DNA from: Fibrobacter sp. UWB4
GTDB lineage: Bacteria > Fibrobacterota > Fibrobacteria > Fibrobacterales > Fibrobacteraceae
NCBI RefSeq assembly: GCF_002210345.1
Contig: NZ_MWQI01000001.1
Coordinates: 496,001 to 560,000 of the forward strand
DNA: 64,000 nt
Direction: 5' to 3'
Under the pieces are notes generated by a model. The model did no database searches. It was not told the DNA's origin and worked only from the letters and a program-made list of their open reading frames with translations. Positions 1 through 64,000 of this stretch are shown here, piece after piece. The position numbers were made by a program, and so were the translations under genes. Position 1 is the stretch's first letter. The number at the start of each line of letters is the position of its first letter.

Positions 1-18
1 AGTACGATCCGCTTGTTA

Positions 19-32
19 AGTAGACAGTAGGA
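19..32. repeat. AGTAGACAGTAGG-type intergenic repeat
   Basis: Short run AGTAGACAGTAGGA just downstream of the murB stop. The same word family recurs at 11892-11918, 35251-35346 and 56128-56154, always between genes. Function unknown. Confidence 0.5.
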
Positions 33-58
33 ATCACCTTCTTGTCGTTTTTTAAATA

Positions 59-985
59 CTAAAATTCTCCGAGCAGAATCACTTCTCTGTGAAGCTGAAT
101 GCCGAATTTTTCGGCGACAACTTTTTGAACGTATTCGCTGAGTGATTTGATGTCTGCGGCGGTAGCGTGGTCTGCGTTTACGATAAAGTTTGCGTGTACA
201 CGGCTCACTTCGGCGCCGCCTATGCGGTAGCCTTTTAAACCCGCCTGTTCGATGTAGTAACCTGGTGCGATTTGTGTCGGCGTTTCGGCGGCGCCTGCAT
301 CTAGACGCTTGAAGGTGCTGCCGGCATTGGGCATGGAAAGCGGCTGCGAATTGCGGCGCTTTGTCATGCATTCCTGCATTTCGCTTTCGAGATCTTTGGC
401 CGTCTTGTTAAGTTCTGTCGCGGGCGTGAGCTGGAATGTGGCAGAAAGAATTGTTTCTGCATTTTCGCGAGATGCGGCGAGATCCTGGAAAATGCTGTGG
501 CGGTAGCCGAATTTGCAGTCTGCTGCGGTTCGCGTGTGCAAATTGCCTGCGGAATCGATGCTTTCGACTTCAATGCAAGTCTGCGAAACATCTTGACCGT
601 AAGCGCCTGCGTTCATGTAAATCGCACCGCCGAGACTCCCGGGAATGCCGGCGAGCTTGTGGATACCGGCAAGGCCTTCGTTAATCGTGTAGCGGGCGAG
701 GCGGGCGAGCGGTGTGGCGCCTTTGGCGCAAATCTTTCCATTTCCGATGTTCGTGATTTCCGAGAAAAATTTACCGAGCTGGATAATGACGCCTTTGTAT
801 CCGCTGTCGGAGACGAGCAAGTTCGTGCCCTTGCCAATAACGAAACTCGGAAGCGCATGTTCATTTGCAAATGCAATTGCGTCTTTGATATCGTTTACGG
901 ATTCAGCTTTGACGAAATATCGTGCGGGACCGCCTACTTTAAAGGACGTGTGCTCGCTCATCGGTACATTTTCTTGAATAATCAT
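59..985 (-). CDS. murB: UDP-N-acetylenolpyruvoylglucosamine reductase MurB
   Basis: Cytoplasmic FAD enzyme that reduces UDP-GlcNAc-enolpyruvate to UDP-MurNAc with NADPH, the second committed step of peptidoglycan precursor synthesis. The 308-aa product begins MIIQENVPMSEHTSFKVGG. It shows the FAD-binding stretch GKGTNLLVSDSGYKG, the conserved MNAGAYGQDV, the YRHS segment, the NAGSTFKR segment holding the catalytic serine, and a C-terminal HREV. The length fits the shorter MurB type. The frame stays open for 50 codons further upstream, but that part is low-complexity and would overlap the divergent gene at 1013, so the internal ATG at 985 is chosen. Only 27 bp separate the two start codons. 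It is not beside other mur genes here; mraY lies near 61 kb. Confidence 0.95.
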   Translation of the reverse strand: MIIQENVPMSEHTSFKVGGPARYFVKAESVNDIKDAIAFANEHALPSFVIGKGTNLLVSDSGYKGVIIQLGKFFSEITNIGNGKICAKGATPLARLARYTINEGLAGIHKLAGIPGSLGGAIYMNAGAYGQDVSQTCIEVESIDSAGNLHTRTAADCKFGYRHSIFQDLAASRENAETILSATFQLTPATELNKTAKDLESEMQECMTKRRNSQPLSMPNAGSTFKRLDAGAAETPTQIAPGYYIEQAGLKGYRIGGAEVSRVHANFIVNADHATAADIKSLSEYVQKVVAEKFGIQLHREVILLGEF

Positions 986-1012
986 GACGAAAATATATAT
1001 ATTCTTGGAGCC

Positions 1013-2149
1013 ATGACAGAAGAGGAACTGAAACAATTTAAGGCGGCGTTGTCGATTACGGCTGTTGCTACAGCGCTTGGTGTGCCTGTGGTGCGTGGAC
1101 GCTGTCGTTGTTTTTTTCCGACGCGCCATTCGCATGGCGATAGAACGCCTTCGGTTTCGTTTTCTGAAGAAAGAGGAACTTTTCGTTGCTGGGTTTGCGA
1201 TGACGTTCGCGGTGATGTGATTTCACTTGTCCAGATTGTGAAAAATTGTTCGTTCCTGGAAGCTCTGAACTGGCTCAAGGAAACGTATGGATTTTTGTTG
1301 CGCGGGGCGCCTGCATCTGCAACTGCGCTGCCGAATGGATCTTCGGCGTCGAATGTGTCAACGGCTCAAAGTGCGACTCTTGTTGCGAAAACAGTGACCC
1401 GTGATGCGGCTCTTGAATATAGCTCTCCAGAACCCGCAAAGGAGCTTGTGAGCGAAGAAGAACGTAAAAAGATTATCCTCTCGTTCTTGAAAATGCTGAG
1501 TCCTGTTGACAAGACGCCTGCGGCATCATACCTGGCGCGTCGCCGCATCTACAAGCCGATTTGGGATAAAATGCTTTTGCGTACGATTACGGATTACGGT
1601 GCGCTTAACAACAAACTAAAGGAAACTTACGATTTGGAAGTCCTCAAGTACGTGGGGCTTTTCAGTGAAAAGGGGAACTTGAGGTATTACAAGCATCCGC
1701 TGTTTTTCCCGTATCTCGATAGCAAACGACGTTCGTTCTATTTCCAGGCGCGAGCGATTGATAGCACGGTTGTTCCAAAGGAACTGAATCTGCGCGGAAC
1801 GGTGCCGTACCCGTATAATGTTTCTGCGCTTGATGAAAAGCCTGGCTGGGTTTACCTGTGCGAAGGCGTGGTCGATACGCTTACGTTCTTGGGCCAACGC
1901 ATTGCGGCGATTGGAATTCCTGGGGTACGTTCGTTCAAGACGGAATGGCTCCCGCTTTTCAAGAACAAGAGTGTTGTGCTTTGTTTGGACAAGGATGAGG
2001 CGGGCCGCAGTGGCACGGAGTATTTGCAGACCGTTTTTGCTCAGGCGGGAATCCGCACGGTTGTGCTTGGTGATGGTGTGGATCAATTTGGCAAATTGTC
2101 GATGAAAGAAGGCGAAGACATCAACGATTGGTTTGGTGGGAAGAAGTGA
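1013..2149 (+). CDS. compact CHC2 zinc finger-TOPRIM primase-like protein
   Basis: A 378-aa DnaG-related protein. Residues about 28-75 form a CHC2-type zinc finger (C31/C33, H39/H41, C59, C62 with FRCWVCDD followed by GDVISLV). Residues about 265-345 form a TOPRIM domain (LCEGVVDTL for the acidic motif, then LCLDKDEAGR). Between them lies a segment with SYLARRRIY and FFPYLDSKRRSFYFQAR that resembles the region before TOPRIM in primases. A full DnaG is usually near 600 aa with a C-terminal DnaB-binding domain, and no such domain is present here. It may be an accessory or element-derived primase rather than the replicative one. The start at 1013 has GGAG directly upstream; the frame is open further upstream but overlaps murB. 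Confidence 0.8.
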   Translation: MTEEELKQFKAALSITAVATALGVPVVRGRCRCFFPTRHSHGDRTPSVSFSEERGTFRCWVCDDVRGDVISLVQIVKNCSFLEALNWLKETYGFLLRGAPASATALPNGSSASNVSTAQSATLVAKTVTRDAALEYSSPEPAKELVSEEERKKIILSFLKMLSPVDKTPAASYLARRRIYKPIWDKMLLRTITDYGALNNKLKETYDLEVLKYVGLFSEKGNLRYYKHPLFFPYLDSKRRSFYFQARAIDSTVVPKELNLRGTVPYPYNVSALDEKPGWVYLCEGVVDTLTFLGQRIAAIGIPGVRSFKTEWLPLFKNKSVVLCLDKDEAGRSGTEYLQTVFAQAGIRTVVLGDGVDQFGKLSMKEGEDINDWFGGKK

Positions 2150-2169
2150 ACTAAGAAATAGTTCACTTG

Positions 2170-3462
2170 TTATGATCCTAACACTCTTTTAACTTCTTCT
2201 TCGGTGGTGATGCCGGATTCTACGAGCTTTCTTGCGTTTTCTTGCATGGTGCCGTCGGCGTAGGTGTTGTTGGGTAAAAGCAATTCGCAGACGACGGTTC
2301 TGCCTTTGTAATGCGGTGACGATTCGCAAGAAATTGTTTTGTCTATTTTTCTTACGAGGCGCTGGGCAAAAACGCCAAGCAAAGCTTCTTCCAAGATGCT
2401 TTTTTGTATGCCTAGATCGAGTAGCCTTGATGCTGCTGCTTTTGCGCTGTTCGTGTGCAATGTGCTCAAAACGAGATGCCCTGTCTGTGCGGCCTGCAAT
2501 GCAATTTGTGCGGTCTCTGCATCGCGAATTTCTCCGACAAGAATCACGTCCGGATCTTGGCGCAAAATGGAACGCAATGCGACTGCGAACGTGAATCCGC
2601 ATTTCTCGTTGACGGGAACTTGATTTGCTCCTCGGAGTTCATATTCCACCGGATCTTCTATGGTCGTGACGTTGAGCTTTCGCTGGATGATTTCTCGCAA
2701 TCCGGCGTAAAGCGTTGTCGTCTTGCCGCTTCCTGTGGGGCCTGTAACGAGGAACAGCCCTTGCGGGGCGCTGAAAATTTTCCGAATTGCATGGAGCGTA
2801 GACTTGCTAAAATCAAGGCTGTCGAGTGTTTGCGCGGAGTCGTTTGCGGGGAGCAATCGCAATACGCATTTCTCGCCGTTGTTTACGGGAATGGTACTGA
2901 CGCGGATGTTCACCTTTTCACGAAAATCTTCAAAGGCGAAACTCCCGTCGTGCGGCAAGCGGCGCTCCGTGATATCGACATTGGCCATGACTTTCAGGCG
3001 TATCAGCACAGGCTCGGCAAGCCATTGCGGAAATGTGCGGTATTCCGTTAAAAGTCCATCAATGCGAAAACGTACGCGGAACGCTTCTGCCATTGGCTCA
3101 AGGTGGATGTCGGTTGCTTTTTTCTGGAGCGCCTTGATGATTAGGCTATCTACGAGATTTATAATCGGTTCCGATTCCCAAGAAGAATTTCGCGAAATCT
3201 CGAGATGATTGAGATGCTGGAGTAAGTCTTCATCGATCGAATCTGCGTGACTGTTCATGAGCCTGATTTCGGCAGGGGTGTGCTGTTCCGGGATAACGCA
3301 CTGTTGCGTGACAAATCGGATTTTTTCGAGAAGAAATTCGTCGTTTGCATTAGGCACGGCGACTTTCATGGGCGTGGTGCTTTCCTCGACGCACTCGTTG
3401 CGTTCAACAACCGCAATTCCGTTTTTCTGGCACCATTTTTTGGACAAGTTTTTTGCATTCAT
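2170..3462 (-). CDS. type II secretion / type IV pilus assembly ATPase (GspE/PilB family)
   Basis: Cytoplasmic hexameric ATPase that powers pilin or pseudopilin assembly. The 430-aa protein has an N-terminal domain with RRLPHDGSFAF and INIRVST-like segments, Walker A GPTGSGKTTT near residues 240-249, the Asp box EDPVEY, Walker B DPDVILVGEIRDAE near 303-316 and the His box GHLVLSTLHTN. It is short for the family, and the CxxC..CxxC zinc element usual in GspE/PilB is not evident. It probably works with the pilMNOPQ gene set at 43-48.6 kb, but pilC and pilin genes are not in the window, so pilus and secretion roles cannot be separated. The start is uncertain: ATG 3462 or 3468, no clear Shine-Dalgarno. 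Confidence 0.85.
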   Translation of the reverse strand: MNAKNLSKKWCQKNGIAVVERNECVEESTTPMKVAVPNANDEFLLEKIRFVTQQCVIPEQHTPAEIRLMNSHADSIDEDLLQHLNHLEISRNSSWESEPIINLVDSLIIKALQKKATDIHLEPMAEAFRVRFRIDGLLTEYRTFPQWLAEPVLIRLKVMANVDITERRLPHDGSFAFEDFREKVNIRVSTIPVNNGEKCVLRLLPANDSAQTLDSLDFSKSTLHAIRKIFSAPQGLFLVTGPTGSGKTTTLYAGLREIIQRKLNVTTIEDPVEYELRGANQVPVNEKCGFTFAVALRSILRQDPDVILVGEIRDAETAQIALQAAQTGHLVLSTLHTNSAKAAASRLLDLGIQKSILEEALLGVFAQRLVRKIDKTISCESSPHYKGRTVVCELLLPNNTYADGTMQENARKLVESGITTEEEVKRVLGS

Positions 3463-3542
3463 CCCCATAAAATACATACAAAAGTTTTGAAAAAGCACAA
3501 TCACGCAAATTTTGCAACCAACCGTTTGCAAAGTGCCGTAAA

Positions 3543-3648
3543 GTCATCCTGACACCGAAGGGGGAAGGATCCAGTAATTTCTTGTTGTGAAAAATCAAAG
3601 CTTAACTGGATCCTTCACGTCGCCCTTACGGGCTTTGTTCAGGATGAC
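3543..3648. repeat. inverted pair of GGATCC-type palindromic repeats
   Basis: A unit running from GTCATCCTGA (3543) to GGATCCAGT (3575) faces an oppositely oriented unit from ACTGGATCC (3605) to AGGATGAC (3648), so the stretch can fold into one long hairpin. Single copies of the same unit occur at 9889, 31603, 58114 and inside a gene at 62864, and expanded copies at 52921 and 59187. Confidence 0.8.
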
Positions 3649-3654
3649 ACTGCA

Positions 3655-3683
3655 CAAAAAAAGTCCCCCGGGTGGGGGACTTT
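3655..3683 (-). terminator. intrinsic terminator of the RND operon
   Basis: Perfect GC-rich stem AAAGTCCCCC / GGGGGACTTT with a T run on the minus strand, 25 bp past the stop of the RND pump gene. Confidence 0.85.
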
Positions 3684-3707
3684 GCGGAGTTGTCTAATGA
3701 AATTTAA

Positions 3708-6700
3708 TTATGCCTTGCTGAACTTTGCCTTGACTTTATTGGCGCCTTTCTTAGCCTTGCTAAAGAGGGCGTTCGGGAGCCAGAAGAATGTCGGCACAAG
3801 GAACATCGTGAGGATGGCGGACACGATCAAGCCACCCACAGATGCGATACCCATCGGCTGAGTCATTGCAGCGACGTTACCACCGAGAGCGAATGCAAGT
3901 GGAAGTTGTGCAATCACGGAGGCAAGAGTTGCAAGCACGATCGGCTGGAACTTTGCCTTGGCGGCGGTCAACATTGCCGAGCGGCGGCCCATGCTTCCAC
4001 TACGCAGCAAGCGGTTGGATTCATCGAGCAAAAGAATAGCGTTGTTCACCACCACTCCGATCAACATAACGATAGCCATGAGGGCGATCATGGAGAGCGC
4101 CTTGCCAGTAATGACGAGGGCGAGGAGCACACCGATTGCACCCATCGGGATGGTTGTCATGATGATAAACGGCTGTGCAAAGCTTTCGAGGAGAGCAACA
4201 AGCAAGATGTAGGTAAGGATAATTGCCATCACGATTGCCGTCATGAATTCCTTCTGCATGTCGTTCTGCATGTCTGCGTTACCACCGAAGCTGAACGAGA
4301 TACCTTCTGGGAGTTCGTCCTTCATGCTGTTTGTAAGTTCCGTGAGTTTGCCCATGATTTCACCGGTCGTGTGGCCAGGGAGCAAGTTCATCGAAACGTC
4401 TACACGTCTCATCTTGCGCTTACGGTCAATACGTGTCGGACCAGCACCATCTTCGATGTGGAAGAGTTCGCTAGCACTTACGTAGCCCTTCGGTGTCTTG
4501 ACAGGCAGGTCTTCGATGTCGGCATGGCTCTGCCTATCCTTTTCCATTAAGCGTACGTAAACGTCGTATTCTTCACCGTCTTCGGTGTACTGGCCTGCTT
4601 CGAAACCGTTCACTGCAATGTAGTTGTAGTTTGCGACTGTTTCTAGCGTTACTCCATAGTCGGCCATGGCGGCGCGGTTCGGGATCAAGCGGATTTCAGG
4701 CTTACCGGCTTCATAGCTTGTCTTGATATCCACGATGCCGTCAATCTTTTGCTGGACTCGGTCAAGGACGATTTGTGATGCCTTGATGACGGAGTCTGCA
4801 TGGAGACCGCTCACTTCGAGCACCACATCGCCAGCGGAGTTGTTCTGCATTTCAGAGGCGGAGGTGGACTTTACGGAAATGTAAGCGTCTGGAATGTTGG
4901 CGAGGTACGGACGGATGGAGTCGACGATTTCGTCCGTACTGCGATGTCTGCCCTTCCAGTTGGGATTGTTCTTCTTTTCCCAGTCCTTCAAGAGTCTAAC
5001 ACGCATGGTGGCCTGGTTTACGGTCGTAAAGCCGTTGGAACCACCCACGTTCATACTGTAGTGAACAATTTCAGGAATATCCTTGACGCGGGATTCAATA
5101 ATACGAGCCACGCTATCGGTTGTCTCGATGTTTGTACCCACAGGCATTTCGAGCTTGATGCTCATCATGCCCTGGTCCTGTCTCGGGGTAAGTTCAACAG
5201 TCAAGTTGTTCTTGGCGAGGGTTCCGACAAAATAAAGTGTTGCAGCGAGAGCGAGAACCTGGAAAATCACACCTGGGATAGAAAGGCAGAATCCAAGCAT
5301 CTTCAAGTAGACAAAGCGAACACCGTTCAAGGCCTTGGGGAAAAGTCCCAGCAGGCTTCCGATAATGCCCGGCTTTTCTTCGATGATATTGCCGTTTTCA
5401 TCTTTCTTCTTGCCCTTGAACAAGTAGGCTGCCATGAGCGGTGTGAGCGTGAATGTCACGAGGAGTGACACGAACGTTGCAAACACCATAGTCATACCGA
5501 ATGTTCTAAAGAAGATACCCACGATGGATTTCATGAATGCGATCGGCACGAACACGGCAACGTTTGTAAGCGTTGATGCCATGATGGCGATCATGATTTC
5601 AGAAGTGCCCTTGTAGGCGGCTTCCTTCGGATCAAGGCCTTGGTTCAGCTTGTTGTTGATGTTTTCAAGCACGACGATGGAGTTCGTCACCAACAGACCC
5701 ACGGAACTTGAAAGAGCCATGAGGGACATCATGTTGATGCCAAAGCCTGCAAAGTACATGAGCGTGAATGCGCCAATCACGGAAATCGGCATCGTGAGAG
5801 CCGCGATAATCATCGTCGAGAACTTGCCGAGGAACAGGAGCAGGAGGCCTGCGGTAAGCGCAATAGCGATAATGATGTTCTGGATAACGTTATCGATAGA
5901 TTCGTTCACGGCTTCGGACTTGTCGTAAATGAGCGTGAGCTTGAAGCCTTCCGGGAGAGTCTTGTTGACTTCTTCCATGCGCTTGAGCACGCCTCTGGAA
6001 ACATCCACGACGTTTGCGTCGGAGCGTTTCTTGATATCGAGAGCGACTGAGTTGATGCCGTTAAAGCGGGAAGTCGATGTAATCGTTTCGATGGTATCTT
6101 TCACGACGGCAATTTCAGAGAGCTTGACGACTCCCTTTTCCGTCGGAATTTCCATGTTGCGCATTTCATCGAGGTTCTTGAACTTACCTGCGGTACGCAC
6201 AGACGTGTTCTTGTGCTTGCCGATAACTTCTCCAATCGGGAGGTTTACGTTGGACATGCCGTAAAGGCCCATCATGGTGCCGATATCGACACCGCGGTCC
6301 ATCATTTTTTCCTTGTCTACTTCGATGGCGATCTGGCGGGTTGTACCACCGAAGATATCGACGCTTGCGACACCGGAAACAGAGGTGAAGAGCGGTTCAA
6401 TTTCGTCTTCGACTTTCTGGCGGAGTTCTGTAGAGTTTAGAGGACCGGTGAACGAGATTGCCATGATGGCAGCACCGTTAATATCGACCTTCGAAATAAT
6501 CGGCGCCTGTACTGCATCCGGAAAGTCCGCAGAGGCGAGGTCCACCTTGGAACGCACGTCATTTGCGGCAACGTCCACGTTCACGCCCATGTTGAACATG
6601 GCGACGATAATGCCGTAGTTTTCCAAGCAGATGGACTGCACGTAGTCGATACCGTCCACGAGTTCCACTTGTTCTTCAATCGGCTTGATAATTGTGGTTT

Positions 6701-6872
6701 CGATTTCTTCAGGGTTTGCGCCCTTGTAAATGATGGTGGCCGTAACCACGGGGACTTCGAATTTCGGCATCAAGTCCACCACCATCATGGAATAGGTATA
6801 AAGACCGAACACCACCACGGTCAAGATGACCATGAGCATGGTGATTGGTTTGTAAATACTGGCTTTAATCAT
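3708..6872 (-). CDS. RND-family efflux pump inner membrane subunit (AcrB-like)
   Basis: A 1054-aa resistance-nodulation-division permease, the normal length for the family, with two repeated halves of one plus five membrane helices and large periplasmic porter loops. It takes substrates from periplasm or membrane and passes them to the TolC-like channel encoded upstream. Odd point: helix-4 region reads GLLVTNSIVVLENI (V395-T396-N397) where AcrB has the proton-relay pair Asp407-Asp408, and helix-10 region reads GVVVNNAILLLDE (N943) where AcrB has Lys940. Energy coupling may therefore differ from AcrB. Third gene of a tolC-MFP-RND operon; 20 bp from the fusion protein gene. Substrate cannot be told from sequence. 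Confidence 0.95.
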   Translation of the reverse strand: MIKASIYKPITMLMVILTVVVFGLYTYSMMVVDLMPKFEVPVVTATIIYKGANPEEIETTIIKPIEEQVELVDGIDYVQSICLENYGIIVAMFNMGVNVDVAANDVRSKVDLASADFPDAVQAPIISKVDINGAAIMAISFTGPLNSTELRQKVEDEIEPLFTSVSGVASVDIFGGTTRQIAIEVDKEKMMDRGVDIGTMMGLYGMSNVNLPIGEVIGKHKNTSVRTAGKFKNLDEMRNMEIPTEKGVVKLSEIAVVKDTIETITSTSRFNGINSVALDIKKRSDANVVDVSRGVLKRMEEVNKTLPEGFKLTLIYDKSEAVNESIDNVIQNIIIAIALTAGLLLLFLGKFSTMIIAALTMPISVIGAFTLMYFAGFGINMMSLMALSSSVGLLVTNSIVVLENINNKLNQGLDPKEAAYKGTSEIMIAIMASTLTNVAVFVPIAFMKSIVGIFFRTFGMTMVFATFVSLLVTFTLTPLMAAYLFKGKKKDENGNIIEEKPGIIGSLLGLFPKALNGVRFVYLKMLGFCLSIPGVIFQVLALAATLYFVGTLAKNNLTVELTPRQDQGMMSIKLEMPVGTNIETTDSVARIIESRVKDIPEIVHYSMNVGGSNGFTTVNQATMRVRLLKDWEKKNNPNWKGRHRSTDEIVDSIRPYLANIPDAYISVKSTSASEMQNNSAGDVVLEVSGLHADSVIKASQIVLDRVQQKIDGIVDIKTSYEAGKPEIRLIPNRAAMADYGVTLETVANYNYIAVNGFEAGQYTEDGEEYDVYVRLMEKDRQSHADIEDLPVKTPKGYVSASELFHIEDGAGPTRIDRKRKMRRVDVSMNLLPGHTTGEIMGKLTELTNSMKDELPEGISFSFGGNADMQNDMQKEFMTAIVMAIILTYILLVALLESFAQPFIIMTTIPMGAIGVLLALVITGKALSMIALMAIVMLIGVVVNNAILLLDESNRLLRSGSMGRRSAMLTAAKAKFQPIVLATLASVIAQLPLAFALGGNVAAMTQPMGIASVGGLIVSAILTMFLVPTFFWLPNALFSKAKKGANKVKAKFSKA

Positions 6873-6892
6873 TGGCTATTCTCCAGTGTCGA

Positions 6893-7942
6893 TTATTCGA
6901 CAATCAGCACCTTGTCGCCGTCGTTCATGCGGTTCTGGCCTTCGACCATCACGACATCGCCTTCGTTAAGGCCGTCCTTGATTTGGATGTCTGTTTTGGT
7001 CTGCACACCGAGCTGCACGATTTTGCGCTTGGCCTTGCCTTCGTTATCGACAATCCAGACCGAGTTCACGCCATTGCTATAGACAATGGCTTCGACAGGG
7101 ACTGTAACGCCTGTAACTTCACGGGCGTCAATCTTTGTGGTGAGGTACATGCCCGGGAGGAGCTTTTGACCCTTGTTCTTGAATGTGACTTCAACCGGGA
7201 AGAAGCGGGTTATCGGGTCTGCGGCAAGCGGGATGAGGCTCACTTCACCGACGAGCTTTTCGCCGTTGAGTTCGATCGTTGCCTTGGCGCCCTTCTTGAA
7301 GAATCCGATTTCGCTACTCGTGACGTTGAGCTTGAGAATCACCTTGTCGAGATTGGCTATGGTGAACATGGCGCCACCGACACCCGGAACTTCACCGACC
7401 TTGAACTTGACTTCGGTAATGGTGCCAGAGGACGGAGCGATTACGAGCGTTGCGCGGCGAGCGGCTTCCAACTGCATCTTGGCTACGTTCAGTTGGGTTT
7501 CTTGCTGGTCGATGCTTTGTTGGGACACACCGCCCTTAGCTTGAACTTCCTTCATGCGGGCAAGCGTTTTTTCAGTCAATTCCAGAGCAGCCTTGGCTTG
7601 CTGGTAACCGGAGTTGTCGCCTGTAAAGACGAATTCTGCGAGAACCTGGTCTTTCTTGACCTTGGAACCGACGCGGACGTTGATCTTGGCAATCGGGTCG
7701 CTGAGCTTTGCCGTTGCTTTTGTCTGTTGGCTACCTTCGATGGTACCGCTGAAGGCTCGGACGTCGGTGAGCTTGACTGTGGCTGCTTTTACAACGCGGG
7801 CAGGTTTGCCATTGACCTTCTGGATTTCTTCGATGGTCGAAACTTTATTTTCGGACTTGGCGTCTTTCTTGGCGTCGCCGCATCCAGCGAGGAGGAGCGA
7901 CAGGGCAGAAATTGTAATGATTGATTTTGTAATAGTCTTCAT
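6893..7942 (-). CDS. RND efflux periplasmic membrane fusion lipoprotein
   Basis: A 349-aa adaptor (HlyD/AcrA family) bridging the RND pump and outer membrane channel. The N-terminus has a lipoprotein signal (ITISALSLLLAGC, lipobox LAGC), so it is anchored to the inner membrane by lipid. Then follow a beta-barrel/lipoyl region (DPIAKINVRVGSKVKKDQVLAEF), a helical hairpin around residues 100-150 (QAKAALELTEKTLARMKEVQ), the second lipoyl half (APSSGTITEVKFKVGE) and a C-terminal membrane-proximal domain (VPVEAIVYSNGVNSVWIVD). Middle gene of the efflux operon, 20 bp after the TolC-like gene and 20 bp before the pump. Confidence 0.94.
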   Translation of the reverse strand: MKTITKSIITISALSLLLAGCGDAKKDAKSENKVSTIEEIQKVNGKPARVVKAATVKLTDVRAFSGTIEGSQQTKATAKLSDPIAKINVRVGSKVKKDQVLAEFVFTGDNSGYQQAKAALELTEKTLARMKEVQAKGGVSQQSIDQQETQLNVAKMQLEAARRATLVIAPSSGTITEVKFKVGEVPGVGGAMFTIANLDKVILKLNVTSSEIGFFKKGAKATIELNGEKLVGEVSLIPLAADPITRFFPVEVTFKNKGQKLLPGMYLTTKIDAREVTGVTVPVEAIVYSNGVNSVWIVDNEGKAKRKIVQLGVQTKTDIQIKDGLNEGDVVMVEGQNRMNDGDKVLIVE

Positions 7943-7962
7943 AATTGTCTTCCTCTTAAATC

Positions 7963-9354
7963 TTAGTATTCACCTGTGGTCTTGAGCAATGCGTTGTAGG
8001 CTTCGTTCCATTGCATGATGCCTTTCAGGTAGTTGTTTTTGGCATTACGAAGGTCCAAATTTGCAGCGAGCAGTTCAAGCTGGGACTTCATGCCGTTTTG
8101 GTAGGCCGCTTCGGTCATCTGGTAAATGCGTTCGGCTAGTTCTACGTTGCCCTTTAATACGACGAGGTTTCTTTCTCTGTTTTCAAGGGCTTTGACGTTG
8201 TTTTCAATTTGGAGGCGGATATAGCGTATTGTGCTTTCCTTTTGGATTTGTGTGCTGCGGAGGTTGGATTTAGCCTGGACAACAGCTTCCTTGGTCTGCA
8301 TACCGTTAAACAGGTTCATGGTCAAGCTCAAGGCGACATATTTATTGAGCTTGTCCCACTTGGGGGCATCCCATTCGGTAATCTTGTTTTGGTTGTTGGC
8401 GTATTTGAGACCACCGACCAACGCGATTGTCGGCTTGTAGCCGCCTTCTTCAATTTCGATGTTCTTTTCGGTCATTGCTTCCTTGGCATCAAGCATCACC
8501 AGTTCCTTACGGCGCTTGATAATGTTTGCCATGGATGTATCGGGGAACGGAAGGTTTGAATCCGGGTTGCGGAGTTCACCGATAAACTGAACGTCTTTGT
8601 CGTAATCGACACCCATAAGGGTGAGGAGGGCGTTCTTTGCCGTGAGGCGCTGTTCTTCAAGTGTTTTCCTGTCTATGGAAAGCGCATCCATTTTAAGCTG
8701 GATGCTTGCAACTTCAAGTTCCGTGGCAAGACCGCTTTGGTACTGCTGCTTTACGAATTCAAGGTTGTTTTCGTAGAGCTTGAGGCTTTCATCGATGATT
8801 GCCATAGAGGAATCTATCATGATGAATCCGTCAAAAGCCTGGTCAATATTGTAACGGACCGTAGATTTTACGTTTTCGAGATTGACTTCTTGCAAATGCT
8901 TGTAAGCTTTGGCGATATCGATCGCTGTACCGACCTTGCCAGCGGCGTAGAGGACCTGGGTGAGTGTGAGACCCACGCTGGATTGCCAGCGGTAGCCCTG
9001 TGCGCTCATGCCGTTTACCATTTTATCGATGGCGGGAGCGAGGACGTTCTTGTCGAACTTGCTTGCATCCATGCTGGAATCTTGAGCAGCGTCTGTTATC
9101 GGGGTGCCGTTCTTGACATCCTTAAGTCCGAAAATACGGGTGATGTTGGCGCTAAGGTCGATAGATGGGTAGGCGTTGCCGTATCCTGCATCAACTTGAG
9201 AAGACGCTTTGATGAGGTCTTCTTCTGCAGTTTTGATGTCTGCCGAGTTTTCCATGGCGGTCTGAACCGCTTCATCTCGGGTGTAGACTTTTGCCGAGGC
9301 CGGTACAATCAACCCTAAAGCGAGGGCAGAAAGGACTAAAAATTTCCTTGACAT
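7963..9354 (-). CDS. TolC-like outer membrane efflux protein
   Basis: A 463-aa outer membrane factor with a cleavable signal peptide (SALALGLIVPASAK). Residues after about 25 show two OEP repeats of long amphipathic helices, for example DEAVQTAMENSADIKTAEED at the start and AERIYQMTEAAYQNGMKSQL near the end, which form the periplasmic tunnel. First gene of the efflux operon. A Shine-Dalgarno AGGAGA lies just upstream of ATG 9354, and the terminator of the ybaB transcript lies 37-70 bp upstream, so the operon should have its own promoter in the short gap after it. Confidence 0.93.
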   Translation of the reverse strand: MSRKFLVLSALALGLIVPASAKVYTRDEAVQTAMENSADIKTAEEDLIKASSQVDAGYGNAYPSIDLSANITRIFGLKDVKNGTPITDAAQDSSMDASKFDKNVLAPAIDKMVNGMSAQGYRWQSSVGLTLTQVLYAAGKVGTAIDIAKAYKHLQEVNLENVKSTVRYNIDQAFDGFIMIDSSMAIIDESLKLYENNLEFVKQQYQSGLATELEVASIQLKMDALSIDRKTLEEQRLTAKNALLTLMGVDYDKDVQFIGELRNPDSNLPFPDTSMANIIKRRKELVMLDAKEAMTEKNIEIEEGGYKPTIALVGGLKYANNQNKITEWDAPKWDKLNKYVALSLTMNLFNGMQTKEAVVQAKSNLRSTQIQKESTIRYIRLQIENNVKALENRERNLVVLKGNVELAERIYQMTEAAYQNGMKSQLELLAANLDLRNAKNNYLKGIMQWNEAYNALLKTTGEY

Positions 9355-9390
9355 TCGTTCTCCTAATATATTTAGCTCGCCAAATGTAAA

Positions 9391-9424
9391 AAAAAAGCAC
9401 CCTGTTCATAAGGGTACTTTTTAG
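9391..9424 (-). terminator. terminator downstream of ybaB
   Basis: Stem AGTACCCTTATGAACAGGGTGCT followed by a long T run when read on the minus strand. It separates the dnaX/ybaB transcription unit from the tolC-like operon. Confidence 0.85.
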
Positions 9425-9431
9425 TGTTTTT

Positions 9432-9462
9432 GATGAAGTGCAAATATCGGGGATGAAGTGCA
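9432..9462. promoter_or_regulatory. direct repeat GATGAAGTGCA x2, possible operator
   Basis: GATGAAGTGCA occurs at 9432-9442 and 9452-9462, 20 bp start to start, about two helical turns. It lies between the ybaB stop and the efflux operon, but the ybaB terminator is between it and tolC, so a role in either unit is unproven. Confidence 0.3.
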
Positions 9463-9500
9463 CCTAAAATTCGCCAAAAATGGTCAATTTTGCCGAAAAA

Positions 9501-9809
9501 CTACATCAAACCGGGGATTTTCATGCCGCCGGTGATGTCCGAAATGCTTGCCTGCTGGGCGTCGTCTTTCTTCTTGACGGCGGCATTCACGGCGGCCATG
9601 ATGAGGTCTTCGAGAGCTTCGACGTCGTCCTTGTCTACTGCATCCGGATTGATTTTCACCATCGTGAGTACGCCTTTTCCGTTCATGGCGACCTTCACCA
9701 TTCCGCCGCCGGCTTCGGCGTCAAAGCTCTGTGCCTTGAGGTCGTTTTGTGCCTTAAGCATCTTGCTCTGCATTTTCTGAAGGTCCTTAAGCATCTTGCT
9801 CATGTCCAT
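9501..9809 (-). CDS. YbaB/EbfC family nucleoid-associated protein
   Basis: A 102-aa DNA-binding protein of the YbaB/EbfC family, which forms tweezers-like dimers and is commonly encoded directly after dnaX. The N-terminal helix MSKMLKDLQKMQSKMLKAQNDL and the central KVAMNGKGVLTMVKINP strands are typical. The start at 9809 is chosen because GAGG stands 8 bp upstream; the frame is open 17 codons further. The gap to dnaX (about 200 bp) is filled with palindromic repeats, and a terminator follows. Confidence 0.92.
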   Translation of the reverse strand: MDMSKMLKDLQKMQSKMLKAQNDLKAQSFDAEAGGGMVKVAMNGKGVLTMVKINPDAVDKDDVEALEDLIMAAVNAAVKKKDDAQQASISDITGGMKIPGLM

Positions 9810-9888
9810 GAATATATCCTCGCTATTAAAGGTTTTGTTTATAATTTTGCATCTCGTCATGGGGGCTATAGCCCGATCTAGTTAAGTT

Positions 9889-9920
9889 ACTGGATCCTTC
9901 CACTTACGTGTCAGGATGAC
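9889..9920. repeat. GGATCC-type palindromic repeat
   Basis: Runs from ACTGGATCC to AGGATGAC, a single copy of the element found paired at 3543-3648; it lies between dnaX and ybaB. Confidence 0.7.
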
Positions 9921-9962
9921 GGAGACTTGTTTCCCGTTCGTAATTATAGAATTTTTTTTGAC

Positions 9963-9992
9963 GGAGATGCCCGCTCGGAGGCGGGCATGACA
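9963..9992. repeat. GATGCCCG-type palindromic repeat
   Basis: GGAGATGCCCGC then CGGAG then GCGGGCATGACA: a compact hairpin of a second repeat family, seen again at 20638, 21847, 27620 and 60662. Confidence 0.7.
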
Positions 9993-10008
9993 AATGTCTA
10001 ACCGGACT

Positions 10009-11736
10009 CTAGGAATCCATCTCCTCGTCTTCGCATTGTGAAACGATGGCCGCTTTCTTGAGCTTCTTGGTGAAGACGAGTTCCGTCGCAAACATCTGCT
10101 GGAGCTTTGCAAGTCCCGGTTCTTTTTCCAGATCGAGTTCGTACGGACTCATTTTGGCGGCGCGCTGCTCGGCTAGTTCACTTTCGGTGAAGGCGCGTGT
10201 GCGGATGGAAAGCGCAATTTTTGTCTGCAGGCGGTCTTCCAAAATTCTCGTGACGCGATCGACGTACTCGGAATGCTCCATCATCTGGCGGTAGCCCCAG
10301 TTTTCGGCATTTTCGGTTGTGCCCGCGTAGGTGAGCGCAATCGGGAACGGGGTCTGTTCTGGGTCGCCGGTTTCAAGAGTGGTACCGGCAATGGCGGCGG
10401 AGAACACGTAGTCGCCGTCGTTAGCGATGTTGGAGAGAATGGATGGCCATGCGGCTGCTATCTCGTAACGCGAAAATCCCTGTACGCCACCTTGATCGTA
10501 GCCTGCAAACGGGTCATCGTAAGACGCCTGGACTTCTTCCTGGGCGTCTATCATGGCGCTGATTTCAGTTACTTTTTTTTTTACCGCGTCGTTTTCGGCG
10601 CTTTTAGGATCGTTAATCGCTGCAAGAGCTTTTCGCAAATCGACCAGTCGGTCGAGCCAAGCCATTCGGGCGAATGTCGTTTCGACGAGGAGGCGCGGGT
10701 TCGTGCTGTAGCGGAGCGTACCCTGCAAGTCGATAAGCATCTTGCTTATGCGGAGGATGTCGCCGTTCGTGAGACTTTGTGCGCAGCTCTTGTACTTGGT
10801 ATAGAGTTCTTCGGTGATGTTGAGTGCATCCGGCGTGAAGGCGTCGAGGCGGGCGTAGAGCAAGTTGCGGAGGAACTTGCCAAAGCCGTCGAGCAGCGGG
10901 ATGAACTCGATACCGATTTTCACGGCGTCATCCACCATGCGGAAACAGCCCTTGATATCGTGATTCTCGATGGACTGGATGAGCGAGAAGAACAGTTCTA
11001 CAGGCGGGATGCCGAGGACGGAGCGGACGGATTCCGCGGTCATCTCGTTCCCGGTAAAGGCGTAGGCCTGGTCAAAGTAGGTGAGGCCGTCACGCATGGA
11101 ACCGTCGGCCTTTTCGGCAAAGATGTCGAGGGCTTCGTCGGTAGCCTTGATGCCTTCCTGTTCGCAAATGTAGCGGAGGCGGCTGCGGATCTGGTCCACG
11201 GTCAGGCGCTTGAAGTCAAAGCGCTGCACACGGCTCAAGATCGTCTGCGGGACCTTGTTGACTTCGGTCGTTGCAAAGATGAAAATCACGTGGGATGGCG
11301 GTTCTTCGAGCGTCTTGAGGAGCGCGTTGAAGGCGCCTGTCGAGAGCATGTGGACTTCGTCGATGATGAAAATCTTGTACTTGCCGATGACGGGCGGGTA
11401 CTGCACACGTTCAATCACATCGCGGATGTTATCGACGCTGGTGTTGGAGGCCGCATCTATTTCATAGACGTCCATCGGATTTCCGCCGGCGATATCCTTG
11501 CAGCTGTCGCACTCGCCACACGGATGCAGCGGGTCGGAACCCTTGCAGTTGAGTGTGCGGGCGAGAATGCGGGCGCTAGTAGTCTTGCCCACACCACGGG
11601 TGCCGGTAAAAAGGAATGCATGATGGAGACGACCGCCCTGAATGGCGTTCTCAAGAGTCTTTGCGATATGTTCCTGACCGACCATATCGCTGAATGATTG
11701 CGGGCGCCACTTACGCGCCATTGCGATGTATGCCAT
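10009..11736 (-). CDS. dnaX: DNA polymerase III subunits tau and gamma
   Basis: Clamp-loader ATPase of the replisome. The 575-aa tau form starts MAYIAMARKWRPQSFSDMVG. Near residues 45-55 is Walker A GTRGVGKTTSA, then a four-cysteine zinc module (CKGSDPLHPCGECDSC), Walker B DEVHMLS and the sensor LSRVQRFDFKR. Domain III ends before residue 385; after it comes a variable tail. A run of ten A residues at 10573-10582 (codons 385-388, V-K-K-K) is followed within four codons by a stop in both other frames, giving a 388- or 390-aa gamma-like product if polymerase or ribosome slips. The first conserved ATG is 11736; no clear Shine-Dalgarno is seen. The frame is open upstream to 11829. Confidence 0.95.
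   Translation of the reverse strand: MAYIAMARKWRPQSFSDMVGQEHIAKTLENAIQGGRLHHAFLFTGTRGVGKTTSARILARTLNCKGSDPLHPCGECDSCKDIAGGNPMDVYEIDAASNTSVDNIRDVIERVQYPPVIGKYKIFIIDEVHMLSTGAFNALLKTLEEPPSHVIFIFATTEVNKVPQTILSRVQRFDFKRLTVDQIRSRLRYICEQEGIKATDEALDIFAEKADGSMRDGLTYFDQAYAFTGNEMTAESVRSVLGIPPVELFFSLIQSIENHDIKGCFRMVDDAVKIGIEFIPLLDGFGKFLRNLLYARLDAFTPDALNITEELYTKYKSCAQSLTNGDILRISKMLIDLQGTLRYSTNPRLLVETTFARMAWLDRLVDLRKALAAINDPKSAENDAVKKKVTEISAMIDAQEEVQASYDDPFAGYDQGGVQGFSRYEIAAAWPSILSNIANDGDYVFSAAIAGTTLETGDPEQTPFPIALTYAGTTENAENWGYRQMMEHSEYVDRVTRILEDRLQTKIALSIRTRAFTESELAEQRAAKMSPYELDLEKEPGLAKLQQMFATELVFTKKLKKAAIVSQCEDEEMDS
10570..10585 (-). promoter_or_regulatory. slippery A10 run in dnaX (frameshift or transcript slippage site)
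   Basis: On the coding strand GT-A10-GTAACTGA. With one A added (or -1 shift) the frame reads K-K-K-S-N-stop (TGA). With one A lost (or +1 shift) it reads K-K-K-stop (TAA). This layout matches the slippage site by which some bacteria make gamma from dnaX. Confidence 0.65.
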
Positions 11737-12047
11737 GACTAAAGTATAGTATTTAGACGAGAGACGATAAATGCGTAAGGCGAATATTGCGGCAAAAAAC
11801 TTGTTTTTTGACATAATTGAGCCTAGCATTTAGCACATGTGCAAAGACGAGAGAATGGGAAAAGTTGCGTTTTTGAGGTATGGGGGATTATAGTAGGCAG
11901 TAGACAGTAGACGGTAGGAAGGATCTAGTGAAGGTATGGGGTATTGCTGAAAGCGGAGTGTGCTCAGAGCGAGTTTACGAGCGCCCTCATTGCCCATAGC
12001 TAATTGTTTTTCGTATCTTTATAGAAAAATTGCAAACAGAGGTACTT
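11737..12047. other. 311-bp gap between dnaX and the small ORF at 12048
   Basis: Holds no convincing gene. It contains short repeat words (GACGAGAGACGA at 11757, the AGTAGGCAGTAGACAG run at 11892) and otherwise AT-rich sequence; promoters for the diverging dnaX and the gene at 12048 must lie here but no clear consensus was found. Confidence 0.5.
11892..11918. repeat. AGTAGACAGTAGACGG-type intergenic repeat
   Basis: Tandem 7- to 9-mers AGTAGGC, AGTAGAC, AGTAGACGGTAGG, same family as 19, 35251 and 56128. Confidence 0.55.
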
Positions 12048-12431
12048 ATGAATTTTGATATGGCGCTTTTGATTTTGTGCTGGCAGACTGCCTGCCTTTC
12101 GCATAACCACGAAAATGAACAGCTTTTGCCGGGGGCAACTTCGGCGACGAAAGCGGAAAGTGCTGAACTCGACAAGATTCATGACGAAGTGACCCCGAAC
12201 GTTAGTTGGGACGAATTCAACAACCTTTATGCAAGTTTCAAGTCGGCGGGCGACCGCACAAAATCTTGCGTCAAGGCGCTCCAGTCGGCGACAAACGATT
12301 TTAAAATTCAGGTGACGAACTGCATGATGCGCATCGCCAATGCTTCTCGCGAGGACGAAAACAAGAGCAACATGTCGCCTGAAGAATATGAATTTATTAA
12401 AAATGTCCGTACGCAGCTGGGAATGAATTAA
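12048..12431 (+). CDS. small conserved-looking protein of unknown function
   Basis: A 127-aa soluble-looking protein starting MNFDMALLILCWQTACLSHN with an AGAGGT Shine-Dalgarno 5 bp upstream of ATG 12048. It has an N-terminal hydrophobic helix, then acidic helical sequence ending YEFIKNVRTQLGMN. I do not recognise the family; the alternation of helices and a conserved-looking SWDEFNNLYASF segment vaguely recalls TerB-like helical proteins, but this is weak. Neighbours (dnaX behind it, a lipoprotein ahead) give no functional hint. Confidence 0.6.
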   Translation: MNFDMALLILCWQTACLSHNHENEQLLPGATSATKAESAELDKIHDEVTPNVSWDEFNNLYASFKSAGDRTKSCVKALQSATNDFKIQVTNCMMRIANASREDENKSNMSPEEYEFIKNVRTQLGMN

Positions 12432-12523
12432 TCGCGACTTTAATTTCTTTCGATGAGGGGAAAAAGGCAAAAGTTTTGTTTTTTGCGTGAAATAAGTTTT
12501 TTTTTACTTATTTGTAATGTGGT

Positions 12524-12552
12524 TTGACTGGACCTCGGGGTTAGGATAATGT
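12524..12552 (+). promoter_or_regulatory. sigma-70-type promoter for the lipoprotein at 12615
   Basis: TTGACT (12524-12529), a 17-bp spacer, then TAATGT (12547-12552); the start codon is about 60 bp downstream. Confidence 0.6.
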
Positions 12553-12614
12553 TAAATTATTTTACTAGATTTACAATATCTCAAACAATATTACATAAAA
12601 CAAAAGGAGTTTGT

Positions 12615-13265
12615 ATGAGAAAATTGAAACTTGCTTTAGCATTTGCTTCTGCTTGTGCACTTTTGGTTGGCTGCGCTGCCCCGCGTTCTGTGATGGATCA
12701 GGGCTGGACTCAGAAGCCGGCTAAGGTGAAAGTTGTGTTCACGGAACCGTTTATTGCAAATCCGGATGACTTGATGGACGACCTTCCGGAATATGTGAAC
12801 AACTTCTCTGATTGGTATAAGACTCAGCTTGAAGCAAATCTTGGTTCTCAGACGAATGGCGTTCTTTACTCTGTTCAAAAGATTTCTCAGGACCAGATTA
12901 AGTTCGAAGCTGCTGCTGTGCGTGGCGTGAACATTAAGGTTCCTCGAATCACTGAAATGGAAAAAGAAGCTGATGTTTACCTTGTCATCAATGACATCTG
13001 GATTGGTAGAACTCAGTCTGAAACCACTTGCTCGACAGGTGCAGGCTTTGGCGGCATCGGTATGTCTACAACTTGCTCCAGCCAGAACTATTTTACCGGC
13101 AAGGGCAACTACGCATACTTTGATCCTAAGACTGGAAAGCGCCTTGGCTACGGCGATTTCGAAGCTCAGTCCAGCTATACGTTTGCTGTTTCCCAGAGCG
13201 ACTGGCTGAATGTTGTTGAAGAATCTGTTTCTTCCATGTTGGATAACACTCCGATTAAGCAGTAA
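12615..13265 (+). CDS. predicted lipoprotein of unknown function
   Basis: A 216-aa protein with a lipoprotein signal peptide: MRKLKLALAFASACALLVGC, lipobox LVGC with the acylated cysteine at residue 20. An AAGGAG site sits 5 bp upstream of ATG 12615. The mature part starts AAPRSVMDQGWTQKPAKVKVVF and contains DVYLVINDIWIGRTQSET and TGKGNYAYFDPKTGKRLGYGDFEAQ, suggesting a mixed alpha/beta envelope protein. I cannot assign a function. It appears to be a single-gene unit with a good promoter upstream and a hairpin downstream. Confidence 0.85.
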   Translation: MRKLKLALAFASACALLVGCAAPRSVMDQGWTQKPAKVKVVFTEPFIANPDDLMDDLPEYVNNFSDWYKTQLEANLGSQTNGVLYSVQKISQDQIKFEAAAVRGVNIKVPRITEMEKEADVYLVINDIWIGRTQSETTCSTGAGFGGIGMSTTCSSQNYFTGKGNYAYFDPKTGKRLGYGDFEAQSSYTFAVSQSDWLNVVEESVSSMLDNTPIKQ

Positions 13266-13304
13266 TTCTATTTCCTGTAGGCATTTGCCTTTAGGATGAT
13301 TTTA

Positions 13305-13340
13305 AAGAAGCGTTGGTCAATGTTTGGCCAACGCTTCTTG
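13305..13340 (+). terminator. hairpin after the lipoprotein gene
   Basis: Long stem AAGAAGCGTTGG / CCAACGCTTCTT; the T run after it is weak (TTCTTGTAATT), so it may be a processing or protective hairpin. Confidence 0.55.
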
Positions 13341-13373
13341 TAATTACGCATCCAGGGTCGAGGATGGCAAATG

Positions 13374-13401
13374 AAAAACGCTCCCGATGGGAGCGTTTCT
13401 T
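13374..13401 (-). terminator. terminator of the ispD-pheT unit
   Basis: AAAACGCTCCC / GGGAGCGTTT stem with a T run on the minus strand, about 30 bp past the pheT stop. Confidence 0.8.
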
Positions 13402-13429
13402 GTAATTGTTAATTGCGGCGCAGTTGCTA

Positions 13430-15865
13430 TTAGCGCAGCACGATGTCGCCGTTTTGAACGAGCTTGTCGCGGAGCTTGTTGTGAGCCTTGTTGACTTCGT
13501 CGTCCGTGAGCGTGCGGTCCATAGCCTGGTAGGTGAGGCTGTAAACCATGTTCTTCTTGCCGGCTTCAATCTTTTCGCCTTCGTAGATGCTCTTGAGAGT
13601 AATCTTCGCGAGGTTCTTCGGGTTGAGTGCCTTGATGCGGGCGAGCACGTCTTCGTGAGTCATCGACTTGGCAACTTCGATAGAAATGTCGCGGGTCGAA
13701 GGCACCTGACGGCTGAATGCCTGGAACACAATCTTCTTGTGGCTTTCGTGTTCCATCTTGTCCATGTCAGCTTCCATCACGTAGGTCTCGTAGCTGATTT
13801 CGTTAGCCTTGAGGCAGTTCGGGTGGAGTTCGCCCATCGTTCCAAGAACTGTGCCGTTGCAGACGATTTCGGCTTGCTTGCCCGGGTGGAGGAAGAGTTC
13901 CGGCTTTGCAGCGGCGCGGAATTCTACGACGAGGCCGAGACGCTTGAAGAAGCTCTGGACAAAGCCCTTGAAGGCGGCAAAATCAATCTGCTTCGGCTTG
14001 TCGTTGAGCGGATCGGTGTCAAAGTTACCGGCGATGGTGAGGGCGACGAGGTTGGATTCGTCAAAGCCCGGATCGCGTTCGTCCTTGCGGGCGCGCTTGA
14101 ACTGGCCCTTCGCCACTTCGAACAGACGGACAGAACCCGGACGGTTCTTTTCGTTTTCGGCAACAGCCTTGAGCAAGTTCGGGAGGAGGCTTGTCGGCAC
14201 TGCACCGAGTTCTTCGGAAAGCGGGTTCAAGAGGAGAGCCGGCTTGCTGCGACGGTCGTCACTTTCGGGGCCAAAGAGGGCTTCGGTGCGGGCCTTGCTC
14301 GTGAAGCGGAGGCTCAAGCATTCGTGGAGACCCATGGCAGAAAGCGTCTTGCGGATCTTGCGGTTCAAGACTTCGATCGGCGGGAGTTCGTTCGGCTGCA
14401 TCGTGAATTTCGGCAAGCTGTACGGAATGTTGTCAAAGCCGATGAGGCGAGCGATTTCTTCGATGAGGTCAACTTCGCGTTCGAGGTCCGGGCGGAAGCT
14501 CGGGATCTTGAACGTGAGGGATTCAGCGTCCTTCTTCACGACTTCGAGTGCGATACCCGTGAGGAACTTTTCAATTTGTTCGGCGGAAACTTCCATGCCG
14601 ATGACTTTTTCGGCGCGGGCAATGCGGAGCGTGACAACGTTATTTTCTTTCTTGTGGTCTTCGCCGGTGTATTTGACACTGCCCTTGAGGATGCGGCCGC
14701 CAGCGACTTCCTGAATCATGGCGCAAGCGTACTTGCTGTATTCGTCCTGTGTCGCAAAGTCGATTTCACGTTCGAAGCGGTAGCTGGAATCCGTCGAGAT
14801 GCAGAGGCGCTTGGCCTGCTTGCGGATAACGGTGGGGTTGAACCAGGCGCTTTCGAGGAACACGTTCTTTGTGGCATCGACGATTTCGGATTCGACACCG
14901 CCCATCACGCCAGCGACGCAAGCCGGACGGTCACCGTCGCAAATCACGAGGTCGTTTTCGACGAGTTCATGTTCGGTGTGGTCGATCGTTTCAATCTTTT
15001 CGCCCTTGACGGCGCGGCGGACCTTGATCTTGTTCCCGTGGAGCTGGTCCATATCAAAGCTGTGGAGCGGCTGACCAACGTCCATCAAGATGAAGTTCGT
15101 GATATCGACGACGTTGTTGATGCTGTTCATGCCGACAGCGTGCAAAAGCTTGGCGAGCCATGCCGGGGACTTTTCAACCTTCACGTTCTTGATGACGCGA
15201 CCCACATAGCGGGAGCAACCGCAGCCCGGAACGACTTCGAGGCTGATGGCGGCGCTTGCGTCTTCGGAATCTTCCTTGAAGTTGTAAGCGAGCGGCTTGA
15301 GCGGACGGTTAAACTTGGCGGCGAGTTCGCGAGCGACACCGCGGTGGCTGAGGGCATCCGGGCGGTTCGGCGTGACGTTCAGTTCGAAGCAGACGTCGTA
15401 CATGCCGAGGCTTACGAACGGCGTACCAGCCGGGATGGAATCGTCGAGAACCATGATTCCACCGTGGTCGTCAGAAAGGCCGATTTCATCTTCGGCGCAA
15501 ATCATGCCGAAGCTTTCGACACCGCGAATCTTGGATTTCTTCATCTTGAGCTTGGTGCCGTCAGGGAGCGGGAGTTCTGCGCCAATCGGGGCGAGCACAA
15601 CCGTCTGGCCTGCAGCGACGTTCGGGGCTCCGCAAACAACCTGGATGGTGTTCGTGCCGTCGTTCACGGTAGTGATGTGCAGGTGATCGCTATCCGGGTG
15701 TGGATCGCAAGTGAGAACCTTTGCAACGAGCAACTTGTCATAGACCTTGCCCGGTTCTTCCATGCCTTCAACTTCGAGACCGATGGAGGTGAGCGCCTTT
15801 GCGACATCTTCCGCAGATTCTGGAAGGTCAACGTGACGTCTAAGCCAATTCAAAGAAACTTTCAT
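13430..15865 (-). CDS. pheT: phenylalanine-tRNA ligase beta subunit
   Basis: Beta subunit of the heterotetrameric PheRS. The 811-aa protein has the usual bacterial order: N-terminal MKVSLNWLRRHVDLP, a tRNA-binding OB domain (CDPHPDSDHLHITTVNDG and ICAEDEIGL, residues about 40-150), B3/B4 editing core (NRPDALSHRGVARELAAKF), B5 domain (SFRPDLEREVDLIEEIARLIG), a catalytic-like core, and a C-terminal ferredoxin-like anticodon-binding domain (FSRQVPSTRDISIEV onwards). pheS is not adjacent in this window, unlike the common pheST operon. ispD lies 48 bp upstream on the same strand. Confidence 0.96.
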   Translation of the reverse strand: MKVSLNWLRRHVDLPESAEDVAKALTSIGLEVEGMEEPGKVYDKLLVAKVLTCDPHPDSDHLHITTVNDGTNTIQVVCGAPNVAAGQTVVLAPIGAELPLPDGTKLKMKKSKIRGVESFGMICAEDEIGLSDDHGGIMVLDDSIPAGTPFVSLGMYDVCFELNVTPNRPDALSHRGVARELAAKFNRPLKPLAYNFKEDSEDASAAISLEVVPGCGCSRYVGRVIKNVKVEKSPAWLAKLLHAVGMNSINNVVDITNFILMDVGQPLHSFDMDQLHGNKIKVRRAVKGEKIETIDHTEHELVENDLVICDGDRPACVAGVMGGVESEIVDATKNVFLESAWFNPTVIRKQAKRLCISTDSSYRFEREIDFATQDEYSKYACAMIQEVAGGRILKGSVKYTGEDHKKENNVVTLRIARAEKVIGMEVSAEQIEKFLTGIALEVVKKDAESLTFKIPSFRPDLEREVDLIEEIARLIGFDNIPYSLPKFTMQPNELPPIEVLNRKIRKTLSAMGLHECLSLRFTSKARTEALFGPESDDRRSKPALLLNPLSEELGAVPTSLLPNLLKAVAENEKNRPGSVRLFEVAKGQFKRARKDERDPGFDESNLVALTIAGNFDTDPLNDKPKQIDFAAFKGFVQSFFKRLGLVVEFRAAAKPELFLHPGKQAEIVCNGTVLGTMGELHPNCLKANEISYETYVMEADMDKMEHESHKKIVFQAFSRQVPSTRDISIEVAKSMTHEDVLARIKALNPKNLAKITLKSIYEGEKIEAGKKNMVYSLTYQAMDRTLTDDEVNKAHNKLRDKLVQNGDIVLR

Positions 15866-15913
15866 TTTAATACCCTTTAAATTTTTCCGGCGGAAAATAT
15901 AGAAAAAAGGACC

Positions 15914-16648
15914 TTATTTGCTTGCTCGGTTCACGAAGATTTCGAAGTCTTCGGGAGTGGTAAGCTTGTCGTTTGCGGATTCGCCTTTCACGATATAGAC
16001 GGGTTCGCCAAAGAATTCGAGGATGCTAGCTTCGTCGGTCGGCGTAAAGTCCAGCGGTTCTTTTGCGATGCGGGCGTACAGGCTCTTGAGCAAATCAATG
16101 CGGGCCGCTTGTGGCGTCTGTGCTAGCCAGACCTTGTTACGGTCAATCGTATTTTCAACACGGCCATCCTTTGCAATTTTGATGGTGTCGATGGCAGGCT
16201 TTGCCACGAGACAGCTTCCCTGGTTGATAAGCGTTTCGCAGACATCGCGAATGATCTTTTCGCTGATGAACGGGCGTGCGACATCGTGGACCAGTACGTA
16301 TTCCGCATTGCTCGTGAGGGCGTTGACGCCGTTTTCTACGGACTGCCAGCGCTCTTTTCCGCCAACGATGATCTTTAGTTTGTTTAAGCCGTTGGAATAC
16401 CCGGAACCAAATGTGGGGCTAATTCGGTCAAAAATGTCTTTCTCGAAATAGTCCTTCCAGTCGGCAGGAACGGCGATGACGACTTCGGCGATTTCGTCCA
16501 TCTTGAGAAATGTTTCCAGGCAATATTGGTAAACGGGCTTGGTGCCGAGAAGCATCAATTGCTTGGGAATTGTCCCGCCCATGCGCTTGCCGAGACCGCC
16601 AGCGGGGAGAACTGCTGCAAATTTTCCGAAAAGTAGTGTATTGGCCAT
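15914..16648 (-). CDS. ispD: 2-C-methyl-D-erythritol 4-phosphate cytidylyltransferase
   Basis: Third enzyme of the MEP isoprenoid pathway, joining CTP and methylerythritol phosphate. The 244-aa protein has the nucleotide-binding signature LPAGGLGKRMGGTIPKQ near residue 15, VHDVARPF in the middle and TDEASILEFFGEPVYIVKGE near the end, all typical of IspD. It precedes pheT on the same strand. Confidence 0.93.
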   Translation of the reverse strand: MANTLLFGKFAAVLPAGGLGKRMGGTIPKQLMLLGTKPVYQYCLETFLKMDEIAEVVIAVPADWKDYFEKDIFDRISPTFGSGYSNGLNKLKIIVGGKERWQSVENGVNALTSNAEYVLVHDVARPFISEKIIRDVCETLINQGSCLVAKPAIDTIKIAKDGRVENTIDRNKVWLAQTPQAARIDLLKSLYARIAKEPLDFTPTDEASILEFFGEPVYIVKGESANDKLTTPEDFEIFVNRASK

Positions 16649-16766
16649 GACCGAAAAATAGAAAGATTTGTGATGCTAGTCACCGTGTTTAAAAAGTAAG
16701 AAGTAAAAAGTTTCTAGAATGCAGAGAATGTTTTTACTTTTGGTCCGGTGTTAATGGGAGAAACAA

Positions 16767-17111
16767 ATGGATTTTTGTGAATTAAAGCCGCGAAATCGAA
16801 CCCGGATGGCCGTGGTTGCCTGTCTGGGGGGATTTTTGGGGGTTCATAATTTTTTGCTTGCGAACAGTGTTTCAGGAAGCATTAAAATATACTTGACTCT
16901 GGTCGCTATTATTGCGCCGCACCATGTCGGTTTAAGCCTGGCTGTGGTTAATCTTGCATGGATCCTGTTTGATTTGTGGCAGATTTGTTTTGTGCAGACA
17001 TTGCCTGAAATTCGTTTGGAAGGCAGTCGTAAAAAGGCGGTATTTTTTGTGCTTACTTACATGGCTTTGGCGACTGTGCTTGCCATATTCTACTTAACCC
17101 GTGGCGCTTAG
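16767..17111 (+). CDS. TM2 domain-like small membrane protein
   Basis: A 114-aa protein with three predicted membrane segments. Residues about 14-70 resemble the TM2 domain: VVACLGGFLGVHNFLLAN (glycine-rich helix with the G-x-H-N/R-F motif), a short loop, then LSLAVVNLAWILFDLWQICF. The last 25 residues form another helix. Function unknown; TM2 proteins are small inner membrane proteins of unclear role. Single gene followed by a strong hairpin. Confidence 0.75.
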   Translation: MDFCELKPRNRTRMAVVACLGGFLGVHNFLLANSVSGSIKIYLTLVAIIAPHHVGLSLAVVNLAWILFDLWQICFVQTLPEIRLEGSRKKAVFFVLTYMALATVLAIFYLTRGA

Positions 17112-17164
17112 CCTCTATTTTTAGAAACGCTCAATAACTCTCGAATAAGCAGATGGTAAATCGC

Positions 17165-17200
17165 AAAACCCCTGCACTTTTGGTGCAGGGGCGGGTTTTT
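17165..17200. terminator. bidirectional terminator
   Basis: AAAACCCCTGCAC / GTGCAGGGG stem with T run on the plus strand and A run on the other side, between convergent genes ending at 17111 and 17234. Confidence 0.85.
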
Positions 17201-17233
17201 GAGAGAATAGTATGAATAGAGAATCGTATAAAA

Positions 17234-17938
17234 TTAGAAGGCGAAGAACACTCCGAGATGAGGGATTATATTAAGTCCTGAAAATACGTAATGCAGTTGT
17301 GTAGCCTTGGAGGCTTTCTTTGGTTCTCTGGAATAGGCTCCTATCCCAAATGCATTGGTTGTGATATCGACTCCTGCAATTACGCCTATGGTCTCGAAAA
17401 ACTGATAGCCGACAATGAAATCTCCGCCGATCATGGCATTGACATAAATGGCGCTAGGGTGGTATTTTCCCTTTTTGTTAATTGTCCTGTTCTCGTTAGT
17501 CGTTTCTCCTTCGACAAGTTTTACATCGGCAACGAGTATCGCATGCAAAGCGATAATTAGTTTGTTTGATATCGGCGCTGCGCCCAAACCAAACTTGATA
17601 TTAAAATCGAGACCGCCCATATCGACGTTGGTCTTCAGAAATTTTTCTTTAAGTTCTCCTGTTAAGTAGCCCGCACCTAGCCCGAATACCGTAGAAATCA
17701 TGCTTTCATCGACTTTGTATCGGATCCAGCGGAATTGGAAGCTTAATGAACTCCATTCATATTTTTGCGATCCCACATCCCAAGTTTCTGACTCTATAGG
17801 GAGATAGAAGTTCAAACTTTGGATGCTTTTGTTGGTTCTCCATTTTTGGGGTTGGAGGGTGCTGTTGTCTTGAGCAAATAAAGTTGTTCCTGATAGGATC
17901 ATTACGATAGCCACAGTTTTGAAAAGTTTTAGAAGCAT
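17234..17938 (-). CDS. predicted outer-membrane beta-barrel protein
   Basis: A 234-aa protein with signal peptide MLLKLFKTVAIVMILSG ending at TLFAQ, then alternating amphipathic strands with many aromatic and glycine residues (FQFRWIRYKV, FGLGAGYLTGELK, NIKFGLGAAPISNKL) and a C-terminal phenylalanine (LGVFFAF), the usual end of an outer-membrane barrel. AAGGAG lies 8 bp upstream of ATG 17938. No family recognised. Confidence 0.7.
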   Translation of the reverse strand: MLLKLFKTVAIVMILSGTTLFAQDNSTLQPQKWRTNKSIQSLNFYLPIESETWDVGSQKYEWSSLSFQFRWIRYKVDESMISTVFGLGAGYLTGELKEKFLKTNVDMGGLDFNIKFGLGAAPISNKLIIALHAILVADVKLVEGETTNENRTINKKGKYHPSAIYVNAMIGGDFIVGYQFFETIGVIAGVDITTNAFGIGAYSREPKKASKATQLHYVFSGLNIIPHLGVFFAF

Positions 17939-18132
17939 ATGAAACTCCTTTTCTGAAAATGTGGTTTTATCATTGCTCCGATTCTAAATATATTCAAATG
18001 ACGTAGGAAAACTTAAATTTTTGTTACAATTATATTCCAAGATGGAATCCTAGTGCGTGAACTTGACGAATCTTTATAAATAGATTACTTTTTGTGCAGT
18101 AAAACAGATGTTCACTACAAGGCGACTCGCGT

Positions 18133-20556
18133 ATGGAAAAATGCCCTCAAAAAAGCGAAAATGTTGAAAACTCCCTCGAATGGGAGCGTTCCCGCCTGGA
18201 CAAGGAACAGCTTGAGGCGGTCGAGACGACCGAGGGCTACGTGCGCGTGGTGGCGGGTGCTGGGTCGGGCAAGACTAGGACGCTGACGCACCGCTATCTG
18301 TATCTCGTGAAGGAAATGGGTATTTCGCCTGCGAACATTCTCTGCGTGACATTCACGAACAAGGCGGCTGCCGAAATGAAAAAGCGCATCCGCTCGATTC
18401 TGGGCGGCGACGACAGCGGCTACATTTCGACGTTCCACGGCTTTTGTGTGCGTTTTTTGCGTGAAGAAATCCATGTGCTGAATTATCCGAAGGAATTCAT
18501 GATTCTGGACGAGGATGACCAGAAGTCGCTTTTGCGCAAGGCGTATGCGGATTTGGGGTTCTCGCTCAAGGATTTGAAAATTAGTAGTGTCCTTGATTTT
18601 GTGGGTGGCCGCAAGGCGAATGATATTAATTATGTGTCTCTGTTTGCGGAACACTTGGCGGATGAGGAGAATGCATCGGCTGCCGGGAATGCGCCGGCGG
18701 TTGAAAACGAGAAGCGCGAGCATCTGGTGGAACTTGCGGACGAGGCTCCGGACAAGTGGATGGCTGTTTATTACCGCTATTTGTACGAGCAGAAGAAAAA
18801 TTACGCGCTTGATTTTGACGACTTGATTCTGGTGACGCTATATATTCTGGAAAATTTCCCGGAAAAGCTCGACAAGTGGCGCAAGCGCATGATGTACGTG
18901 ATGGTCGATGAATACCAGGATATTGACGGGCAACAGTACCGCTTGGCGGATTTGCTTTCGAGTTACCACAAAAATTTATTTGTAGTGGGCGATCCGGATC
19001 AGACGATTTATGGCTGGCGCGGTGCCGATATCAATCGCATTTTGGAATTTGACCAGTTCCATAAAGGCACGAAGACGATTCTGTTGCAGAACAACTACCG
19101 CTCGACTCCGAGCATTTTGAAGGTGCCGGATGCGGTTATCAAGAATAACAAGTACCGAATCGAGAAAGTCTTGAGGCCTGTCCGTGCAGGCGGCAAGACT
19201 CCTGTTTTTTACCATGCAAAGAACACTCGCGAAGAAGCGAAATGGATTGTAGAACGCATCCAGAATGCGGTACAGAATTCTGTGAAAAATGGTGCTGGTG
19301 GCGTACATTACAAGGATATTGCGGTCTTGTACCGTATGCATTCGCAGTCGCGTTCTGTCGAAGAAGCGCTGATGTCGGAGTCTATCCCGTACAAGGTCTA
19401 TAGCGGTGTAGGCTTTTACCAGCGCAAGGAAATCAAGGATATCATTTGCTATTTGCGGATGCTCGTGTATGCCGACGACTTGTCGTTTATCCGGACGGTG
19501 AATACGCCAAAGCGCCAGTTCGGGCCGAAGAAACTTGCAATTTTGCAGGCGTTTGCAGATACGCGCAAAGTTGGACTTTACGAGGCTCTGCTTGAAATTG
19601 TGTACGAGGCGGGGCGCTTGAACGATGTGGCGCCTGATGTCACGACGCAGGCGGAACTTTCGTCGGTTGGCAATGATCATCGGAAAGTCGATTTTGACTG
19701 CAAGGAATTCTTGTCGAGAAGCAATGTCGTTGAATACGTGAAGCTGATTGAAAAGTACCGTTCGCGTTATAAGGATATGCGCGTCTCGGAATTGCTTTCG
19801 AAGATGCTTCGTGAGACGAAGTACGAGGAAATGCTTCGCTTGGATGGCGATGAAGACCGCTTGGACAATCTTGCGGAACTCAAGCAGGGGATTCTCGAAT
19901 TCGAGAATTACTACGAAGAAGATGCTTCGCTGGATGAGTATTTGCAGAACATCGTGCTGTTCACGAATGCGGATGAAGATTCGCAGGAAAAGGACCGTGT
20001 GCAGCTCATGACGATCCACAATGCGAAGGGATTGGAATTCCCGTACGTTTTTGTGTGCGGCTTGAACGAGGGCTTTTTCCCGGTGAAGCGTGTGCAGAAC
20101 AAAATTCAGCTTGAAGAAGAACGCAGGCTTGCGTATGTGGCGTTCACGCGCGCCGAAAATGTGCTATGCCTGAGCGATGCTGAAGATGGCGTGGCGGGCG
20201 AGAGCGGGTCGCGCTATCCGTCGAGATTCTTGCTAGAAATGGACATGGGCGAGCTAGATGTGGCGCGTGGATTCTCGGATGATTTGCTTTTGGCGGCACG
20301 GGACTTTATTGCAGAAGCGGACCGCAATCGCGATTTGATGGGCGATTTTGATGAGGACGAGAGTCTTGGCGTGGTAAAGAAAGCGCCTACGGCAGAATTT
20401 GCGGTAGGCAATCGTGTGGTACACAAGATTTTTGGAATCGGGACTGTCAGCGCTGTTGACAAAAAGAATTTCTGCTACGAAATTACTTTTGACAAGTTTG
20501 CGACCCCGCGCTCGATTCAATTCGATTTCCCGCTAGTTTTGTCATCCCCGACTTGA
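18133..20556 (+). CDS. UvrD/PcrA/Rep-family ATP-dependent DNA helicase
   Basis: Superfamily 1A 3'-5' helicase for repair and replication-fork maintenance, 807 aa. Seen in order: Q motif LDKEQLEAV, Walker A VAGAGSGKTRTL (near residue 40), motif Ia CVTFTNKAA, GYISTFHGFCVRFLR, motif II MVDEYQDID, motif III VVGDPDQTIYGWRGA, motif IV LQNNYRST, motif V VQLMTIHNAKGLEFPYVF, motif VI EERRLAYVAFTRAE. After the motor comes a Tudor-like tail (GNRVVHKIFGIGTVSAVD) as in PcrA. The last residues (VLSSPT) and the stop codon come from a palindromic repeat that begins at about 20539. The start lacks an obvious Shine-Dalgarno. Confidence 0.94.
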   Translation: MEKCPQKSENVENSLEWERSRLDKEQLEAVETTEGYVRVVAGAGSGKTRTLTHRYLYLVKEMGISPANILCVTFTNKAAAEMKKRIRSILGGDDSGYISTFHGFCVRFLREEIHVLNYPKEFMILDEDDQKSLLRKAYADLGFSLKDLKISSVLDFVGGRKANDINYVSLFAEHLADEENASAAGNAPAVENEKREHLVELADEAPDKWMAVYYRYLYEQKKNYALDFDDLILVTLYILENFPEKLDKWRKRMMYVMVDEYQDIDGQQYRLADLLSSYHKNLFVVGDPDQTIYGWRGADINRILEFDQFHKGTKTILLQNNYRSTPSILKVPDAVIKNNKYRIEKVLRPVRAGGKTPVFYHAKNTREEAKWIVERIQNAVQNSVKNGAGGVHYKDIAVLYRMHSQSRSVEEALMSESIPYKVYSGVGFYQRKEIKDIICYLRMLVYADDLSFIRTVNTPKRQFGPKKLAILQAFADTRKVGLYEALLEIVYEAGRLNDVAPDVTTQAELSSVGNDHRKVDFDCKEFLSRSNVVEYVKLIEKYRSRYKDMRVSELLSKMLRETKYEEMLRLDGDEDRLDNLAELKQGILEFENYYEEDASLDEYLQNIVLFTNADEDSQEKDRVQLMTIHNAKGLEFPYVFVCGLNEGFFPVKRVQNKIQLEEERRLAYVAFTRAENVLCLSDAEDGVAGESGSRYPSRFLLEMDMGELDVARGFSDDLLLAARDFIAEADRNRDLMGDFDEDESLGVVKKAPTAEFAVGNRVVHKIFGIGTVSAVDKKNFCYEITFDKFATPRSIQFDFPLVLSSPT

Positions 20557-20606
20557 TCTCTTTGACTACTTGCAGCTATGCTGCTTAGTAGTCATGATCC
20601 GCGTAT
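20539..20606. repeat. nested palindromic repeat at the uvrD 3' end
   Basis: A shell GTCATCCCCGACTTGATC ... GATCCGCGTATGGGG encloses an inner hairpin GACTAC-tt-GCAGC-tat-GCTGC-tta-GTAGTC (20564-20593). The shell overlaps the last codons of the helicase gene. Confidence 0.6.
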
Positions 20607-20637
20607 GGGGAGGGGAACTCCTTTTCAAAAACAGATG

Positions 20638-20690
20638 GAGATGCCCGCTTACTTCGACTGCGCTCAGCACAGGCTCTGGCGGGCATGACA
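20638..20690. repeat. 53-bp GATGCCCG-type repeat, copy 1
   Basis: GGAGATGCCCGC ... GCGGGCATGACA with a 25-bp insert containing CTTCGACTGCGCTCAGC. A copy differing at about one base lies at 60662-60715. Confidence 0.8.
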
Positions 20691-20692
20691 TT

Positions 20693-21796
20693 TTAGCGGC
20701 GTTCGTAGCGCATCGGCTTGAGCTGCTTGATGACATCGCGGAGTTCCTTGGGGAGCGGGCAATCGAAAACTTTGTGTTCGCCTTGCCAATCGAATTCCAG
20801 GCGGCAGCTGTGCAAGAATAAACGGTTCAGGCCGAACAGCTTTTTGACTTCGCGATTGAGCGCGAAATCGCCGTAACGCGTATCGCCAAGAAGCGGATGC
20901 CCGATGCTAGCGAAATGCGCGCGGATCTGGTGCATGCGGCCCGTTTCGAGCTTGATTTTCACGAGATCGTAGCCTTCGTAATGTTGCTTGACGCGGTAAT
21001 GCGTGATGGCCTTCTGTGCGTTTTCGTCATCTTGGCCGACGAGCATCTTGCTGCCCTTGGCGCTGTCTGTGCGCAGGAGCGATTCGCTGATGGTGCCGCG
21101 GTCTTTCTTGAGGTTGCCTTTGACGAGCGCAAAGTAGAACTTGTCCACGACATGTTCGCGAATCATGCGGGTAAAGTCTCGAAGCGTGTCGCCGTGGAGA
21201 GCTGCAATGATGAGGCCGGAAGTTTCCTGGTCGAGGCGGTGGGCGATGGTCGGCTTGAAATCGAGACCTTCGCTACGTCCCCATTCCCAGAGGTATTCCA
21301 CGAGACTTTCACCTGGGCGCGTACCGCTGCCCGGCTGGCTTGCAAGTCCCGAGGGCTTGTTCACAATCACGTAATCTTCGGTTTGCACGACGAGGTCGAG
21401 TTCATGAGCGCCCCAGTGTGCCTGCTTCTCGGCACCTGTGAGGTGGCGGCCCCAAGTGGACTTGTTCTTGGCAAATCCTGTTGCATTTTTTGCATCGGGG
21501 CGTTGCGGGGTGTCCCCGCTCGAAGGGGTAGCGGGAGCCGCTTCGGCGGCGGAAGCGAGGGGAAGGCTTTCCCCCTTTTTGTCGTCTTCACTTACCGATT
21601 TGAAGTTTTCGTAAATGTTGACCACGTCGCCTTCGACGAGCATCTGGTTTGCCTTGCCGACAACGCCGTTTACACGGACTTTCTTTTTGCGGATGACTGC
21701 GAAGAACACCGAGAGAGATTCTTCGGGGAATGCCTTGCGGAGGAAACGGTCAAGGCGCATGTTAGCAAAATTGCGATCGATAGTACGTGTAATCAT
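20693..21796 (-). CDS. RluA-family 23S rRNA pseudouridine synthase
   Basis: A 367-aa pseudouridine synthase related to RluC/RluD. Residues 1-60 are an S4 RNA-binding domain (RLDRFLRKAFPE, VRVNGVVGKANQMLVEGD). Residues about 65-125 are an unusual low-complexity linker rich in Ala, Ser and Lys. The catalytic domain follows with VNKPSGLASQPG, the catalytic motif AHRLDQETSGLI (Asp as nucleophile), and KIKLETGRMHQIRAHFASIGHPLLGD. Which uridines it modifies cannot be told. Converges with uvrD. Confidence 0.92.
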   Translation of the reverse strand: MITRTIDRNFANMRLDRFLRKAFPEESLSVFFAVIRKKKVRVNGVVGKANQMLVEGDVVNIYENFKSVSEDDKKGESLPLASAAEAAPATPSSGDTPQRPDAKNATGFAKNKSTWGRHLTGAEKQAHWGAHELDLVVQTEDYVIVNKPSGLASQPGSGTRPGESLVEYLWEWGRSEGLDFKPTIAHRLDQETSGLIIAALHGDTLRDFTRMIREHVVDKFYFALVKGNLKKDRGTISESLLRTDSAKGSKMLVGQDDENAQKAITHYRVKQHYEGYDLVKIKLETGRMHQIRAHFASIGHPLLGDTRYGDFALNREVKKLFGLNRLFLHSCRLEFDWQGEHKVFDCPLPKELRDVIKQLKPMRYERR

Positions 21797-21800
21797 TTTA

Positions 21801-21832
21801 TAGTTACTAGTTAATAGTTGGTAGTTACTAGG
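21801..21832. repeat. TAGTTACTAG-type intergenic repeat
   Basis: AT-rich run of TAGTTACTAG, TTAATAG, TTGGTAGTTACTAGG; related run at 60743-60772. Confidence 0.45.
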
Positions 21833-21846
21833 ATTGATGCAAAGAT

Positions 21847-21919
21847 TGTCATGCCCGAATTAGTCGGGAATCTCCCGTTATTAAGATAGGAGATTCCCGC
21901 TCGGAGGCGGGAATGACAT
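21847..21919. repeat. inverted pair of CCCG-type palindromic repeats
   Basis: TGTCATGCCCGAATTAGTCGG ... TCTCCCG (left) faces GGAGATTCCCGC ... GCGGGAATGACA (right); the two units are inverted with respect to each other, and each is itself a hairpin. Confidence 0.75.
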
Positions 21920-21932
21920 AGTGCGTTTTTCA

Positions 21933-23588
21933 TTACTTGCATCTCCTGGCATAGTGTGCAAGTCGTACGCCGTCCGCGGCACTGGTGACGATTCCGCCTG
22001 CGTAGCCGGCTCCTTCGCCGAGGACGAAGAGTCCTTGGGTGTTTACGCTTTCGAGTGTATCGTTGTTGCGCGTGATGCGGAGTGGTGAACTGGTGCGCGT
22101 TTCGGGGGCGACGATCAGGCCTTCGTTGATGAATCCCGGAATTTTGCGGTCAAAATTTTGGAAGCCTTCGGCGAGACTTTGGCAAATCGTCTTGTCCATC
22201 CAGTCCCACAGATTGCTTGGCACAAGCCCGCAAGGGTAGGTGGATTTGGGGAGCGTTTTGTCTTCGCTGTGGGCGAGGAAGCTCTTGATCGTTTGCGCGG
22301 GCGCGGCGTAAACTTTTCCGCCAACGTTGTAGGCGTCGGTTTCGATTTTTCGTTGCAAGTCGAGACCGCCAAAAAGCGAACCGCTTGAAGGAATGTCGAA
22401 GCCTTCGGCGCCTGCTGTAATCGGGACGGCGATGGCCCCGTTAGCGAATGCACCGTTGCGGCGGCTATAGCTCATGCCGTTTGTCGCAAGTGTTCCCGGT
22501 TCCGAGGCACATGGCACAAGGACTCCGCCGGGGCACATGCAAAAGCTGTAGGCGCTTGAAGTCTTGTTGATTGTCGGCGTGGCGAGGAAATATTCGGCGG
22601 CTCCGGTGAGTCTTGTATCGACGTTCAGCCCGAGCTGTCGCATGTTGATGAGCGACTGCGGGTGTTCAACGCGGACGCCCATGGCGAACGCCTTGCTTTC
22701 GAGAGTCACGCCGCGAGCGTGGAGCATCTCGTAAACGCTACGTGCGGAATGCCCGACCGCAAGGACCAGCGCTTCGCACGGTTGCCAATGAGATTCGGCG
22801 GTTCCTGTGCCTGCGCTTGTCATTCCCGCGCATGCGGAAATCTCCCTTAGCTTGATCGCGCAGATTCGCCCGTGCTTGATTTCAATGTCTTCAAGGCTTG
22901 TGTTGAAATGGATATGCCCGCCGAGGCTGACAATCTCGGCGCGGACTTGACGCAACATGAGTACGAGTTTGTCTGTGCCGATGTGCGGCTTTGCAAACGT
23001 GACAACACTTTCGTCAACGCCGAAGTCCACCATGTCCTTGAGTACGGTTTCGCTGAACAGGTTGCGGCTACGGGTGTTGAGCTTGCCATCGCTGAATGCG
23101 CCAGCTCCACCTTCACCAAATAGCACGTTGCTGTAGGCGTTGAACTTGCGGTCTACAAAGAATTTGCGGATGTCGCGAAAACGCTCTTCGACTTGTTTAC
23201 CTTGTTCATAAATATCGACGGAAAACCCTTTGCGCAAAAGGTGTAGCGCCGCCCAGAGTCCGCTAGGCCCAGCTCCAACCACATCCACGTGGCTAGCCAT
23301 CGCTACAGTGTCTTTTAACGGTTCAGCATCGAGGCTGCGGATTTCGCGTTTGGATTCGATCAGCCCACGGGCGTTGTTCCCCGAGGCTCGGACTTTGCGC
23401 TTTAGGTCGAAAACGACATTGTAGGACCAGTGCAAGTCGCCTTTGCGTCGGGAGTCCAGCGAAAAACGTTCGACTTCGAGATTGAAGATTTCTTCGGGGT
23501 TCACTCGGAGCGTCTTGGCGAGCGCAAGACGGACTTCGCCTTTTTTTTCAAGGGCGACAGCAAGTTCTCTGTAGCGATATGTAAACAT
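21933..23588 (-). CDS. FAD-dependent oxidoreductase, COG2509-like
   Basis: A 551-aa member of the uncharacterised FAD-dependent dehydrogenase group. An N-terminal domain of about 90 residues (VEVRLALAKTLRVNPEEIFNLEV region) precedes the dinucleotide-binding fold VDVVGAGPSGLWAALHLLRKG with an acidic YEQG end. Later come FGEGGAGAFSDGKLNTRS, ALVLAVGHSARSVYEML, and the C-terminal FLVLGEGAGYAGGIVTSAADGVRLA FAD-closing type motif. Around residues 248-256 the sequence EISACAGMTSA is encoded by a palindromic repeat inserted in frame (22819-22845). ATG 23588 is chosen; a GTG at 23597 is possible. Substrate unknown. Confidence 0.85.
   Translation of the reverse strand: MFTYRYRELAVALEKKGEVRLALAKTLRVNPEEIFNLEVERFSLDSRRKGDLHWSYNVVFDLKRKVRASGNNARGLIESKREIRSLDAEPLKDTVAMASHVDVVGAGPSGLWAALHLLRKGFSVDIYEQGKQVEERFRDIRKFFVDRKFNAYSNVLFGEGGAGAFSDGKLNTRSRNLFSETVLKDMVDFGVDESVVTFAKPHIGTDKLVLMLRQVRAEIVSLGGHIHFNTSLEDIEIKHGRICAIKLREISACAGMTSAGTGTAESHWQPCEALVLAVGHSARSVYEMLHARGVTLESKAFAMGVRVEHPQSLINMRQLGLNVDTRLTGAAEYFLATPTINKTSSAYSFCMCPGGVLVPCASEPGTLATNGMSYSRRNGAFANGAIAVPITAGAEGFDIPSSGSLFGGLDLQRKIETDAYNVGGKVYAAPAQTIKSFLAHSEDKTLPKSTYPCGLVPSNLWDWMDKTICQSLAEGFQNFDRKIPGFINEGLIVAPETRTSSPLRITRNNDTLESVNTQGLFVLGEGAGYAGGIVTSAADGVRLAHYARRCK
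22819..22845. repeat. CCCG-type repeat inside a coding sequence
   Basis: TGTCATTCCCGCGCATGCGG followed by AAATCTC matches the intergenic family (compare 21847-21919) but lies in frame within the FAD oxidoreductase gene. Confidence 0.7.
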
Positions 23589-23634
23589 GTATGCCACAAA
23601 TTTAGAAATATGGCAAAAAAATAGTTTTTTGGAC

Positions 23635-23664
23635 TTGAGATTGTGGTTTACATTTTTTTATAAT
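23635..23664 (+). promoter_or_regulatory. sigma-70-type promoter for the UPF0371 gene
   Basis: TTGAGA (23635-23640), 18-bp spacer, TATAAT (23659-23664), 30 bp ahead of ATG 23694. Confidence 0.65.
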
Positions 23665-23693
23665 TGTGAAAACCCTAAAAATGGTAGTGATAT

Positions 23694-25178
23694 ATGTTTA
23701 AAGTTGGTTTTGATAACAATGCTTATCTAAAAACTCAATCTGAAAAAATTCAAGAACGTATCTCTAAATTTGGTGGTAAACTTTATCTTGAATTTGGTGG
23801 AAAACTTTTTGATGACCATCATGCAAGCCGCGTTTTGCCGGGCTTTGCTCCTGACTCCAAAATCCGCATGCTCGAAAAGCTCAAGGATAAGGCCGAAGTC
23901 ATCATCGCCATCAATGCTGGCGACATCGAAAAGAACAAGGTTCGTGGCGACCTCGGGATTACTTACGATCAAGACGTTCTTCGCCTGATTGACGCTTTCC
24001 GTGGTTATGGCCTTTATGTGAGCAGTGTGGTGCTGACCCGCTGGCAAGAACAGCCGAGCGCAGTTGCTTACCAGAAAAAGCTCGAAGGCCTTGGACTCAA
24101 GGTCTATCGCCATTATCCGATTGCCGGTTATCCGAGCAACATCCCGCTCGTGGTGAGCGATGACGGTTATGGCAAGAATGAATTTGTTGAAACTTCTCGC
24201 GAACTTGTGGTGGTGACCGCTCCGGGTCCGGGAAGTGGAAAGATGGCTGTCTGCCTCTCGCAAATTTATCATGAAAACAAGCGCGGTGTCAAGGCTGGCT
24301 ATGCCAAGTTTGAAACGTTCCCGATTTGGAACATCCCGCTCAAGCACCCGGTCAACCTCGCGTATGAAGCTGCAACGGCCGACTTGAACGACGTGAACAT
24401 GATTGACCCGTTCCACTTGGAAGCTTACGGCAAGACGACGATTAACTACAACCGTGACGTCGAAATCTTCCCGGTTCTGAACGCTCTCTTTACGCGCATC
24501 CTCGGTGAATCTCCGTACAAGAGCCCGACGGATATGGGGGTGAATATGGCTGGCAACTGCATCGTTGATGATGCTGCTGTTTGCGAAGCCGCCAATGCCG
24601 AAATCATCCGCCGTTACTACAATACTTTGTGCCAAGTCCGCAAGGGTAATGCCGATAAGGATCAAGTCTACAAGCTTGAACTTGTGATGGAACAGGCTCA
24701 CATCAGCGCTAAGGACCGCAAGGTTGCTGTCGCTGCTGTTGCCAAGGCTGAAGAAACGAACGGTCCGGCTGTTGCTATTGAACTGAACGATGGCACGATC
24801 ATCACGGGCAAGACTTCTTCGCTCCTCGGTGCATCTTCTGCTATGTTGCTTGATTCTCTCAAGCACTTGGCTGGCATCCCGGACGAAGTCCGACTGCTTT
24901 CTCCGATGGTGATTGAACCGATTCAGAACCTCAAGACCAAGCAGCTCGGCCACAACAACCCGCGCCTCCACATGGACGAAGTTCTCGTGGCACTCTCCGT
25001 TTGCGCTCTGACGGATTACAATGCAAAGATTGCGCTTGAAAAACTCCCGGAACTCCGCCATTGCGAAGTCCACTCCAGCGTGATCCTTTCGCAGGTTGAC
25101 GTTGGCGTGTTCCGCCGCCTCGGTGTGAACCTCACGTCGGAACCGAATTACCAGACGAGCAAGCTCTACCACGGGTAA
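23694..25178 (+). CDS. UPF0371 (DUF1846) family protein
   Basis: A 494-aa protein that matches the UPF0371/DUF1846 family over its whole length: GFDNNAYLKTQSEKIQERI at the start, GGKLFDDHHASRVLPGF, VVVTAPGPGSGKMAVCLSQ (a P-loop-like glycine-rich stretch near residue 180), FHLEAYGKTTINYNRDVE, and DMGVNMAGNCIVDD. The family has solved structures but no settled biochemical role that I can name. Own promoter upstream and a terminator hairpin downstream point to a single-gene unit. Strong codon bias suggests good expression. Confidence 0.9.
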   Translation: MFKVGFDNNAYLKTQSEKIQERISKFGGKLYLEFGGKLFDDHHASRVLPGFAPDSKIRMLEKLKDKAEVIIAINAGDIEKNKVRGDLGITYDQDVLRLIDAFRGYGLYVSSVVLTRWQEQPSAVAYQKKLEGLGLKVYRHYPIAGYPSNIPLVVSDDGYGKNEFVETSRELVVVTAPGPGSGKMAVCLSQIYHENKRGVKAGYAKFETFPIWNIPLKHPVNLAYEAATADLNDVNMIDPFHLEAYGKTTINYNRDVEIFPVLNALFTRILGESPYKSPTDMGVNMAGNCIVDDAAVCEAANAEIIRRYYNTLCQVRKGNADKDQVYKLELVMEQAHISAKDRKVAVAAVAKAEETNGPAVAIELNDGTIITGKTSSLLGASSAMLLDSLKHLAGIPDEVRLLSPMVIEPIQNLKTKQLGHNNPRLHMDEVLVALSVCALTDYNAKIALEKLPELRHCEVHSSVILSQVDVGVFRRLGVNLTSEPNYQTSKLYHG

Positions 25179-25219
25179 AGAACGTCCGCTAATCGGCGCA
25201 CATAGAAAACTTTACTAAA

Positions 25220-25253
25220 GATTATCGAGAAATCGGTAGTCTTTTTCTTTTTG
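25220..25253 (+). terminator. terminator of the UPF0371 gene
   Basis: Nine-bp stem GATTATCGA / TCGGTAGTC (with wobble pairs) on a GAAA tetraloop, followed by TTTTTCTTTTTG. Confidence 0.8.
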
Positions 25254-25296
25254 TTTGTATATTTAAAAAGTAATTTGATTAAAAGGATGGGTTTGA

Positions 25297-25689
25297 ATGG
25301 CTAATGGTAAAGTTTACGATGATGTTGAAGTTCACGATATGAACGATATGCATCGTGATAGGAAAACTGTGAAAACGGGGGATGAACAGAATGGCGCTCC
25401 CGTTGTCTGGAAAGCGCTTTCTGTAATTATCGCTATGCTTGCGGTGGTTTACGATTTATCTCCGATTGATGCTGTTCCCGATACGATTCCGCTGTTTGGC
25501 TGGCTTGATGATGTTGGCTTTACGGTGATGGCGGCACTGAACGCTTATCAGCAATTTGCCAAAGATCAGAATTCCATGGTTGTTCGCTTGGCAAAGTACG
25601 TCAAGTGGATGATGGTGGCTTTTATTGTGCTTGCGGGCGTTGCCGTTGGCGGACTGATAACAGCAATTATCGCGCTCGTTACGCACTAA
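25297..25689 (+). CDS. DUF1232 (YkvA-like) membrane protein
   Basis: A 130-aa protein with an acidic/charged first 40 residues and then the DUF1232 core: VVYDLSPIDAVPDTIPLFGWLDDVG, the hallmark DLxPDxxP..GxLDD pattern, followed by a C-terminal membrane helix (WMMVAFIVLAGVAVGGLITAI). Members are small inner membrane proteins of unknown role. Single gene. Confidence 0.85.
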   Translation: MANGKVYDDVEVHDMNDMHRDRKTVKTGDEQNGAPVVWKALSVIIAMLAVVYDLSPIDAVPDTIPLFGWLDDVGFTVMAALNAYQQFAKDQNSMVVRLAKYVKWMMVAFIVLAGVAVGGLITAIIALVTH

Positions 25690-25698
25690 TTATTGCAT

Positions 25699-25749
25699 TG
25701 TCATTCCGGTCGCTTTGTCACCCCGGACTAGTTCCGGGGCGGAATCTCC
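25699..25749. repeat. CCGG-type palindromic repeat
   Basis: TGTCATTCCGG ... CACCCCGGACTAGTTCCGGGG ... CGGAATCTCC: one palindrome (CCCCGGAACTAGTCCGGGG) nested in a looser one, just past the DUF1232 gene and next to the pdxT stop. Confidence 0.6.
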
Positions 25750-25750
25750 A

Positions 25751-26374
25751 TTAAGCAGCTTTCTTTGCTTGCATTCGATTTGCTTTCACAATTTCCTCCA
25801 CGAAATATTGGTGCACTCGTAAATCGCTATTGAGTTCCGGGTGGAAAGAAATAGCGAGTTGATTCCTGTATCGTACGGCGACAATTTGATTTTGGACGGT
25901 CGCTAGAATTTGCACATCCTGACTTGCGCGCTGTATGAGCGGGGCTCGGATGAACGTCATCGGGATTTTTCCGATTCCATCGAAATTTTCTTCGGTGTAG
26001 AAACTTCCAAGCTGCCGACCGTAGGCGTTGCGTTCTACAGTGACGGGCGTTGTCGCAAAATACGTGTGACCATCGTTGCTGAGTTTGTCTGCCAGTAAAA
26101 TGAGGCCTGCGCAAGTCCCGAATGTCGGGAGTCCGCTTTCGATGCGTTCGCGTAAAGGTTCAAAAAGTCCGAGTTCCTGCAAGAGTTTTCCTTGCACGGT
26201 GCTTTCGCCGCCGGGGAGAACGAGTCCGTCAAAATCTTGTTCTAAATCGCGGAGCTGACGAATTTCAAACGTCTCGACTCCGAGCTTTTCAAGCGACGTT
26301 CGGTGTTCTGCAAATGCACCTTGCACGGCGAGCACGCCGATTTTAATGTGGTTGTTTGTTTTGTTTTCGCTCAT
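25751..26374 (-). CDS. pdxT: pyridoxal 5'-phosphate synthase glutaminase subunit
   Basis: Glutaminase half of the DXP-independent vitamin B6 synthase; it releases ammonia from glutamine for PdxS. The 207-aa protein has IGVLAVQGAFAEHRTSLEKLG, the PGGESTVQGKLL oxyanion segment, the nucleophile in FGTCAGLILLA, and the His-Glu pair in SFHPELNSD. It follows pdxS with no gap (stop and start are adjacent), so translation is likely coupled. Confidence 0.96.
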   Translation of the reverse strand: MSENKTNNHIKIGVLAVQGAFAEHRTSLEKLGVETFEIRQLRDLEQDFDGLVLPGGESTVQGKLLQELGLFEPLRERIESGLPTFGTCAGLILLADKLSNDGHTYFATTPVTVERNAYGRQLGSFYTEENFDGIGKIPMTFIRAPLIQRASQDVQILATVQNQIVAVRYRNQLAISFHPELNSDLRVHQYFVEEIVKANRMQAKKAA

Positions 26375-27253
26375 TTACTTTCCTCGTTCAGCCATTAAAA
26401 GTGCAATTTCGTTTTCGTTGATGCCGACCATCGCTTCGCCCAAATCTTCGGAGAGCTTGGCAATGAGCTTGGCGTCCTTGTAGTTTGTGACTGCTTGTAC
26501 AATCGCTGCGGCACGCTTAGCTGGATTGCCTGACTTGAAAATGCCCGATCCGACGAACACACCTTCGGCGCCGAGCTGCATCATAAGGGCTGCGTCAGCG
26601 GGTGTGGCAACGCCGCCTGCGGCAAAGTTCACGACGGGGAGTCGCTTGTGATCGTGGACGTACTTCACGAGTTCGTACGAAACCTGCAATTCCTTGGCGC
26701 GGTTGAAAAGCTCGTCTTCGCGCATGGAGGTGATGCGTGCGATTTCTTGGTTCATGAGACGAATGTGGCGGACTGCTTGTACGATGTCGCCGGTTCCCGG
26801 TTCGCCTTTGGTGCGGATCATGGAGGCGCCTTCTTCGATGCGGCGGAGGGCTTCGCCGAGGTCGCGGGCTCCGCAGACGAATGGCACTTTGAATTCGTGC
26901 TTGTTGATGTGGAATACGTCATCGGCGGGGGAGAGCACTTCGCTTTCGTCGATGTAGTCAATTTCGATGGCTTCGAGGAGTTGTGCTTCGACAAAGTGAC
27001 CGATGCGGCATTTGGCCATCACGGGGATGGAAACGGCGTCTTGGATGCCCTTGATCATCTTGGGGTCGCTCATGCGCGAGACTCCGCCTGCGGCGCGGAT
27101 GTCGGCAGGGATGCGCTCGAGGGCCATGACGGCGGCTGCACCGGCGGCTTCTGCAATTTTTGCCTGTTCCGGGGTGGTCACATCCATGATGACTCCACCT
27201 TTAAGCATTTGGGCGAGATTCTTGTTGAGTTCGTAGCGGTTTTCTGTAGACAT
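26375..27253 (-). CDS. pdxS: pyridoxal 5'-phosphate synthase PdxS subunit
   Basis: Synthase half of the B6 complex, condensing ribose 5-phosphate, glyceraldehyde 3-phosphate and ammonia to PLP in a (beta/alpha)8 barrel. The 292-aa product has [20 protein letters not shown], the [11 protein letters not shown] segment, [17 protein letters not shown] with the catalytic lysine, and [20 protein letters not shown] with the phosphate-binding glycines. First gene of pdxST; the PdxR-type regulator is encoded divergently 425 bp away. Confidence 0.97.
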
Positions 27254-27344
27254 TGGGTTCTCCTTGTTGCGTTTGTTTCGTTTCGAGGCTTAATTTAGGC
27301 TTTTTATTGACTTTATCAAATGTTCAAATTTCTATTATTTTAAT

Positions 27345-27377
27345 AGGTTCAGTTTAATGTCAGTTTAGGTTCAGTTT
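27345..27377. promoter_or_regulatory. phased direct repeats, candidate PdxR operator
   Basis: AGGTTCAGTTT at 27345-27355 and again at 27367-27377, with a third CAGTTT at 27361-27366, so CAGTTT occurs three times at exactly 11-bp steps, about 95-125 bp upstream of pdxS. MocR-family regulators commonly bind direct repeats between themselves and their target; the match is inference. Confidence 0.5.
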
Positions 27378-27385
27378 TTTCAAAA

Positions 27386-27612
27386 TGGAATGTATGATGA
27401 TGTTAGAACTTCGCATAGTAAAAACACTCGAAACGGTCCTCGCTCGCTTCACTCGCTGCGAATTGTTTCTCGCACGTTTTTACGATGCTCGTTCGCGAGA
27501 ATCATTGCATTCCAAGATGAAAAAACGTGATGCAGTTTCCGTTTGCAAGGAATGCTTGATGATGCATGGACATCGCATCGTAAAAACACTCGAAACGGTC
27601 CTCGCTCGTTAT
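27386..27612. repeat. 64-bp direct repeat pair
   Basis: 27386-27449 and 27548-27611 share GGAATG..TGATGATG and then a nearly exact 37-bp part with AAAAACACTCGAAACGGTCC, 162 bp apart. Confidence 0.8.
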
Positions 27613-27619
27613 AATAACG

Positions 27620-27648
27620 ATGTCATGCCCGATTTATTCGGGCATCGC
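27620..27648. repeat. GCCCG-type palindromic repeat
   Basis: ATGTCATGCCCGATTTATTCGGGCAT hairpin, 30 bp ahead of the pdxR-type gene. Confidence 0.65.
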
Positions 27649-27678
27649 CTTCTTGGTTTACAGAAAAGGATTTCCTAA

Positions 27679-29094
27679 ATGCTCTCATATGATATCTCAA
27701 AAGCGGGTGATGATACTCTTTATCATTTCTTGTATCGTTCTATCAAAGACGATATTCTGTCGGGGCGTCTTGAGGCGGATGCGAAGCTTCCGTCGAAGCG
27801 CCCGTTTGCAAATGCGCTGGGCGTGAGCGTCGTGACGGTTGAAAATGCATACGAGCAGCTTTTAGCCGAAGGCTTTATTTACTCGCTTCCACGCAAGGGC
27901 TTTTTTGTCGCGGCGATTCAATCAAAAAATCCGCAGATTCTCCCGAAGCCAATACTCGCCAAGCAATCCCGTGAATCGCAACGCGTTGAAACGCCTAAGG
28001 CTCTACATTACATTGCAGACTTTGTCAATAATCAAGTAGATGCTTCGACGTTCCCGTTTTCGACGTGGGCGAAGATCACGCGAAAAGTCCTTTGCGAACA
28101 GCAAAATGAACTGTTGACGCGTTCGCCGAATTCTGGTGTCATTGCGCTCCGAAAAGCGATCGCCAAGATGCTTCTGGAGTTTCGCGGAATGCGTGTGGAT
28201 CCAGAACAGATTGTCGTAGGCGCAGGAACGGATTGCCTTTACACTTGGCTTGTGCAGCTTTTGGGCTTTGATAAAAAGTATGGCGTTGAAGACCCTGGCT
28301 ACAGCAAGATTTCTAAAATCTATCAAAAGCTAAATGTCGTTTGCAATTTTATCCCGCTAGATGAACAGGGCGTTCGCATAGACCAGCTTGAAGAAACTTG
28401 CACGGACGTTGTTCATCTTTCGCCTTCGCACCACTTCCCGACAGGCAAGGTAATGCCTGTGAGCCGTCGTTATGAACTTTTAAGCTGGGCTGCAAAATCT
28501 AGCAACCGCTACATCGTCGAAGATGAGTACGATAGCGAGTTCCGCATGGTGGGCCGCCCGATACCTGCGTTGCAGAACATTGACGTGCAAGACAAGACGA
28601 TTTATATAAATTCATTTTCTAAAACGCTTGCCTCCACGGTGCGCGTGGGTTACATGATTCTCCCGAAACCGCTTGCGAAAAAGTTCTGCGAAGAGTTCTC
28701 GTTTTACACTTGCACGATTTCAAATCTCGTACAGTACGTACTTGCAAAATTCATCAGTGGTGGTCATTACGAAAAGCACATCAACCGTATGCGCAATTTT
28801 TACCGTCACCGTCGCGATACTCTGCTTGATATCATCCGTCGCAGCCCGCTTCATGACCGCGTTGAAATCGCTGAACAAGATGCAGGTTTGCATTTTATTC
28901 TAAAAGTGAAAACTACGCTTTCCGATGAAGAATTTTGCAATCGGGCTCTCGAAAAAGGCGTACGCATCGGAGCACTTTCGGATTATTACACGATGGACGA
29001 ACCCTCACAACATGAGTTTGTCATCAACTATTCCTCCGTTCCCGAAAAGCAAATGAAAAAGGCTGTTTTGCTGCTTGAAAAAATTGTGGAATGA
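27679..29094 (+). CDS. pdxR: MocR/GntR-type PLP-dependent regulator, probable PdxR
   Basis: A 471-aa transcription factor. Residues 1-75 form a GntR winged helix (YHFLYRSIKDDILSGRLEADAKLPSKRPFANALGVS, then VTVENAYEQLLAEGFI). The rest is an aminotransferase class I fold with VVGAGTDCLYTWLVQLLG, YIVEDEYDSEFRM, and the PLP-lysine motif YINSFSKTLASTVRVGY (Lys in SFSKT). Divergent orientation next to pdxST and the PLP-sensing fold make PdxR, a B6-responsive regulator of pdxST, the best call; members of this family can also regulate other amine pathways, so the symbol is by context. Confidence 0.85.
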   Translation: MLSYDISKAGDDTLYHFLYRSIKDDILSGRLEADAKLPSKRPFANALGVSVVTVENAYEQLLAEGFIYSLPRKGFFVAAIQSKNPQILPKPILAKQSRESQRVETPKALHYIADFVNNQVDASTFPFSTWAKITRKVLCEQQNELLTRSPNSGVIALRKAIAKMLLEFRGMRVDPEQIVVGAGTDCLYTWLVQLLGFDKKYGVEDPGYSKISKIYQKLNVVCNFIPLDEQGVRIDQLEETCTDVVHLSPSHHFPTGKVMPVSRRYELLSWAAKSSNRYIVEDEYDSEFRMVGRPIPALQNIDVQDKTIYINSFSKTLASTVRVGYMILPKPLAKKFCEEFSFYTCTISNLVQYVLAKFISGGHYEKHINRMRNFYRHRRDTLLDIIRRSPLHDRVEIAEQDAGLHFILKVKTTLSDEEFCNRALEKGVRIGALSDYYTMDEPSQHEFVINYSSVPEKQMKKAVLLLEKIVE

Positions 29095-29103
29095 GATTTT
29101 CTT

Positions 29104-29213
29104 GCTTTGTCATCCCGGACTTGTACAAGTACAAAGCCCTTCGGCTCAGCTATGAAAATGCAAGCATTTTCGCAGCGTTCGCCTTGGTTGCTTTTGTTTC
29201 GGGATCGCCTTTT
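29104..29213. repeat. nested palindromic repeat cluster
   Basis: TTTGTCATCCCGGAC opens a 110-bp region with CTTGTACAAG, an inner hairpin GAAAATGCAAGCATTTTC and a closing GGGATCG, resembling the nested layout at 20539-20606 with a different core. Confidence 0.5.
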
Positions 29214-29265
29214 TAAATCCTCAAATTACTTATATTTACCTCAAATGTATGGGGAGGAGATGCTT

Positions 29266-31533
29266 ATGAAAATGTTTGCAAAGTTTGTGCCGTTTATGCT
29301 TGTGGCGGCAATGTCCGTCTTTAACGCCTGTGGTGGCGATTCTGGCAGCAATGCTGATTCCGAAGAACCTGTGTCCAGCAGTGCTGTGAAAAAATCCAGC
29401 AGTAGCAAGGCTAAGTCTTCGTCAAGTAAAAAAGTTTCGTCAAGCTCTGCAAAATCTTCTTCGTCTGTGAAAACATCCTCAAGTGCGAGCAACGCTAAGG
29501 CCACATATGACGAGAAAAACAACACCATGAAGGACCCTCGCGACAACAAAACCTACAAGACCGTGAAAATCGGCGACCAGGTCTGGATGGCGGAAAACTT
29601 GAATTATAATTCGGGCCTTAGCTATTGCTATGGTGAAGAACCTTCGTACAAACAAAATAGTCATCCGGGCTTGTGCGGTACATACGGTCGCCTTTACAAG
29701 TGGGATGCCGCAACGGAAGTTTGCCCAGGCGGTTGGCACTTGCCCTCTAAGGACGAATTTGAAACCTTGATCCAAACAGTTGGCGGTAGCGGTAATGCGG
29801 GAATAAAGCTCAAGTCTGTTGACGGCTGGAAATTTGAGAAAAAAGAAACTGTTGGAACGGATGAGTATGGTTTTACGGCCCTCCCTGGAGGCTTCAGAAA
29901 GGAAGACGATTTGAGTGATTATGTCACTGAGAATATTGAATCGTACGATTTTATTGGCGACAAGACAGAGGCGTATTTCTGGAGTTCTACGGAAGATGTT
30001 GAAACATCGACTAGGCTTGATGGCAATAGGATTCTAGTTGATCACGCGTTCTGCATGTCTTTGGAGAATCGTTACGCAAAGGCTGATATTTGGGGTGAGC
30101 CGATGATCAATGCAATGTCCGTCCGTTGCATTCTGGATTCCAAAACTTCGTCTAATGAAAAGTCTAGCAGTAGCAAGGCAAACTCTTCTTCTAGCGCAAA
30201 GTCTTCTTCATCTGCGAAATCGGGGAACTCTGTAGCTGTGCCCAAAGGCTGCAAAACTTCAACTAAAGATAATTGCGAGTATGGCGAATTGGTGGATGAC
30301 CGCGACGGACAAACTTACAAGACTGTGAAAATCGGTGACCAGTGGTGGATGGCCCAGAACCTGAATTACAGGAGAGAGGCTAAATACAAAAACGATTATT
30401 GCTATTGTTACAATAATTCAAAAGATAATTGCGATAAGTTTGGGCGCTTATATGTATGGACTGCAGCTGCGGACGCTTGTCCCGAGGGATGGCATCTGCC
30501 ATCCACAGCGGAATGGAAAACTTTGATTGACTCAGTGGGGGGCGAAAAAGTCGCTGGCATAACACTCAAGACGAGTGGATGGAATCGCGGTGGCGATGCG
30601 ACTGATGCTTTCGGTTTTTCTGTGCTTCCTGCTGGTTACAGGGACTGGCTCTACCAAGACGATTATTACGAGGAGGGGTATCAAGCGCTCTTTTGGAGTT
30701 CTAATGAATATGAAAACAGTAGTGGATGCGTGTATTTTCAGAGTGTGTATGATGGTGCGGATATCCGTTCTGGAAACAAAGACGACGGCTATTCTGTTCG
30801 TTGCGTGATGGATGTCGAACCTAAAATTAAAGAACCCCCGGTTATTATAGTGCCCGAGGCAAAAGCCTGCAAAACAAAAACTAAAGATGAATGCGAATAT
30901 GGCACGCTAACGGATTCTCGTGACAAACAAACTTATAAAACCGTGAAGATAGGTTCGCAGATTTGGATGGCTGAGAATCTTAATTTTGAGACGGATGGTT
31001 CCTATTGCTTCAACGACTCCGCTAAGTACTGCTCCAAGTACGGTCGTCTTTACACTTGGGCCGCAGCAATGGACAGTGCTGGCGTATGGAGTGAAAACGG
31101 CAAAGGCTGCGGTTATCAAAAAACGTGTACACCCACCTATCCAGTGCAGGGGGCGTGTCCCAGTGGCTGGCATTTGCCTACGAAGGCTGAATATGATACT
31201 TTGTTTGCCGCAATTGGCGGCTCCGAGACTGCAGGTGAAAAACTCAAATCAACTTCTGGTTGGTCTGAAGGTGGTAACGGTACGGATGATTATTCCTTTT
31301 CGGCGTCGCCTGCTGGATACAGGTTTATCAATGGAATATATCCCATTTACAGCGAGATTGGCTATCTCGGGGTCCTATGGACCTCTACAGAGGCCGAAAG
31401 CGATGAGTGGTGCGATGAGACTTGCAGAAGAGTCGTCGCGTGCAATGTGTCTTTGACAAGCTTAAACGATGATTCATTTGTGGGCAACGTGGGTAAGGAC
31501 GATGCATATCCAGTCCGCTGCGTAAAAAATTAG
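29266..31533 (+). CDS. lipoprotein with three Fibrobacter major paralogous domains
   Basis: A 755-aa exported lipoprotein: signal MKMFAKFVPFMLVAAMSVFNAC with the acylated Cys at residue 22. Residues about 35-80 are almost all Ser/Lys (poly-serine linker). Three copies of the Fibrobacter succinogenes major paralogous domain follow: about 88-295, 342-515 and 547-755, each opening with D.RD..TYKTVKIG.Q.WMAENLN and holding GRLY.W..A...CP.GWHLP and a closing YPVRC(V/I). A second Ser-rich linker separates domains 1 and 2. Paired cysteines in each domain suggest disulfides. Role unknown; likely surface-exposed and possibly linked to substrate contact. ATG 29266 is chosen because AGGAG is 6-7 bp upstream. 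Confidence 0.88.
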   Translation: MKMFAKFVPFMLVAAMSVFNACGGDSGSNADSEEPVSSSAVKKSSSSKAKSSSSKKVSSSSAKSSSSVKTSSSASNAKATYDEKNNTMKDPRDNKTYKTVKIGDQVWMAENLNYNSGLSYCYGEEPSYKQNSHPGLCGTYGRLYKWDAATEVCPGGWHLPSKDEFETLIQTVGGSGNAGIKLKSVDGWKFEKKETVGTDEYGFTALPGGFRKEDDLSDYVTENIESYDFIGDKTEAYFWSSTEDVETSTRLDGNRILVDHAFCMSLENRYAKADIWGEPMINAMSVRCILDSKTSSNEKSSSSKANSSSSAKSSSSAKSGNSVAVPKGCKTSTKDNCEYGELVDDRDGQTYKTVKIGDQWWMAQNLNYRREAKYKNDYCYCYNNSKDNCDKFGRLYVWTAAADACPEGWHLPSTAEWKTLIDSVGGEKVAGITLKTSGWNRGGDATDAFGFSVLPAGYRDWLYQDDYYEEGYQALFWSSNEYENSSGCVYFQSVYDGADIRSGNKDDGYSVRCVMDVEPKIKEPPVIIVPEAKACKTKTKDECEYGTLTDSRDKQTYKTVKIGSQIWMAENLNFETDGSYCFNDSAKYCSKYGRLYTWAAAMDSAGVWSENGKGCGYQKTCTPTYPVQGACPSGWHLPTKAEYDTLFAAIGGSETAGEKLKSTSGWSEGGNGTDDYSFSASPAGYRFINGIYPIYSEIGYLGVLWTSTEAESDEWCDETCRRVVACNVSLTSLNDDSFVGNVGKDDAYPVRCVKN

Positions 31534-31555
31534 CGAGCCGAGTGTCGCAGAAATG

Positions 31556-31587
31556 CAAAAAAGGCCGCGATTGAATCGCGGTCTTTT
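31556..31587. terminator. bidirectional terminator
   Basis: AAAAAGGCCGCGATT / AATCGCGGTCTTTTT stem between the convergent lipoprotein and htpG genes. Confidence 0.85.
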
Positions 31588-31602
31588 TGTATGAAAGGTG
31601 TT

Positions 31603-31639
31603 ACTGGATCCTTCGCGACCAGAGGTCGCTCAGGATGAC
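31603..31639. repeat. GGATCC-type palindromic repeat
   Basis: ACTGGATCC ... GCGACCAGAGGTCGC ... AGGATGAC, with a small inner palindrome; adjacent to the htpG stop. Confidence 0.7.
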
Positions 31640-31649
31640 GCCAAAGGCG

Positions 31650-33536
31650 TCACTTCACGCTAGCGGTCAGCAACTTTGTAATTGCTGCCACATATTCAGC
31701 CGGGTTCGGGAGCGGAGAACCTTCGGCAAGCAAAGCCTGACCGTAGAGGGCCTTCGGCCAATCGCCAAGATCTTCGTTCGCTTCGGCCTTCTTCTTGAGC
31801 ATTTCGCAAATCGGGTGTGTCGGGTTGATTTCCAGAATGCGCTTGCTCTTCGGCAAGTTCTTCTGGCCCATAGCCTTCATCATGCGTTCCATCTGGGCGC
31901 TCATCGCGTCTTCGCTCGTCACGAGGCAGCACGGGCTATCCTTGAGGCGGCTAGACACGCGGACTTCCTTGATGTCTTCGTCCAAAAGTTTCTGCAGGTT
32001 TTCGCAGAGTCCCTTGAAGATTCCCTTGTTTTCTTCTTCGGCCTTCTTTTCTTCTTCGGTCTTTTCGAAGTCCACATCGCCACGGGAAATGTCGTGGAAC
32101 TTCTTGTCGCCGAATTCCGTGAGGCTAGACATCATGAATTCATCGATGCCGTCGCTCATGAGCAACACTTCGTAGCCCTTGGCCTTGAAGGCTTCAAGCA
32201 TCGGGTTCGACTTGATGGCGTTCTTGTCGCCCACGAGGTAGTAGATTTCCTTCTGGCCTTCCGGCATGCGCTTTACGTATTCGTCGAGGCTAACGAGAGC
32301 GTCGCCTTCGGTCTTGGTGCTTTCGAAACGGAGCAACTTCTTGAGTTCGTCAAGATGTTCCCAGTTCATGTAGAAGCCTTCCTTGAGGACCATGCCGAGT
32401 TCACGCCACCAGGCGTTATACTTCGCGACATCCTTGTCGGCCATGTTCTGCAAGGCGTCGAGCACCTTCTTGATCACGTGCTTGCGGATGTTGGTGATAA
32501 TCTTGTTGTTCTGCAAGATTTCACGGGACACGTTTAGCGGCAAGTCTTCGGAATCGACCACGCCGCGCACAAAGCGCAGCCAAGGCGGCAGCAAGTCCTT
32601 GCAGTCGTCCATGATAAAGACTTTCTTCACGTAGAGCTTGAGTCCGTGCAAAGCGTCGTTGTGCCAGATGTTGAACGGGGCCTTCGACGGAATGTAGACG
32701 AGGCTCCAGAATTCCTGGGAACCTTCGGCGTGGCTGTGGCTCCAGGCGGCCGGTTCGTCGGCTTCATGGCTGATGACGTTGTAGAAATCCTTGTACTGTT
32801 CTTCGGTGACTTCCTTTTCACTCTGGCGCCACAAAGCAGTCTTGTCGTTCAAACGTTCTTCGGGCTTTTCTTCGAGTTCGCCCTTGTCGTTCTTTGTGGC
32901 TTCCGGATGGAAGTAAATACCGTAGCTCACGAAGCCGCTGTACTTCTGGACGATATCCTTGATCTTCCATTCGCTGGCAAAGTCTTCAGCGTCTTCGTCG
33001 TCCTTGAGGTAAAGCGTAATCTTTGTGCCGACCTTGTCGAGCGGGGCTTCAGAAATTTCGAAATCGCCCGTGCCTTCGGAGCTCCACAGGTAACCCTGCG
33101 TTTCGCCAGCCTTGAGAGTCAAGACTTCGACCTTCTTTGCGACCATGAACACGGAGTAGAAACCCACACCGAACTGACCAATCAAATCGACGCTGCTCTT
33201 GTCGGCATCCTTCAAGTTCTTGATGAAGTTCTTGGTGCCGCTACGAGCAATCGTGCCCAAGCAGTTGATCAAGTCTTCCTTGTTCATGCCGATACCGTTG
33301 TCTTCGACAACGAGGCGCTTGCCTTCCTTGTTCACCGAAATATCGATGCGCAACTGTGTGCCCACCGGGAGGAGGCTGGAGTTCGAAAGCGAGAGAAAAC
33401 GACGCTTGTCGAGTGCATCTGCTGCGTTAGAAACCAGTTCGCGGAGGAAAATTTCCTTGTTGCTGTAAAGAGAATGAATCATCAAGTTCAGCATGTCGCG
33501 AACTTCGGTCTGGAACTCCATCTTTTCTGTTGCCAT
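31650..33536 (-). CDS. htpG: chaperone protein HtpG (Hsp90)
   Basis: Cytosolic ATP-dependent Hsp90 chaperone of 628 aa. The N-terminal GHKL ATPase shows FLRELVSNAADALDK, VEDNGIGMNKEDL and IGQFGVGFYSVFMVA. The middle domain has LYVKKVFIMDDC and LPLNVSREILQNN, and the C-terminal dimerisation domain follows with a typical PTHPICEML. AACAGGAGAT precedes ATG 33536. About 95 bp upstream of the start is a sequence that fits the sigma-54 promoter consensus exactly, which is unusual for this gene. Confidence 0.97.
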   Translation of the reverse strand: MATEKMEFQTEVRDMLNLMIHSLYSNKEIFLRELVSNAADALDKRRFLSLSNSSLLPVGTQLRIDISVNKEGKRLVVEDNGIGMNKEDLINCLGTIARSGTKNFIKNLKDADKSSVDLIGQFGVGFYSVFMVAKKVEVLTLKAGETQGYLWSSEGTGDFEISEAPLDKVGTKITLYLKDDEDAEDFASEWKIKDIVQKYSGFVSYGIYFHPEATKNDKGELEEKPEERLNDKTALWRQSEKEVTEEQYKDFYNVISHEADEPAAWSHSHAEGSQEFWSLVYIPSKAPFNIWHNDALHGLKLYVKKVFIMDDCKDLLPPWLRFVRGVVDSEDLPLNVSREILQNNKIITNIRKHVIKKVLDALQNMADKDVAKYNAWWRELGMVLKEGFYMNWEHLDELKKLLRFESTKTEGDALVSLDEYVKRMPEGQKEIYYLVGDKNAIKSNPMLEAFKAKGYEVLLMSDGIDEFMMSSLTEFGDKKFHDISRGDVDFEKTEEEKKAEEENKGIFKGLCENLQKLLDEDIKEVRVSSRLKDSPCCLVTSEDAMSAQMERMMKAMGQKNLPKSKRILEINPTHPICEMLKKKAEANEDLGDWPKALYGQALLAEGSPLPNPAEYVAAITKLLTASVK

Positions 33537-33629
33537 TTTAATCTCCTGTTAAATTTTTAAGCAATCCCGCAATTTTGCTGTTTCAAATTGAAACTAAAGG
33601 GCGGTCTTGTTTTGTTTCCGCGCTAGTAT

Positions 33630-33646
33630 ATGCAAGAACCGTGCCA
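33630..33646 (-). promoter_or_regulatory. sigma-54-type -24/-12 promoter upstream of htpG
   Basis: On the minus strand TGGCACGGTTCTTGCAT: the GG (33645-33644) and GC (33633-33632) are exactly ten bases apart and the flanks match TGGCACG-N4-TTGCW in full. The next gene downstream is htpG. An overlapping TATACT also exists nearby, so sigma-70 use is not excluded. Confidence 0.6.
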
Positions 33647-33735
33647 ACGATCTGCGAAGAAAAAAATGAGAAAAAAGTTGGTTTTTTATACTCGTTTTTT
33701 TTAAATTGTTCGAAAACCTATTTTTGGAGCAGAAT

Positions 33736-34311
33736 ATGAAAAAGTTGTTTCTCCTGTTGATTCTTATGGCTGCAGCCCAGTCATTTGCAATTTACGTTGA
33801 TGCTGGCCTCGGTATTGGTGATGCGTCATCATCTGTTAATGGTAATAGCTATGAGGACCATTGCCCCAAATGCAGTGATCTTGCCGTTACACTGAATGTT
33901 CGTGTGGGCGAAAAGATTCTTCCTAATTTATGGGTTGCTGGGGAACTTTCCGGCGTCGGAAATCGCTACGGTGCAGACCTTGTTGATACATACGGTCACA
34001 AGGAAGAATTTTATACTCAGTTCAATAGCTATTATCTGGGACCCAGCGTCATATTCTACCCGATAGATCATCTCCACTTGTCGGCTTCGCTTGGCTTCTC
34101 CTGGACGGCAAATTCTTCGAATTTCTTGTCCGAAACGTACCAGGATGGAAAGGGTGTCGCTTTTGCATTGTCGGTTGCTTATGATACCGGAAAATCAAAT
34201 GGTGCTTTGTTGGGGATGAAGTTCTACACGTCTCATGTGTCGATGAGTCCTTCTCAGAAAAGTTTGTCAACGACCGGTCTTCTGTTCTTTGTGAATTTTG
34301 TGCATAAATAG
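33736..34311 (+). CDS. predicted small outer-membrane barrel protein
   Basis: A 191-aa protein with signal peptide MKKLFLLLILMAAAQSFA, then alternating strands typical of an eight-stranded barrel (YVDAGLGIGDASS, LPNLWVAGELSGVGNRYG, LHLSASLGFSWTANSSN, ALLGMKFYTSHVS, GLLFFVNFVHK). GGAG is 7 bp upstream of ATG 33736. No close family recognised. Divergent from htpG; ends at a bidirectional hairpin. Confidence 0.7.
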   Translation: MKKLFLLLILMAAAQSFAIYVDAGLGIGDASSSVNGNSYEDHCPKCSDLAVTLNVRVGEKILPNLWVAGELSGVGNRYGADLVDTYGHKEEFYTQFNSYYLGPSVIFYPIDHLHLSASLGFSWTANSSNFLSETYQDGKGVAFALSVAYDTGKSNGALLGMKFYTSHVSMSPSQKSLSTTGLLFFVNFVHK

Positions 34312-34336
34312 TTTTGTCGCTTAAGTAGCAATAAAC

Positions 34337-34367
34337 GAAAAACCCGCATTGTTGTGCGGGTTCTTTT
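34337..34367. terminator. bidirectional terminator
   Basis: GAAAAACCCGCA / TGCGGGTTCTTTT stem between the convergent barrel gene and uppP. Confidence 0.85.
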
Positions 34368-34386
34368 GCTATATGTAAAATCTTGA

Positions 34387-35229
34387 TTATAAGAAAATCA
34401 ATCCCAAAATGCCGACGGCCCAGACATACCAGGCGAAGTGCTGGAACTTGCCTTTCTGGACAAAGTTCATGAGCCACTTGAGCGCGATGACGCCGAAGAC
34501 AAATGCAACGACCATGCCGACCAGGAGTTCCGGGGTGAATCCGCCGGCATCGACGCACTTCAAAGCTTTTTCCGGATCGAGGAGCGCTTTTTCGGGAGTC
34601 ATGTTCTGGCACTTGATCCACTTGATGCAATCGAGGAGTGCTGCACCGCCAACGGCCGGAATGCTCATGAGGAAGCTGAATTCGCCTGCGTACTTGCGGT
34701 TTACGCCCATGAACATCATGGCGCTGATGGTCGAGCCGCTACGGCTGATGCCCGGGATGCAGGCGATGCCCTGTACGGTGCCGGTCACGAGTGCGCGCCA
34801 CCAGTTCATCTTAACACCTTCGTTATCCGGGTGCTTAGCGCCGGTCGGGCCCCACTGCGATGTGAAAAGCAAAAGACCGGTGAAAAGTTCTGCAACGCAG
34901 ACGGTACGCGGATTTTCGAACAGGCTTTCGAGAGCGTCCTTGAAGCCGAGGCCGATGAGCGCTGTCGGGATGCTTGCGAGAATGATGTAGCCTGCTTCGC
35001 GGAGCTGGTCGCGGTCGCGACGGAGGCAACCGACGATGATGTCCGTAATCTTCTTGTGGAACACCACGAAGATCGAAAGCAGTGTGCCTGCGTGGAGCAT
35101 GATGTCGAAGAACATGCCTGCTTCGTTCATGCCTAAAAGTTCATGCCCGAGCACTAAATGGCCGGAGCTGGAGATGGGGAGGAATTCGGCGAGGCCCTGC
35201 AAAAGGCCGAGAATGATAGATTCGAACAT
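34387..35229 (-). CDS. uppP: undecaprenyl-diphosphatase UppP/BacA
   Basis: Integral membrane phosphatase that recycles undecaprenyl diphosphate to the lipid carrier used in peptidoglycan and O-antigen synthesis; overproduction is known to raise bacitracin resistance. The 280-aa protein has the first signature LQGLAEFLPISSSGHL (catalytic Glu) and the second GISRSGSTISAMMFMGV. Six or more membrane helices are visible. Single gene. Confidence 0.95.
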   Translation of the reverse strand: MFESIILGLLQGLAEFLPISSSGHLVLGHELLGMNEAGMFFDIMLHAGTLLSIFVVFHKKITDIIVGCLRRDRDQLREAGYIILASIPTALIGLGFKDALESLFENPRTVCVAELFTGLLLFTSQWGPTGAKHPDNEGVKMNWWRALVTGTVQGIACIPGISRSGSTISAMMFMGVNRKYAGEFSFLMSIPAVGGAALLDCIKWIKCQNMTPEKALLDPEKALKCVDAGGFTPELLVGMVVAFVFGVIALKWLMNFVQKGKFQHFAWYVWAVGILGLIFL

Positions 35230-35250
35230 AGTAAGGTAAATGTAGTTTTT

Positions 35251-35346
35251 AGTAGGAAGTAGGAAGTAGGAAGTAGGAAGTGTTTTGCAATTTTGAGGCT
35301 CTTTTTTCGCTATTTACTGCCTACTGTCTACCGTCTACTGTCTACT
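35251..35346. repeat. AGTAGGA tandem array and inverted CTACTGTCTAC run
   Basis: Four head-to-tail AGTAGGA heptamers (35251-35281), about 40 bp of AT-rich sequence, then the opposite-strand form CTACTGTCTACCGTCTACTG (35321-35340). The two halves are partly complementary. Family also at 19, 11892 and 56128. Confidence 0.75.
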
Positions 35347-35368
35347 TCTTTTTTCTATAATTTTTTTC

Positions 35369-36094
35369 ATGTGCAAGCGTTTTCTCCTTTGTTTTCATGA
35401 TTTTAGCGTCTGGAACTTCCAGAAAGTGACCCCGATTCTTGAAGAACTCAAGGAATTGGTTGGAGGCCCTTTTAGCTTACTCGTGATTCCTGATACGGAG
35501 AATGCTACGGATGAAGCTGTTGACGCTTTCCGCGCGACTCTCGTTAGGCTCAAGTCCGAAGGTTTTGAGCTTGCACTGCATGGCTTTAAGCACAAGGCCG
35601 AATTTAGCCAGGGCCGCAGTTACGCTGGACTCGTGGGCATGAACCTTACGGGCGGCGAAGCTGAATTCGCGGGGCTTTCGGAGTACGAATCGAGTCGCCT
35701 TTTGCAGGCGGCCCTTGAATCTTGGAAAAAGCTGTTCGCCGATGAAAACGGAATCGCAGATGCGCCAGTGGCGTTTGTTCCGCCGACTTGGTTTAGCAAC
35801 AAGTTCTTGCCTAGGCAAGTCCGTGCTGAAAAAATGTTGTACGAAGACCGCTTCTCGCTTACGACCGCCGAGGGAGTCCGCTACGCATCGCCGGTGGCGA
35901 GCTTTGCCGGCATCCCGAAATCAACGGAGAAGGCTGCGTTTGTCTATGCCGAAGGAATATTGAAATTCCCGTTCGGCGTTCCACGCATTGCCGTCCATCC
36001 TGTTGATTTCCCGCGATTGAACGACAAAATCCGTGACCTTATTCGGCTTGCGCTTGGTTGCAAGCGCCGCCTCACGCTTTACCGCGAACTCTAG
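35369..36094 (+). CDS. DUF2334-type polysaccharide deacetylase-like protein
   Basis: A 241-aa protein with the NodB-like fold. CFHDFSVWN at the start offers the metal-binding His-Asp, and LALHGFKHKAEF the second HxxxH pair; PTWF and IAVHPVDFPR supply later motif positions. Together these fit the DUF2334 deacetylase-like family, whose members act on glycans or remain uncharacterised. No signal peptide is seen, so a cytoplasmic site is likely. Its stop overlaps the stop of the convergent M23 gene by 4 bp. Confidence 0.75.
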   Translation: MCKRFLLCFHDFSVWNFQKVTPILEELKELVGGPFSLLVIPDTENATDEAVDAFRATLVRLKSEGFELALHGFKHKAEFSQGRSYAGLVGMNLTGGEAEFAGLSEYESSRLLQAALESWKKLFADENGIADAPVAFVPPTWFSNKFLPRQVRAEKMLYEDRFSLTTAEGVRYASPVASFAGIPKSTEKAAFVYAEGILKFPFGVPRIAVHPVDFPRLNDKIRDLIRLALGCKRRLTLYREL

Positions 36095-38100
36095 AATCCC
36101 GGGATCAAGATTTCCTTTTTAGTCTTGCGCTTGGAATCGTCTGTGATTTCTATGGTGATCGTTTCGCCTGAGTCGGGAAGGGCGTCACCGAGTAAAATGA
36201 TTTCGCGCGGTTCGGAATCGTATTCGGCGGCAATCCACTTGTTTTTATACTTGACTGTAATTGCGTTTCCGTCCGGGATTCCTGCGTATCTCGAATAAAG
36301 TGGAATTTTGAGCGCTGACTGGAGACGTCCTCCGACGAGAGTTTCTGTCCAATAAGGGAAGCCGAGTGAAAATCCGTCTTCGTCGGAGATGTTGGCTAGA
36401 TCTCTGAGTTCATTTGTTGTCGCGCAACGGTTCTTTCCGCCTGTCTGCTTGTCGAAATAGAACCATCTGCGAGTTGTTTCTCCAAGCCAGTAAAGCGGGG
36501 CCGGGTTGTCGTCATTTTCGATGCATACATTCCACTTGCCGTAGAACTGCAATCCCTTCGGATGGAATTCGTAAAAGTCAACGCTATCCGTTTGATTGCG
36601 CGTGACGGCGAGGACGCGTTGCGATGTATCGCCAACGACTGGGATCCCAGAAATCTTTTGCGAAATTTTCACGTTGCCGACTTTGGTGTACCAGTTGATG
36701 CTTGTCTTGTACTTGCCGTAAGGATAAATTGAAATGAGTTCGTTCACGCTGCGGCCTGTGCCGGTGGAGCCTGCATCGGCGCTGTAGCGGATGAATCTTG
36801 TCTCGGGGAACGTCTCGACGATTTTTCCAATCGGGAGTGGCTTGCTGTGGTCGAAAATTTTGCAGAGGTCGTTGTTGATGGGCTGTTCATCCTTGTTCAG
36901 TGCGACGAACTTGTAGCCGGATTCGCAACGGTAAATGTCGAGCATGCTCTTACTCAGGAACGTATAAAGCGGCGTGTTCTGGTTCTTGGTAAGGACAAAC
37001 TTGCCGTTGCTTTTGCAGGACCTGTGGAAATTGAATTCGCGCTTGATGATGTGTCCGCTAAAGTCTTCGATTTCGAGCCTGTAAGTTGAAATAGGACCGA
37101 GCTTAGCGTTGATGTAATGCCAGTCGCCTGCGGTATCGGCTTCTTCTGCCCAAAGAAGCTCATTGCGGATATCGATCATCTTTTTATAGCTGAGGTTGTC
37201 CATGACTTTGCTGTAAATTTTATCGTCATAGCGCCACAGCTCGAGTCGGCGGATGGCCATCGGATTTTCCTTGGGTTCGCGGCTATAGTCGGCGATCTTG
37301 ATGGCCATGGACAAGTTAAATTCGTTCTTGACGGGCGTTTCGGCGCAGCCGTTGCGGAAAGCGTCGTCGGTTGTGAGAGCGAGTTCGTTTCCTTGCCAAA
37401 CGGCAACTCCGAAAATTTGCGGTGCGATGGTGTCGAGGCATTTGACGCCGAGTTGGCAGGGCGAAGTGATGTCGTCTTTGCTCAGGCGGACTTCAAGATG
37501 CAAATGAGGATTTCCGATCCCCGTGCTTCCCGCGAATGTGAGCGTGTCGCCCTTGCGGAATCTGGTGTTAGGCTTGATTGAAATGTCGTTGCTCTTGGTG
37601 GCGTACTGCTTTTGCTTGATAAGGTCTTCTATGGTTTGAGTGAAGCTGCTCTGGTGGGCGAATACCCAGGTCTTGCCGCTTTCGCCTTCGAAGAACATGA
37701 CCTTGCCATAACCGAATGGGGAGATCTTGATTTCTCTGACGTAACCGTTCTCTGGAGCGTAGATTGGCCAGCCTTCTTCCATTTGTGTGGAATAGTCGAT
37801 GCCGGCGTGGTAGCGGGTGCCGCGATTTTCGCCGAAGGAAGATGTAAGATAGGCGTCGCGGTTGAACGGATCGTAAGAGAAAGGTTCGACGTACGACTCA
37901 GAAATCAGCTCGGCTGGAGGGGCCGCTCTTTCGGAAAAGTCCGTGTTGTCAAGCTTCGCTCCTCTTTGAACTGCGATGCAGTCCTCATAGGCGAAGGCGT
38001 CCATTTTGGAGGCGTCGCAGACGGTGTTTGCGTTATCAGCGAAGCATAAAGCGCTCCCGATGGAGAGAACGAGCGAAATTTTTTTTGTAAGCCTGACCAT
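36091..38100 (-). CDS. M23-family (LytM-like) metallopeptidase
   Basis: A 669-aa exported protein with signal peptide LVLSIGSALCFADN. The M23 domain lies near residues 75-215: RYHAGIDYSTQ (first zinc ligands His and Asp), GYVREIKISPFGYGKVMFF, and HLHLEVRLS (HxH ligands). The remaining 450 residues are predicted beta-rich and unassigned; they may mediate binding to wall or partners. It could cleave peptidoglycan cross-links; all metal-binding residues appear kept, so an active enzyme is likely. Single gene. Confidence 0.85.
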   Translation of the reverse strand: MVRLTKKISLVLSIGSALCFADNANTVCDASKMDAFAYEDCIAVQRGAKLDNTDFSERAAPPAELISESYVEPFSYDPFNRDAYLTSSFGENRGTRYHAGIDYSTQMEEGWPIYAPENGYVREIKISPFGYGKVMFFEGESGKTWVFAHQSSFTQTIEDLIKQKQYATKSNDISIKPNTRFRKGDTLTFAGSTGIGNPHLHLEVRLSKDDITSPCQLGVKCLDTIAPQIFGVAVWQGNELALTTDDAFRNGCAETPVKNEFNLSMAIKIADYSREPKENPMAIRRLELWRYDDKIYSKVMDNLSYKKMIDIRNELLWAEEADTAGDWHYINAKLGPISTYRLEIEDFSGHIIKREFNFHRSCKSNGKFVLTKNQNTPLYTFLSKSMLDIYRCESGYKFVALNKDEQPINNDLCKIFDHSKPLPIGKIVETFPETRFIRYSADAGSTGTGRSVNELISIYPYGKYKTSINWYTKVGNVKISQKISGIPVVGDTSQRVLAVTRNQTDSVDFYEFHPKGLQFYGKWNVCIENDDNPAPLYWLGETTRRWFYFDKQTGGKNRCATTNELRDLANISDEDGFSLGFPYWTETLVGGRLQSALKIPLYSRYAGIPDGNAITVKYKNKWIAAEYDSEPREIILLGDALPDSGETITIEITDDSKRKTKKEILIPGF

Positions 38101-38221
38101 AGTGTTGAATAAAATACAAAAATATTATTTTATAATGACGGGCTTGTCCAAAAAAGTAATGGATTTTCGTGCTATTCTACCGATGTATTTGTTTTGGTTA
38201 TAGCGGGGAGAATTTTGTACA

Positions 38222-38257
38222 AAAAGAAAAAGACCCGCTTTTTAGCGAGTCTTTTTA
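38222..38257 (-). terminator. terminator after tRNA-Ala
   Basis: AAAAAGACTCGCT / AGCGGGTCTTTTT stem followed by T runs on the minus strand, directly after the tRNA 3' end. Confidence 0.85.
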
Positions 38258-38258
38258 G

Positions 38259-38331
38259 TGGAGCTAAGGAGAGTCGAACTCCTGACCTCCTGCATGCCAT
38301 GCAGGCGCTCTACCAACTGAGCTATAACCCC
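38259..38331 (-). tRNA. tRNA-Ala (anticodon GGC)
   Basis: Minus strand begins GGGGTTATAGCTCAG; anticodon arm CCTGC-ATGGCAT-GCAGG with GGC at the anticodon; T arm with GTTCGACTC; acceptor ends TAGCTCC plus discriminator A. Acceptor pairs 5' GGGGTTA with TAGCTCC through G-T and T-G wobbles. CCA is not encoded. Confidence 0.95.
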
Positions 38332-38418
38332 GAGGACGCGCACAAATATAGAATGAGTTGTTGTGCGTGTCAAGGGTGATTTGGAAAAATTTTTAAAAAT
38401 TTCCAAATCACTAATTGC

Positions 38419-38967
38419 TTAAGCCTTTTCGATCGTGACGGATTCGATGATTACGTCGTCGTACGGGCGGTCCATACGGTCGGTATCGACACCGGCGATC
38501 TTGTCGAGCACATCGAAGCCTTCGTAGAGCTGGCCGAATACGGAGTAACCGTCAGCCGGGCCCGGGCCGCACTGGTCGTGGTCGAGGAAGTGCACGTTGT
38601 TGCCATGAACGATGAAGAACTGGCTGCCGATGGAGTGCGGCATAGCAGTCTTTGCCCAGCTGAGAGCGCCGCGGACGTGGGTGAGGCGGCTGTCGTACTT
38701 GTCGCCGATGGTAGAACCCGGACCCTTGGCGGCGTGGCCACCGGTACCGTTTTTACGGGTGAAGTCACCGCCCTGGATCATGAAATCCTTGATGATGCGG
38801 TGGAACGGAGCGCCATCGTACTTGCCCTGCTTTGCAAGTTCAATGAAGTTCGTGGCGCATTCACCGACGATTTCTTCGAAAAGGCGGAGTTTCATTGTGC
38901 CATGATTGGTCTTCATGATGGCGATGGTTTCGCCTGCCTGCGGTTTGTCTAACTGATTAAAGGACAT
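38419..38967 (-). CDS. cyclophilin-type peptidyl-prolyl cis-trans isomerase
   Basis: A 182-aa cyclophilin that speeds proline isomerisation in protein folding. Motifs: FHRIIKDFMIQGGDFTRKNGTGG (active-site Arg and Phe/Met/Gln of the cyclophilin pocket), SQFFIVHGNNVHFLD, and GYSVFGQLYEGFDVLDKI. No signal peptide, so cytoplasmic. GGAGC lies upstream of ATG 38967. Single gene. Confidence 0.95.
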   Translation of the reverse strand: MSFNQLDKPQAGETIAIMKTNHGTMKLRLFEEIVGECATNFIELAKQGKYDGAPFHRIIKDFMIQGGDFTRKNGTGGHAAKGPGSTIGDKYDSRLTHVRGALSWAKTAMPHSIGSQFFIVHGNNVHFLDHDQCGPGPADGYSVFGQLYEGFDVLDKIAGVDTDRMDRPYDDVIIESVTIEKA

Positions 38968-39160
38968 TTTTGCTCCATGTGTTAATGGGTTCTATATGAA
39001 AATAACTATTAAAGCACGGCGCGTGGCGTCGCGTTTTTTTACATATATACAAATATCGCGGAGTGATTTAAACGAGGTTCAGAGTTTTTGCTCCAAAAAA
39101 GCTAGATTATCGTTGGAGTCAAGTAAAAAGATTGAAAAACACTAAATAAAAAGCAAAATC

Positions 39161-39718
39161 ATGAACGATAATTGCAAAAAAGTAAGCGAGCTGCTTTCTG
39201 CCCAGACGATGGAATTCGCCTTGGACGAGATGGCGGCTAAAATCGCTAAGATGCATCCATCCGCCGACAACATGATTGTCCTTGGTATGGCTAGTCGCGG
39301 TATTCCGTTGGCTAAAAAACTCACAGAACGTCTTTCACAAAAGTTTGGTAAGCCCATTGAAATGGGTAGCCTCGATGCCACGTATTACCGTGACGACTTC
39401 CACTACCGCAAGAAGGTCGCCACCGAAATGCGCTTTACCGAAATGCCTGCTTCGGTGGAAGGCAAGACGGTCATCCTCGTCGATGACGTGCTCTACACGG
39501 GGCGTTCGGCCTTGGCTGCCATGCGCTCTATCTTGGATCTTGGCCGTCCGGCGGCGATCCGCCTTTGTGTACTCGTCGATCGCGGTCACCGCGAACTTCC
39601 GATTGCTCCGGATTGCGTAGGCCTTACGGTCGAAACCGCAAAGAATCAAGAAGTCCGTGTGGCTATCGATCCCATTGACAAAGAAAATTCCGTTTATCTC
39701 GTAGAAGTGGAGGCGTAA
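39161..39718 (+). CDS. pyrR: PyrR bifunctional pyrimidine operon regulator / uracil phosphoribosyltransferase
   Basis: A 185-aa phosphoribosyltransferase-fold protein. The PRPP loop reads TVILVDDVLYTGRSALAAM, and the family-typical MASRGIPLAKKL and LDATYYRDDF segments are present. In Gram-positive bacteria PyrR binds pyr mRNA for attenuation; in pseudomonads it is encoded with pyrBC'. It opens the pyrR-pyrB-pyrC' operon, one base before the pyrB GTG start. No convincing PyrR RNA target was found upstream. Confidence 0.93.
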   Translation: MNDNCKKVSELLSAQTMEFALDEMAAKIAKMHPSADNMIVLGMASRGIPLAKKLTERLSQKFGKPIEMGSLDATYYRDDFHYRKKVATEMRFTEMPASVEGKTVILVDDVLYTGRSALAAMRSILDLGRPAAIRLCVLVDRGHRELPIAPDCVGLTVETAKNQEVRVAIDPIDKENSVYLVEVEA

Positions 39719-39719
39719 A

Positions 39720-40661
39720 GTGAGCGCTTTGGAAATTAAACATCTGTTTGGACTCCGTGGAGTATCCAAGCATGATATCCGCCTGATTCTGGATCATGCA
39801 AAACAGTTCCGCGAAATTCTCGAACGCCCGGTCAAAAAGGTCCCGAGCCTCCGGGGCATGACGGTCGTGAACTTGTTCTTCGAGAACAGCACACGTACGC
39901 GCACCAGCTTTGAACTTGCCGAAAAGCGACTCTCCGCCGATACGGTGAACTTCGCAAGTTCCAACTCCAGCGTCAAGAAGGGCGAAACGCTTGTCGATAC
40001 GCTCCGCAATATCGAAGCCATGAAAATCGATATCGTGGTTGTCCGTCACAAGGGAACCGGTGTGCCGAAGTTCCTTGCCGATAACAGCAAGGCCATCATC
40101 GTGAACGCTGGCGACGGTGCGCATGAACATCCGACGCAGGCTCTCCTCGACATGCTGACAATCGAAGAAAAGCTCGGAACGCTCGAAGGCAAGAATGTGA
40201 CCATCATTGGCGATATCCGCCACAGCCGCGTCGCCCGCAGTAACCTCTGGGGCATGTCCACGATGGGCGCTCATGTGACGCTCTGCGGACCTTCGACGCT
40301 TGTACCGCGCAACACGGAACTCATGAACCATGTGACATGGGAACCGGACGTGAAGAAGGCTGTCGCCAATGCCGACGCTATCATCGCTCTCCGCTTGCAA
40401 AAGGAACGCATGGACGATGCCCTCCTCCCGAGCATGCGCGAATACCGCAACACATTCGGCATCACGGAAGAACTCCTCGAATGCGCTAAGGACAAGATCA
40501 TCATCATGCACCCGGGTCCAATCAACCGCGGCGTGGAACTCGATTCCGACATCGCCGATGGCGAACATTCTGTAATTCTTGATCAGGTGACCAACGGTGT
40601 TGCAGTCCGTATGGCCGTTCTCTTCCTTTTGGCTGGAGGTCGCAACAATGAAAATGCGTAA
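39720..40661 (+). CDS. pyrB: aspartate carbamoyltransferase catalytic subunit
   Basis: Commits carbamoyl phosphate and aspartate to pyrimidine synthesis. The 313-aa chain has the carbamoyl-phosphate loop FFENSTRTRTSFELA, HKGTGVPKFLA, NAGDGAHEHPTQALLD, the GDIRHSRVARS segment and HPGPINRGVE near the end. GTG start at 39720. Followed by an overlapping dihydroorotase homologue that seems inactive, which suggests the dodecameric ATCase-DHOase assembly known for the pyrB-pyrC' arrangement. A regulatory pyrI is not seen. Confidence 0.96.
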   Translation: MSALEIKHLFGLRGVSKHDIRLILDHAKQFREILERPVKKVPSLRGMTVVNLFFENSTRTRTSFELAEKRLSADTVNFASSNSSVKKGETLVDTLRNIEAMKIDIVVVRHKGTGVPKFLADNSKAIIVNAGDGAHEHPTQALLDMLTIEEKLGTLEGKNVTIIGDIRHSRVARSNLWGMSTMGAHVTLCGPSTLVPRNTELMNHVTWEPDVKKAVANADAIIALRLQKERMDDALLPSMREYRNTFGITEELLECAKDKIIIMHPGPINRGVELDSDIADGEHSVILDQVTNGVAVRMAVLFLLAGGRNNENA

Positions 40662-41907
40662 ACCTTGTAAGGGTCGTCTTGTGAATGTCGTTCTGAAAAA
40701 TGCAAAGTTCTGGAATGGCAAGTCTTTTGAACTTCAGAGCGAAGTTCGCCTGAACGCTTGCGAAAAAGCCGAAACGGTTGAATTTGACTGCAATGGCGCG
40801 CTTGTGATGCCGGCCCTCTTTGGTCTTGGCCTTGACTTTATGGAACCGCTTCGTGATGACGTCTACACGTTTGCCGATGGCTTCGATGCCTTGCGCAAGG
40901 GCGGTTTTTACGGTGGCCTTTACGAAAGTGCAGCAAACCCGATTGACGATGCCGACAAGTTCACTGCAATGGTGAACCGCTTCAAGTTCGAAGAACGCGG
41001 AGAAGAAGCTTTCGATATCAAGTTCCTCGGTGCTTACAGCAAGGGCTTTGGCACGGATAGCTTGGCTGAAATGGTCGAACTTGCCGAAGCCGGTGTCGCT
41101 GGCTTTGGCGACGGTAACGGCGTGATTCCGCATTCCCGTTTCCTCCGCCTCGCCATGGAATATGGCAAGATGACGGGCAAGCGCTTCTTCTTCCAGCCGA
41201 TGGACAAGACGCTCCGCCACAGCGGCTGCGTTCACGAAGGCGCCTACTCCGACATGCTCGGCATGAAGGGCATTCCGCGCATTGCCGAAACGATTGCCGC
41301 CTACACGGTCCTCGAAACGGCTCGATTCCTCCAGGTGCCGGTACACTTCAAACAGGTCACTTGCGGTGAAACTCTTGAACTTGTCCGTAACGCCCGCAAG
41401 AACGGTATCGATGTCACTTGCGATGTGAACTTGTACCACCTGCTTTTGGACGATTCCTGCCTCGAAACGCTCGATTCCGCATACCACATCCTCCCGCCGA
41501 TCCGCTCAGCTGCAGACCGCGAAGCCTTGTGGCAAGGCATTGCCGATGGTACGGTCAATGCGATTAGCGTGAACCACACGCCGGTGCTCCGTCAGGATAC
41601 GGTCGTGAATTTCGAAGATTCCGTGCCGGGCGCACTTTCCCTGGAAGTCGCACTCCCTGCCATTTGGAACAAACTTGTGGCATGTGTCGGCGAAGCTCGT
41701 GCTATCGAACTTCTCTCGACCGCTCCTGCTCGTTTGGCTGGTGCAGAATCTGCCGGCGAAAGTGTGGTGGTGCTCGCTCCGGAAAAAACGCACAAGGTTC
41801 TCGAAAGCGACTTTGCAGGCCATGTTTGCAATTCCCCGCTCACGGGGAAGGTTCTGCCGTCTTCCATCCTCGCAAGCTACATCAACGGGGTCTGGACAGA
41901 ACTGTAG
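40648..41907 (+). CDS. dihydroorotase-like PyrC', probably non-catalytic
   Basis: A 419-aa homologue of type I dihydroorotase overlapping pyrB by 14 bp, with GGAGG ahead of ATG 40648. The barrel is recognisable (KNAKFWNGKSFEL, MPALFGLGLDFMEPLRDD, FKQVTCGETLELVR, DVNLYHLLLDD, VNAISVNHTPVL). The zinc ligands are gone: the HxH of the D-H-V-H-L-R-E-P motif reads LGLDFMEPL, the PHHL histidine region reads LYHLLL, and the SDHAPH motif reads VNHTPV. By analogy with PyrC' of pseudomonads it would be a structural partner that holds ATCase trimers. A true pyrC is expected elsewhere. Confidence 0.85.
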   Translation: MKMRKPCKGRLVNVVLKNAKFWNGKSFELQSEVRLNACEKAETVEFDCNGALVMPALFGLGLDFMEPLRDDVYTFADGFDALRKGGFYGGLYESAANPIDDADKFTAMVNRFKFEERGEEAFDIKFLGAYSKGFGTDSLAEMVELAEAGVAGFGDGNGVIPHSRFLRLAMEYGKMTGKRFFFQPMDKTLRHSGCVHEGAYSDMLGMKGIPRIAETIAAYTVLETARFLQVPVHFKQVTCGETLELVRNARKNGIDVTCDVNLYHLLLDDSCLETLDSAYHILPPIRSAADREALWQGIADGTVNAISVNHTPVLRQDTVVNFEDSVPGALSLEVALPAIWNKLVACVGEARAIELLSTAPARLAGAESAGESVVVLAPEKTHKVLESDFAGHVCNSPLTGKVLPSSILASYINGVWTEL

Positions 41908-41916
41908 TGAGTGCCG

Positions 41917-42948
41917 ATGACTAGCGTTCTTCAAGAAGTCTGGAAAATTTTCCAGTACTACATTCTTCCGGTTCTTCCGTTTGTCGCGCTTGTGCTGATT
42001 GAAATTCAGCTCATGTACAACCGTCGTGAAAATGACGTGATGTTTGGCACAGACTCGTTCAACGAGAAGATCAAGGCGTTTGAATTTACGCCCAAGGAAG
42101 TGCGTACTCTGGAAAAGCTCGTGCGTTCGTCCAAGTTCGAGAACAAGGACGCCGTGTTGAACTCTTCAGGACTTTTTGAAGCAGCTGTCTCGGAATTTTA
42201 TCGCATCCGTAATGTGTTTTCTGTCCGTGACGAAACGCTTGAAGCAATCGCGGGCTTGAGACGCAAGATGGATTTTACGGGATCCAATCCTTTGACGATG
42301 GTCTGCTCGACGAGGCAGTTCAATGTGGATGATCGCGTGGATTTGGAATTTGAAAGTGGGCAGGTCTTTAAGCGCGCAAAAATTCTTGAACGCTCTGAGA
42401 AAACCTGGAGCGTGAAGATTGATGGATCTGTTTCGCTGGCCAAGACGTTGCAGGGTTCGCGTGTGCTGATCCGCTGGACTCGAATGAACGACGCTGTTTA
42501 TTCGAAGAGGCTTGTGGTTCTTGCCGCTACTCCTGATAAAGTTGTCTTTACGCACTGTAATCAACTTGATAAGGAACAACTGCGTAAGTGGGTCCGTGAA
42601 GTTGTCGATTTCCCGGTGACCGCAACATTTTCGAACGGGGAAACGCATTCGGGAATGCTTTATGACCTTTCTGCTGGAGGTATTTTGCTTGGGCTTGCTG
42701 TTGATTGCAAGCAGGACCAGGAATTCTCGATCTCGTTTGAGCTTCCGACGTTTGGTGTACAGACCGTGGATGTTAAGGTTCTGAACAACCTGGGACACAG
42801 GAATCCTGATTTTCCTCTGTACAATTCCATTGCGGCGGTGTTCACCGGATCGTATGCATGGACTCAGGAACGAGTCCTTCAGTACATTTTTGAGGTTACA
42901 CGTAAAACGAAGTCGAAGAAAAACGAGGTAAATACCGTAACAACTTAG
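41917..42948 (+). CDS. PilZ-domain membrane-anchored protein
   Basis: A 343-aa protein with one N-terminal membrane helix (YYILPVLPFVALVLIEIQLMY), a middle region of no known family with NPLTMVCSTRQFNVDDRV, and a C-terminal PilZ-like domain (FPVTATFSNGETHSGMLYDLSAGGILL, then ISFELPTFG). The RxxxR motif for cyclic-di-GMP is not intact as far as seen, so ligand binding is uncertain. It begins within 10 bp of the pyrC' stop and ends 89 bp before pilM, with a promoter between. ATG 41917 is chosen; GTG 41911 is possible. Confidence 0.75.
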   Translation: MTSVLQEVWKIFQYYILPVLPFVALVLIEIQLMYNRRENDVMFGTDSFNEKIKAFEFTPKEVRTLEKLVRSSKFENKDAVLNSSGLFEAAVSEFYRIRNVFSVRDETLEAIAGLRRKMDFTGSNPLTMVCSTRQFNVDDRVDLEFESGQVFKRAKILERSEKTWSVKIDGSVSLAKTLQGSRVLIRWTRMNDAVYSKRLVVLAATPDKVVFTHCNQLDKEQLRKWVREVVDFPVTATFSNGETHSGMLYDLSAGGILLGLAVDCKQDQEFSISFELPTFGVQTVDVKVLNNLGHRNPDFPLYNSIAAVFTGSYAWTQERVLQYIFEVTRKTKSKKNEVNTVTT

Positions 42949-42976
42949 ATTTATGTGATTTAGAGTTGATTTTCTC

Positions 42977-43005
42977 TTGACATTCGATGTTTATGAAAGT
43001 AAAAT
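42977..43005 (+). promoter_or_regulatory. sigma-70 promoter of the pilMNOPQ operon
   Basis: TTGACA (42977-42982), spacer of exactly 17 bp, TAAAAT (43000-43005), 33 bp ahead of the pilM start codon. Confidence 0.8.
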
Positions 43006-43037
43006 TTACATAGTATTGTTACTTATCGGAGTTTATT

Positions 43038-44186
43038 TTGGCTTTAGGATTGATTGCTAGAATTCGTGGAGAGCGCGAAACTGTTGGCATAGATGTTGGC
43101 CACTACAGCATCAAGTACGTTAAGGTCTATCATGATGCTAACGGTAAAAGGATTGTGCGCGAAGTTGATTTGGAACCTGTACCCGCAGGCTCCATCATCA
43201 ATGGTCTTATCCAAAGACGTGATTCCGACGATTTGACTGCAGAAAAGGGTGCGAAGAAAGAGAAGGACGGTTTCGACAAGTTAGGCGAAGCCTTCTCCAA
43301 GCTTTTGCTCCGTCATCCGCTTGATGAAAATGTGGATGTTGTTGCTTCCGTGAACTGCGGCGCCGGTGAAGGTGGCGTACTCGTCGATCGCCTCTCGATC
43401 AAGGTCCCGAAGAACGGTAACGAAGAAGCCATTATCGTTCAGACGGCGCAGTCCCGTCCGCCGTTTGATGATCAGGACAACGTGCTGGACTACGAGGTTG
43501 TATCTCGTGAAGGCGACGAAGTCAAGGTGAATGTGGTTGCGGCAAAGAGTTCCATGCTTGATTCCTGGGCGCAGTTCTTTACGCGCAAGGGCATTAGACT
43601 TTCGGCGCTGGATGTCGATATCTTTGGTCTTCTGAATTCGTTTGTTATGACGGCTTCGGATGAAGAACGCAAGAAGACGACCGCTATCTTCAATATTGGC
43701 GATAACAAGATGAGCGTGGGCTTTATTCAGGATGGTGCGTTCCATTCCGTACGATCTATGAATGGCGGTTCGCTAAATGTTATTATCAACAAGCTGTCTT
43801 CAAGCCTTGACATTCCTGCCGAAAAATGTCATGAAATGTTTGAGAAAAACGATTTGAAGGTTATTGAAGGCGTGGCTATTTCAGTTCTCGAAGATGCAAT
43901 GAAGGTCGCTTTCGAAGAACTGATGTCCCAGATTACTTTTGGTATCCGCTATCATTCCTCTGCGGAAGATTCCCGTCCGCTCGAAAGGATCTTGATTGGT
44001 GGAGGTGGTGCTGCCGTTCCTGGCCTTTTGGAATATATTGCCGAGAAGACTGGCATCGAAACGGCTACTGTGAACCCGTTCCGCTCTGTGGAATGCGATT
44101 CCAGCGTGGTCGATAAGGAAGGCATGTCTATCGCCCTGTCTAACATTTACGCCCCGGCTTTGGGACTTGCAATGAGGAAGTTCTAA
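43038..44186 (+). CDS. pilM: type IV pilus assembly protein PilM
   Basis: Cytoplasmic actin-like ATPase of the pilus alignment complex; in other bacteria it binds the N-terminal tail of PilN. The 382-aa protein has the actin-fold phosphate loop GIDVGHYSIKYVKV, AIFNIGDNKMSVGFIQDG and ILIGGGGAAVPGLLEYIAE. It starts with TTG 43038, supported by CGGAG 7 bp upstream. First gene of pilM-N-O-P-Q, with its stop overlapping the pilN start by one base. Confidence 0.93.
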   Translation: MALGLIARIRGERETVGIDVGHYSIKYVKVYHDANGKRIVREVDLEPVPAGSIINGLIQRRDSDDLTAEKGAKKEKDGFDKLGEAFSKLLLRHPLDENVDVVASVNCGAGEGGVLVDRLSIKVPKNGNEEAIIVQTAQSRPPFDDQDNVLDYEVVSREGDEVKVNVVAAKSSMLDSWAQFFTRKGIRLSALDVDIFGLLNSFVMTASDEERKKTTAIFNIGDNKMSVGFIQDGAFHSVRSMNGGSLNVIINKLSSSLDIPAEKCHEMFEKNDLKVIEGVAISVLEDAMKVAFEELMSQITFGIRYHSSAEDSRPLERILIGGGGAAVPGLLEYIAEKTGIETATVNPFRSVECDSSVVDKEGMSIALSNIYAPALGLAMRKF

Positions 44187-44797
44187 TGGCTACGAAGAAG
44201 AATAAAGGTGCCAACAAGGCGCTTGCGATTACGATCAACCTTTTGCCAAGCGACCATCGCAAAAAGCAAACGGACTTGACTTGGCTTACGGACCGCCGCG
44301 TGGTGTGGCCAACTGTTTTTTTCATTGTTGCGATTTTTGTGGCCCTGTTCGTTTACGCTTATACGTTGCAGGAAATTTCTAGCAAGACTGCTGAACTCCA
44401 GTCTGTGCGTTCTGCTGTTGAACGTGAACGCCCGCTGCTCAAGAAAATCAGTGAACTTGAAAAGAACCAGTCTATCATTAATACTAAGATTAATGCGCTT
44501 AAGTCTATCCAGATCAGCAAAAAGCGCTGGGTGGTGCTGTTCGAAAACATTTCGTCTGTATTGCCTCCAAACATGTGGCTTACCAGCGTTTCGCAGGTGA
44601 GCGAGTTCAACCTCGAAATGAAAGGCACGACTTTCGATTTTTCCGAGGTGGCTGAATACATGGTCAAGCTCGAAAAGCAGGTCAGCGTAAAGAAAGTCTC
44701 GCTGGTGACTATTTCTACGACGAAGGTCGATGGCGACGAAGCTTACAGCTTTACACTCAAGGTCGAACTCAATCGCGATCTTGGAGAGGAGGGTTGA
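44186..44797 (+). CDS. pilN: type IV pilus assembly protein PilN
   Basis: A 203-aa bitopic inner membrane protein. The N-terminal cytoplasmic tail contains the PilM-binding motif INLLPSDHRKK (INLLP), then one membrane helix (VVWPTVFFIVAIFVALFVYAY), a coiled coil and a periplasmic ferredoxin-like domain (WVVLFENISSVLPPNMWLTSV). Together with PilO it spans the periplasm between inner membrane platform and secretin. Confidence 0.92.
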   Translation: MATKKNKGANKALAITINLLPSDHRKKQTDLTWLTDRRVVWPTVFFIVAIFVALFVYAYTLQEISSKTAELQSVRSAVERERPLLKKISELEKNQSIINTKINALKSIQISKKRWVVLFENISSVLPPNMWLTSVSQVSEFNLEMKGTTFDFSEVAEYMVKLEKQVSVKKVSLVTISTTKVDGDEAYSFTLKVELNRDLGEEG

Positions 44798-44798
44798 T

Positions 44799-45404
44799 AT
44801 GGGCAACCTTAATATTGACTTTAAAGACAAGAAAAATATTTACTGCATCGTTATGATTGCAGTTATCTTGTTGGGTATATATGCTGGCTATACATATATG
44901 TGGGATCCTTTCCAGAAAGAATTTGAAAATCTTGAAAACCAGCGAATATCGGCACAGAAGGAATTGGATAAGATTAATTCCAAGAAGCATCGCGTGGCAG
45001 AACTTGAAATGCAGCTTGCTCAGGCCGAAAAGGATTTCCAGAAACTGAAGGAAATGTTCCCGGAAGAAGAAAAGGTGCCGCTTCGCTTGCAGGACCTCTA
45101 TTCCGTGCTTCGCAGTTCCGGTGTGCAGATCCAGAAGTTCAATCCAGAAGGACGTTCCGAAAGGGAACACTACATCGAGAACCGCTATTCCATTGCAGTC
45201 AATTCCGGCTACCACATGCTTGGCTACCTGTTTGCCGAAATTGCAAACTTCAATTACCCGACTGCGATTACGAACTTGAGACTTTCTCGCTATTCCGGCA
45301 TTGCTGCCGAAGTGCAGAAGGCTGAAACACACGGTTGGACTCCGATTACCATGTCGGTGAATTTCAACTTGACCACTTATACATCCAAGAAGGTTGGCAA
45401 ATAA
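44799..45404 (+). CDS. pilO: type IV pilus assembly protein PilO
   Basis: A 201-aa partner of PilN with the same plan: short cytoplasmic tail, one helix (IYCIVMIAVILLGIYAGYTY), coiled coil (ISAQKELDKINSKKHRVAEL) and a ferredoxin-like domain. GGAGG stands 8 bp upstream of ATG 44799; the frame is open upstream but overlaps pilN. Its stop overlaps the next start by one base, indicating tight coupling. Confidence 0.88.
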   Translation: MGNLNIDFKDKKNIYCIVMIAVILLGIYAGYTYMWDPFQKEFENLENQRISAQKELDKINSKKHRVAELEMQLAQAEKDFQKLKEMFPEEEKVPLRLQDLYSVLRSSGVQIQKFNPEGRSEREHYIENRYSIAVNSGYHMLGYLFAEIANFNYPTAITNLRLSRYSGIAAEVQKAETHGWTPITMSVNFNLTTYTSKKVGK

Positions 45405-47152
45405 TGAAATGCAAGTTCCTTCTTATGCTGTTATCGAGTGCCGTAGCTTTACAGGCTGCGCTGATTAAGGATGTTCGTTTCAATTGCGCGAACAATTGCC
45501 AGATGGAATTCCAGTTTGCCTCTGACAAGAATTTGCCGACATTTTATCAGAAATACGATAACCCCTCCAATACTTTAACGGTTGGTTTCTCCGAATCAGA
45601 CTTTGCTCTTGGCGTCGGTAAATACGATGTCGATCAGTCATCGCCGTTTGTACGTTCCATGAGGGTTTTCAAGGAACCGTATCGCGGCATGGATTTCTTG
45701 AAGATCGAAATCAAGGTGGGCGCTTCTATCAATTCGGACAAAAACGCCATTGCTCTTAATAAGTCAAGCTTCCTTCTGAAGTTTGCTGGCTCGAACGGTA
45801 AGTCCTGGACTCTTTCGAAGCTTTACGCTGCTAATAAGAAAGCTGCGGAAAAGGCTGCCCGTGAAGAGGAAAAGCGCTTGGCCGCTGAACGCAAAGCGGC
45901 TGAAAAGCAGGCTGTGCTAGACCGCAAGGCTGCCGAAAAGCAAGCCGCTCTTGAACGCAAGGCCGCCCGCGAGGAAGAAAAACGCCTCGCTGCTGAACGC
46001 AAAGCGGCTGAAAAGGCTGCGGCCCAGAATATGGCCCCTGTTCCGGTGCCTGTGGCCCAGGCGGGAGCTTCCGCGTTGCTTCCCGGGATCAAGGAGATGA
46101 CGGTCCTTATCGGTTCTGGCATGGAACAGTTCCGATTGGAGGCCGATACTCGCCTTAGCATAGACAAAATTTCTATGCCGAATGCCTCCTTTATTATCAA
46201 GATTTCGGTTAAGGGTCCTGAAAGGTCGCCTGTGTTTAAAGTGAGTGCCGGCTCTCTTGTGAAGTCGGTGTTCTGGGATATGGATGGTCTCAATATCCAG
46301 CTTTCTGCGGGTGCAAAGCCTGTGATCCTCGTGCAGGAAGGTGCCCTGATTTTGCAGACGGCTGAAAATGCAATCCGCCGCGATGGGTTTGTTTTCTGGA
46401 GCGCCCGTCCGAATGGCATTTATGTACGCGACTGGATGAAATCGCCGGATGCCGTCCCGGAATTCTCGGACTTTGTGAAGACTTACGAAAAGGAAAGCAA
46501 GAAGGTTGTTTCTAGCGTTCAGACTTTCCATTTGCGTCCGGTTGTGCGAGAATTGATTGTTGTTGCCGACGAAACGGAATTCTATGCGGCTCCGAGTGAA
46601 AAGGCTCAGGTGATGCAGCGCGTGGTCTTTGGCGACCGCCTTGTGAATATGGATTTGAACGGGCTTTATCGCAAGGTCCAGGTGGGTAACAAGATTGGTT
46701 ACGTGAACCGCCGTGCGGTAAGCTTTACCGATGAACTTTCTGCAGTGCAGATGGAACGCCTTAAGAAGGTGGACCAGGAACGCGGTGAAATGCTCACGCA
46801 GGGCATGAAGCCTGTTGGAAGCGCCCTCGATGAACTTTACGAAGACCGAGTGACTTATAGCTCTTTCGGTCGTCGCGATCCGTTCGTAGAAATCAAGGGC
46901 TTGGTCGAAGAAGGTATCAACATCGACCAGGTGGAACTGGTGGGTATTATTTGGGAAGCCGAGGAGCCAGTGGCTATTCTCGTCGAAACCAAGAATCCGA
47001 GCGTGTCTTATACGATCAAGGAAGGCGATAAGATCATGAACGGAAAAGTTCTTAAAATTACACAAACTGATGTGCTCTTCTTGATTCAGGAATTCGGGGT
47101 GAGCCGTCGCTACTCTATGGGTCTTCCCGATAAATTTGGGGGTCAAAAGTGA
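45404..47152 (+). CDS. AMIN-SH3-PilP fusion, pilus alignment protein
   Basis: A 582-aa exported protein in the pilP position. It has a signal peptide (FLLMLLSSAVALQAA), an AMIN-like domain about 20-130, a charged coiled coil 141-205 made of KAAEK and EEEKRLAAER repeats, a second beta domain about 225-345, an SH3-like segment 379-437 (ETEFYAAPSEKAQVMQRVVF, then KIGYVNRRAV), and a PilP-like C-terminus 484-582 (YSSFGRRDPF, VELVGIIWEAEEPVAIL, YTIKEGDKI). Standard PilP is about 170 aa with only the last module. Since the neighbouring PilQ has no AMIN domain, wall binding may have moved to this protein. Confidence 0.85.
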   Translation: MKCKFLLMLLSSAVALQAALIKDVRFNCANNCQMEFQFASDKNLPTFYQKYDNPSNTLTVGFSESDFALGVGKYDVDQSSPFVRSMRVFKEPYRGMDFLKIEIKVGASINSDKNAIALNKSSFLLKFAGSNGKSWTLSKLYAANKKAAEKAAREEEKRLAAERKAAEKQAVLDRKAAEKQAALERKAAREEEKRLAAERKAAEKAAAQNMAPVPVPVAQAGASALLPGIKEMTVLIGSGMEQFRLEADTRLSIDKISMPNASFIIKISVKGPERSPVFKVSAGSLVKSVFWDMDGLNIQLSAGAKPVILVQEGALILQTAENAIRRDGFVFWSARPNGIYVRDWMKSPDAVPEFSDFVKTYEKESKKVVSSVQTFHLRPVVRELIVVADETEFYAAPSEKAQVMQRVVFGDRLVNMDLNGLYRKVQVGNKIGYVNRRAVSFTDELSAVQMERLKKVDQERGEMLTQGMKPVGSALDELYEDRVTYSSFGRRDPFVEIKGLVEEGINIDQVELVGIIWEAEEPVAILVETKNPSVSYTIKEGDKIMNGKVLKITQTDVLFLIQEFGVSRRYSMGLPDKFGGQK

Positions 47153-48618
47153 AAAAGCTGACTAAAATTCTGACGATTCTTATCATGGTGGCAAGCTTTG
47201 CTACTGCGTGGGCTGCTCCTGCCGAAGGCTCTGTGGCCCCGAATAAGAAGTTATATGATTTCAACTTCGTCAACATGGACTACGAAGCCATTTTCCGCTC
47301 TGTGTCGGTGATTGCAGGTGTGGATATCTTGATTGCCCCAGATGTCAAGGGCAAGATCAGCTTGCGTGTGACCAAGAAGACCTGGCAAGAGACGTTGGAC
47401 ATTATTTGTAACATGAATGACCTTACATGGGTGATTCAGGACAAGTACATTTCCATCCAGCGCTTGAGCACGTATCAGGCAAAGCAAAAGAAAATTGCTG
47501 ACGAAGAAAATCAGGCTGAACAGACGGCGCCTCTTGTCCGCAAGAATTTCCAGGTGCACCATGCCAAGGCTGATGAACTTGTCAAGGTGCTTGAAAGCAT
47601 GAAGTCCAATCGCGGCAAGATTTCTGTCGTGGAACGTACGAACTCCATCATCGTTTACGATACGGAAAGCAAGATCGAACAGATGGGCAATGCCCTTACC
47701 GAACTTGATGTGGAAACTCTCCAGATCATGATTACCGCAAAGCTTGTTGTTGTCAACAGTGAACTGGCTCGTGAACTTGGTGTGGACTGGACGGCTGCGA
47801 TGGGTTCTGCAACCCTTACTCCTGGTACTGCCGCTCTTCCGGGTGCTGCTGAGGCCGGTGCTAGCCGAATTAGTGGCGCTATCCGTTCCTTCCCGAACGG
47901 AACTTCTCCGGCTGTAGGCAAGGCTAATACAGCCATTACGGCAAGCCTCCTCGACAACAATCTCCAGATTGCCATTTCAAACTTGATGGGCGATGCTTCC
48001 ACGGAAGTGCTTGCCAGCCCGCAGGTTTCTACGCTCGACAACACTGAAGCTCAGGTGTTCATGGGTGACAAGGTCTCCATCCGCGTGATTGACGATAGCG
48101 GTGAATCTTCGACCAAGATGGTGGAAACGGGTATCAAGCTCACGGTGACGCCGCACGTTTCTGGCGACAACCGCATCTTGCTTGACCTCCATCCGGAAAA
48201 CAACTCCTATGGCTATGACGAAAAGGGCGAAGTTGTGATTTCGACTCAGGAAGCAAAGACCAAGGTGGTCGTGGCTGATGGTGAAACGGTTGTGATCGGT
48301 GGCCTTACCCGCAACGAAAACACCGAAAGCGAAAGCGGCATTCCGTTCCTCAAGGACATTCCGCTCTTGGGCAACCTCTTTAAGTATAGCCGCAAGTCCA
48401 TCACGAAGAAGGACCTCGTGATCTTTGTGACTCCGAGAATCATTCGCAACTACATCGGCAATGTCGATATCTCTGAAAAGTCCGAAGAAACTTCCAGTGT
48501 TGCCGCTCCGGAACTCAAGCCGGTCGATGAAAAGATCATGGAATCCCCGGTGGTGACGGGTGAAACCCCGGAAGCCCCGGTACCGGAAGATTCCCACGAT
48601 GATGGCTGGAATCAGTAA
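47149..48618 (+). CDS. pilQ: type IV pilus secretin PilQ
   Basis: Outer membrane secretin pore, 489 aa, from GTG 47149 (overlapping the previous stop by 4 bp). A signal peptide (ILTILIMVASFATAWAA) precedes the secretin-TonB short domain (YDFNFVNMDYEAIFRSVSVIAG, residues about 35-90), one N1-type domain (NFQVHHAKADELVKVLESM) and the secretin core (ELARELGVDW, LASPQVSTLDNTEAQVFMGD, VVIGGLTRNENTES, GIPFLKDIPLLGNLFKY, DLVIFVTPRII). The usual N-terminal AMIN domains are missing. A terminator follows. Confidence 0.92.
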   Translation: MKKLTKILTILIMVASFATAWAAPAEGSVAPNKKLYDFNFVNMDYEAIFRSVSVIAGVDILIAPDVKGKISLRVTKKTWQETLDIICNMNDLTWVIQDKYISIQRLSTYQAKQKKIADEENQAEQTAPLVRKNFQVHHAKADELVKVLESMKSNRGKISVVERTNSIIVYDTESKIEQMGNALTELDVETLQIMITAKLVVVNSELARELGVDWTAAMGSATLTPGTAALPGAAEAGASRISGAIRSFPNGTSPAVGKANTAITASLLDNNLQIAISNLMGDASTEVLASPQVSTLDNTEAQVFMGDKVSIRVIDDSGESSTKMVETGIKLTVTPHVSGDNRILLDLHPENNSYGYDEKGEVVISTQEAKTKVVVADGETVVIGGLTRNENTESESGIPFLKDIPLLGNLFKYSRKSITKKDLVIFVTPRIIRNYIGNVDISEKSEETSSVAAPELKPVDEKIMESPVVTGETPEAPVPEDSHDDGWNQ

Positions 48619-48628
48619 TTAATGAACT

Positions 48629-48656
48629 TGTCATCCCGGCTTCTATGCCGGGATCA
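48629..48656. repeat. CCCGG-type palindromic repeat
   Basis: TTGTCATCCCGGC-ttctat-GCCGGGATCAA, 10 bp past the pilQ stop. Confidence 0.7.
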
Positions 48657-48669
48657 ACTGAAAAACGCG

Positions 48670-48697
48670 AAAACCCTGGCTCTGCCAGGGCTTTTTG
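48670..48697 (+). terminator. terminator of the pil operon
   Basis: AAAACCCTGGC / GCCAGGGCTTTTT stem with T run. Confidence 0.85.
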
Positions 48698-48742
48698 CTT
48701 TCGTCTCTCGTCTGTAGTCGCGAGCGACGTTCTGTATTCTAA

Positions 48743-49711
48743 TTATCGCACTACGAGTGCGGCGAGCGCGAGTTCCTGGCTCATGCGGGTAGGGCACTTG
48801 CCACTCTTGATTTCGTAATTGAGGTCGGCGAGGCGGCGGAGCACTCGCACGAGGAGCGGCTTACGCCAACGGCGGCAGCACTCGGCGGCTTGGCCTTTTT
48901 TCACGAACATGTAGTAGTTCTTGCCGATCTTTTTAGCGGCTTCTTCGGGCGAGACGCCTTTTGCAGTAAGCGAGCCGTAGTTCAAAAGCGAGAGTGCGTA
49001 GTTGTACAGCGTGTTCGAAATGCGGATGGCATCGACGCCGCTGTTCAATAGTTCGTTCAGCTTCTGGACGTAAGCCTTGGCATTCTGCATGCCGAAGAAT
49101 CCTTCGATCTCGTAGGTCGGGATATCTCGCTGGGAGACAACCATCGTTTTCACGAGGTCGAGCGTAATCTTTTTGCAGTCCGGAGCGTAGAGGATGATTT
49201 TCTCGACTTCTTCGCTCACGAGCTTGGTGTCGTTGCCTAGCGCTTCGGCGAGGTACTGCGATGCCGCAGGCTCAATCGCCTTGTTGAAGTGCGTCGGGAC
49301 GACTGCAGAAATCCAGTCGGCCATTTCGTATTGCTTCGGGACGTCGAACTTTTCGACCTTGCCAACCTTTGCGAGCGCCTTGTAGAGTTCGCTGGAGGCG
49401 AGAAGCGTTTCAAAATCGAAGAGCAACTTGCCGCTTGCCGCGTGGGGGAGCCACTTGGCAAGAGCCTTCATGTCGTCGGTCTTGAGGGCTTCGGCCTTGC
49501 GCACGACTATGACCTGTTCAGGTGAGAACATCGACACGGAATCGCATGCTTCGATGATGACATCGGAGATGGATGCGATGTTTGTGTCTGTGGCGTACAG
49601 CACCTGCTTGGCCATCGGATCTGAAATCCGGTCGCCAAGAGTCTCGGACAGGAATTTTTCAATCCGCTTGTCCTTGCTGAACTGGTCTTTGCCGATGAGC
49701 GTTACGAACAT
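48743..49711 (-). CDS. holA: DNA polymerase III delta subunit
   Basis: Clamp-loader wrench subunit that opens the sliding clamp. The 322-aa protein matches HolA in length and order: GKDQFSKDKRIEKFL at the start, LYATDTNIASISDVIEACDS-like beta strand region, PEQVIVVRKAEAL, a lid-less AAA fold with ALAKWLPHAASGKLLFDFE, and the helical C-terminus with ISNTLYNYALSLLNYG and LADLNYEIKSG. There is no Walker motif, as expected for delta. It follows greA by 3 bp on the same strand. Confidence 0.85.
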   Translation of the reverse strand: MFVTLIGKDQFSKDKRIEKFLSETLGDRISDPMAKQVLYATDTNIASISDVIIEACDSVSMFSPEQVIVVRKAEALKTDDMKALAKWLPHAASGKLLFDFETLLASSELYKALAKVGKVEKFDVPKQYEMADWISAVVPTHFNKAIEPAASQYLAEALGNDTKLVSEEVEKIILYAPDCKKITLDLVKTMVVSQRDIPTYEIEGFFGMQNAKAYVQKLNELLNSGVDAIRISNTLYNYALSLLNYGSLTAKGVSPEEAAKKIGKNYYMFVKKGQAAECCRRWRKPLLVRVLRRLADLNYEIKSGKCPTRMSQELALAALVVR

Positions 49712-49714
49712 GGA

Positions 49715-50182
49715 TTACTTGAAATCGATGATTTCGAACTGGTTCTTGCCCTTGGGCGTTACGACTTCGACCGTATCGCCGCGCTTCTTGCCCATGAGGG
49801 CTGCACCAATCGGGCTCTTGAAGCTGATCTTGCCGTTGAGGGCGTCTGCTTCTTCGGGCGAGACGAGCTGGTATACGATGTCGCGCTTGGTCTTCAAGTT
49901 CTTGGCGGTGACTGTAGCACCGAACTTGATGGTATCGGAGTTCGTATCAAAAGCAATCACCTGGGCACGGGCGAGCTGGTCCTGAAGCTTCGGCATTTCG
50001 ATGTTATCGATAGCGGCGAGGCGCTCCTTGGCGGCATGGTATTCAGCGTTTTCGCTCAAATCGCCTTGTGCACGGGCGTCAACTAATTCTTGAAGTACGC
50101 GGGGACGTTCAACATTTTTTAAATTTTCAAGGTCCTTAACGAGCTTGTCGTAAGCCTCTTGTGTAAACATGATCTTTTCCAT
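49715..50182 (-). CDS. greA: transcription elongation factor GreA
   Basis: Rescues backtracked RNA polymerase by stimulating transcript cleavage. The 155-aa protein has the N-terminal coiled coil (FTQEAYDKLVKDLENL, RVLQELVDARAQGDLSENAEYHAAKERLA, with the acidic tip D-L-S-E-N-A-E-Y) and the C-terminal FKBP-like domain (SPIGAALMGKKRGDTVEVVTPKG). ATG 50182 gives the usual length; ATG 50170 is the alternative. Likely co-transcribed with holA. Confidence 0.95.
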   Translation of the reverse strand: MEKIMFTQEAYDKLVKDLENLKNVERPRVLQELVDARAQGDLSENAEYHAAKERLAAIDNIEMPKLQDQLARAQVIAFDTNSDTIKFGATVTAKNLKTKRDIVYQLVSPEEADALNGKISFKSPIGAALMGKKRGDTVEVVTPKGKNQFEIIDFK

Positions 50183-50256
50183 GCTCCATAAGGTAAAAAT
50201 TTTAACGGGCTTTGCGAGCCCAGAATCGCAAAGAAAGCTTCTTTTTAGGAGATACT

Positions 50257-51474
50257 ATGTACACTGTGTTGGAAAAAGGCGGCGTTTGCTCCCCCAAGGG
50301 CTTTACCGCATCTGGAATTTGCGCCGGAATCAAGGCCAGCGGCAATGCCGATATGGCTCTTCTCAAGAGCGAAAAGGCTGCCCGCTGCTTCGCCGTTTTT
50401 ACCACCAATAAGGTGAAGGCCGCCCCGGTCCTTTACGACAAGGCCGCTTTGGAACATGCCCACTTTGCATCTGCTGTGATCGTGAACAGCGGTAACGCTA
50501 ACGCTTGCACTGGCGAAAAGGGTTATGCCGATGCTGAACGCATGGCTGTCCTCACGGAAGAAGCCTTGAAGCTCACGCCGAAGAGCGTACTTGTCTGCAG
50601 CACGGGCGTGATTGGCCACTTGATGCCGATGGACAAGATCGAAGCCGGTATCCCGAAGCTCGTGGAAAAGCTCCACGCTGATGCTTCCGAAGAATTCGGC
50701 CGCGCCATCCTCACGACGGACCTTGCTCTCAAGAGCCACGCCGTTGAAATCAAGACCGAAAAGGGTGTGGTGACGATCGGTGGCGCCTGCAAGGGTTCTG
50801 GCATGATCCACCCGAACATGGCTACGATGCTCGCTTTCATCACGACTGACCTTGCTTTGCCGATTGACTTCTTTGCTGAATTCCGTGCCAACATCGCAGA
50901 CTCCTTCAACGCAATTACGGTTGATGGTGACACCAGCACGAACGACACTTGCATCATGCTTGCTAACGGCATGAGCGGCATCAAGTACGAAGACCTCTCC
51001 CTCAGCGAACAGGGCGAATTCCGCGCTGCTTTGACGCTCGTGATGCAGAGCCTCGCCAAGGACATTGTCCGCGACGGTGAAGGTGCAACGAAGCTCATCG
51101 AACTCCGCATTGAAAAGGCTGAAAGCCACGAAGAAGCTCTCCGCATGGCCCGCTTCATCGGTACGTCGAACCTCGCCAAGTGCGCTATGTTCGGTGAAGA
51201 CCCGAACTGGGGACGTATCCTCAGCAGTGCTGGTTCTAGCGGCTGCAACATGGTTGCTGAACACACGGACCTCTACTTCGGTGAAGTCAAGGTTCTCGAA
51301 GGTGGCCGTCCGGTACAGCTGGATGAAAAGCAGACGGCTGCACTGCATGCCGTGGTTCGTCAGCGTGAATACAAAGTAACGCTCGTGTTGAACATCGGCC
51401 AGGCTTCTGCAAGCGCATTCACTTGCGACTTGAGCTATGGCTACGTGAAAATCAACGCTGAATATACTACGTAA
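50257..51474 (+). CDS. argJ: glutamate N-acetyltransferase / amino-acid N-acetyltransferase ArgJ
   Basis: Ornithine acetyltransferase that moves the acetyl group from N-acetylornithine to glutamate in the cyclic arginine pathway. The 405-aa precursor is self-cleaved at the conserved MATMLAFI-T/D site (here KGSGMIHPNMATMLAFITTD near residues 190-209). VNSGNANACTGEKGY and NDTCIMLANGMSG are further family signatures; the C-terminus ends EYTT. AGGAGA stands 5 bp upstream of ATG 50257. Whether it has the second activity with acetyl-CoA cannot be judged. Confidence 0.95.
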   Translation: MYTVLEKGGVCSPKGFTASGICAGIKASGNADMALLKSEKAARCFAVFTTNKVKAAPVLYDKAALEHAHFASAVIVNSGNANACTGEKGYADAERMAVLTEEALKLTPKSVLVCSTGVIGHLMPMDKIEAGIPKLVEKLHADASEEFGRAILTTDLALKSHAVEIKTEKGVVTIGGACKGSGMIHPNMATMLAFITTDLALPIDFFAEFRANIADSFNAITVDGDTSTNDTCIMLANGMSGIKYEDLSLSEQGEFRAALTLVMQSLAKDIVRDGEGATKLIELRIEKAESHEEALRMARFIGTSNLAKCAMFGEDPNWGRILSSAGSSGCNMVAEHTDLYFGEVKVLEGGRPVQLDEKQTAALHAVVRQREYKVTLVLNIGQASASAFTCDLSYGYVKINAEYTT

Positions 51475-51488
51475 TTAGTTACTAGAGT

Positions 51489-51517
51489 TGTCTTTCCCGA
51501 CTTGATCGGGAATCTCC
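51489..51517. repeat. CCCG-type palindromic repeat
   Basis: TGTCTTTCCCGACTTGATCGGG then AATCTCC, between the argJ stop and its terminator. Confidence 0.65.
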
Positions 51518-51523
51518 TTTTTT

Positions 51524-51555
51524 AAAACTTCTCGGTGATGCCGAGGAGTTTTTTT
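51524..51555 (+). terminator. terminator of argJ
   Basis: AAAACTTCTCGG / CCGAGGAGTTTTTTT stem with T run. Confidence 0.8.
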
Positions 51556-51674
51556 ACGATTCTGTGTTTGTTTCTGGTGATGAATAATGGTTCCTTTTGT
51601 GAACGGCTTTTTTGAGAAAATCCTGCTTATGGTGGGATTTTCTTGTATTTTTAATTGAAACACAAGGATGGAAT

Positions 51675-52853
51675 ATGGATAACTTTAATTTCTACAGCCC
51701 CACGGAATTTGTATTTGGCAAGGATCGCGAAAACGAATGCGGTGCGCTTGTCAAGAAGTATGGCGGCACGAAGGTGCTGATTCATTACGGTGGTGGCTCT
51801 GCGGTGCGCTCCGGCTTGATTGATCGCGTTAAGGCGTCGCTCAATGCTGCGGGCGTTTCATTTGTGGAACTCGGTGGCGTGAAGCCGAATCCGCGTGATA
51901 CCTTGATTTACAAGGGCATCGAAATGGTGCGTGCAAACGATGTTGATTTCATCCTTGCTGTGGGCGGTGGCTCCGTCATTGATAGCTCCAAGGGCATTGC
52001 TGTCGGCGCGCTTTACGATGGCGATTTTTGGGACTTTTATGCGAAAAAGTTGCCGGTCACGAAGGCACTCCCGATTGGTGTTGTGCAGACGATTGCTGCC
52101 GCCGGTTCCGAAGGCAGCGGCGATTCCGTCGTGACAAAAGAAGAGGGGATGCTCAAGCGTGATATCGGTGCTGACGTGATTCGCCCGAGATTTGCGGTGC
52201 AGAATCCGGCTTTGCTCTGCACGTTGCCTGCTTATCAGACGGCTTGTGGCATTACCGACATCATGGCACATGTGTTTGAACGCTACTTCACGAATACTTT
52301 GGAAGTCGAGACGACAGACCGCCTTTGCGAAGCGCTGCTCATTACGATGCTCAAGGAAGGCCCGCGCGCCATGGCCGAACCCGCCAATTACGAGGTTCGT
52401 GCGAACATCATGTGGGCGGGTACGGTAGCCCACAATGGTCTTGTGGGCTGCGGGCGCAGTCAGGACTGGAACAGCCACGCGATTGAACATGAACTCTCGG
52501 GACTCTATGACTGCGCCCATGGCGCGGGGCTAGCAGTTATTATGCCGGCGTGGATGGAGTACGTGGTGGACCATAACGTGATGCGTTTTGCGCAAATGGC
52601 AACACGTGTATTTGGCTGCCAGATGAATTTTGAAAACCCGAAGGCGACCGCTCTCGAAGGCATCAAGGCTTTCCGCAAGTTCCTGCATTCCATCGGCATG
52701 CCTATCAACTTTGCAGAACTCGGCGCGAAAGAAGAAGATATCCCGACGCTTGTCGAAAAACTGAATCCAGGCGATGGTTGGGGCTTTGTGCCGCTCAAGG
52801 CTAAGGACGTGACTGCGATTTATACGATTGCTGCGCATGCCACGCTAGATTAG
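51675..52853 (+). CDS. iron-containing alcohol dehydrogenase (butanol dehydrogenase-like)
   Basis: A 392-aa group III alcohol dehydrogenase of the YqhD/BdhA type. It starts MDNFNFYSPTEFVFGKD, has the nucleotide-binding GGGSVIDSSKGIA (near residue 98), the metal-binding region with ACGITDIMAHVFERYF (Asp and His), and the signatures SHAIEHELSGLYDCAHGAGLA (two His) typical of family Fe-ADH. It would reduce aldehydes with NAD(P)H during fermentation or detoxification. AGGATG upstream of ATG 51675; terminator downstream, so a single gene. Confidence 0.93.
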   Translation: MDNFNFYSPTEFVFGKDRENECGALVKKYGGTKVLIHYGGGSAVRSGLIDRVKASLNAAGVSFVELGGVKPNPRDTLIYKGIEMVRANDVDFILAVGGGSVIDSSKGIAVGALYDGDFWDFYAKKLPVTKALPIGVVQTIAAAGSEGSGDSVVTKEEGMLKRDIGADVIRPRFAVQNPALLCTLPAYQTACGITDIMAHVFERYFTNTLEVETTDRLCEALLITMLKEGPRAMAEPANYEVRANIMWAGTVAHNGLVGCGRSQDWNSHAIEHELSGLYDCAHGAGLAVIMPAWMEYVVDHNVMRFAQMATRVFGCQMNFENPKATALEGIKAFRKFLHSIGMPINFAELGAKEEDIPTLVEKLNPGDGWGFVPLKAKDVTAIYTIAAHATLD

Positions 52854-52872
52854 ACGGGTAAATTTGAAAAGT

Positions 52873-52905
52873 AAAAAACTCCTCGGTTATGCCGAGGAGT
52901 TTTTA
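52873..52905 (+). terminator. terminator of the alcohol dehydrogenase gene
   Basis: AAAAAACTCCTCGG / CCGAGGAGTTTTT stem. Confidence 0.85.
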
Positions 52906-52920
52906 TGTTATGTGAAAATA

Positions 52921-53014
52921 ACTGGATCCTGCTCCTTCGAACCTAAGAATTGTAGGGCAGCAAGCTGCCGACAATTCTATATCGACTTCGCCTTACGGCT
53001 TCGCTCAGGATGAC
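52921..53014. repeat. nested palindromic cassette, copy 1
   Basis: Outer ends ACTGGATCC and AGGATGAC as in the simple family, but enlarged: a shared left arm (CTGCTCCTTCGAACCTAA) and right arm (TATATCGACT..CG) enclose an inner hairpin AGAATTGT..GGCAGC-AAGCTGCC..ACAATTCT. The copy at 59187-59277 has the same arms with an unrelated inner hairpin. Confidence 0.8.
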
Positions 53015-53046
53015 ACTTTGATTAATGTCTATTGATCAATAACTAA

Positions 53047-53961
53047 TTAGTCTTTCAAGCAGCGGAGACTTGCACCGAATTCTGGATTGAACTTTTCAAA
53101 CTTGGCGATATCCTTGTCGTGGAAGAACACGAGGACTTCGCCTTCGCTTGTCCAGAAGTAAGCCTTTTTACCCGCTTCATCAAATTTGCGGTCCTTTATA
53201 GCGACATCGCTCTTGGCAAAGTGTGCTCCGCCAGCCTTTGCGCCAAATCCAAGTTCATCCTTGCCATTTCCGAAGATCGGAGATTCCGGCTTGATCGGAT
53301 CCCAGCCGTAGCCAGCCTTGAGGGCGACCCCCGGCTTTTTGCCGGCGACTTTCAGGAGCTTTTGCCATTCGGCCTTGCTCGGCATATGGAATCCTTCGAG
53401 GCAAGCCTTTTGTGCATTCTGGAAATCGTAGAGACGTCCCCAGTGGTTGCATTGTGAACAAATTGCACCTGAGGCGGTGGCGAAGTTCATGTTTTCGGCT
53501 GTCCAGAGCTGGTCGCCAATGACAATCCATTCGTAAGAATTTCCGTCACGAGGATCCTTGTAGCTTCCGCTTGTTGCGGGGCTGCCGTCTTCGTTGTATG
53601 TTTCGCCGAAAGCGATTTGCTTATTTTGCTTGTATTCGGCTTTCGTGGCGACTTTGCCGTTCTTGTGATAACGGATAACCGTTCCTTCGATGTAGCCGTT
53701 CACGTACGGGAGTTCTGACTGGAGTGTGCCGTCCTTGTAGTATTCCTTGGTCACCCCTTCGCGGCGGTCGTTCACGTAATTGGATTCTCGCTTGAGCGTA
53801 CCGTCATCGTAGTATTCCTTTTCGGGGCCTTCCTTCTTGTCGTTGACGTAGGTGGCTTCGAAGCGGACGTTTCCGTTCGGGTATTTTTCAACACGAACAT
53901 CGTCGCAGGCGGTAAAAGCAATGGAGCTTGCCGCAATGAATAAGATGGCAGGTAGTTTCAT
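53047..53961 (-). CDS. lipoprotein with MORN-like repeats and a Fibrobacter paralogous domain
   Basis: A 304-aa lipoprotein (signal MKLPAILFIAASSIAFTAC, Cys at residue 19). Residues about 22-130 hold five YwqK/MORN-type beta-hairpin repeats of the form G.V..E..Y.NDKKEG..KEYY.DGTL. Residues about 135-304 form one Fibrobacter succinogenes major paralogous domain (KDPRDGNSYEWIVIGDQLWTAENMNF, GRLYDFQNAQKACLEGFHMPS, SLRCLKD). Function unknown. It lies 10 bp after the GH8 gene and is probably co-transcribed with it. Confidence 0.85.
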   Translation of the reverse strand: MKLPAILFIAASSIAFTACDDVRVEKYPNGNVRFEATYVNDKKEGPEKEYYDDGTLKRESNYVNDRREGVTKEYYKDGTLQSELPYVNGYIEGTVIRYHKNGKVATKAEYKQNKQIAFGETYNEDGSPATSGSYKDPRDGNSYEWIVIGDQLWTAENMNFATASGAICSQCNHWGRLYDFQNAQKACLEGFHMPSKAEWQKLLKVAGKKPGVALKAGYGWDPIKPESPIFGNGKDELGFGAKAGGAHFAKSDVAIKDRKFDEAGKKAYFWTSEGEVLVFFHDKDIAKFEKFNPEFGASLRCLKD

Positions 53962-53971
53962 ACGATCCTCC

Positions 53972-55087
53972 TTAGAGTGTGATTTTTCCCGCAGTAGCGA
54001 GTAATCCGATTAAGTACAACATCCCGTCATAGTAACGCCAAAAACGGTAGGGCACGGAGAGCGCTGCAAGTCTTCTTACAAACGGCGTAATGCGCGGATC
54101 GTCGATCGGGAGTACTTGTGTTGCTGCTGCGTTCATGGCGATAAGCCCTGGAGTCGCGTTTCTCCCTTGGTGCGGATACGGCCCCCCATCGACGGAGTAG
54201 TCGGAGAGGTAAGGCGTACAGTTCTGGAAGAAGTGCAGAATGCGTTCGCAGATTTCTTTTTCGCTTTCGTGTCCGCGGAAGATTGAATAGTCGAGGCTCA
54301 AGTTGAGCGCAACGCGCCATGCGTCTCCGCTAAAGTTGTTGCTTTCGGGGAACCAGGGCATGGCCTTTGGTGTGCCGTCGTATTCGGCATAGTCAGCGCA
54401 AAGACCGGTGACCGGGTGGGCCGCCTTCTGCAAAAATTCAATGCTTGCCTGTGCGACTTCAAGCCAGGATTCATCGCCTGTTGCTTCGGCGAACATGCGG
54501 TAGAATGCCATTGTGTGGTAGCTCGGGTCGGTAAAGTCGTTGCCGAGAACGGGGGAGAACTTGATGAGCTTGCGTTCCGGGTCGATAATCGGGCCTACAA
54601 GTTCGTTCTGCGGTTTGTACTTGATGTCATGGATGAGCTCTTTGGCATCGTTGAGGAGGTCTTCGCGGTTGAATCTCTTTGCGGCGATAAGGAGGGCTGC
54701 GGCAAAGTATTCTTCGCTATCTGGGGCTGCCCCTGGGTCCATCATGGAAAAGTCGGTCGTGTTGACTTGCCATGAAAAATATCCCTTGTGTGGACCGTCG
54801 TTGTTGCGGACAAAGCGCTTGGAAAAGTTCCAGAGCTTGTCGAACGTGACTTCGTGGTCGGTCAGCGCGGCAATGAACATGCCATAGCTCATGCCTTCAG
54901 AACGGATGTCGTCGTGCCCAATGTCGATGATGTATGCCATGTCGTCGGACGCTTCAAAGTAGATGCGCTCGTCGATCGGATCGCCCTCAAAAAGTTTGCT
55001 ATAGGCATTCTGAATAAGCTGGTCCGCAAAATTGGGACCATATCCAGCTTCAACAAATAAATCTCGCGTCGGGTAGCGTTGCAACAT
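53972..55087 (-). CDS. glycoside hydrolase family 8, probable intracellular exo-oligoxylanase
   Basis: A 371-aa GH8 (alpha/alpha)6 barrel enzyme. IGHDDIRSEGMSYGMFIAA holds the catalytic acid Glu of the family (near residue 64), ATDFSMMDPGAAPDSEEYFAAALL the mid-barrel Asp, FTDPSYHTMAFYRMFAEATGD and NNFSGDAWRVALNLSLDYSIF later helices. There is no signal peptide. Intracellular GH8 enzymes with this layout often release xylose from the reducing end of xylo-oligosaccharides, which would suit a plant-fibre degrader; the substrate is inference. Confidence 0.9.
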   Translation of the reverse strand: MLQRYPTRDLFVEAGYGPNFADQLIQNAYSKLFEGDPIDERIYFEASDDMAYIIDIGHDDIRSEGMSYGMFIAALTDHEVTFDKLWNFSKRFVRNNDGPHKGYFSWQVNTTDFSMMDPGAAPDSEEYFAAALLIAAKRFNREDLLNDAKELIHDIKYKPQNELVGPIIDPERKLIKFSPVLGNDFTDPSYHTMAFYRMFAEATGDESWLEVAQASIEFLQKAAHPVTGLCADYAEYDGTPKAMPWFPESNNFSGDAWRVALNLSLDYSIFRGHESEKEICERILHFFQNCTPYLSDYSVDGGPYPHQGRNATPGLIAMNAAATQVLPIDDPRITPFVRRLAALSVPYRFWRYYDGMLYLIGLLATAGKITL

Positions 55088-55163
55088 CGTTCTCTAATCC
55101 AAAAATCAATAATTATTACGTGTTTTAAAATAAATAAAATCGTATATTAATGTTGAGGTTATT

Positions 55164-56030
55164 ATGGCTGATATATTGATTTTGGGGCATGGACCGGCCG
55201 GAGTTTCGGCTGCCCTTTATGGTCTTCGTGCTGGACTTGAGGTTCAGCTTGTGGGTAAGGATGTAGGTGCGCTTGCAAAGGCCCACAAAATTGAAAATTA
55301 TTTTGGTCTTGAAAAACCGCTCACGGGGGCTGAACTTGCCGAAGTCGGTAAGAAACAGGCGCTTGCTCTTGGTGCGCAAATCGTGGATGATGAGGTAACG
55401 GACCTCATGTTTGACGGTTTTGGTTTTGTGGCGACGGGCTTGAATGGTACGTATCGCGGAAAGGTTTGCGTGATGGCGACAGGTGCTGCTCGTAAAAAGA
55501 CTCCGCTCCCAGGAATGGCCGAAATGGAAGGCCACGGCGTGAGCTACTGTGCTGTTTGCGATGCGTTCTTTTATCGTAAAAAGGATGTGGCTGTGCTTGG
55601 CTCGGGCGAGTATGCGTTGCACGAAGCGACTGAACTTTTGTCTGTAGTCAACAGCGTGACGCTTTTGACGAATGGCGCTCCACTTACGGCGACTTTCCCC
55701 GAAAGCGTGAAGATTGAAACCCGCAAGATTACGGGGCTTAAGGGCGCCGGGCAATTTGAAGGCGTGAAGTTTGACGACGGTCTTGAAGCCAATTTTGACG
55801 GCATGTTTGTGGCTATGGGTAGTGCGAATGCAACGGATCTGGCTTTGAAGGCTGGCGCAGCGTTCGATGCCGGGAAGCTCGTGCTCGATAAGGATTTTCA
55901 GACAACCGTTCCTGGACTCTTTGCGGCAGGCGACTGCACGGGCGGTACGCTCCAGGTGGCTGTGGCCGTTGGCGAAGGCGCTATTGCGGGCCTCGCTGCA
56001 ATTAAATACTTGAGAGAACATCGGGAATAG
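55164..56030 (+). CDS. thioredoxin reductase-like FAD/NAD(P) oxidoreductase
   Basis: A 288-aa flavoprotein of the TrxB type. It has the FAD loop ILGHGPAGVSAALYGLRAG, the redox-active CAVC in GHGVSYCAVCDAFFYRKKDV near residue 131, the NAD(P)-binding AVLGSGEYALHEA, and the C-terminal FAD motif PGLFAAGDCTGGTLQVAVAVGEG. It is shorter than E. coli TrxB (about 320 aa). It could reduce thioredoxin or a related protein; ferredoxin-dependent variants exist. TGAGGT upstream of ATG 55164. Confidence 0.9.
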   Translation: MADILILGHGPAGVSAALYGLRAGLEVQLVGKDVGALAKAHKIENYFGLEKPLTGAELAEVGKKQALALGAQIVDDEVTDLMFDGFGFVATGLNGTYRGKVCVMATGAARKKTPLPGMAEMEGHGVSYCAVCDAFFYRKKDVAVLGSGEYALHEATELLSVVNSVTLLTNGAPLTATFPESVKIETRKITGLKGAGQFEGVKFDDGLEANFDGMFVAMGSANATDLALKAGAAFDAGKLVLDKDFQTTVPGLFAAGDCTGGTLQVAVAVGEGAIAGLAAIKYLREHRE

Positions 56031-56154
56031 ACGAAAGAACGGACCTGCGGTCCTACAGACGAGAGACGAAAGAATAGTAGACTTTGGGTCTGTCATCCCG
56101 TGCTTCGCTTGGTCGATGATGACACTTCCTACCGTCTACTGTTTACCGCCTACT
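56031..56154. repeat. cluster of mixed intergenic repeats
   Basis: Contains GACGAAAGAACGGACC and GACGAGAGACGAAAG (56032-56075), a CATCCCG-type half repeat (56094-56122) and CCTACCGTCTACTG-type words (56128-56154). Three repeat families meet in 125 bp with no gene. Confidence 0.6.
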
Positions 56155-56159
56155 AAACA

Positions 56160-57197
56160 ATGCGTCGCGTTACTTTACTCACAAATCCTGACGTTTGCAA
56201 TTTGCATTGTCCGCTGTGTTTTTTGAACCAGCGGGCTTTATGTAATTGTGATGCGCGGCGTGCTAGGAATGGTAATCGGAATTGCCCGCCGGATAATGGT
56301 AGGGAACGCTTTTTTTATTGTAATAAGGAGCGCCGCGCGTTTGGCATGGACGAGATGCCTTTCGAGGTAGCACAGGCGGCGATTGAAAAGTATGCTGCGG
56401 AGCGAGATGCTTCGGGTAAACGCTTGCTGCGAGAAGTAATCCCATCGACGATGGGGGAGCCGTTACTCTATTCGCATTTTGATGAACTGCTGGAGCTTTG
56501 CCGGGCGCTTGGAATTCCGTTGAACCTCACGACGAATGGGACGTTCCCTGGAAAGTGGGGGAGTGACGCTGCGATGGAACTCTTGTTGCGTTCGTGCAGC
56601 GACATCAAGGTAAGCTATTTGGCGTCGGAACAGTTCGATGGCTGGAAAGCGAATGTTGAAAAGCTGGTTCGGGTGCGTGACAAGTTGCGCGGGAATGCTG
56701 ATTGCGCGAAAGTTGATTGCGTGGGGAATGCTGGTGCTGAAGCTGACTGCGCGGAAACTGCGGAATCAAGAGTCGCGACGGTCTCGCTGCAAGTGACGCT
56801 GCACAAGAAGAATTTGCAGGACGTGCCGGAGTTGGTGTCGTGGGCTTCTGCGGTAGGGATTGACAGGATCAAGTGGAATAAGGTGGTGCTGTTGAGTGTT
56901 GCTCCGCAAGAGCTCCGTGAAATGTATGCGCTAGATGATGCGCTGCTAGAATCTTTGCGCAATGAGTTCCGATCGGGAGAGTTTTCTGCTTCGAATGTGA
57001 AGCATGAAGGAAGTTTGTTTTTTAAGAATTGTGCTGACCAGTGCGCTGTTGGCGGTAAGTGCGAATCATGTCCGTTTGCAGATGAAGTATGGGTTTGGCC
57101 CGACGGTCATGAGGATCATTGCCCGAATCCGGAACGGAGGTATGTCATTCCCGGCATGACCGGGAATCTCCCTCTTGGTAATGAGATAAAGGGATAG
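56160..57197 (+). CDS. radical SAM protein with SPASM-like C-terminus
   Basis: A 345-aa radical SAM enzyme. CNLHCPLC at residues about 13-20 is the CxxxCxxC ligand set for the SAM-binding [4Fe-4S] cluster; PLNLTTNGTFPGKWG and IPSTMGEPLLY are typical barrel strands. Two stretches look inserted: residues about 28-60, rich in Cys/Arg/Asn, and about 175-205, with short GNAD/C repeats. The C-terminal CADQCAVGGKCESCPF...CPN may bind an additional cluster. The last 18 residues (VIPGMTGNLP and so on) are encoded by a palindromic repeat. The substrate is unknown. Confidence 0.85.
   Translation: MRRVTLLTNPDVCNLHCPLCFLNQRALCNCDARRARNGNRNCPPDNGRERFFYCNKERRAFGMDEMPFEVAQAAIEKYAAERDASGKRLLREVIPSTMGEPLLYSHFDELLELCRALGIPLNLTTNGTFPGKWGSDAAMELLLRSCSDIKVSYLASEQFDGWKANVEKLVRVRDKLRGNADCAKVDCVGNAGAEADCAETAESRVATVSLQVTLHKKNLQDVPELVSWASAVGIDRIKWNKVVLLSVAPQELREMYALDDALLESLRNEFRSGEFSASNVKHEGSLFFKNCADQCAVGGKCESCPFADEVWVWPDGHEDHCPNPERRYVIPGMTGNLPLGNEIKG
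57143..57172. repeat. CCCGG-type repeat forming the end of the radical SAM gene
   Basis: TGTCATTCCCGGCATGACCG then GGAATCTCCC; it lies in the reading frame and gives the C-terminal tail. Confidence 0.75.
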
Positions 57198-57239
57198 AAG
57201 GGGCTATTTCGCGTTCTTTATCGGAATAGCGAGATGAGA

Positions 57240-57362
57240 CAAAATGCTCACTTGCGTTTCGCATTTTGCCCTTCGGGTTTTGGCTTGCGCCAAAATCTCA
57301 AATTTGTTCATTGTTCACTTCGTTCACGGAACAAATTTGTCGAACTCACTTCGTGAGTTCTC
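57240..57362. repeat. cluster of small TTCG-loop hairpins
   Basis: Includes TTTGGCTTGCGCCAAA, GTTCACTTCGTTCACGGAAC and GAACTCACTTCGTGAGTTC within 120 bp, between the radical SAM gene and tRNA-Pro. No gene is credible here. Confidence 0.55.
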
Positions 57363-57380
57363 ATTTGCGTATTTAGATAT

Positions 57381-57415
57381 AAAAAAAAAACACCCTTATG
57401 GGTGGTTTCTTTTTA
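57381..57415 (-). terminator. terminator after tRNA-Pro
   Basis: ACCACCCATAAGGGTG stem with a ten-base T run on the minus strand, one base past the tRNA. Confidence 0.85.
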
Positions 57416-57489
57416 TCGGAATAGCGAGATTCGAACTCACGACCTCTTGCTCCCGAAGCAAGCGCTCTACCAGGCTGAGCTATATTCCG
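57416..57489 (-). tRNA. tRNA-Pro (anticodon CGG)
   Basis: Minus strand begins CGGAATATAGCTCAGCCTGG; anticodon arm CTTGC-TTCGGGA-GCAAG gives CGG; acceptor 3' strand TATTCCG plus A. C1-G72 and A73 are typical of bacterial tRNA-Pro. CCA is not encoded. Confidence 0.95.
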
Positions 57490-57590
57490 TTTTGTTTTTG
57501 TCTTGACGCTTCGTCGTTGACGCGCACAATTATAGTTAATTTCGTTTCACTTTTAAAGGGGTAAGGGCAAAAAAAGTGAAATTTTTTTCA

Positions 57591-58046
57591 TTATTTTTTC
57601 TTTTTTGCGACTTGCGGGCGCGGCTTGCCGATTTTCATGATGCTGGAACCAGCGTTGTCGGGTTCAACCTTGTAGAAAACGACTCGATTTTTCCATTCGG
57701 AGCGCACTTTGCGGTCGATGATGCGCTTGACGTTGCCGTATTCCGGGTTGCCTCCTCCGTGAATCACGCGCAGAACGCTGAGGCCTGCAATCAGGAGGTC
57801 GTCGATGCGGCGCTCAACGGCTTCGGCAGCTTCTTCGGATGTGAGGCCGTGAAGGTCAATTTCGTCTTCGGGGTTCGGGAGTTCCCAGGCGGCGGGGTTG
57901 CGGCGCATTTTCTTGCCGCGTGTGGCGCGTTGCGGTCTTGCTTCGGCTTCAGCCTCGGCCTGGATTTCGGCAAGTTCGTCCTTGTCTTCCATTTGGTGGT
58001 TCTTGATCCACTCTAACTGAAATTCTTCTTCGGCATTTAAAGGCAT
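57591..58046 (-). CDS. Smr-domain protein
   Basis: A 151-aa protein with an Lys/Arg/Glu-rich first 60 residues and a C-terminal Smr (small MutS-related) domain: EIDLHGLTSEEAAEAVERRID, LRVIHGGGN, with DLHG and the HG.G motif of the family near residues 63 and 91. Such domains nick or bind nucleic acids. Stand-alone Smr proteins without MutS2 are common; the exact role here is unknown. Confidence 0.88.
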   Translation of the reverse strand: MPLNAEEEFQLEWIKNHQMEDKDELAEIQAEAEAEARPQRATRGKKMRRNPAAWELPNPEDEIDLHGLTSEEAAEAVERRIDDLLIAGLSVLRVIHGGGNPEYGNVKRIIDRKVRSEWKNRVVFYKVEPDNAGSSIMKIGKPRPQVAKKKK

Positions 58047-58113
58047 TGTAAATCTCTTTTTGTGTTTAAATATAAAAAAGATTTAATTCACGAAATAAAA
58101 AAGCAAAAACTTT

Positions 58114-58143
58114 ACTGGATCCCTCACTTACGTTCGGGATGAC
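58114..58143. repeat. GGATCC-type palindromic repeat, short form
   Basis: ACTGGATCCC ... CGGGATGAC, with CTTACG in the middle, in the gap between Smr and acyltransferase genes. Confidence 0.65.
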
Positions 58144-58178
58144 GTAGAATCGAACTCGTGAATTGGGATGTGATAGCT

Positions 58179-59168
58179 TTAGAGTGCGGTTGTGAAATTC
58201 CCGTGGTAATTCCAACTCCACTGTTCGGGGTGCTCGGCAATCCACGTTTCGACTTCGTGCGCGATTCTCGTAACGAGAGCGCTTTCTGATGGCGCGGCAT
58301 TTCCTTCGCTTTGACCGTATAATCTAGCGGGTGTCTCGTCGCCATGTTGTATATCGTATTTTGGCGGATAATAGCTTTCGAAGCGGATCACGATGCGCTT
58401 CTTTTCGCTCCACGTGCGGAAAGTGACGATTCCAGCTCCCATTTCGTTTATTTTTTGCGGTAGGCGCAAGTAGAGCGTACTTGGGCGGCCAAATAGCGAG
58501 ACCGTGTTTCCTTTGGTGTGTTTGCCTTGGTCGATGACCATCGCGAGAATGCCTTTAGTGCGGAAAAGTTCACGGATCAGGCGTCCTGTTTCATCGGGAT
58601 GATATTCGGTCAGGTGCGGATCACTGCGGAGGTCTTTGAGGACTTCGCGGAATGCGATGTCGCCGACGGAATCTGTAATGAGGTGTACGTGTTCGCTGTA
58701 GCGGCAAAGAGCGCGGTGCAAAAGTTCGAATGCACCTTGGTGGATGCTGATGCCTGCGATGGGGGCGTTTTGCTTGGCGCAATCTGCGATGGCGTCGCGG
58801 ATGATATGCTCGTTCTCGTACACGATTCGCTTTTCAATGCTCTTAAATCGTGCAAGTCCGCGGTAGGATTCTAGCGCATTCCAGAAAATGCCACGGAATG
58901 TGTCTCGCGCATTTATCTTTGCAATTGCATCTAGTTTCGGACGTTTCTCATCGTTCGGCACTTTGTTAGAGCTGACGCGTTTTCTAGCAATGTATTCCTT
59001 TGCGGCTGCCAAGTGCTTTTCAACGCGCCCGTAGGCGCGCTTTTTGTGCAAAGCCTTGTAAACTGGGAAAACGACTGCAAAAAGGACGGCGTAGAACGCA
59101 TCCGGCAAACGCAGCAGAATGTTGATTAGGAATTTGTACGTGAAAACCTTAAATCGGCGCATTTCCAT
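58179..59168 (-). CDS. LpxL/HtrB-family acyltransferase
   Basis: A 329-aa inner membrane acyltransferase of the lipid A late-acylation family. An N-terminal hydrophobic anchor (FLINILLRLPDAFYAVLFAVVF) is followed by the catalytic SIHQGAFELLHRAL (H-x4-E, near residue 152), then VIDQGKHTKGNTVSLFGRPS and PEQWSWNYHGNF at the end, which match the family order. It probably transfers a fatty acyl group to a lipid A precursor; close relatives acylate other lipids. Confidence 0.87.
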   Translation of the reverse strand: MEMRRFKVFTYKFLINILLRLPDAFYAVLFAVVFPVYKALHKKRAYGRVEKHLAAAKEYIARKRVSSNKVPNDEKRPKLDAIAKINARDTFRGIFWNALESYRGLARFKSIEKRIVYENEHIIRDAIADCAKQNAPIAGISIHQGAFELLHRALCRYSEHVHLITDSVGDIAFREVLKDLRSDPHLTEYHPDETGRLIRELFRTKGILAMVIDQGKHTKGNTVSLFGRPSTLYLRLPQKINEMGAGIVTFRTWSEKKRIVIRFESYYPPKYDIQHGDETPARLYGQSEGNAAPSESALVTRIAHEVETWIAEHPEQWSWNYHGNFTTAL

Positions 59169-59186
59169 CAGTGCTATTGAAAAGTG

Positions 59187-59277
59187 ACTGGATCCTGCTC
59201 CTTCGAACCTAACTCAACTAAGTCAACAAGTTGACTAGTTTCGTATATCGACTCCGTTACACTTCGCTCAGGATGAC
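59187..59277. repeat. nested palindromic cassette, copy 2
   Basis: Same outer ends and arms as the cassette at 52921, but the core is AACTCAACTAAGTCAACAAG then TTGACTAGTT, a different inverted repeat. It ends next to AATTCCGAA-type words at 59283. Confidence 0.8.
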
Positions 59278-59303
59278 AATTCCTAATTCCGAAATCCGAA
59301 TTC

Positions 59304-60641
59304 CTAATTTTCGTCAAATTCTAGGATGTTTCTTCCGAGTTCGCGATCGAAGATGCTCTGCTTGAGACCTTCGCCGGCGTAGCTGATTGTCGGCGAAATC
59401 TCGTACAACTTCTTCTCGTCAATCTTGACGTGCGCCTTGCGGAGCCATTCGCGGTGGAGCTTGCCAATCATTATGCGAGCTGTTTTCGGAGAATCGTTGC
59501 CTTCGGCATTCTTGACCGGGCTGAATTCTTCTTCGCGCACGACGCCGAACGGGAGCATGGAACCGAGCTGCGGAAATGCGTCAAAGAGGAACTGCTCGAA
59601 CTTGAAGCACTTTTCAATGCCGCAAACGGTTTTGCGTGCGGTGTGCCACGGGAGCTTGCTTGTCTGCAACTTGCGGAGTCCACTGATTTTAAACAAGTGA
59701 ATAGCGATGTTGCCGCCATCGAACGTGAGGCTGCCATCGGCATTTGTCATGTCGCGGAAGTTTTCCGGAAGGTCGCTGTATTCGACAACGCCCGGCTTCT
59801 TGTTCTGGAAGGCGAAAATGCCGACTTTCTCGTTTGGGCCTGCCTTGTGCACAACCTTCGAGGCGCTGAGAATTGTGCCTTTTTCGGCGAGGGCGCCAAT
59901 GAATGCCGGGTCGCAAATGCGGCAGAGGGCGTTATCGACGCTGTAGAGGAATACGTATTGCACACCGCGTTCCACAAGCCAAGCGAGCGTTCCGCTCTGG
60001 GCGAGAGCGCGGAAGCAACCGCCATTTCCATCGGGTACAAGCGCCAAATGGTCTTCGCCATCGCGGACAGCCTTGCCGTCTGCGGTGAGGGCGCAAATCG
60101 TTCCCTGCTGGAAGAATCGGATATCTTCGCGGTTTAAACCAAAGAAGTTGTTTTCGCTGAAAAAGTTGACAGTCGCTTCGTGGTTCAGGGGGCTCGTCAT
60201 GATGCACCACGGAATGGCGTGACCCACGCGGGCACCCAAGTTGCGCAAACGTTCAGCCTGCAATTGGAACAGACTCTTGTGGCTCGGAAGGCCGATGTCG
60301 AACATGCCCTTCGGACCATCGAAACCGAGACGAGAACCTTGACCGCCTGCCACGAGGAATGCGGCAACCTTGCCTTGACCGAGGAGAATTTCGCCCGTCT
60401 CTTTCCAGAATTCGTAACGGAGATCGTCGGTAGCGAGTTTCCATGGCATCGGAGTGAGGTCGGCAGAAACATTATCGCTCAAGCTGGCTGCGGATTTTTC
60501 GGCATGCAAAGCCTTGAGTTCTTGCCAGTCCTGGCTCAAAATATCGCGTTCCAAATTTGCGCGGGCGTCGCCCGTCAAAGATTCCAAATGTTGGGCCAGT
60601 TCTTGCTGACCTGCGGCGTTCAAAGTTTCGATAATATTCAT
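59304..60641 (-). CDS. UDPGP-family (AGX/UAP-like) UDP-sugar pyrophosphorylase
   Basis: A 445-aa nucleotidyltransferase most like eukaryotic-type UDP-N-acetylhexosamine pyrophosphorylases. FLVAGGQGSRLGFDGPKGMF carries the GGxGTRLG-type nucleotide loop near residues 85-104, followed by SPLNHEATVNFFSENNFFG, PDGNGGCFRALAQSG and YSVDNALCRICDP. Bacteria normally use GlmU for UDP-GlcNAc; this enzyme could provide a second route or another UDP-sugar. ATG 60641 is chosen; the open frame further upstream only translates a repeat. Confidence 0.87.
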   Translation of the reverse strand: MNIIETLNAAGQQELAQHLESLTGDARANLERDILSQDWQELKALHAEKSAASLSDNVSADLTPMPWKLATDDLRYEFWKETGEILLGQGKVAAFLVAGGQGSRLGFDGPKGMFDIGLPSHKSLFQLQAERLRNLGARVGHAIPWCIMTSPLNHEATVNFFSENNFFGLNREDIRFFQQGTICALTADGKAVRDGEDHLALVPDGNGGCFRALAQSGTLAWLVERGVQYVFLYSVDNALCRICDPAFIGALAEKGTILSASKVVHKAGPNEKVGIFAFQNKKPGVVEYSDLPENFRDMTNADGSLTFDGGNIAIHLFKISGLRKLQTSKLPWHTARKTVCGIEKCFKFEQFLFDAFPQLGSMLPFGVVREEEFSPVKNAEGNDSPKTARIMIGKLHREWLRKAHVKIDEKKLYEISPTISYAGEGLKQSIFDRELGRNILEFDEN

Positions 60642-60661
60642 GCGATGTAATATAATAAAAA

Positions 60662-60715
60662 GGAGATGCCCGCTTACTTCGACTGCGCTCAGCACAGGCT
60701 CCGGCGGGCATGACA
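60662..60715. repeat. 53-bp GATGCCCG-type repeat, copy 2
   Basis: Nearly identical to 20638-20690 with about one base changed (CTCTGG to CTCCGG), 20 bp upstream of the pyrophosphorylase start. Confidence 0.8.
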
Positions 60716-60742
60716 AGTTTTGTATTTGCGGTTGGGGCTTTC

Positions 60743-60772
60743 CTAGTAACTATTAACTGATAACTAGTAACT
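60743..60772. repeat. CTAGTAACTATTAACTG-type intergenic repeat
   Basis: Runs of CTAGTAACTATTAACTGATA then ACTAGTAACTG, related to 21801-21832. Confidence 0.45.
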
Positions 60773-60788
60773 GCGGCGAAGCCGCAAA

Positions 60789-61937
60789 CTATCTAATACC
60801 GAAGAATACGACCATGCTGAAGATGAGAGCGAAGATGCTTACGAGGTGCATGCGCCACACAATCTTGGAGTTCATGAGCGGCTTGCTCGGGAAGCGTCCG
60901 TCCCACTTCTTTTGGTAGTGGTGGTGGAGCGGGGCGCAAAGGAAGATGCGCTTGCCTGTGCCGGTCGTTTTCTTTGTAATCTTGAACCACGTAATTTGCA
61001 TCAGCACGGAGCATGCTTCGGCGATGATGATAATGCAAACGATGGGGAGGAAAAGTCCTGCCTGTACCAAGATGAACATGATGCCGATGGCGGCACCGAA
61101 GCCGACGGAGCCTGCGTCACCCATGTAGATTTCTGCCGGAGGGCTGTTGAACCAAAGGTAAGCGAGCAGAGCGCCTGCGATGGCTGTTGCGAGCGGGAAA
61201 AGTTCGTCGCAGCCGGGGAGGTACGGAACGCTCAGGTACTGACTAAAGATGAAGTTGCCGCTCACGTAGGCGACAAGTCCGACGAACACCATGCTGGTAA
61301 GAATAGGTACAGAAACGAGGCTATCGAGACCGTCCGTAAAGTTTGTTCCGTTTGCAGAAGCGGCGATGACAAACGTCATGAAAGCAACGAAAATCCAGTT
61401 GGGAAGGTGGATCTGGAACACGTCAATCGGGCAGAACGGAATGGTCAAATCGCCCTTGAGTTCGGGGATGAACTTGTAGCAGAAAACGGCAACGACAAAG
61501 CTAAACAGGAAGTAGAGGAAAAGTCTAAGAGAGCTGGAAATGCCATCCGCCTTGTCCATGTATTCGGCGGCTTTGAGCTTGCCCTGGTTCACGAGACGCT
61601 TGGCGCGGACTTTCGCCATATCGTCGGTGGCGCCCACGGCGCTGAACAATGTCAAAATCACGAGCGTCGAGATGGTGTAGCCGTTCATCTGGCAAACGAG
61701 CAATGAAACTACTTCAACGACAATCACGAGGAGGAGACCGCCCATAATCGGAGGTGACTTTGTCTTTCCGTCCTTGTCAAAATCGCTCGTGGCGTCCAGC
61801 CTTTGCAAGAAGCGAATGTACTTCGGCATGAAGAAGAGCACCAGGATGATGGAGAGCATGGCGGCAACGCCCGCACGGAAGAGACGACCGTCAAAAAGAT
61901 CAATGTTTGTTGTTTGATATAGCCAGTGGCAAAGCAT
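60789..61937 (-). CDS. mraY: phospho-N-acetylmuramoyl-pentapeptide-transferase
   Basis: Integral membrane enzyme that makes lipid I from UDP-MurNAc-pentapeptide and undecaprenyl phosphate. The 382-aa protein shows ten hydrophobic segments, DKDGKTKSPPIMGG (substrate loop), GATDDMAKVRAKR with the catalytic Asp pair, NGTNFTDGLDSL, and CAPLHHHYQKKWDG with the conserved histidines. It is separate from the usual dcw cluster; murB is about 60 kb away in the window. Confidence 0.96.
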   Translation of the reverse strand: MLCHWLYQTTNIDLFDGRLFRAGVAAMLSIILVLFFMPKYIRFLQRLDATSDFDKDGKTKSPPIMGGLLLVIVVEVVSLLVCQMNGYTISTLVILTLFSAVGATDDMAKVRAKRLVNQGKLKAAEYMDKADGISSSLRLFLYFLFSFVVAVFCYKFIPELKGDLTIPFCPIDVFQIHLPNWIFVAFMTFVIAASANGTNFTDGLDSLVSVPILTSMVFVGLVAYVSGNFIFSQYLSVPYLPGCDELFPLATAIAGALLAYLWFNSPPAEIYMGDAGSVGFGAAIGIMFILVQAGLFLPIVCIIIIAEACSVLMQITWFKITKKTTGTGKRIFLCAPLHHHYQKKWDGRFPSKPLMNSKIVWRMHLVSIFALIFSMVVFFGIR

Positions 61938-62167
61938 AGTTTAGGTTTGGGGAGTGAGCACGGGCTTCGCCCTCTTGGGTCGCTTCGCTTTGAGGTTGAA
62001 TTTGCAATCTGAAAAGTTCAGCTTTCTTTTTAGGCGAAATGCGTGCTATTTGAATTATTTGTATAGTAAAAAGTATAACGGGTTCACAAAGCAAGATGGA
62101 CTGCGTAAAGATAAAATATTGTTGCTGTGTTTGGCTAGGAATTGTAAAAAATTCTACATTATAGTAC

Positions 62168-62548
62168 ATGAGTGAAATGGATATCGAATGCCCGCATTGC
62201 GGAACGAAATTTAAGGTCCAGATAGACGGTGACTTCTCGAATATGATGGTGTTTCCGTGTGCTAGGTGCCAGACCCCCTTGATGTGCTATCATGGGGAAG
62301 TATCTGAGTTAGACCGCGAAGAGTTCTCGAAATTGCGTGAAAAACTTTCGAAGGTTTTGAACGTCGTGATGCGTCAGGATGGCACGGTGGGCGAGGTCGC
62401 CAATGCGCTCAAAAAGCTTGTCGATGTCTCGAATGCACGTGCCGACGAACGTGAGCAAAATCACACTGCGATTACGGACGATGAACTTGACGCATTGCAA
62501 AAAGACCTTGCGGACCTCGACGTGGACGCTTTCTTGAGTAAACTGTAA
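62168..62548 (+). CDS. zinc-ribbon protein of unknown function
   Basis: A 126-aa protein starting with a four-cysteine ribbon (IECPHCGTKFKVQ, then FPCARCQTPLMC) and continuing as a charged helical tail (EFSKLREKLSKVLNVVM). Resembles MJ0042-type short zinc fingers. Its stop overlaps the start of the LysE gene by one base (TAATG), so the two are translationally coupled. No function assigned. Confidence 0.7.
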   Translation: MSEMDIECPHCGTKFKVQIDGDFSNMMVFPCARCQTPLMCYHGEVSELDREEFSKLREKLSKVLNVVMRQDGTVGEVANALKKLVDVSNARADEREQNHTAITDDELDALQKDLADLDVDAFLSKL

Positions 62549-63237
62549 TGCTTGAATTTTTCATCGCAGCACTAGTCATCGGGATTGCTCCTGGACCAGA
62601 TAACCTTTTTGTACTTGCCCAGAGCGCTACTTATGGGGCGCGTCTCGGTTTTTGCATTATCCTTGGACTTTGCACGGGAATTGCCATACACACTTGCCTG
62701 CTTGTGGCGGGCGTTTCGGCATTGATTGCGGCTAGCCCGACGGCGTTTTTTGTCATCCAGTGCCTGGGTGCTGCTTACTTGCTTTATCTCGCGTATAAAA
62801 GTTTCGGTGTGAAGGCCGGCGTTGTGGTTAGTTCGAAATTCGGAATTCGGAATTCCGAATCTTGTCATCCTGAGCGGAACGCAGTGGAGTCGAAGGATCC
62901 AGTAAAGTCTAGTGATGCAATCTGCGGTGTTCCTTCGGCGCGTAGCCTTTACATGCGTGGCATTATCATGAATCTCACGAATCCGAAGGTGATTCTCTTT
63001 GTGCTTTCGCTGATCCCGCCGGCGGTGCGCTTGGACCGTCCGATCCATCCGAGCTTGCAGATGGCCATTTTTGGCGGTGAATTTATCTTGGCGACGATGA
63101 TCGTTTTCGGGAGCATTGCGCTTTTAGCAGGAACAGTGAAGAAGTTCCTGTTGACATCGCCGAAGGCGAACCGCAATCTGAACTGGTTCAGCGGTGCGGT
63201 GTTCGTCTTCTTGGCTGTCGCGCTTTTCGCACTTTAA
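62548..63237 (+). CDS. LysE/RhtB-family amino-acid exporter
   Basis: A 229-aa inner membrane exporter with six helices: IAPGPDNLFVLAQSATYGARLG and LCTGIAIHTCLLVAGVSALI at the start, LYMRGIIMNLTNPKVILFVLS in the middle (the conserved NPK segment), and a C-terminal helix FVFLAVALFAL. LysE-family members are usually about 205 aa; here residues about 95-121 are an extra hydrophilic stretch encoded by palindromic repeats inserted in frame (62831-62912). Substrate unknown. Confidence 0.88.
   Translation: MLEFFIAALVIGIAPGPDNLFVLAQSATYGARLGFCIILGLCTGIAIHTCLLVAGVSALIAASPTAFFVIQCLGAAYLLYLAYKSFGVKAGVVVSSKFGIRNSESCHPERNAVESKDPVKSSDAICGVPSARSLYMRGIIMNLTNPKVILFVLSLIPPAVRLDRPIHPSLQMAIFGGEFILATMIVFGSIALLAGTVKKFLLTSPKANRNLNWFSGAVFVFLAVALFAL
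62831..62903. repeat. palindromic repeats inserted in the LysE gene
   Basis: GTTCGAAATTCGGAATTCGG and AATTCCGAAT form one inverted repeat (62831-62860); next comes GTCATCC ... GGATCCAGT (62864-62903), the simple GGATCC-type element seen elsewhere only between genes. Confidence 0.8.
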
Positions 63238-63253
63238 AAAAGCGCGAATCTCG

Positions 63254-64000
63254 CTAAAGCTGTTCCTGAATGAGCTTCAATAGCTTTGTAATCGTCTCTT
63301 CGGGCGAATCCTTGGAATTTCCTCCTGCGGCGCGGACGTGGCCGCCTCCACCAAAAGCTCCTGCAACTTTATTGACATCGACAACGTAATTGCTGCGCAG
63401 GCTGATCTTGTATTCACCGTTAACCGGGTAGAGGAATATGGCAACTTCGGTGCCGGTGACTTCGCGCAAGGTGTCGATGACGCTGCTGAGTTCAACGGAC
63501 GTTACGGAATAGTGGTCCATGTCCTCGGGAGTGAGGTAGCTGTAGACAACTTTTCCATCGAGGGCAAGCTTGCTGTTCATCATCACATATCCGGTGACGA
63601 GCGTCTGGGTGTACGTTCTCGTGTAGTACGTTTCGTTGATGATGCGCGTGAAGTCGATTCCTTTTTCGAGCAAGTCTCCGATGACCATCATTGTCTTATG
63701 GCCGGTGCTGCTAAACTTGAAAGCGCCTGTGTCGTGTACGATGCCGAGGTATAAACATTCTGCGGTAGCTTTGCTGATTTTGTTCGGGTCCATTAAAAAG
63801 TACAGGACTTCGCTTGCGGAACTTGCCTTTGCATCAACAAAGTTTACGGTGCAAAGCTGCTTGGCGTTACTGATGTGGTGGTCTATATTGCATGATTTGC
63901 GTGATGTCCTAAGGCAGCTACTTCCATTGGCGCCGATTCGCTCGATTGTAGGAACGTCCATAATGAATGTCAAGTCAAAATCCCCGAATTCTTCGTTATA
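63254..64000 (-). CDS. DHH-family phosphoesterase (NrnA-like), 5' end cut by the window
   Basis: The frame is open to the window edge, so the N-terminus lies outside. Present: FIMDVPTIERIG, CNIDHHISN (the DHH motif), LYLGIVHDTGAFKFSSTGHKT, and the C-terminal DHHA1 domain with FGGGGHVRAAGG. This order fits bifunctional oligoribonuclease / pAp phosphatase NrnA, which degrades short RNA. About 249 residues are visible, so about 70 are missing. Confidence 0.9.
   Translation of the reverse strand, partial: YNEEFGDFDLTFIMDVPTIERIGANGSSCLRTSRKSCNIDHHISNAKQLCTVNFVDAKASSASEVLYFLMDPNKISKATAECLYLGIVHDTGAFKFSSTGHKTMMVIGDLLEKGIDFTRIINETYYTRTYTQTLVTGYVMMNSKLALDGKVVYSYLTPEDMDHYSVTSVELSSVIDTLREVTGTEVAIFLYPVNGEYKISLRSNYVVDVNKVAGAFGGGGHVRAAGGNSKDSPEETITKLLKLIQEQL

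Follow-up and report, generated by a model that had tools for sequence, protein, structure and literature searches.

An A10 run in dnaX of Fibrobacter, very probably a transcriptional slippage site for the gamma and tau subunits

In E. coli, the gamma subunit is made from dnaX by -1 programmed ribosomal frameshifting. The dnaX gene of Fibrobacter sp. UWB4 contains an uninterrupted run of ten A residues, which raises the question whether this single gene also gives two proteins and whether the polymerase or the ribosome would slip. The gene lies in a stretch of 64,000 nucleotides, called the window. Its product matched the NCBIfam gamma/tau models (TIGR02397, E 2.6e-130, over its cut-off). The gene, its parts and its neighbor are:

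10009 to 11736, minus strand: dnaX, tau subunit, 575 aa plus stop, zero frame (ORF and translation; NCBIfam)
10624 to 11736, minus strand: clamp-loader domains I-III (AAA+, lid, and domain III ending at about residue 371), shared by gamma and tau (Pfam PF13177, PF22608, PF12169)
10012 to 10569, minus strand: tau-only C-terminal part, 186 aa, missing from gamma, conserved in Fibrobacteraceae
9501 to 9860, minus strand: YbaB/EbfC-like gene 3' of dnaX, given as context (ORF), a name which we take from the usual dnaX-ybaB gene order

In the AlphaFold2 model (mean pLDDT 73) the tau-only part is probably folded over its own residues 37-165. Searches of the Fibrobacteraceae tau tail against Pfam families and PDB sequences returned no match, and a fold search of the predicted model against the PDB gave no significant match, KH-like matches being weak only.

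The T10 on the plus strand at 10573-10582 is A10 in the sense strand of dnaX, where the zero frame reads GCG GTA AAA AAA AAA GTA ACT GAA. The run begins 14 residues after the end of Pfam domain III, which is at residue 371. The elements of the site are:

10573 to 10582, minus strand: A10 slippery run, from the third base of codon 385 to the end of codon 388 (placed by a unique match in the window)
10569 to 10571, minus strand: TAA stop after loss of one A, predicted gamma of 388 aa; depends on the GTA codon
10565 to 10567, minus strand: TGA stop after gain of one A, predicted gamma of 390 aa; depends on T at the third base of codon 390

When one A was inserted in silico the reading became K-K-K-S-N-stop (390 aa), and when one was deleted it became K-K-K-stop (388 aa). 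A previous sequence-only reading of this DNA had described an A10 run in dnaX with stops in both other frames, and on re-reading of the sequence this description was exact; the range it gave, 10570-10585, takes in a few bases flanking the run. Its claim that slipped products of 388-390 aa would end just after domain III was borne out by the computed frames together with the Pfam matches.

Runs of A or T of at least 10 occur at 11 distinct places in the 3.58 Mb genome, and only the dnaX run is inside a gene body. The others are intergenic or in leaders. Two of them were in doubt; on inspection, one proved to follow an adenylate-kinase-like gene and the other to precede the likely ATG of a chain-length-regulator-like gene. 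Within the window, a further A10 run at 57381-57390 is intergenic, beside tRNA-Pro (CGG), and is probably unrelated to the dnaX site. Synonymous-codon shuffles of the genus dnaX genes gave a run of at least ten A anywhere in the gene in 19 of 3000 cases. Runs of A9 are not rare in the window, with 6 seen against 4.9 expected. Consequently, the weight rests on position and conservation and not on the run alone.

Within the genus Fibrobacter, A10 was present in 75 of 76 dnaX genes, and the remaining gene has A11. Codons were counted in the 75 one-ORF A10 genes, whose protein identity to the window gene falls as low as about 70%. All 225 Lys codons at the site are AAA, while elsewhere in the same genes 546 AAA stand against 1609 AAG; other fully conserved Lys columns in the genus are mostly AAG. 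The residue at codon 385 varies (L/V/T/I), yet all 75 genes have A at the third base of this codon. The Val codon after the run is invariably GTA (75/75), which elsewhere in these genes makes up 473 of 2212 Val codons, and this fixation supplies the TAA of the minus-one-nucleotide frame. Where codon 390 encodes Thr it is always ACT (53/53; elsewhere 234 of 2668 Thr codons). The third base of codon 390 is T in 72 of the 75 genes, which supplies the TGA of the plus-one-nucleotide frame. The exclusive use of AAA, the wobble A and the fixation of GTA and ACT indicate that in the genus selection acts on the nucleotides of the run and of both stops. Selection of a Lys-rich linker for the protein alone, with the A run arising by chance, would explain why K-K-K is found at the site in all genus genes. 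However, it would leave unexplained the strict AAA, the fixed wobble A beside a varying residue and the fixed GTA and ACT, as well as the three codon phases and two-ORF relatives described below, and we regard it as very improbable. It is harder still to credit a phase-variable contingency tract, in which replication slippage would switch dnaX within the population: some relatives do differ by one in run length, but A10 is fixed in 75 of the 76 genus genomes and, to our knowledge, dnaX is essential in known bacteria.

Across the phylum, 145 of 149 Fibrobacterota dnaX genes carry a run of A8-A12 at the homologous place, codons 375-428 (A10 in 115 genes, A9 in 15, A11 in 10, A12 in 4 and A8 in 1), and four lack it. 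The check for a lost or shorter run in close relatives and other Fibrobacterota therefore did not refute the sequence-only reading. Elsewhere in the Fibrobacterota dnaX genes, a run of at least nine A occurred once. Beyond the genus, every codon phase occurs at the start of the run (29, 21 and 19 genes for the three phases). The later of the two off-frame stops follows the run at a median of 4 codons, compared with 26.5 from random positions, in 27 genera counted as one-ORF (these include g2, which is really two-ORF and the outlier). Two genes of family f5 (L196 and L197, genomes G165 and G164) have no A run and encode a short-tailed DnaX of only 440-444 aa; judged from sequence, these may be a natural control or, alternatively, a lineage making the gamma-like protein alone. 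Two genes of family f8 (L223 and L217, genomes G106 and G107) have a linker with long tandem repeats and no A run, their reading frame being broken within the repeats or by the assembly.

In 23 Fibrobacterota genes dnaX is split into two ORFs: the in-frame product is gamma-like, the tau tail is in another frame and a slip is needed to reach it. The shift needed is +1 or -1 nt, depending on the lineage. Genera g4 and g2, with 11 genomes and A9, share a conserved tail that is read in the minus-one-nucleotide frame. In G036 (A11) the tail in the minus-one-nucleotide frame is 80% identical to an in-frame tau tail of the genus. A11 in G036, as in G139, is a length change in a single genome and could be a homopolymer assembly error. 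Other two-ORF genes have the tau tail in the plus-one-nucleotide frame; in L185, cut by a contig end, the true need is +1. On a tree of the N-terminal part of DnaX, the minus-one state needs 5 changes and the plus-one state 6. A direction that varies among orthologues has been taken as a mark of transcriptional realignment (PMC3711429). Hence, the variable direction and codon phase among the relatives favor transcriptional slippage over -1 ribosomal frameshifting of the E. coli type.

Programmed -1 ribosomal frameshifting as in E. coli dnaX would be a slip on the A run to the TGA stop, giving a gamma of 390 aa. The gene and the pair of products would be the same as in E. coli, A_AAA_AAA is present within the run and the -1 frame stops after S-N. 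The codon phase is different, however: the zero frame reads AAA AAA AAA GTA, and the E. coli-type A_AAA_AAG is not found. The tRNA-Lys genes, three CUU and one UUU, are also unlike those of E. coli. An Rfam scan of the site gave no match. About 23 nt separate the run from the start of the main downstream stem of the window gene (z -1.3 to -2.2), but across 34 genera there was no excess of downstream hairpins at +30 to +90, where they were no stronger than elsewhere in the gene. A downstream stem-loop as -1 stimulator was rejected, not being enriched. A Shine-Dalgarno-like stimulator 5' of the run was sought in the upstream sequence AACGACGCGGT, where the duplex energy was -2.3 and about half of the windows of the gene were as good. 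Many relatives have the motif GAGG, but the F. succinogenes-like clade, to which the window belongs, does not, nor do g5, g7 and g8, and this candidate was rejected as well. Conserved Shine-Dalgarno and downstream stem-loop are thus absent here, unlike in E. coli dnaX. Moreover, relatives that need a -1 nt change for tau would be unable to use a -1 ribosomal shift, and the stop of the minus-one-nucleotide frame (GTA to TAA) is also kept, which a purely -1 ribosomal system would not need. Frameshifting of this kind therefore appears quite unlikely.

Transcriptional slippage might be assisted by a structure on the 5' side of the run. In the window gene this is:

10586 to 10601, minus strand: weak hairpin, GCGcCG-AAAA-CGaCGC, separated from the run by 3 nt on its 5' side; corresponds to strong hairpins in relatives

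The fold in this species is weak (-4.6 kcal/mol, z 0.2). In the listed upstream sequences of relatives, inverted repeats that differ in sequence adjoin the 5' side of the run. Much of the genus has CGCCTC-CGAC-GAGGCG-TT-A10, g5 has CGCTTC-CAAT-GAAGCG, g6 ACCCTG-..-CAGGGT and g8 TCTGCA-..-TGCAGA; in f4g14 the arrangement is GACCTC-TCC-GAGGTC-A10. Hairpins were scored as the best stem with a loop of 3-8 nt that ends 0-6 nt before the tested point. At the run the median rank was 0.13 in 34 genera (KS p about 1e-7), and shuffles of the same 30 nt in their own composition gave p 2e-10, with a median of 0.035 in 11 Fibrobacteraceae genera; these p-values are post hoc, since the idea of a hairpin came from the data. 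Fourteen control offsets from -90 to +90 gave median ranks of 0.39-0.72, that is, no enrichment, and they are a better guide than the p-values, the genera being not fully independent. A covariation test in one fixed register, covering Fibrobacter together with g5 and g7, showed pairing in 158 of 224 cells where 156.8 would be expected. The difference is not significant, because members use shifted hairpin registers. Outside Fibrobacterota no such 5' hairpin was seen: 15 A runs near domain III from other phyla had a median rank of 0.68. Many of the hairpins contain GAGG in their 3' arm, for which a Shine-Dalgarno sequence is the alternative reading.

A hairpin that adjoins an A run of 9-10 nt fits the exit channel of the polymerase behind an RNA:DNA hybrid of 9-10 bp, in the way described for the Roseiflexus IS630 element (PMC5009743). 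From the enrichment we consider it somewhat better than an even chance that the 5' hairpin helps slippage in many lineages. The hairpin also bears on ribosomes sliding in both directions on the poly-A, the mRNA having exactly ten A residues and the frame being lost on iterated AAA. Ribosomes are described as sliding on such codons (PMC4363877), and sliding would likewise exploit the stops of either frame and work with runs of either length. It would, however, leave the adjoining 5' hairpin unexplained, which would sit inside or at the exit of the slipping ribosome; this explanation seems just as improbable as the E. coli type, if not slightly more so. For RNA polymerase a precedent exists in the Roseiflexus IS630 element, for which stem-loop-mediated transcriptional slippage was reported (Penno et al. 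2015, as described in PMC5009743). As in that element, a hairpin appears to lie 5'-adjacent to the slip motif, in a terminator-like geometry, in dnaX of many Fibrobacterota. The IS630 motif is T5C5 and serves a one-base deletion in a transposase gene, whereas in dnaX, a replication gene, the motif is an A run on which slips in either direction would be possible; the stimulation in Fibrobacterota dnaX is putative, and in this species the hairpin is weak.

Taken together, it is highly likely that dnaX yields both gamma and tau through programmed transcriptional slippage at the A10 run, in the mode of Thermus, and very probably Fibrobacterota make two clamp-loader proteins from one dnaX by a slip of RNA polymerase. 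When the polymerase copies the run, the RNA:DNA hybrid would be nearly all A:T and could realign, so that the A count of the dnaX mRNAs would fall below ten or rise above it. Messages with 10 or 10+3n A residues would be translated into tau, 575 aa including the C-terminal domain. Those with other counts would stop within 0-2 codons and give gamma, 388-390 aa with the clamp-loader domains alone and a predicted mass of 43 kDa. As stops are present in both frames, a slip in either direction would be productive. In many relatives a nascent-RNA hairpin adjoining the run probably raises slippage, in the geometry of an intrinsic terminator. The occurrence of slippage, its origin in the polymerase rather than the ribosome, the stimulation by the hairpin and the gamma:tau ratio are what we infer from this pattern. 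The proposal of the sequence-only reading that gamma arises by slippage, with a Thermus-like layout, thus gains support from the two-ORF relatives with swapped direction and from the variable phase, and also because neither a downstream stem-loop nor a conserved Shine-Dalgarno sequence was found. The 5' hairpin of the wider phylum was not among the features which that reading described. We further favor, by a small measure, a cassette of hairpin and A run common to dnaX throughout Fibrobacterota, in which the nascent-RNA hairpin would drive slippage. Since slippage would supply all frames, run length could have drifted freely and the templated product could have switched repeatedly between tau and gamma, both proteins being kept.

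Transcriptional slippage in dnaX is known from Thermus thermophilus (Larsen et al. 2000, as described in PMC1088944 and PMC5009743). The Thermus type is also marked by mRNAs that vary in their number of A residues and by gamma and tau in a ratio of about 1:1. In both genes the sense strand carries the A run, the zero frame encodes tau, stops lie near in both other frames and the predicted short product ends after the run, which comprises at least nine residues (A9 in Thermus, A10 here). The run lies seven-eighths along dnaX in Thermus, but about two-thirds along here, just after domain III. Unlike in Thermus, a 5' hairpin adjoins the run in many Fibrobacterota, where slippage is predicted from sequence. 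Two-ORF dnaX genes with poly-A were found by GeneTack (PMC3711429), and relatives of the window gene resemble them in having gamma in frame and tau by a slip at the A run. The GeneTack cluster has one direction (a -1 frameshift at the DNA level), whereas Fibrobacterota have both directions and the one-ORF form in one phylum. In the window gene, a single ORF, tau does not depend on a change of frame, as it does in the 23 relatives. The literature searched did not pair Fibrobacter with dnaX slippage beyond a genome count.

Runs in dnaX were also observed outside Fibrobacterota. Five Desulfuromonadales-like and Geobacter-like genes (L038, L046, L047, L048, L069) have A9-A10 runs at codons 530-542 or thereabouts, with both off-frame stops soon after and near the gene end, a place that differs from that in Fibrobacterota. 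Two genes of Bacteroidales and Flavobacteriales (L060, L099) have dnaX in two ORFs, with A10 at codons 361-364 and a shift of +1 nt required for the longer product. In Crocinitomix (L094, L095) the dnaX zero frame ends at 371 aa and 214-215 aa continue in the -1 frame; these genes have no A run and may represent another recoding signal or a split gene.

Comparative prediction of slippage has been called difficult where the product is truncated, as no new coding sequence is then involved (PMC1088944). Here, the direction-swapped relatives, the fixation of wobble bases and the paired stops supply comparative evidence for a whole phylum. If the proposed mechanism is true, selection for gamma would be strong and would have lasted long in bacteria distant from both E. 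coli and Thermus, which is relevant to the debate on what gamma does. In that case, terminator-like control of the polymerase would enter a replication gene through the hairpin beside the run.

Follow-up and report, generated by a model that had tools for sequence, protein, structure and literature searches.

A conserved sigma-54 promoter element upstream of htpG and a candidate activator of a predicted chaperone regulon in Fibrobacter

Control of heat-shock genes is usually attributed either to RpoH, a dedicated sigma factor, or to the repressor HrcA. A two-component system, HsfA-HsfB of Myxococcus xanthus (Ueki and Inouye, 2002), is said to activate the protease gene lonD. In Flavobacterium psychrophilum, transcript starts mapped by 5′-end RNA-seq carry sigma-54 motifs (SM4) at groESL, dnaK, grpE-dnaJ, htpG, clpB and lon (PMC9723704). 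The accessible part of that report counts three enhancer-binding activators (EBPs), assigns none of them to these promoters, names no operator and does not mention HrcA (PMC9723704). A 2025 survey, aRpoNDB, predicts sigma-54 control for GroES, GroEL, GrpE, DnaJ, DnaK, IbpA and HSP90 genes and, in the portion of the article available, describes these as enriched in Bacteroidota and Planctomycetota (PMC12316311). Thus, as far as the available text of these two sources goes, the Flavobacterium starts and the Bacteroidota and Planctomycetota predictions mean that this kind of system is already known.

Here we consider htpG of Fibrobacter sp. UWB4 within one window, the whole 64,000-nucleotide stretch of DNA that was analysed (Table 1). 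An earlier note on this DNA had pointed to an exact GG-N10-GC sigma-54 consensus 94 bp before htpG and on the same strand, and both its sequence and its coordinates are correct. The minus strand reads TGGCACGGTTCTTGCA from 33646 to 33631, followed by T at 33630; exactly 10 bases separate GG from GC, and the ATG of htpG (33536) is separated from 33631 by 94 bases. The intergenic region (33537-33735) is shared with a divergently oriented gene that probably encodes an outer-membrane protein (ATG 33736). Although the window contains no exact match to TGGCACGNNNNTTGCW other than the htpG site, matches with up to two mismatches number 13 against 12.3 expected from shuffles, and because this is about the shuffle number we rejected in-window counts as evidence. 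Across the whole genome, the pattern with at most one mismatch occurs at 63 sites versus 28 for a reversed control. Sixty of the 63 were placed relative to genes; seven sites are exact, and all seven are intergenic, 42-124 bp ahead of a gene start.

Table 1. Features of the htpG promoter region (window positions) and the gene of the candidate activator (own-genome coordinates)
Feature	Position	Strand	Basis
htpG (Hsp90), 628 aa	31650..33536	-	ORF; NCBIfam HtpG equivalog 757.7 bits, cut-off 371
Sigma-54 element of htpG, TGGCACGGTTCTTGCA	33631..33646	-	exact match; -24 GG 33645-33644, -12 GC 33633-33632
Predicted htpG transcript start	33620	-	sigma-54 geometry, 12 bases past C of -12 GC
Predicted htpG leader, 84 nt	33537..33620	-	predicted start
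Palindrome GTTTCAATTTGAAAC, proposed enhancer (predicted binding site of e)	33580..33594	.	exact GTTTCAN3TGAAAC
e (EBP): degenerate receiver, AAA+ sigma-54 activator domain, Fis-type HTH	own genome C1:397383-398936	-	

Conservation is the real test of such a match, and on this comparison of sequences the htpG element is not a product of chance. Below, f1 denotes the family of the window, g1 its genus and g4 a sister genus within f1; other f numbers are further families. We sought htpG in 100 genomes of the phylum, matched it in 95 and read the upstream DNA in 70, searching 300 bp upstream of the gene. The site is kept in all 36 g1 genomes, where the best match has zero, one or two mismatches in 28, 6 and 2 genomes, respectively, and it is exact in all four g4 genomes. 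Markov-shuffled upstream regions gave a match with at most one mismatch in 2 of 4000 cases and with at most two in 91 of 4000. The best matches had 3-5 mismatches in the remaining f1 members (0/7 with a site) and likewise outside f1 (0/23, one of which, G090, was mis-anchored and is uninformative here). Among the genomes that keep it, the site lies 97-218 bp from the ATG; since it is kept while this distance varies, the leader appears to have been rewritten around a fixed promoter. The rpoN gene is present in this genome (PF04552, 172.8 bits), as are seven clear EBP genes, and rpoN occurs in all 47 f1 members. The proposal of the earlier note that sigma-54 may drive htpG thus gains support from the presence of rpoN and from the conservation of the site. 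In four genomes of the genus (G001, G052, G070 and G086) the match to the RpoN DNA-binding domain is split in two, which suggests insertions inside that domain.

The promoter element is accompanied by a palindrome, GTTTCAN3TGAAAC. Given the predicted start, the copy at htpG spans +27 to +41. A palindrome was found within 300 bp upstream of htpG in all 40 genomes that keep the sigma-54 site, with all 12 fixed bases matched in 39 and one change in G010, and none was found upstream of htpG in the other genomes examined, which lack the site. From the start of the sigma-54 site to the start of the palindrome, the distance is 52-54 bp in g1; in g4 it is 52 bp in G030 and about 115 bp in G032, G072 and G080. 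In the Fibrobacter sp. UWB4 genome the htpG copy is the single exact one, and 10 places match with at most one mismatch. Five of these 10 lie within 100 bp of one of the 63 sigma-54 sites (binomial P ~1e-10), and the genes carrying the pair are htpG, dnaK(-dnaJ), grpE, groES(-groEL) and secA. At dnaK, grpE, groES and secA the palindrome precedes the promoter; at htpG it lies downstream of the predicted start. Across 18 genomes, exact palindromes number 27 versus 8 for the reversed pattern; 25 of the 27 are upstream of chaperone genes (groES 10, htpG 7, grpE 4, dnaK 3, clpB 1), some of the grpE assignments resting on position before dnaK and on appearance. The remaining two lie near a lipoprotein-like gene (G003) and inside the coding sequence of the activator gene discussed below (G064, L277:3267-3281); the latter is possibly there by chance.

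Similar pairing is seen in relatives, where we allowed up to two mismatches in the sigma-54 site and one in the palindrome. Both elements occur upstream of dnaK in 20 of 27 rows, comprising 12/12 of g1, 4/4 of g4 and members of g2, g3, g5 and g6 (G094 and G025, in which no dnaK gene was called, are left out). For groES the figure is 21 of 29 rows, including members of f2 (G090) and f5 (G003), with G002 left out. These patterns suggest that htpG is one member of a chaperone-wide sigma-54 regulon with an identifiable operator and activator. At secA (L115:2508-5548; own genome C13:16508-19573), the sigma-54 site has one mismatch and the palindrome stands 26 bp upstream of it. Other intergenic sigma-54 sites, with no palindrome within one mismatch, lie ahead of clpB, an Hsp20-like gene and a sigma-70-family factor gene. 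The clpB assignment is a best NCBIfam match to ClpB at 1118.5 bits, below the cut-off of 1232.1, and the Hsp20-like gene likewise scores below the cut-off of its family model. The sigma-70-family factor, 270 aa long (L130; own genome C5:2589, minus strand), is preceded by an exact sigma-54 site; it is RpoS/RpoD-like, below all equivalog cut-offs shown, and a sigma cascade through it is possible.

The distribution of the classical repressor bears on whether the htpG match might be fortuitous, with htpG in fact under a sigma-70- or RpoH-type promoter plus HrcA or other ordinary heat-shock control. HrcA is absent from all 47 f1 genomes and both f2 genomes, and was found in 9 of 10 f3 genomes. CIRCE, with at most two mismatches, precedes groES in 4/4 rows of f3 and f7; with up to four mismatches allowed it was found at groES in 0/25 rows of f1, f2 and f5, and none was seen at dnaK or groES in f1. 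In one f3 genome (G058), groES has both CIRCE and an exact palindrome, without a sigma-54 site; the palindrome may thus have another role in f3, or none. Ordinary control of htpG would fit the seven f1 genomes whose htpG lacks the sigma-54 site, and the hexamer TATACT directly follows the site at 33629-33624. A sigma-70 promoter overlapping the site through TATACT was considered and rejected, as the scan of 33500-33800 found no sigma-70-type promoter at its threshold. The single sigma-70-family protein of the genome that was scanned for RpoH scored 126 bits against a cut-off of 323.1. Site and palindrome are kept together in 40/40 genomes of two genera despite the change in leader length. With no HrcA in f1 and no CIRCE at its dnaK or groES, we regard a fortuitous match as very unlikely.

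A second reading makes htpG a nitrogen-response gene, driven by sigma-54 with an NtrC- or NifA-type activator. Indeed, sigma-54 promoters also stand at glnN, glnK, gltB, pyrG, purF and dapF, and a GAF-type EBP gene lies beside amtB-glnK. These nitrogen-type promoters have a palindrome of their own. TTACAN5TGTAA occurs in seven copies at pyrG, dapF, glnK and purF and once at ilvB, where 0.006 are expected per 200 bp, and it is probably the site of the nitrogen activator. At pyrG, dapF, glnK and purF (C1:932173, C1:944946, C1:952891 and C8:165136; L112, L113 and L125) the copies lie 46-131 bp upstream of the promoter; the ilvB copy is at C8:32249. No TTACAN5TGTAA was found at htpG or at any chaperone promoter, and no GTTTCAN3TGAAAC at the nitrogen-type promoters. 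The two palindromes are never mixed, which provides an internal control. We therefore rejected the nitrogen reading of htpG, whose probability we put close to nil, since the nitrogen-type promoters carry another palindrome that is absent at htpG. Of the two kinds of signal that the earlier note had suggested, stress or nitrogen, the second falls for this reason, whereas stress stands because htpG shares its palindrome with dnaK, groES, grpE and secA.

The candidate for the activator of the chaperone promoters is the EBP that we call e (PF00158, 234.8 bits; PF25601, 80.7; PF02954, 50.6). We compared the EBP sets of 10 relatives in a tree, whose e clade (support 98/92, 11 rows) has members in nine of them, plus G000 and G064; the tenth, G025, has an e match at 48 % identity that lies outside the tree. 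The tree used 48 of 54 extracted entries: G092_L245 was empty, a motif filter removed G000a, G000b, G090_L216, G090_L239 and G003_L236, and G032_L243 is excluded, while 7 of the 17 EBPs of G058 and 5 of the 15 of G025 are included. Two genomes have very small EBP sets, three in G008 and two in G074, and e is the only orthogroup common to both. A direct search (E ≤1e-95) found e in 84 of 100 genomes, including 47/47 of f1, 2/2 of f2 and 10/10 of f3. By these comparisons, e appears to track the palindrome across genomes.

The gene neighborhood of e also points toward chaperones. In G028, e is the last gene of a groEL-hrcA-grpE-dnaK-dnaJ-e cluster, 6 bp after dnaJ; in G058 it lies 50 bp after dnaJ, and in G092, a member of f1, it also comes after dnaJ, separated by one small gene. 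Of the 27 tabulated genomes that have both e and hrcA, eight have the two within 5.3 kb of each other, many assemblies being fragmented. In g1, g3 and g4, genes for a histidine kinase and a single-domain receiver come first and then e. The receiver domain of e itself is degenerate: in the column read by eye, the phospho-acceptor Asp is present in one of 10 aligned proteins (G032), the others having E, E, N, S, C, N, S, S and A. The loop that contacts sigma-54 is GSYTGS in the genus of the window and in f3, versus the canonical GAFTGA; elsewhere e has GSFTGA (G032) or GAFTGA itself (G008, G026, G074, G092, G090 and G003). According to the accessible part of one article, changes in GAFTGA often reduce or abolish activity, and natural substitutions exist, for example A6 to S in PrpR (PMC3162934).

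Evidence on what e might bind comes in part from outside the phylum. All 11 e proteins have the recognition helix LGISR[AST]T[LI]WRK. An unrelated EBP beside prpB (L317, L319 and L343), presumably PrpR-type, has LGISRTTLWR[RK]L, and the prpB promoter there carries GTTTCAN3TGAAAC. We scanned 84,980 species genomes for the composite of an exact palindrome, 40-70 bases and a sigma-54 site, and obtained 78 loci. Fibrobacterota records among them contain 11 matches: seven at groES, two at dnaK and two at ClpB-type genes. Outside the phylum, 38 of the 78 downstream frames encode proteins of methylisocitrate lyase (PrpB) type, and one encodes a DnaK-like protein (in a MAG, L329). The composite also stands ahead of small stress-protein-like genes in several phyla outside Fibrobacterota (L298, L333, L339, L341, L336 and L337); of three tested with Pfam Usp, one is above the cut-off (L339), L298 is weak and L333 has no match. 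In Xanthomonas citri, the available part of one report has PrpR binding GTTGCAA-N2-TTGCAAC as a repressor (PMC12153269). Because that site and that role differ, the available text of the report offers no confirmation of the prpB palindrome described here (PMC12153269).

These data also bear on the possibility that the sigma-54 promoter is real and the palindrome is bound by some other protein, either another EBP or a repressor blocking within the htpG leader. The position of the htpG palindrome, inside the predicted transcript, is the more usual place for a repressor operator. At dnaK, grpE, groES and secA, however, the palindrome precedes the promoter, the expected position for an enhancer. 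Another EBP group, orthogroup f, has members in G000, G008, G026 and G032 too. Yet it is not among the EBPs of G074 (2/2 examined), although that genome has exact palindromes at groES and grpE, and it is absent from the tree rows of G092, G090, G003 and G028, some rows of the first three having been dropped. The recognition helix that e has in common with the EBP at prpB promoters, where the palindrome is identical, further argues for e. We consider a different binding protein unlikely.

Our preferred reading, which we hold to be likely, is that sigma-54 transcribes htpG from 33631-33646 and that the gene belongs to a cytosolic heat-shock regulon activated by e through the palindrome. The sequences themselves show the promoter elements and the palindrome, how these are conserved and paired, a phylogenetic distribution of e that matches theirs, linkage between e and dnaK, and a lack of HrcA. 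From this we infer binding of the palindrome by e, activation by e, and protein-folding stress as the signal. The regulon would comprise htpG, dnaK-dnaJ, groES-groEL, grpE and clpB, and probably hsp20 and secA. The stress signal would reach e either through the neighboring histidine kinase and single-domain receiver, in the lineage of the window, or through a chaperone such as DnaK. An oligomer of e would then assemble on GTTTCAN3TGAAAC beside each promoter and, by hydrolyzing ATP, would open the sigma-54 closed complex at -24/-12, giving chaperone mRNA. Such ATP-driven opening is established for the EBP family. In the case of htpG, this enhancer would lie inside the leader and act from there.

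Several observations run against activation by e. First, at htpG the palindrome follows the predicted start, in contrast to its upstream placement at the other promoters. Second, pairing is incomplete: in this genome the sigma-54 sites of clpB and hsp20 are not accompanied by a palindrome, even with three mismatches allowed, and half of the 10 palindromes have no sigma-54 site nearby. In G092, groES has an exact sigma-54 site and e is in the genome, with no palindrome within two mismatches. Third, seven f1 genomes have e and rpoN and neither element at htpG, and f3 genomes have e alongside HrcA/CIRCE, without a sigma-54 site at groES. Finally, the GSYTGS loop of e in the genus of the window departs from GAFTGA.

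More tentatively, one may imagine how this arrangement arose. An e with a dead receiver, originally part of the hrcA-grpE-dnaK-dnaJ cluster, might have taken over the whole cytosolic heat-shock regulon upon the loss of HrcA, sensing protein damage directly, for instance by being held inactive by DnaK/DnaJ; we think this conceivable rather than probable. If true, it would amount to a third logic of heat-shock control, one that relies on an ATP-driven activator working on sigma-54 in place of a heat-shock sigma factor or a repressor. More broadly, in Fibrobacter, which are gut bacteria, the main protein-rescue genes, htpG among them, are apparently co-activated by sigma-54 and one dedicated activator rather than by the textbook heat-shock controls. 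Comparative genomics thereby supplies a candidate activator, a 15-bp operator and a target list in a second phylum, with sister families that keep HrcA/CIRCE and have the e gene in the same operon. Two questions can now be tested: the nature of the signal, and the rewiring from repression to activation through sigma-54.

It is useful to set the proposed system beside those already described. The proposed role of e would resemble that of HsfA-HsfB, in which a histidine kinase and an NtrC-type regulator turn on a heat-shock gene; the known target of that system is a protease gene. The PrpR-type EBPs at prpB in Burkholderiales and Xanthomonadales offer the same composite of palindrome and sigma-54 site and nearly the same recognition helix, but there the target is methylisocitrate lyase and the gene neighborhood is different. 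HrcA/CIRCE acts on the same targets as those considered here, groESL and grpE-dnaK-dnaJ; it is a repressor, whereas the Fibrobacter case is a proposed activator, and in sister families the gene for e sits in the very chaperone cluster that contains HrcA. A search of the literature, with subscription journals and preprints outside its range, found no published description of e or of its operator. In the aRpoNDB survey, Fibrobacter is not mentioned in the part of the text available, nor is any chaperone-specific activator or operator (PMC12316311). F. psychrophilum has sigma-54 at the same chaperone genes in a different phylum, with starts that were mapped there and are predicted here. Relative to the accessible account of that organism, Fibrobacter adds a candidate EBP, a palindrome, linkage to dnaK and a contrast with sister lineages that have HrcA/CIRCE. 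Overall, sigma-54 promoters at chaperone genes are already known, and what looks new is the Fibrobacterota case, with its candidate activator and operator and an exchange of control with HrcA/CIRCE.
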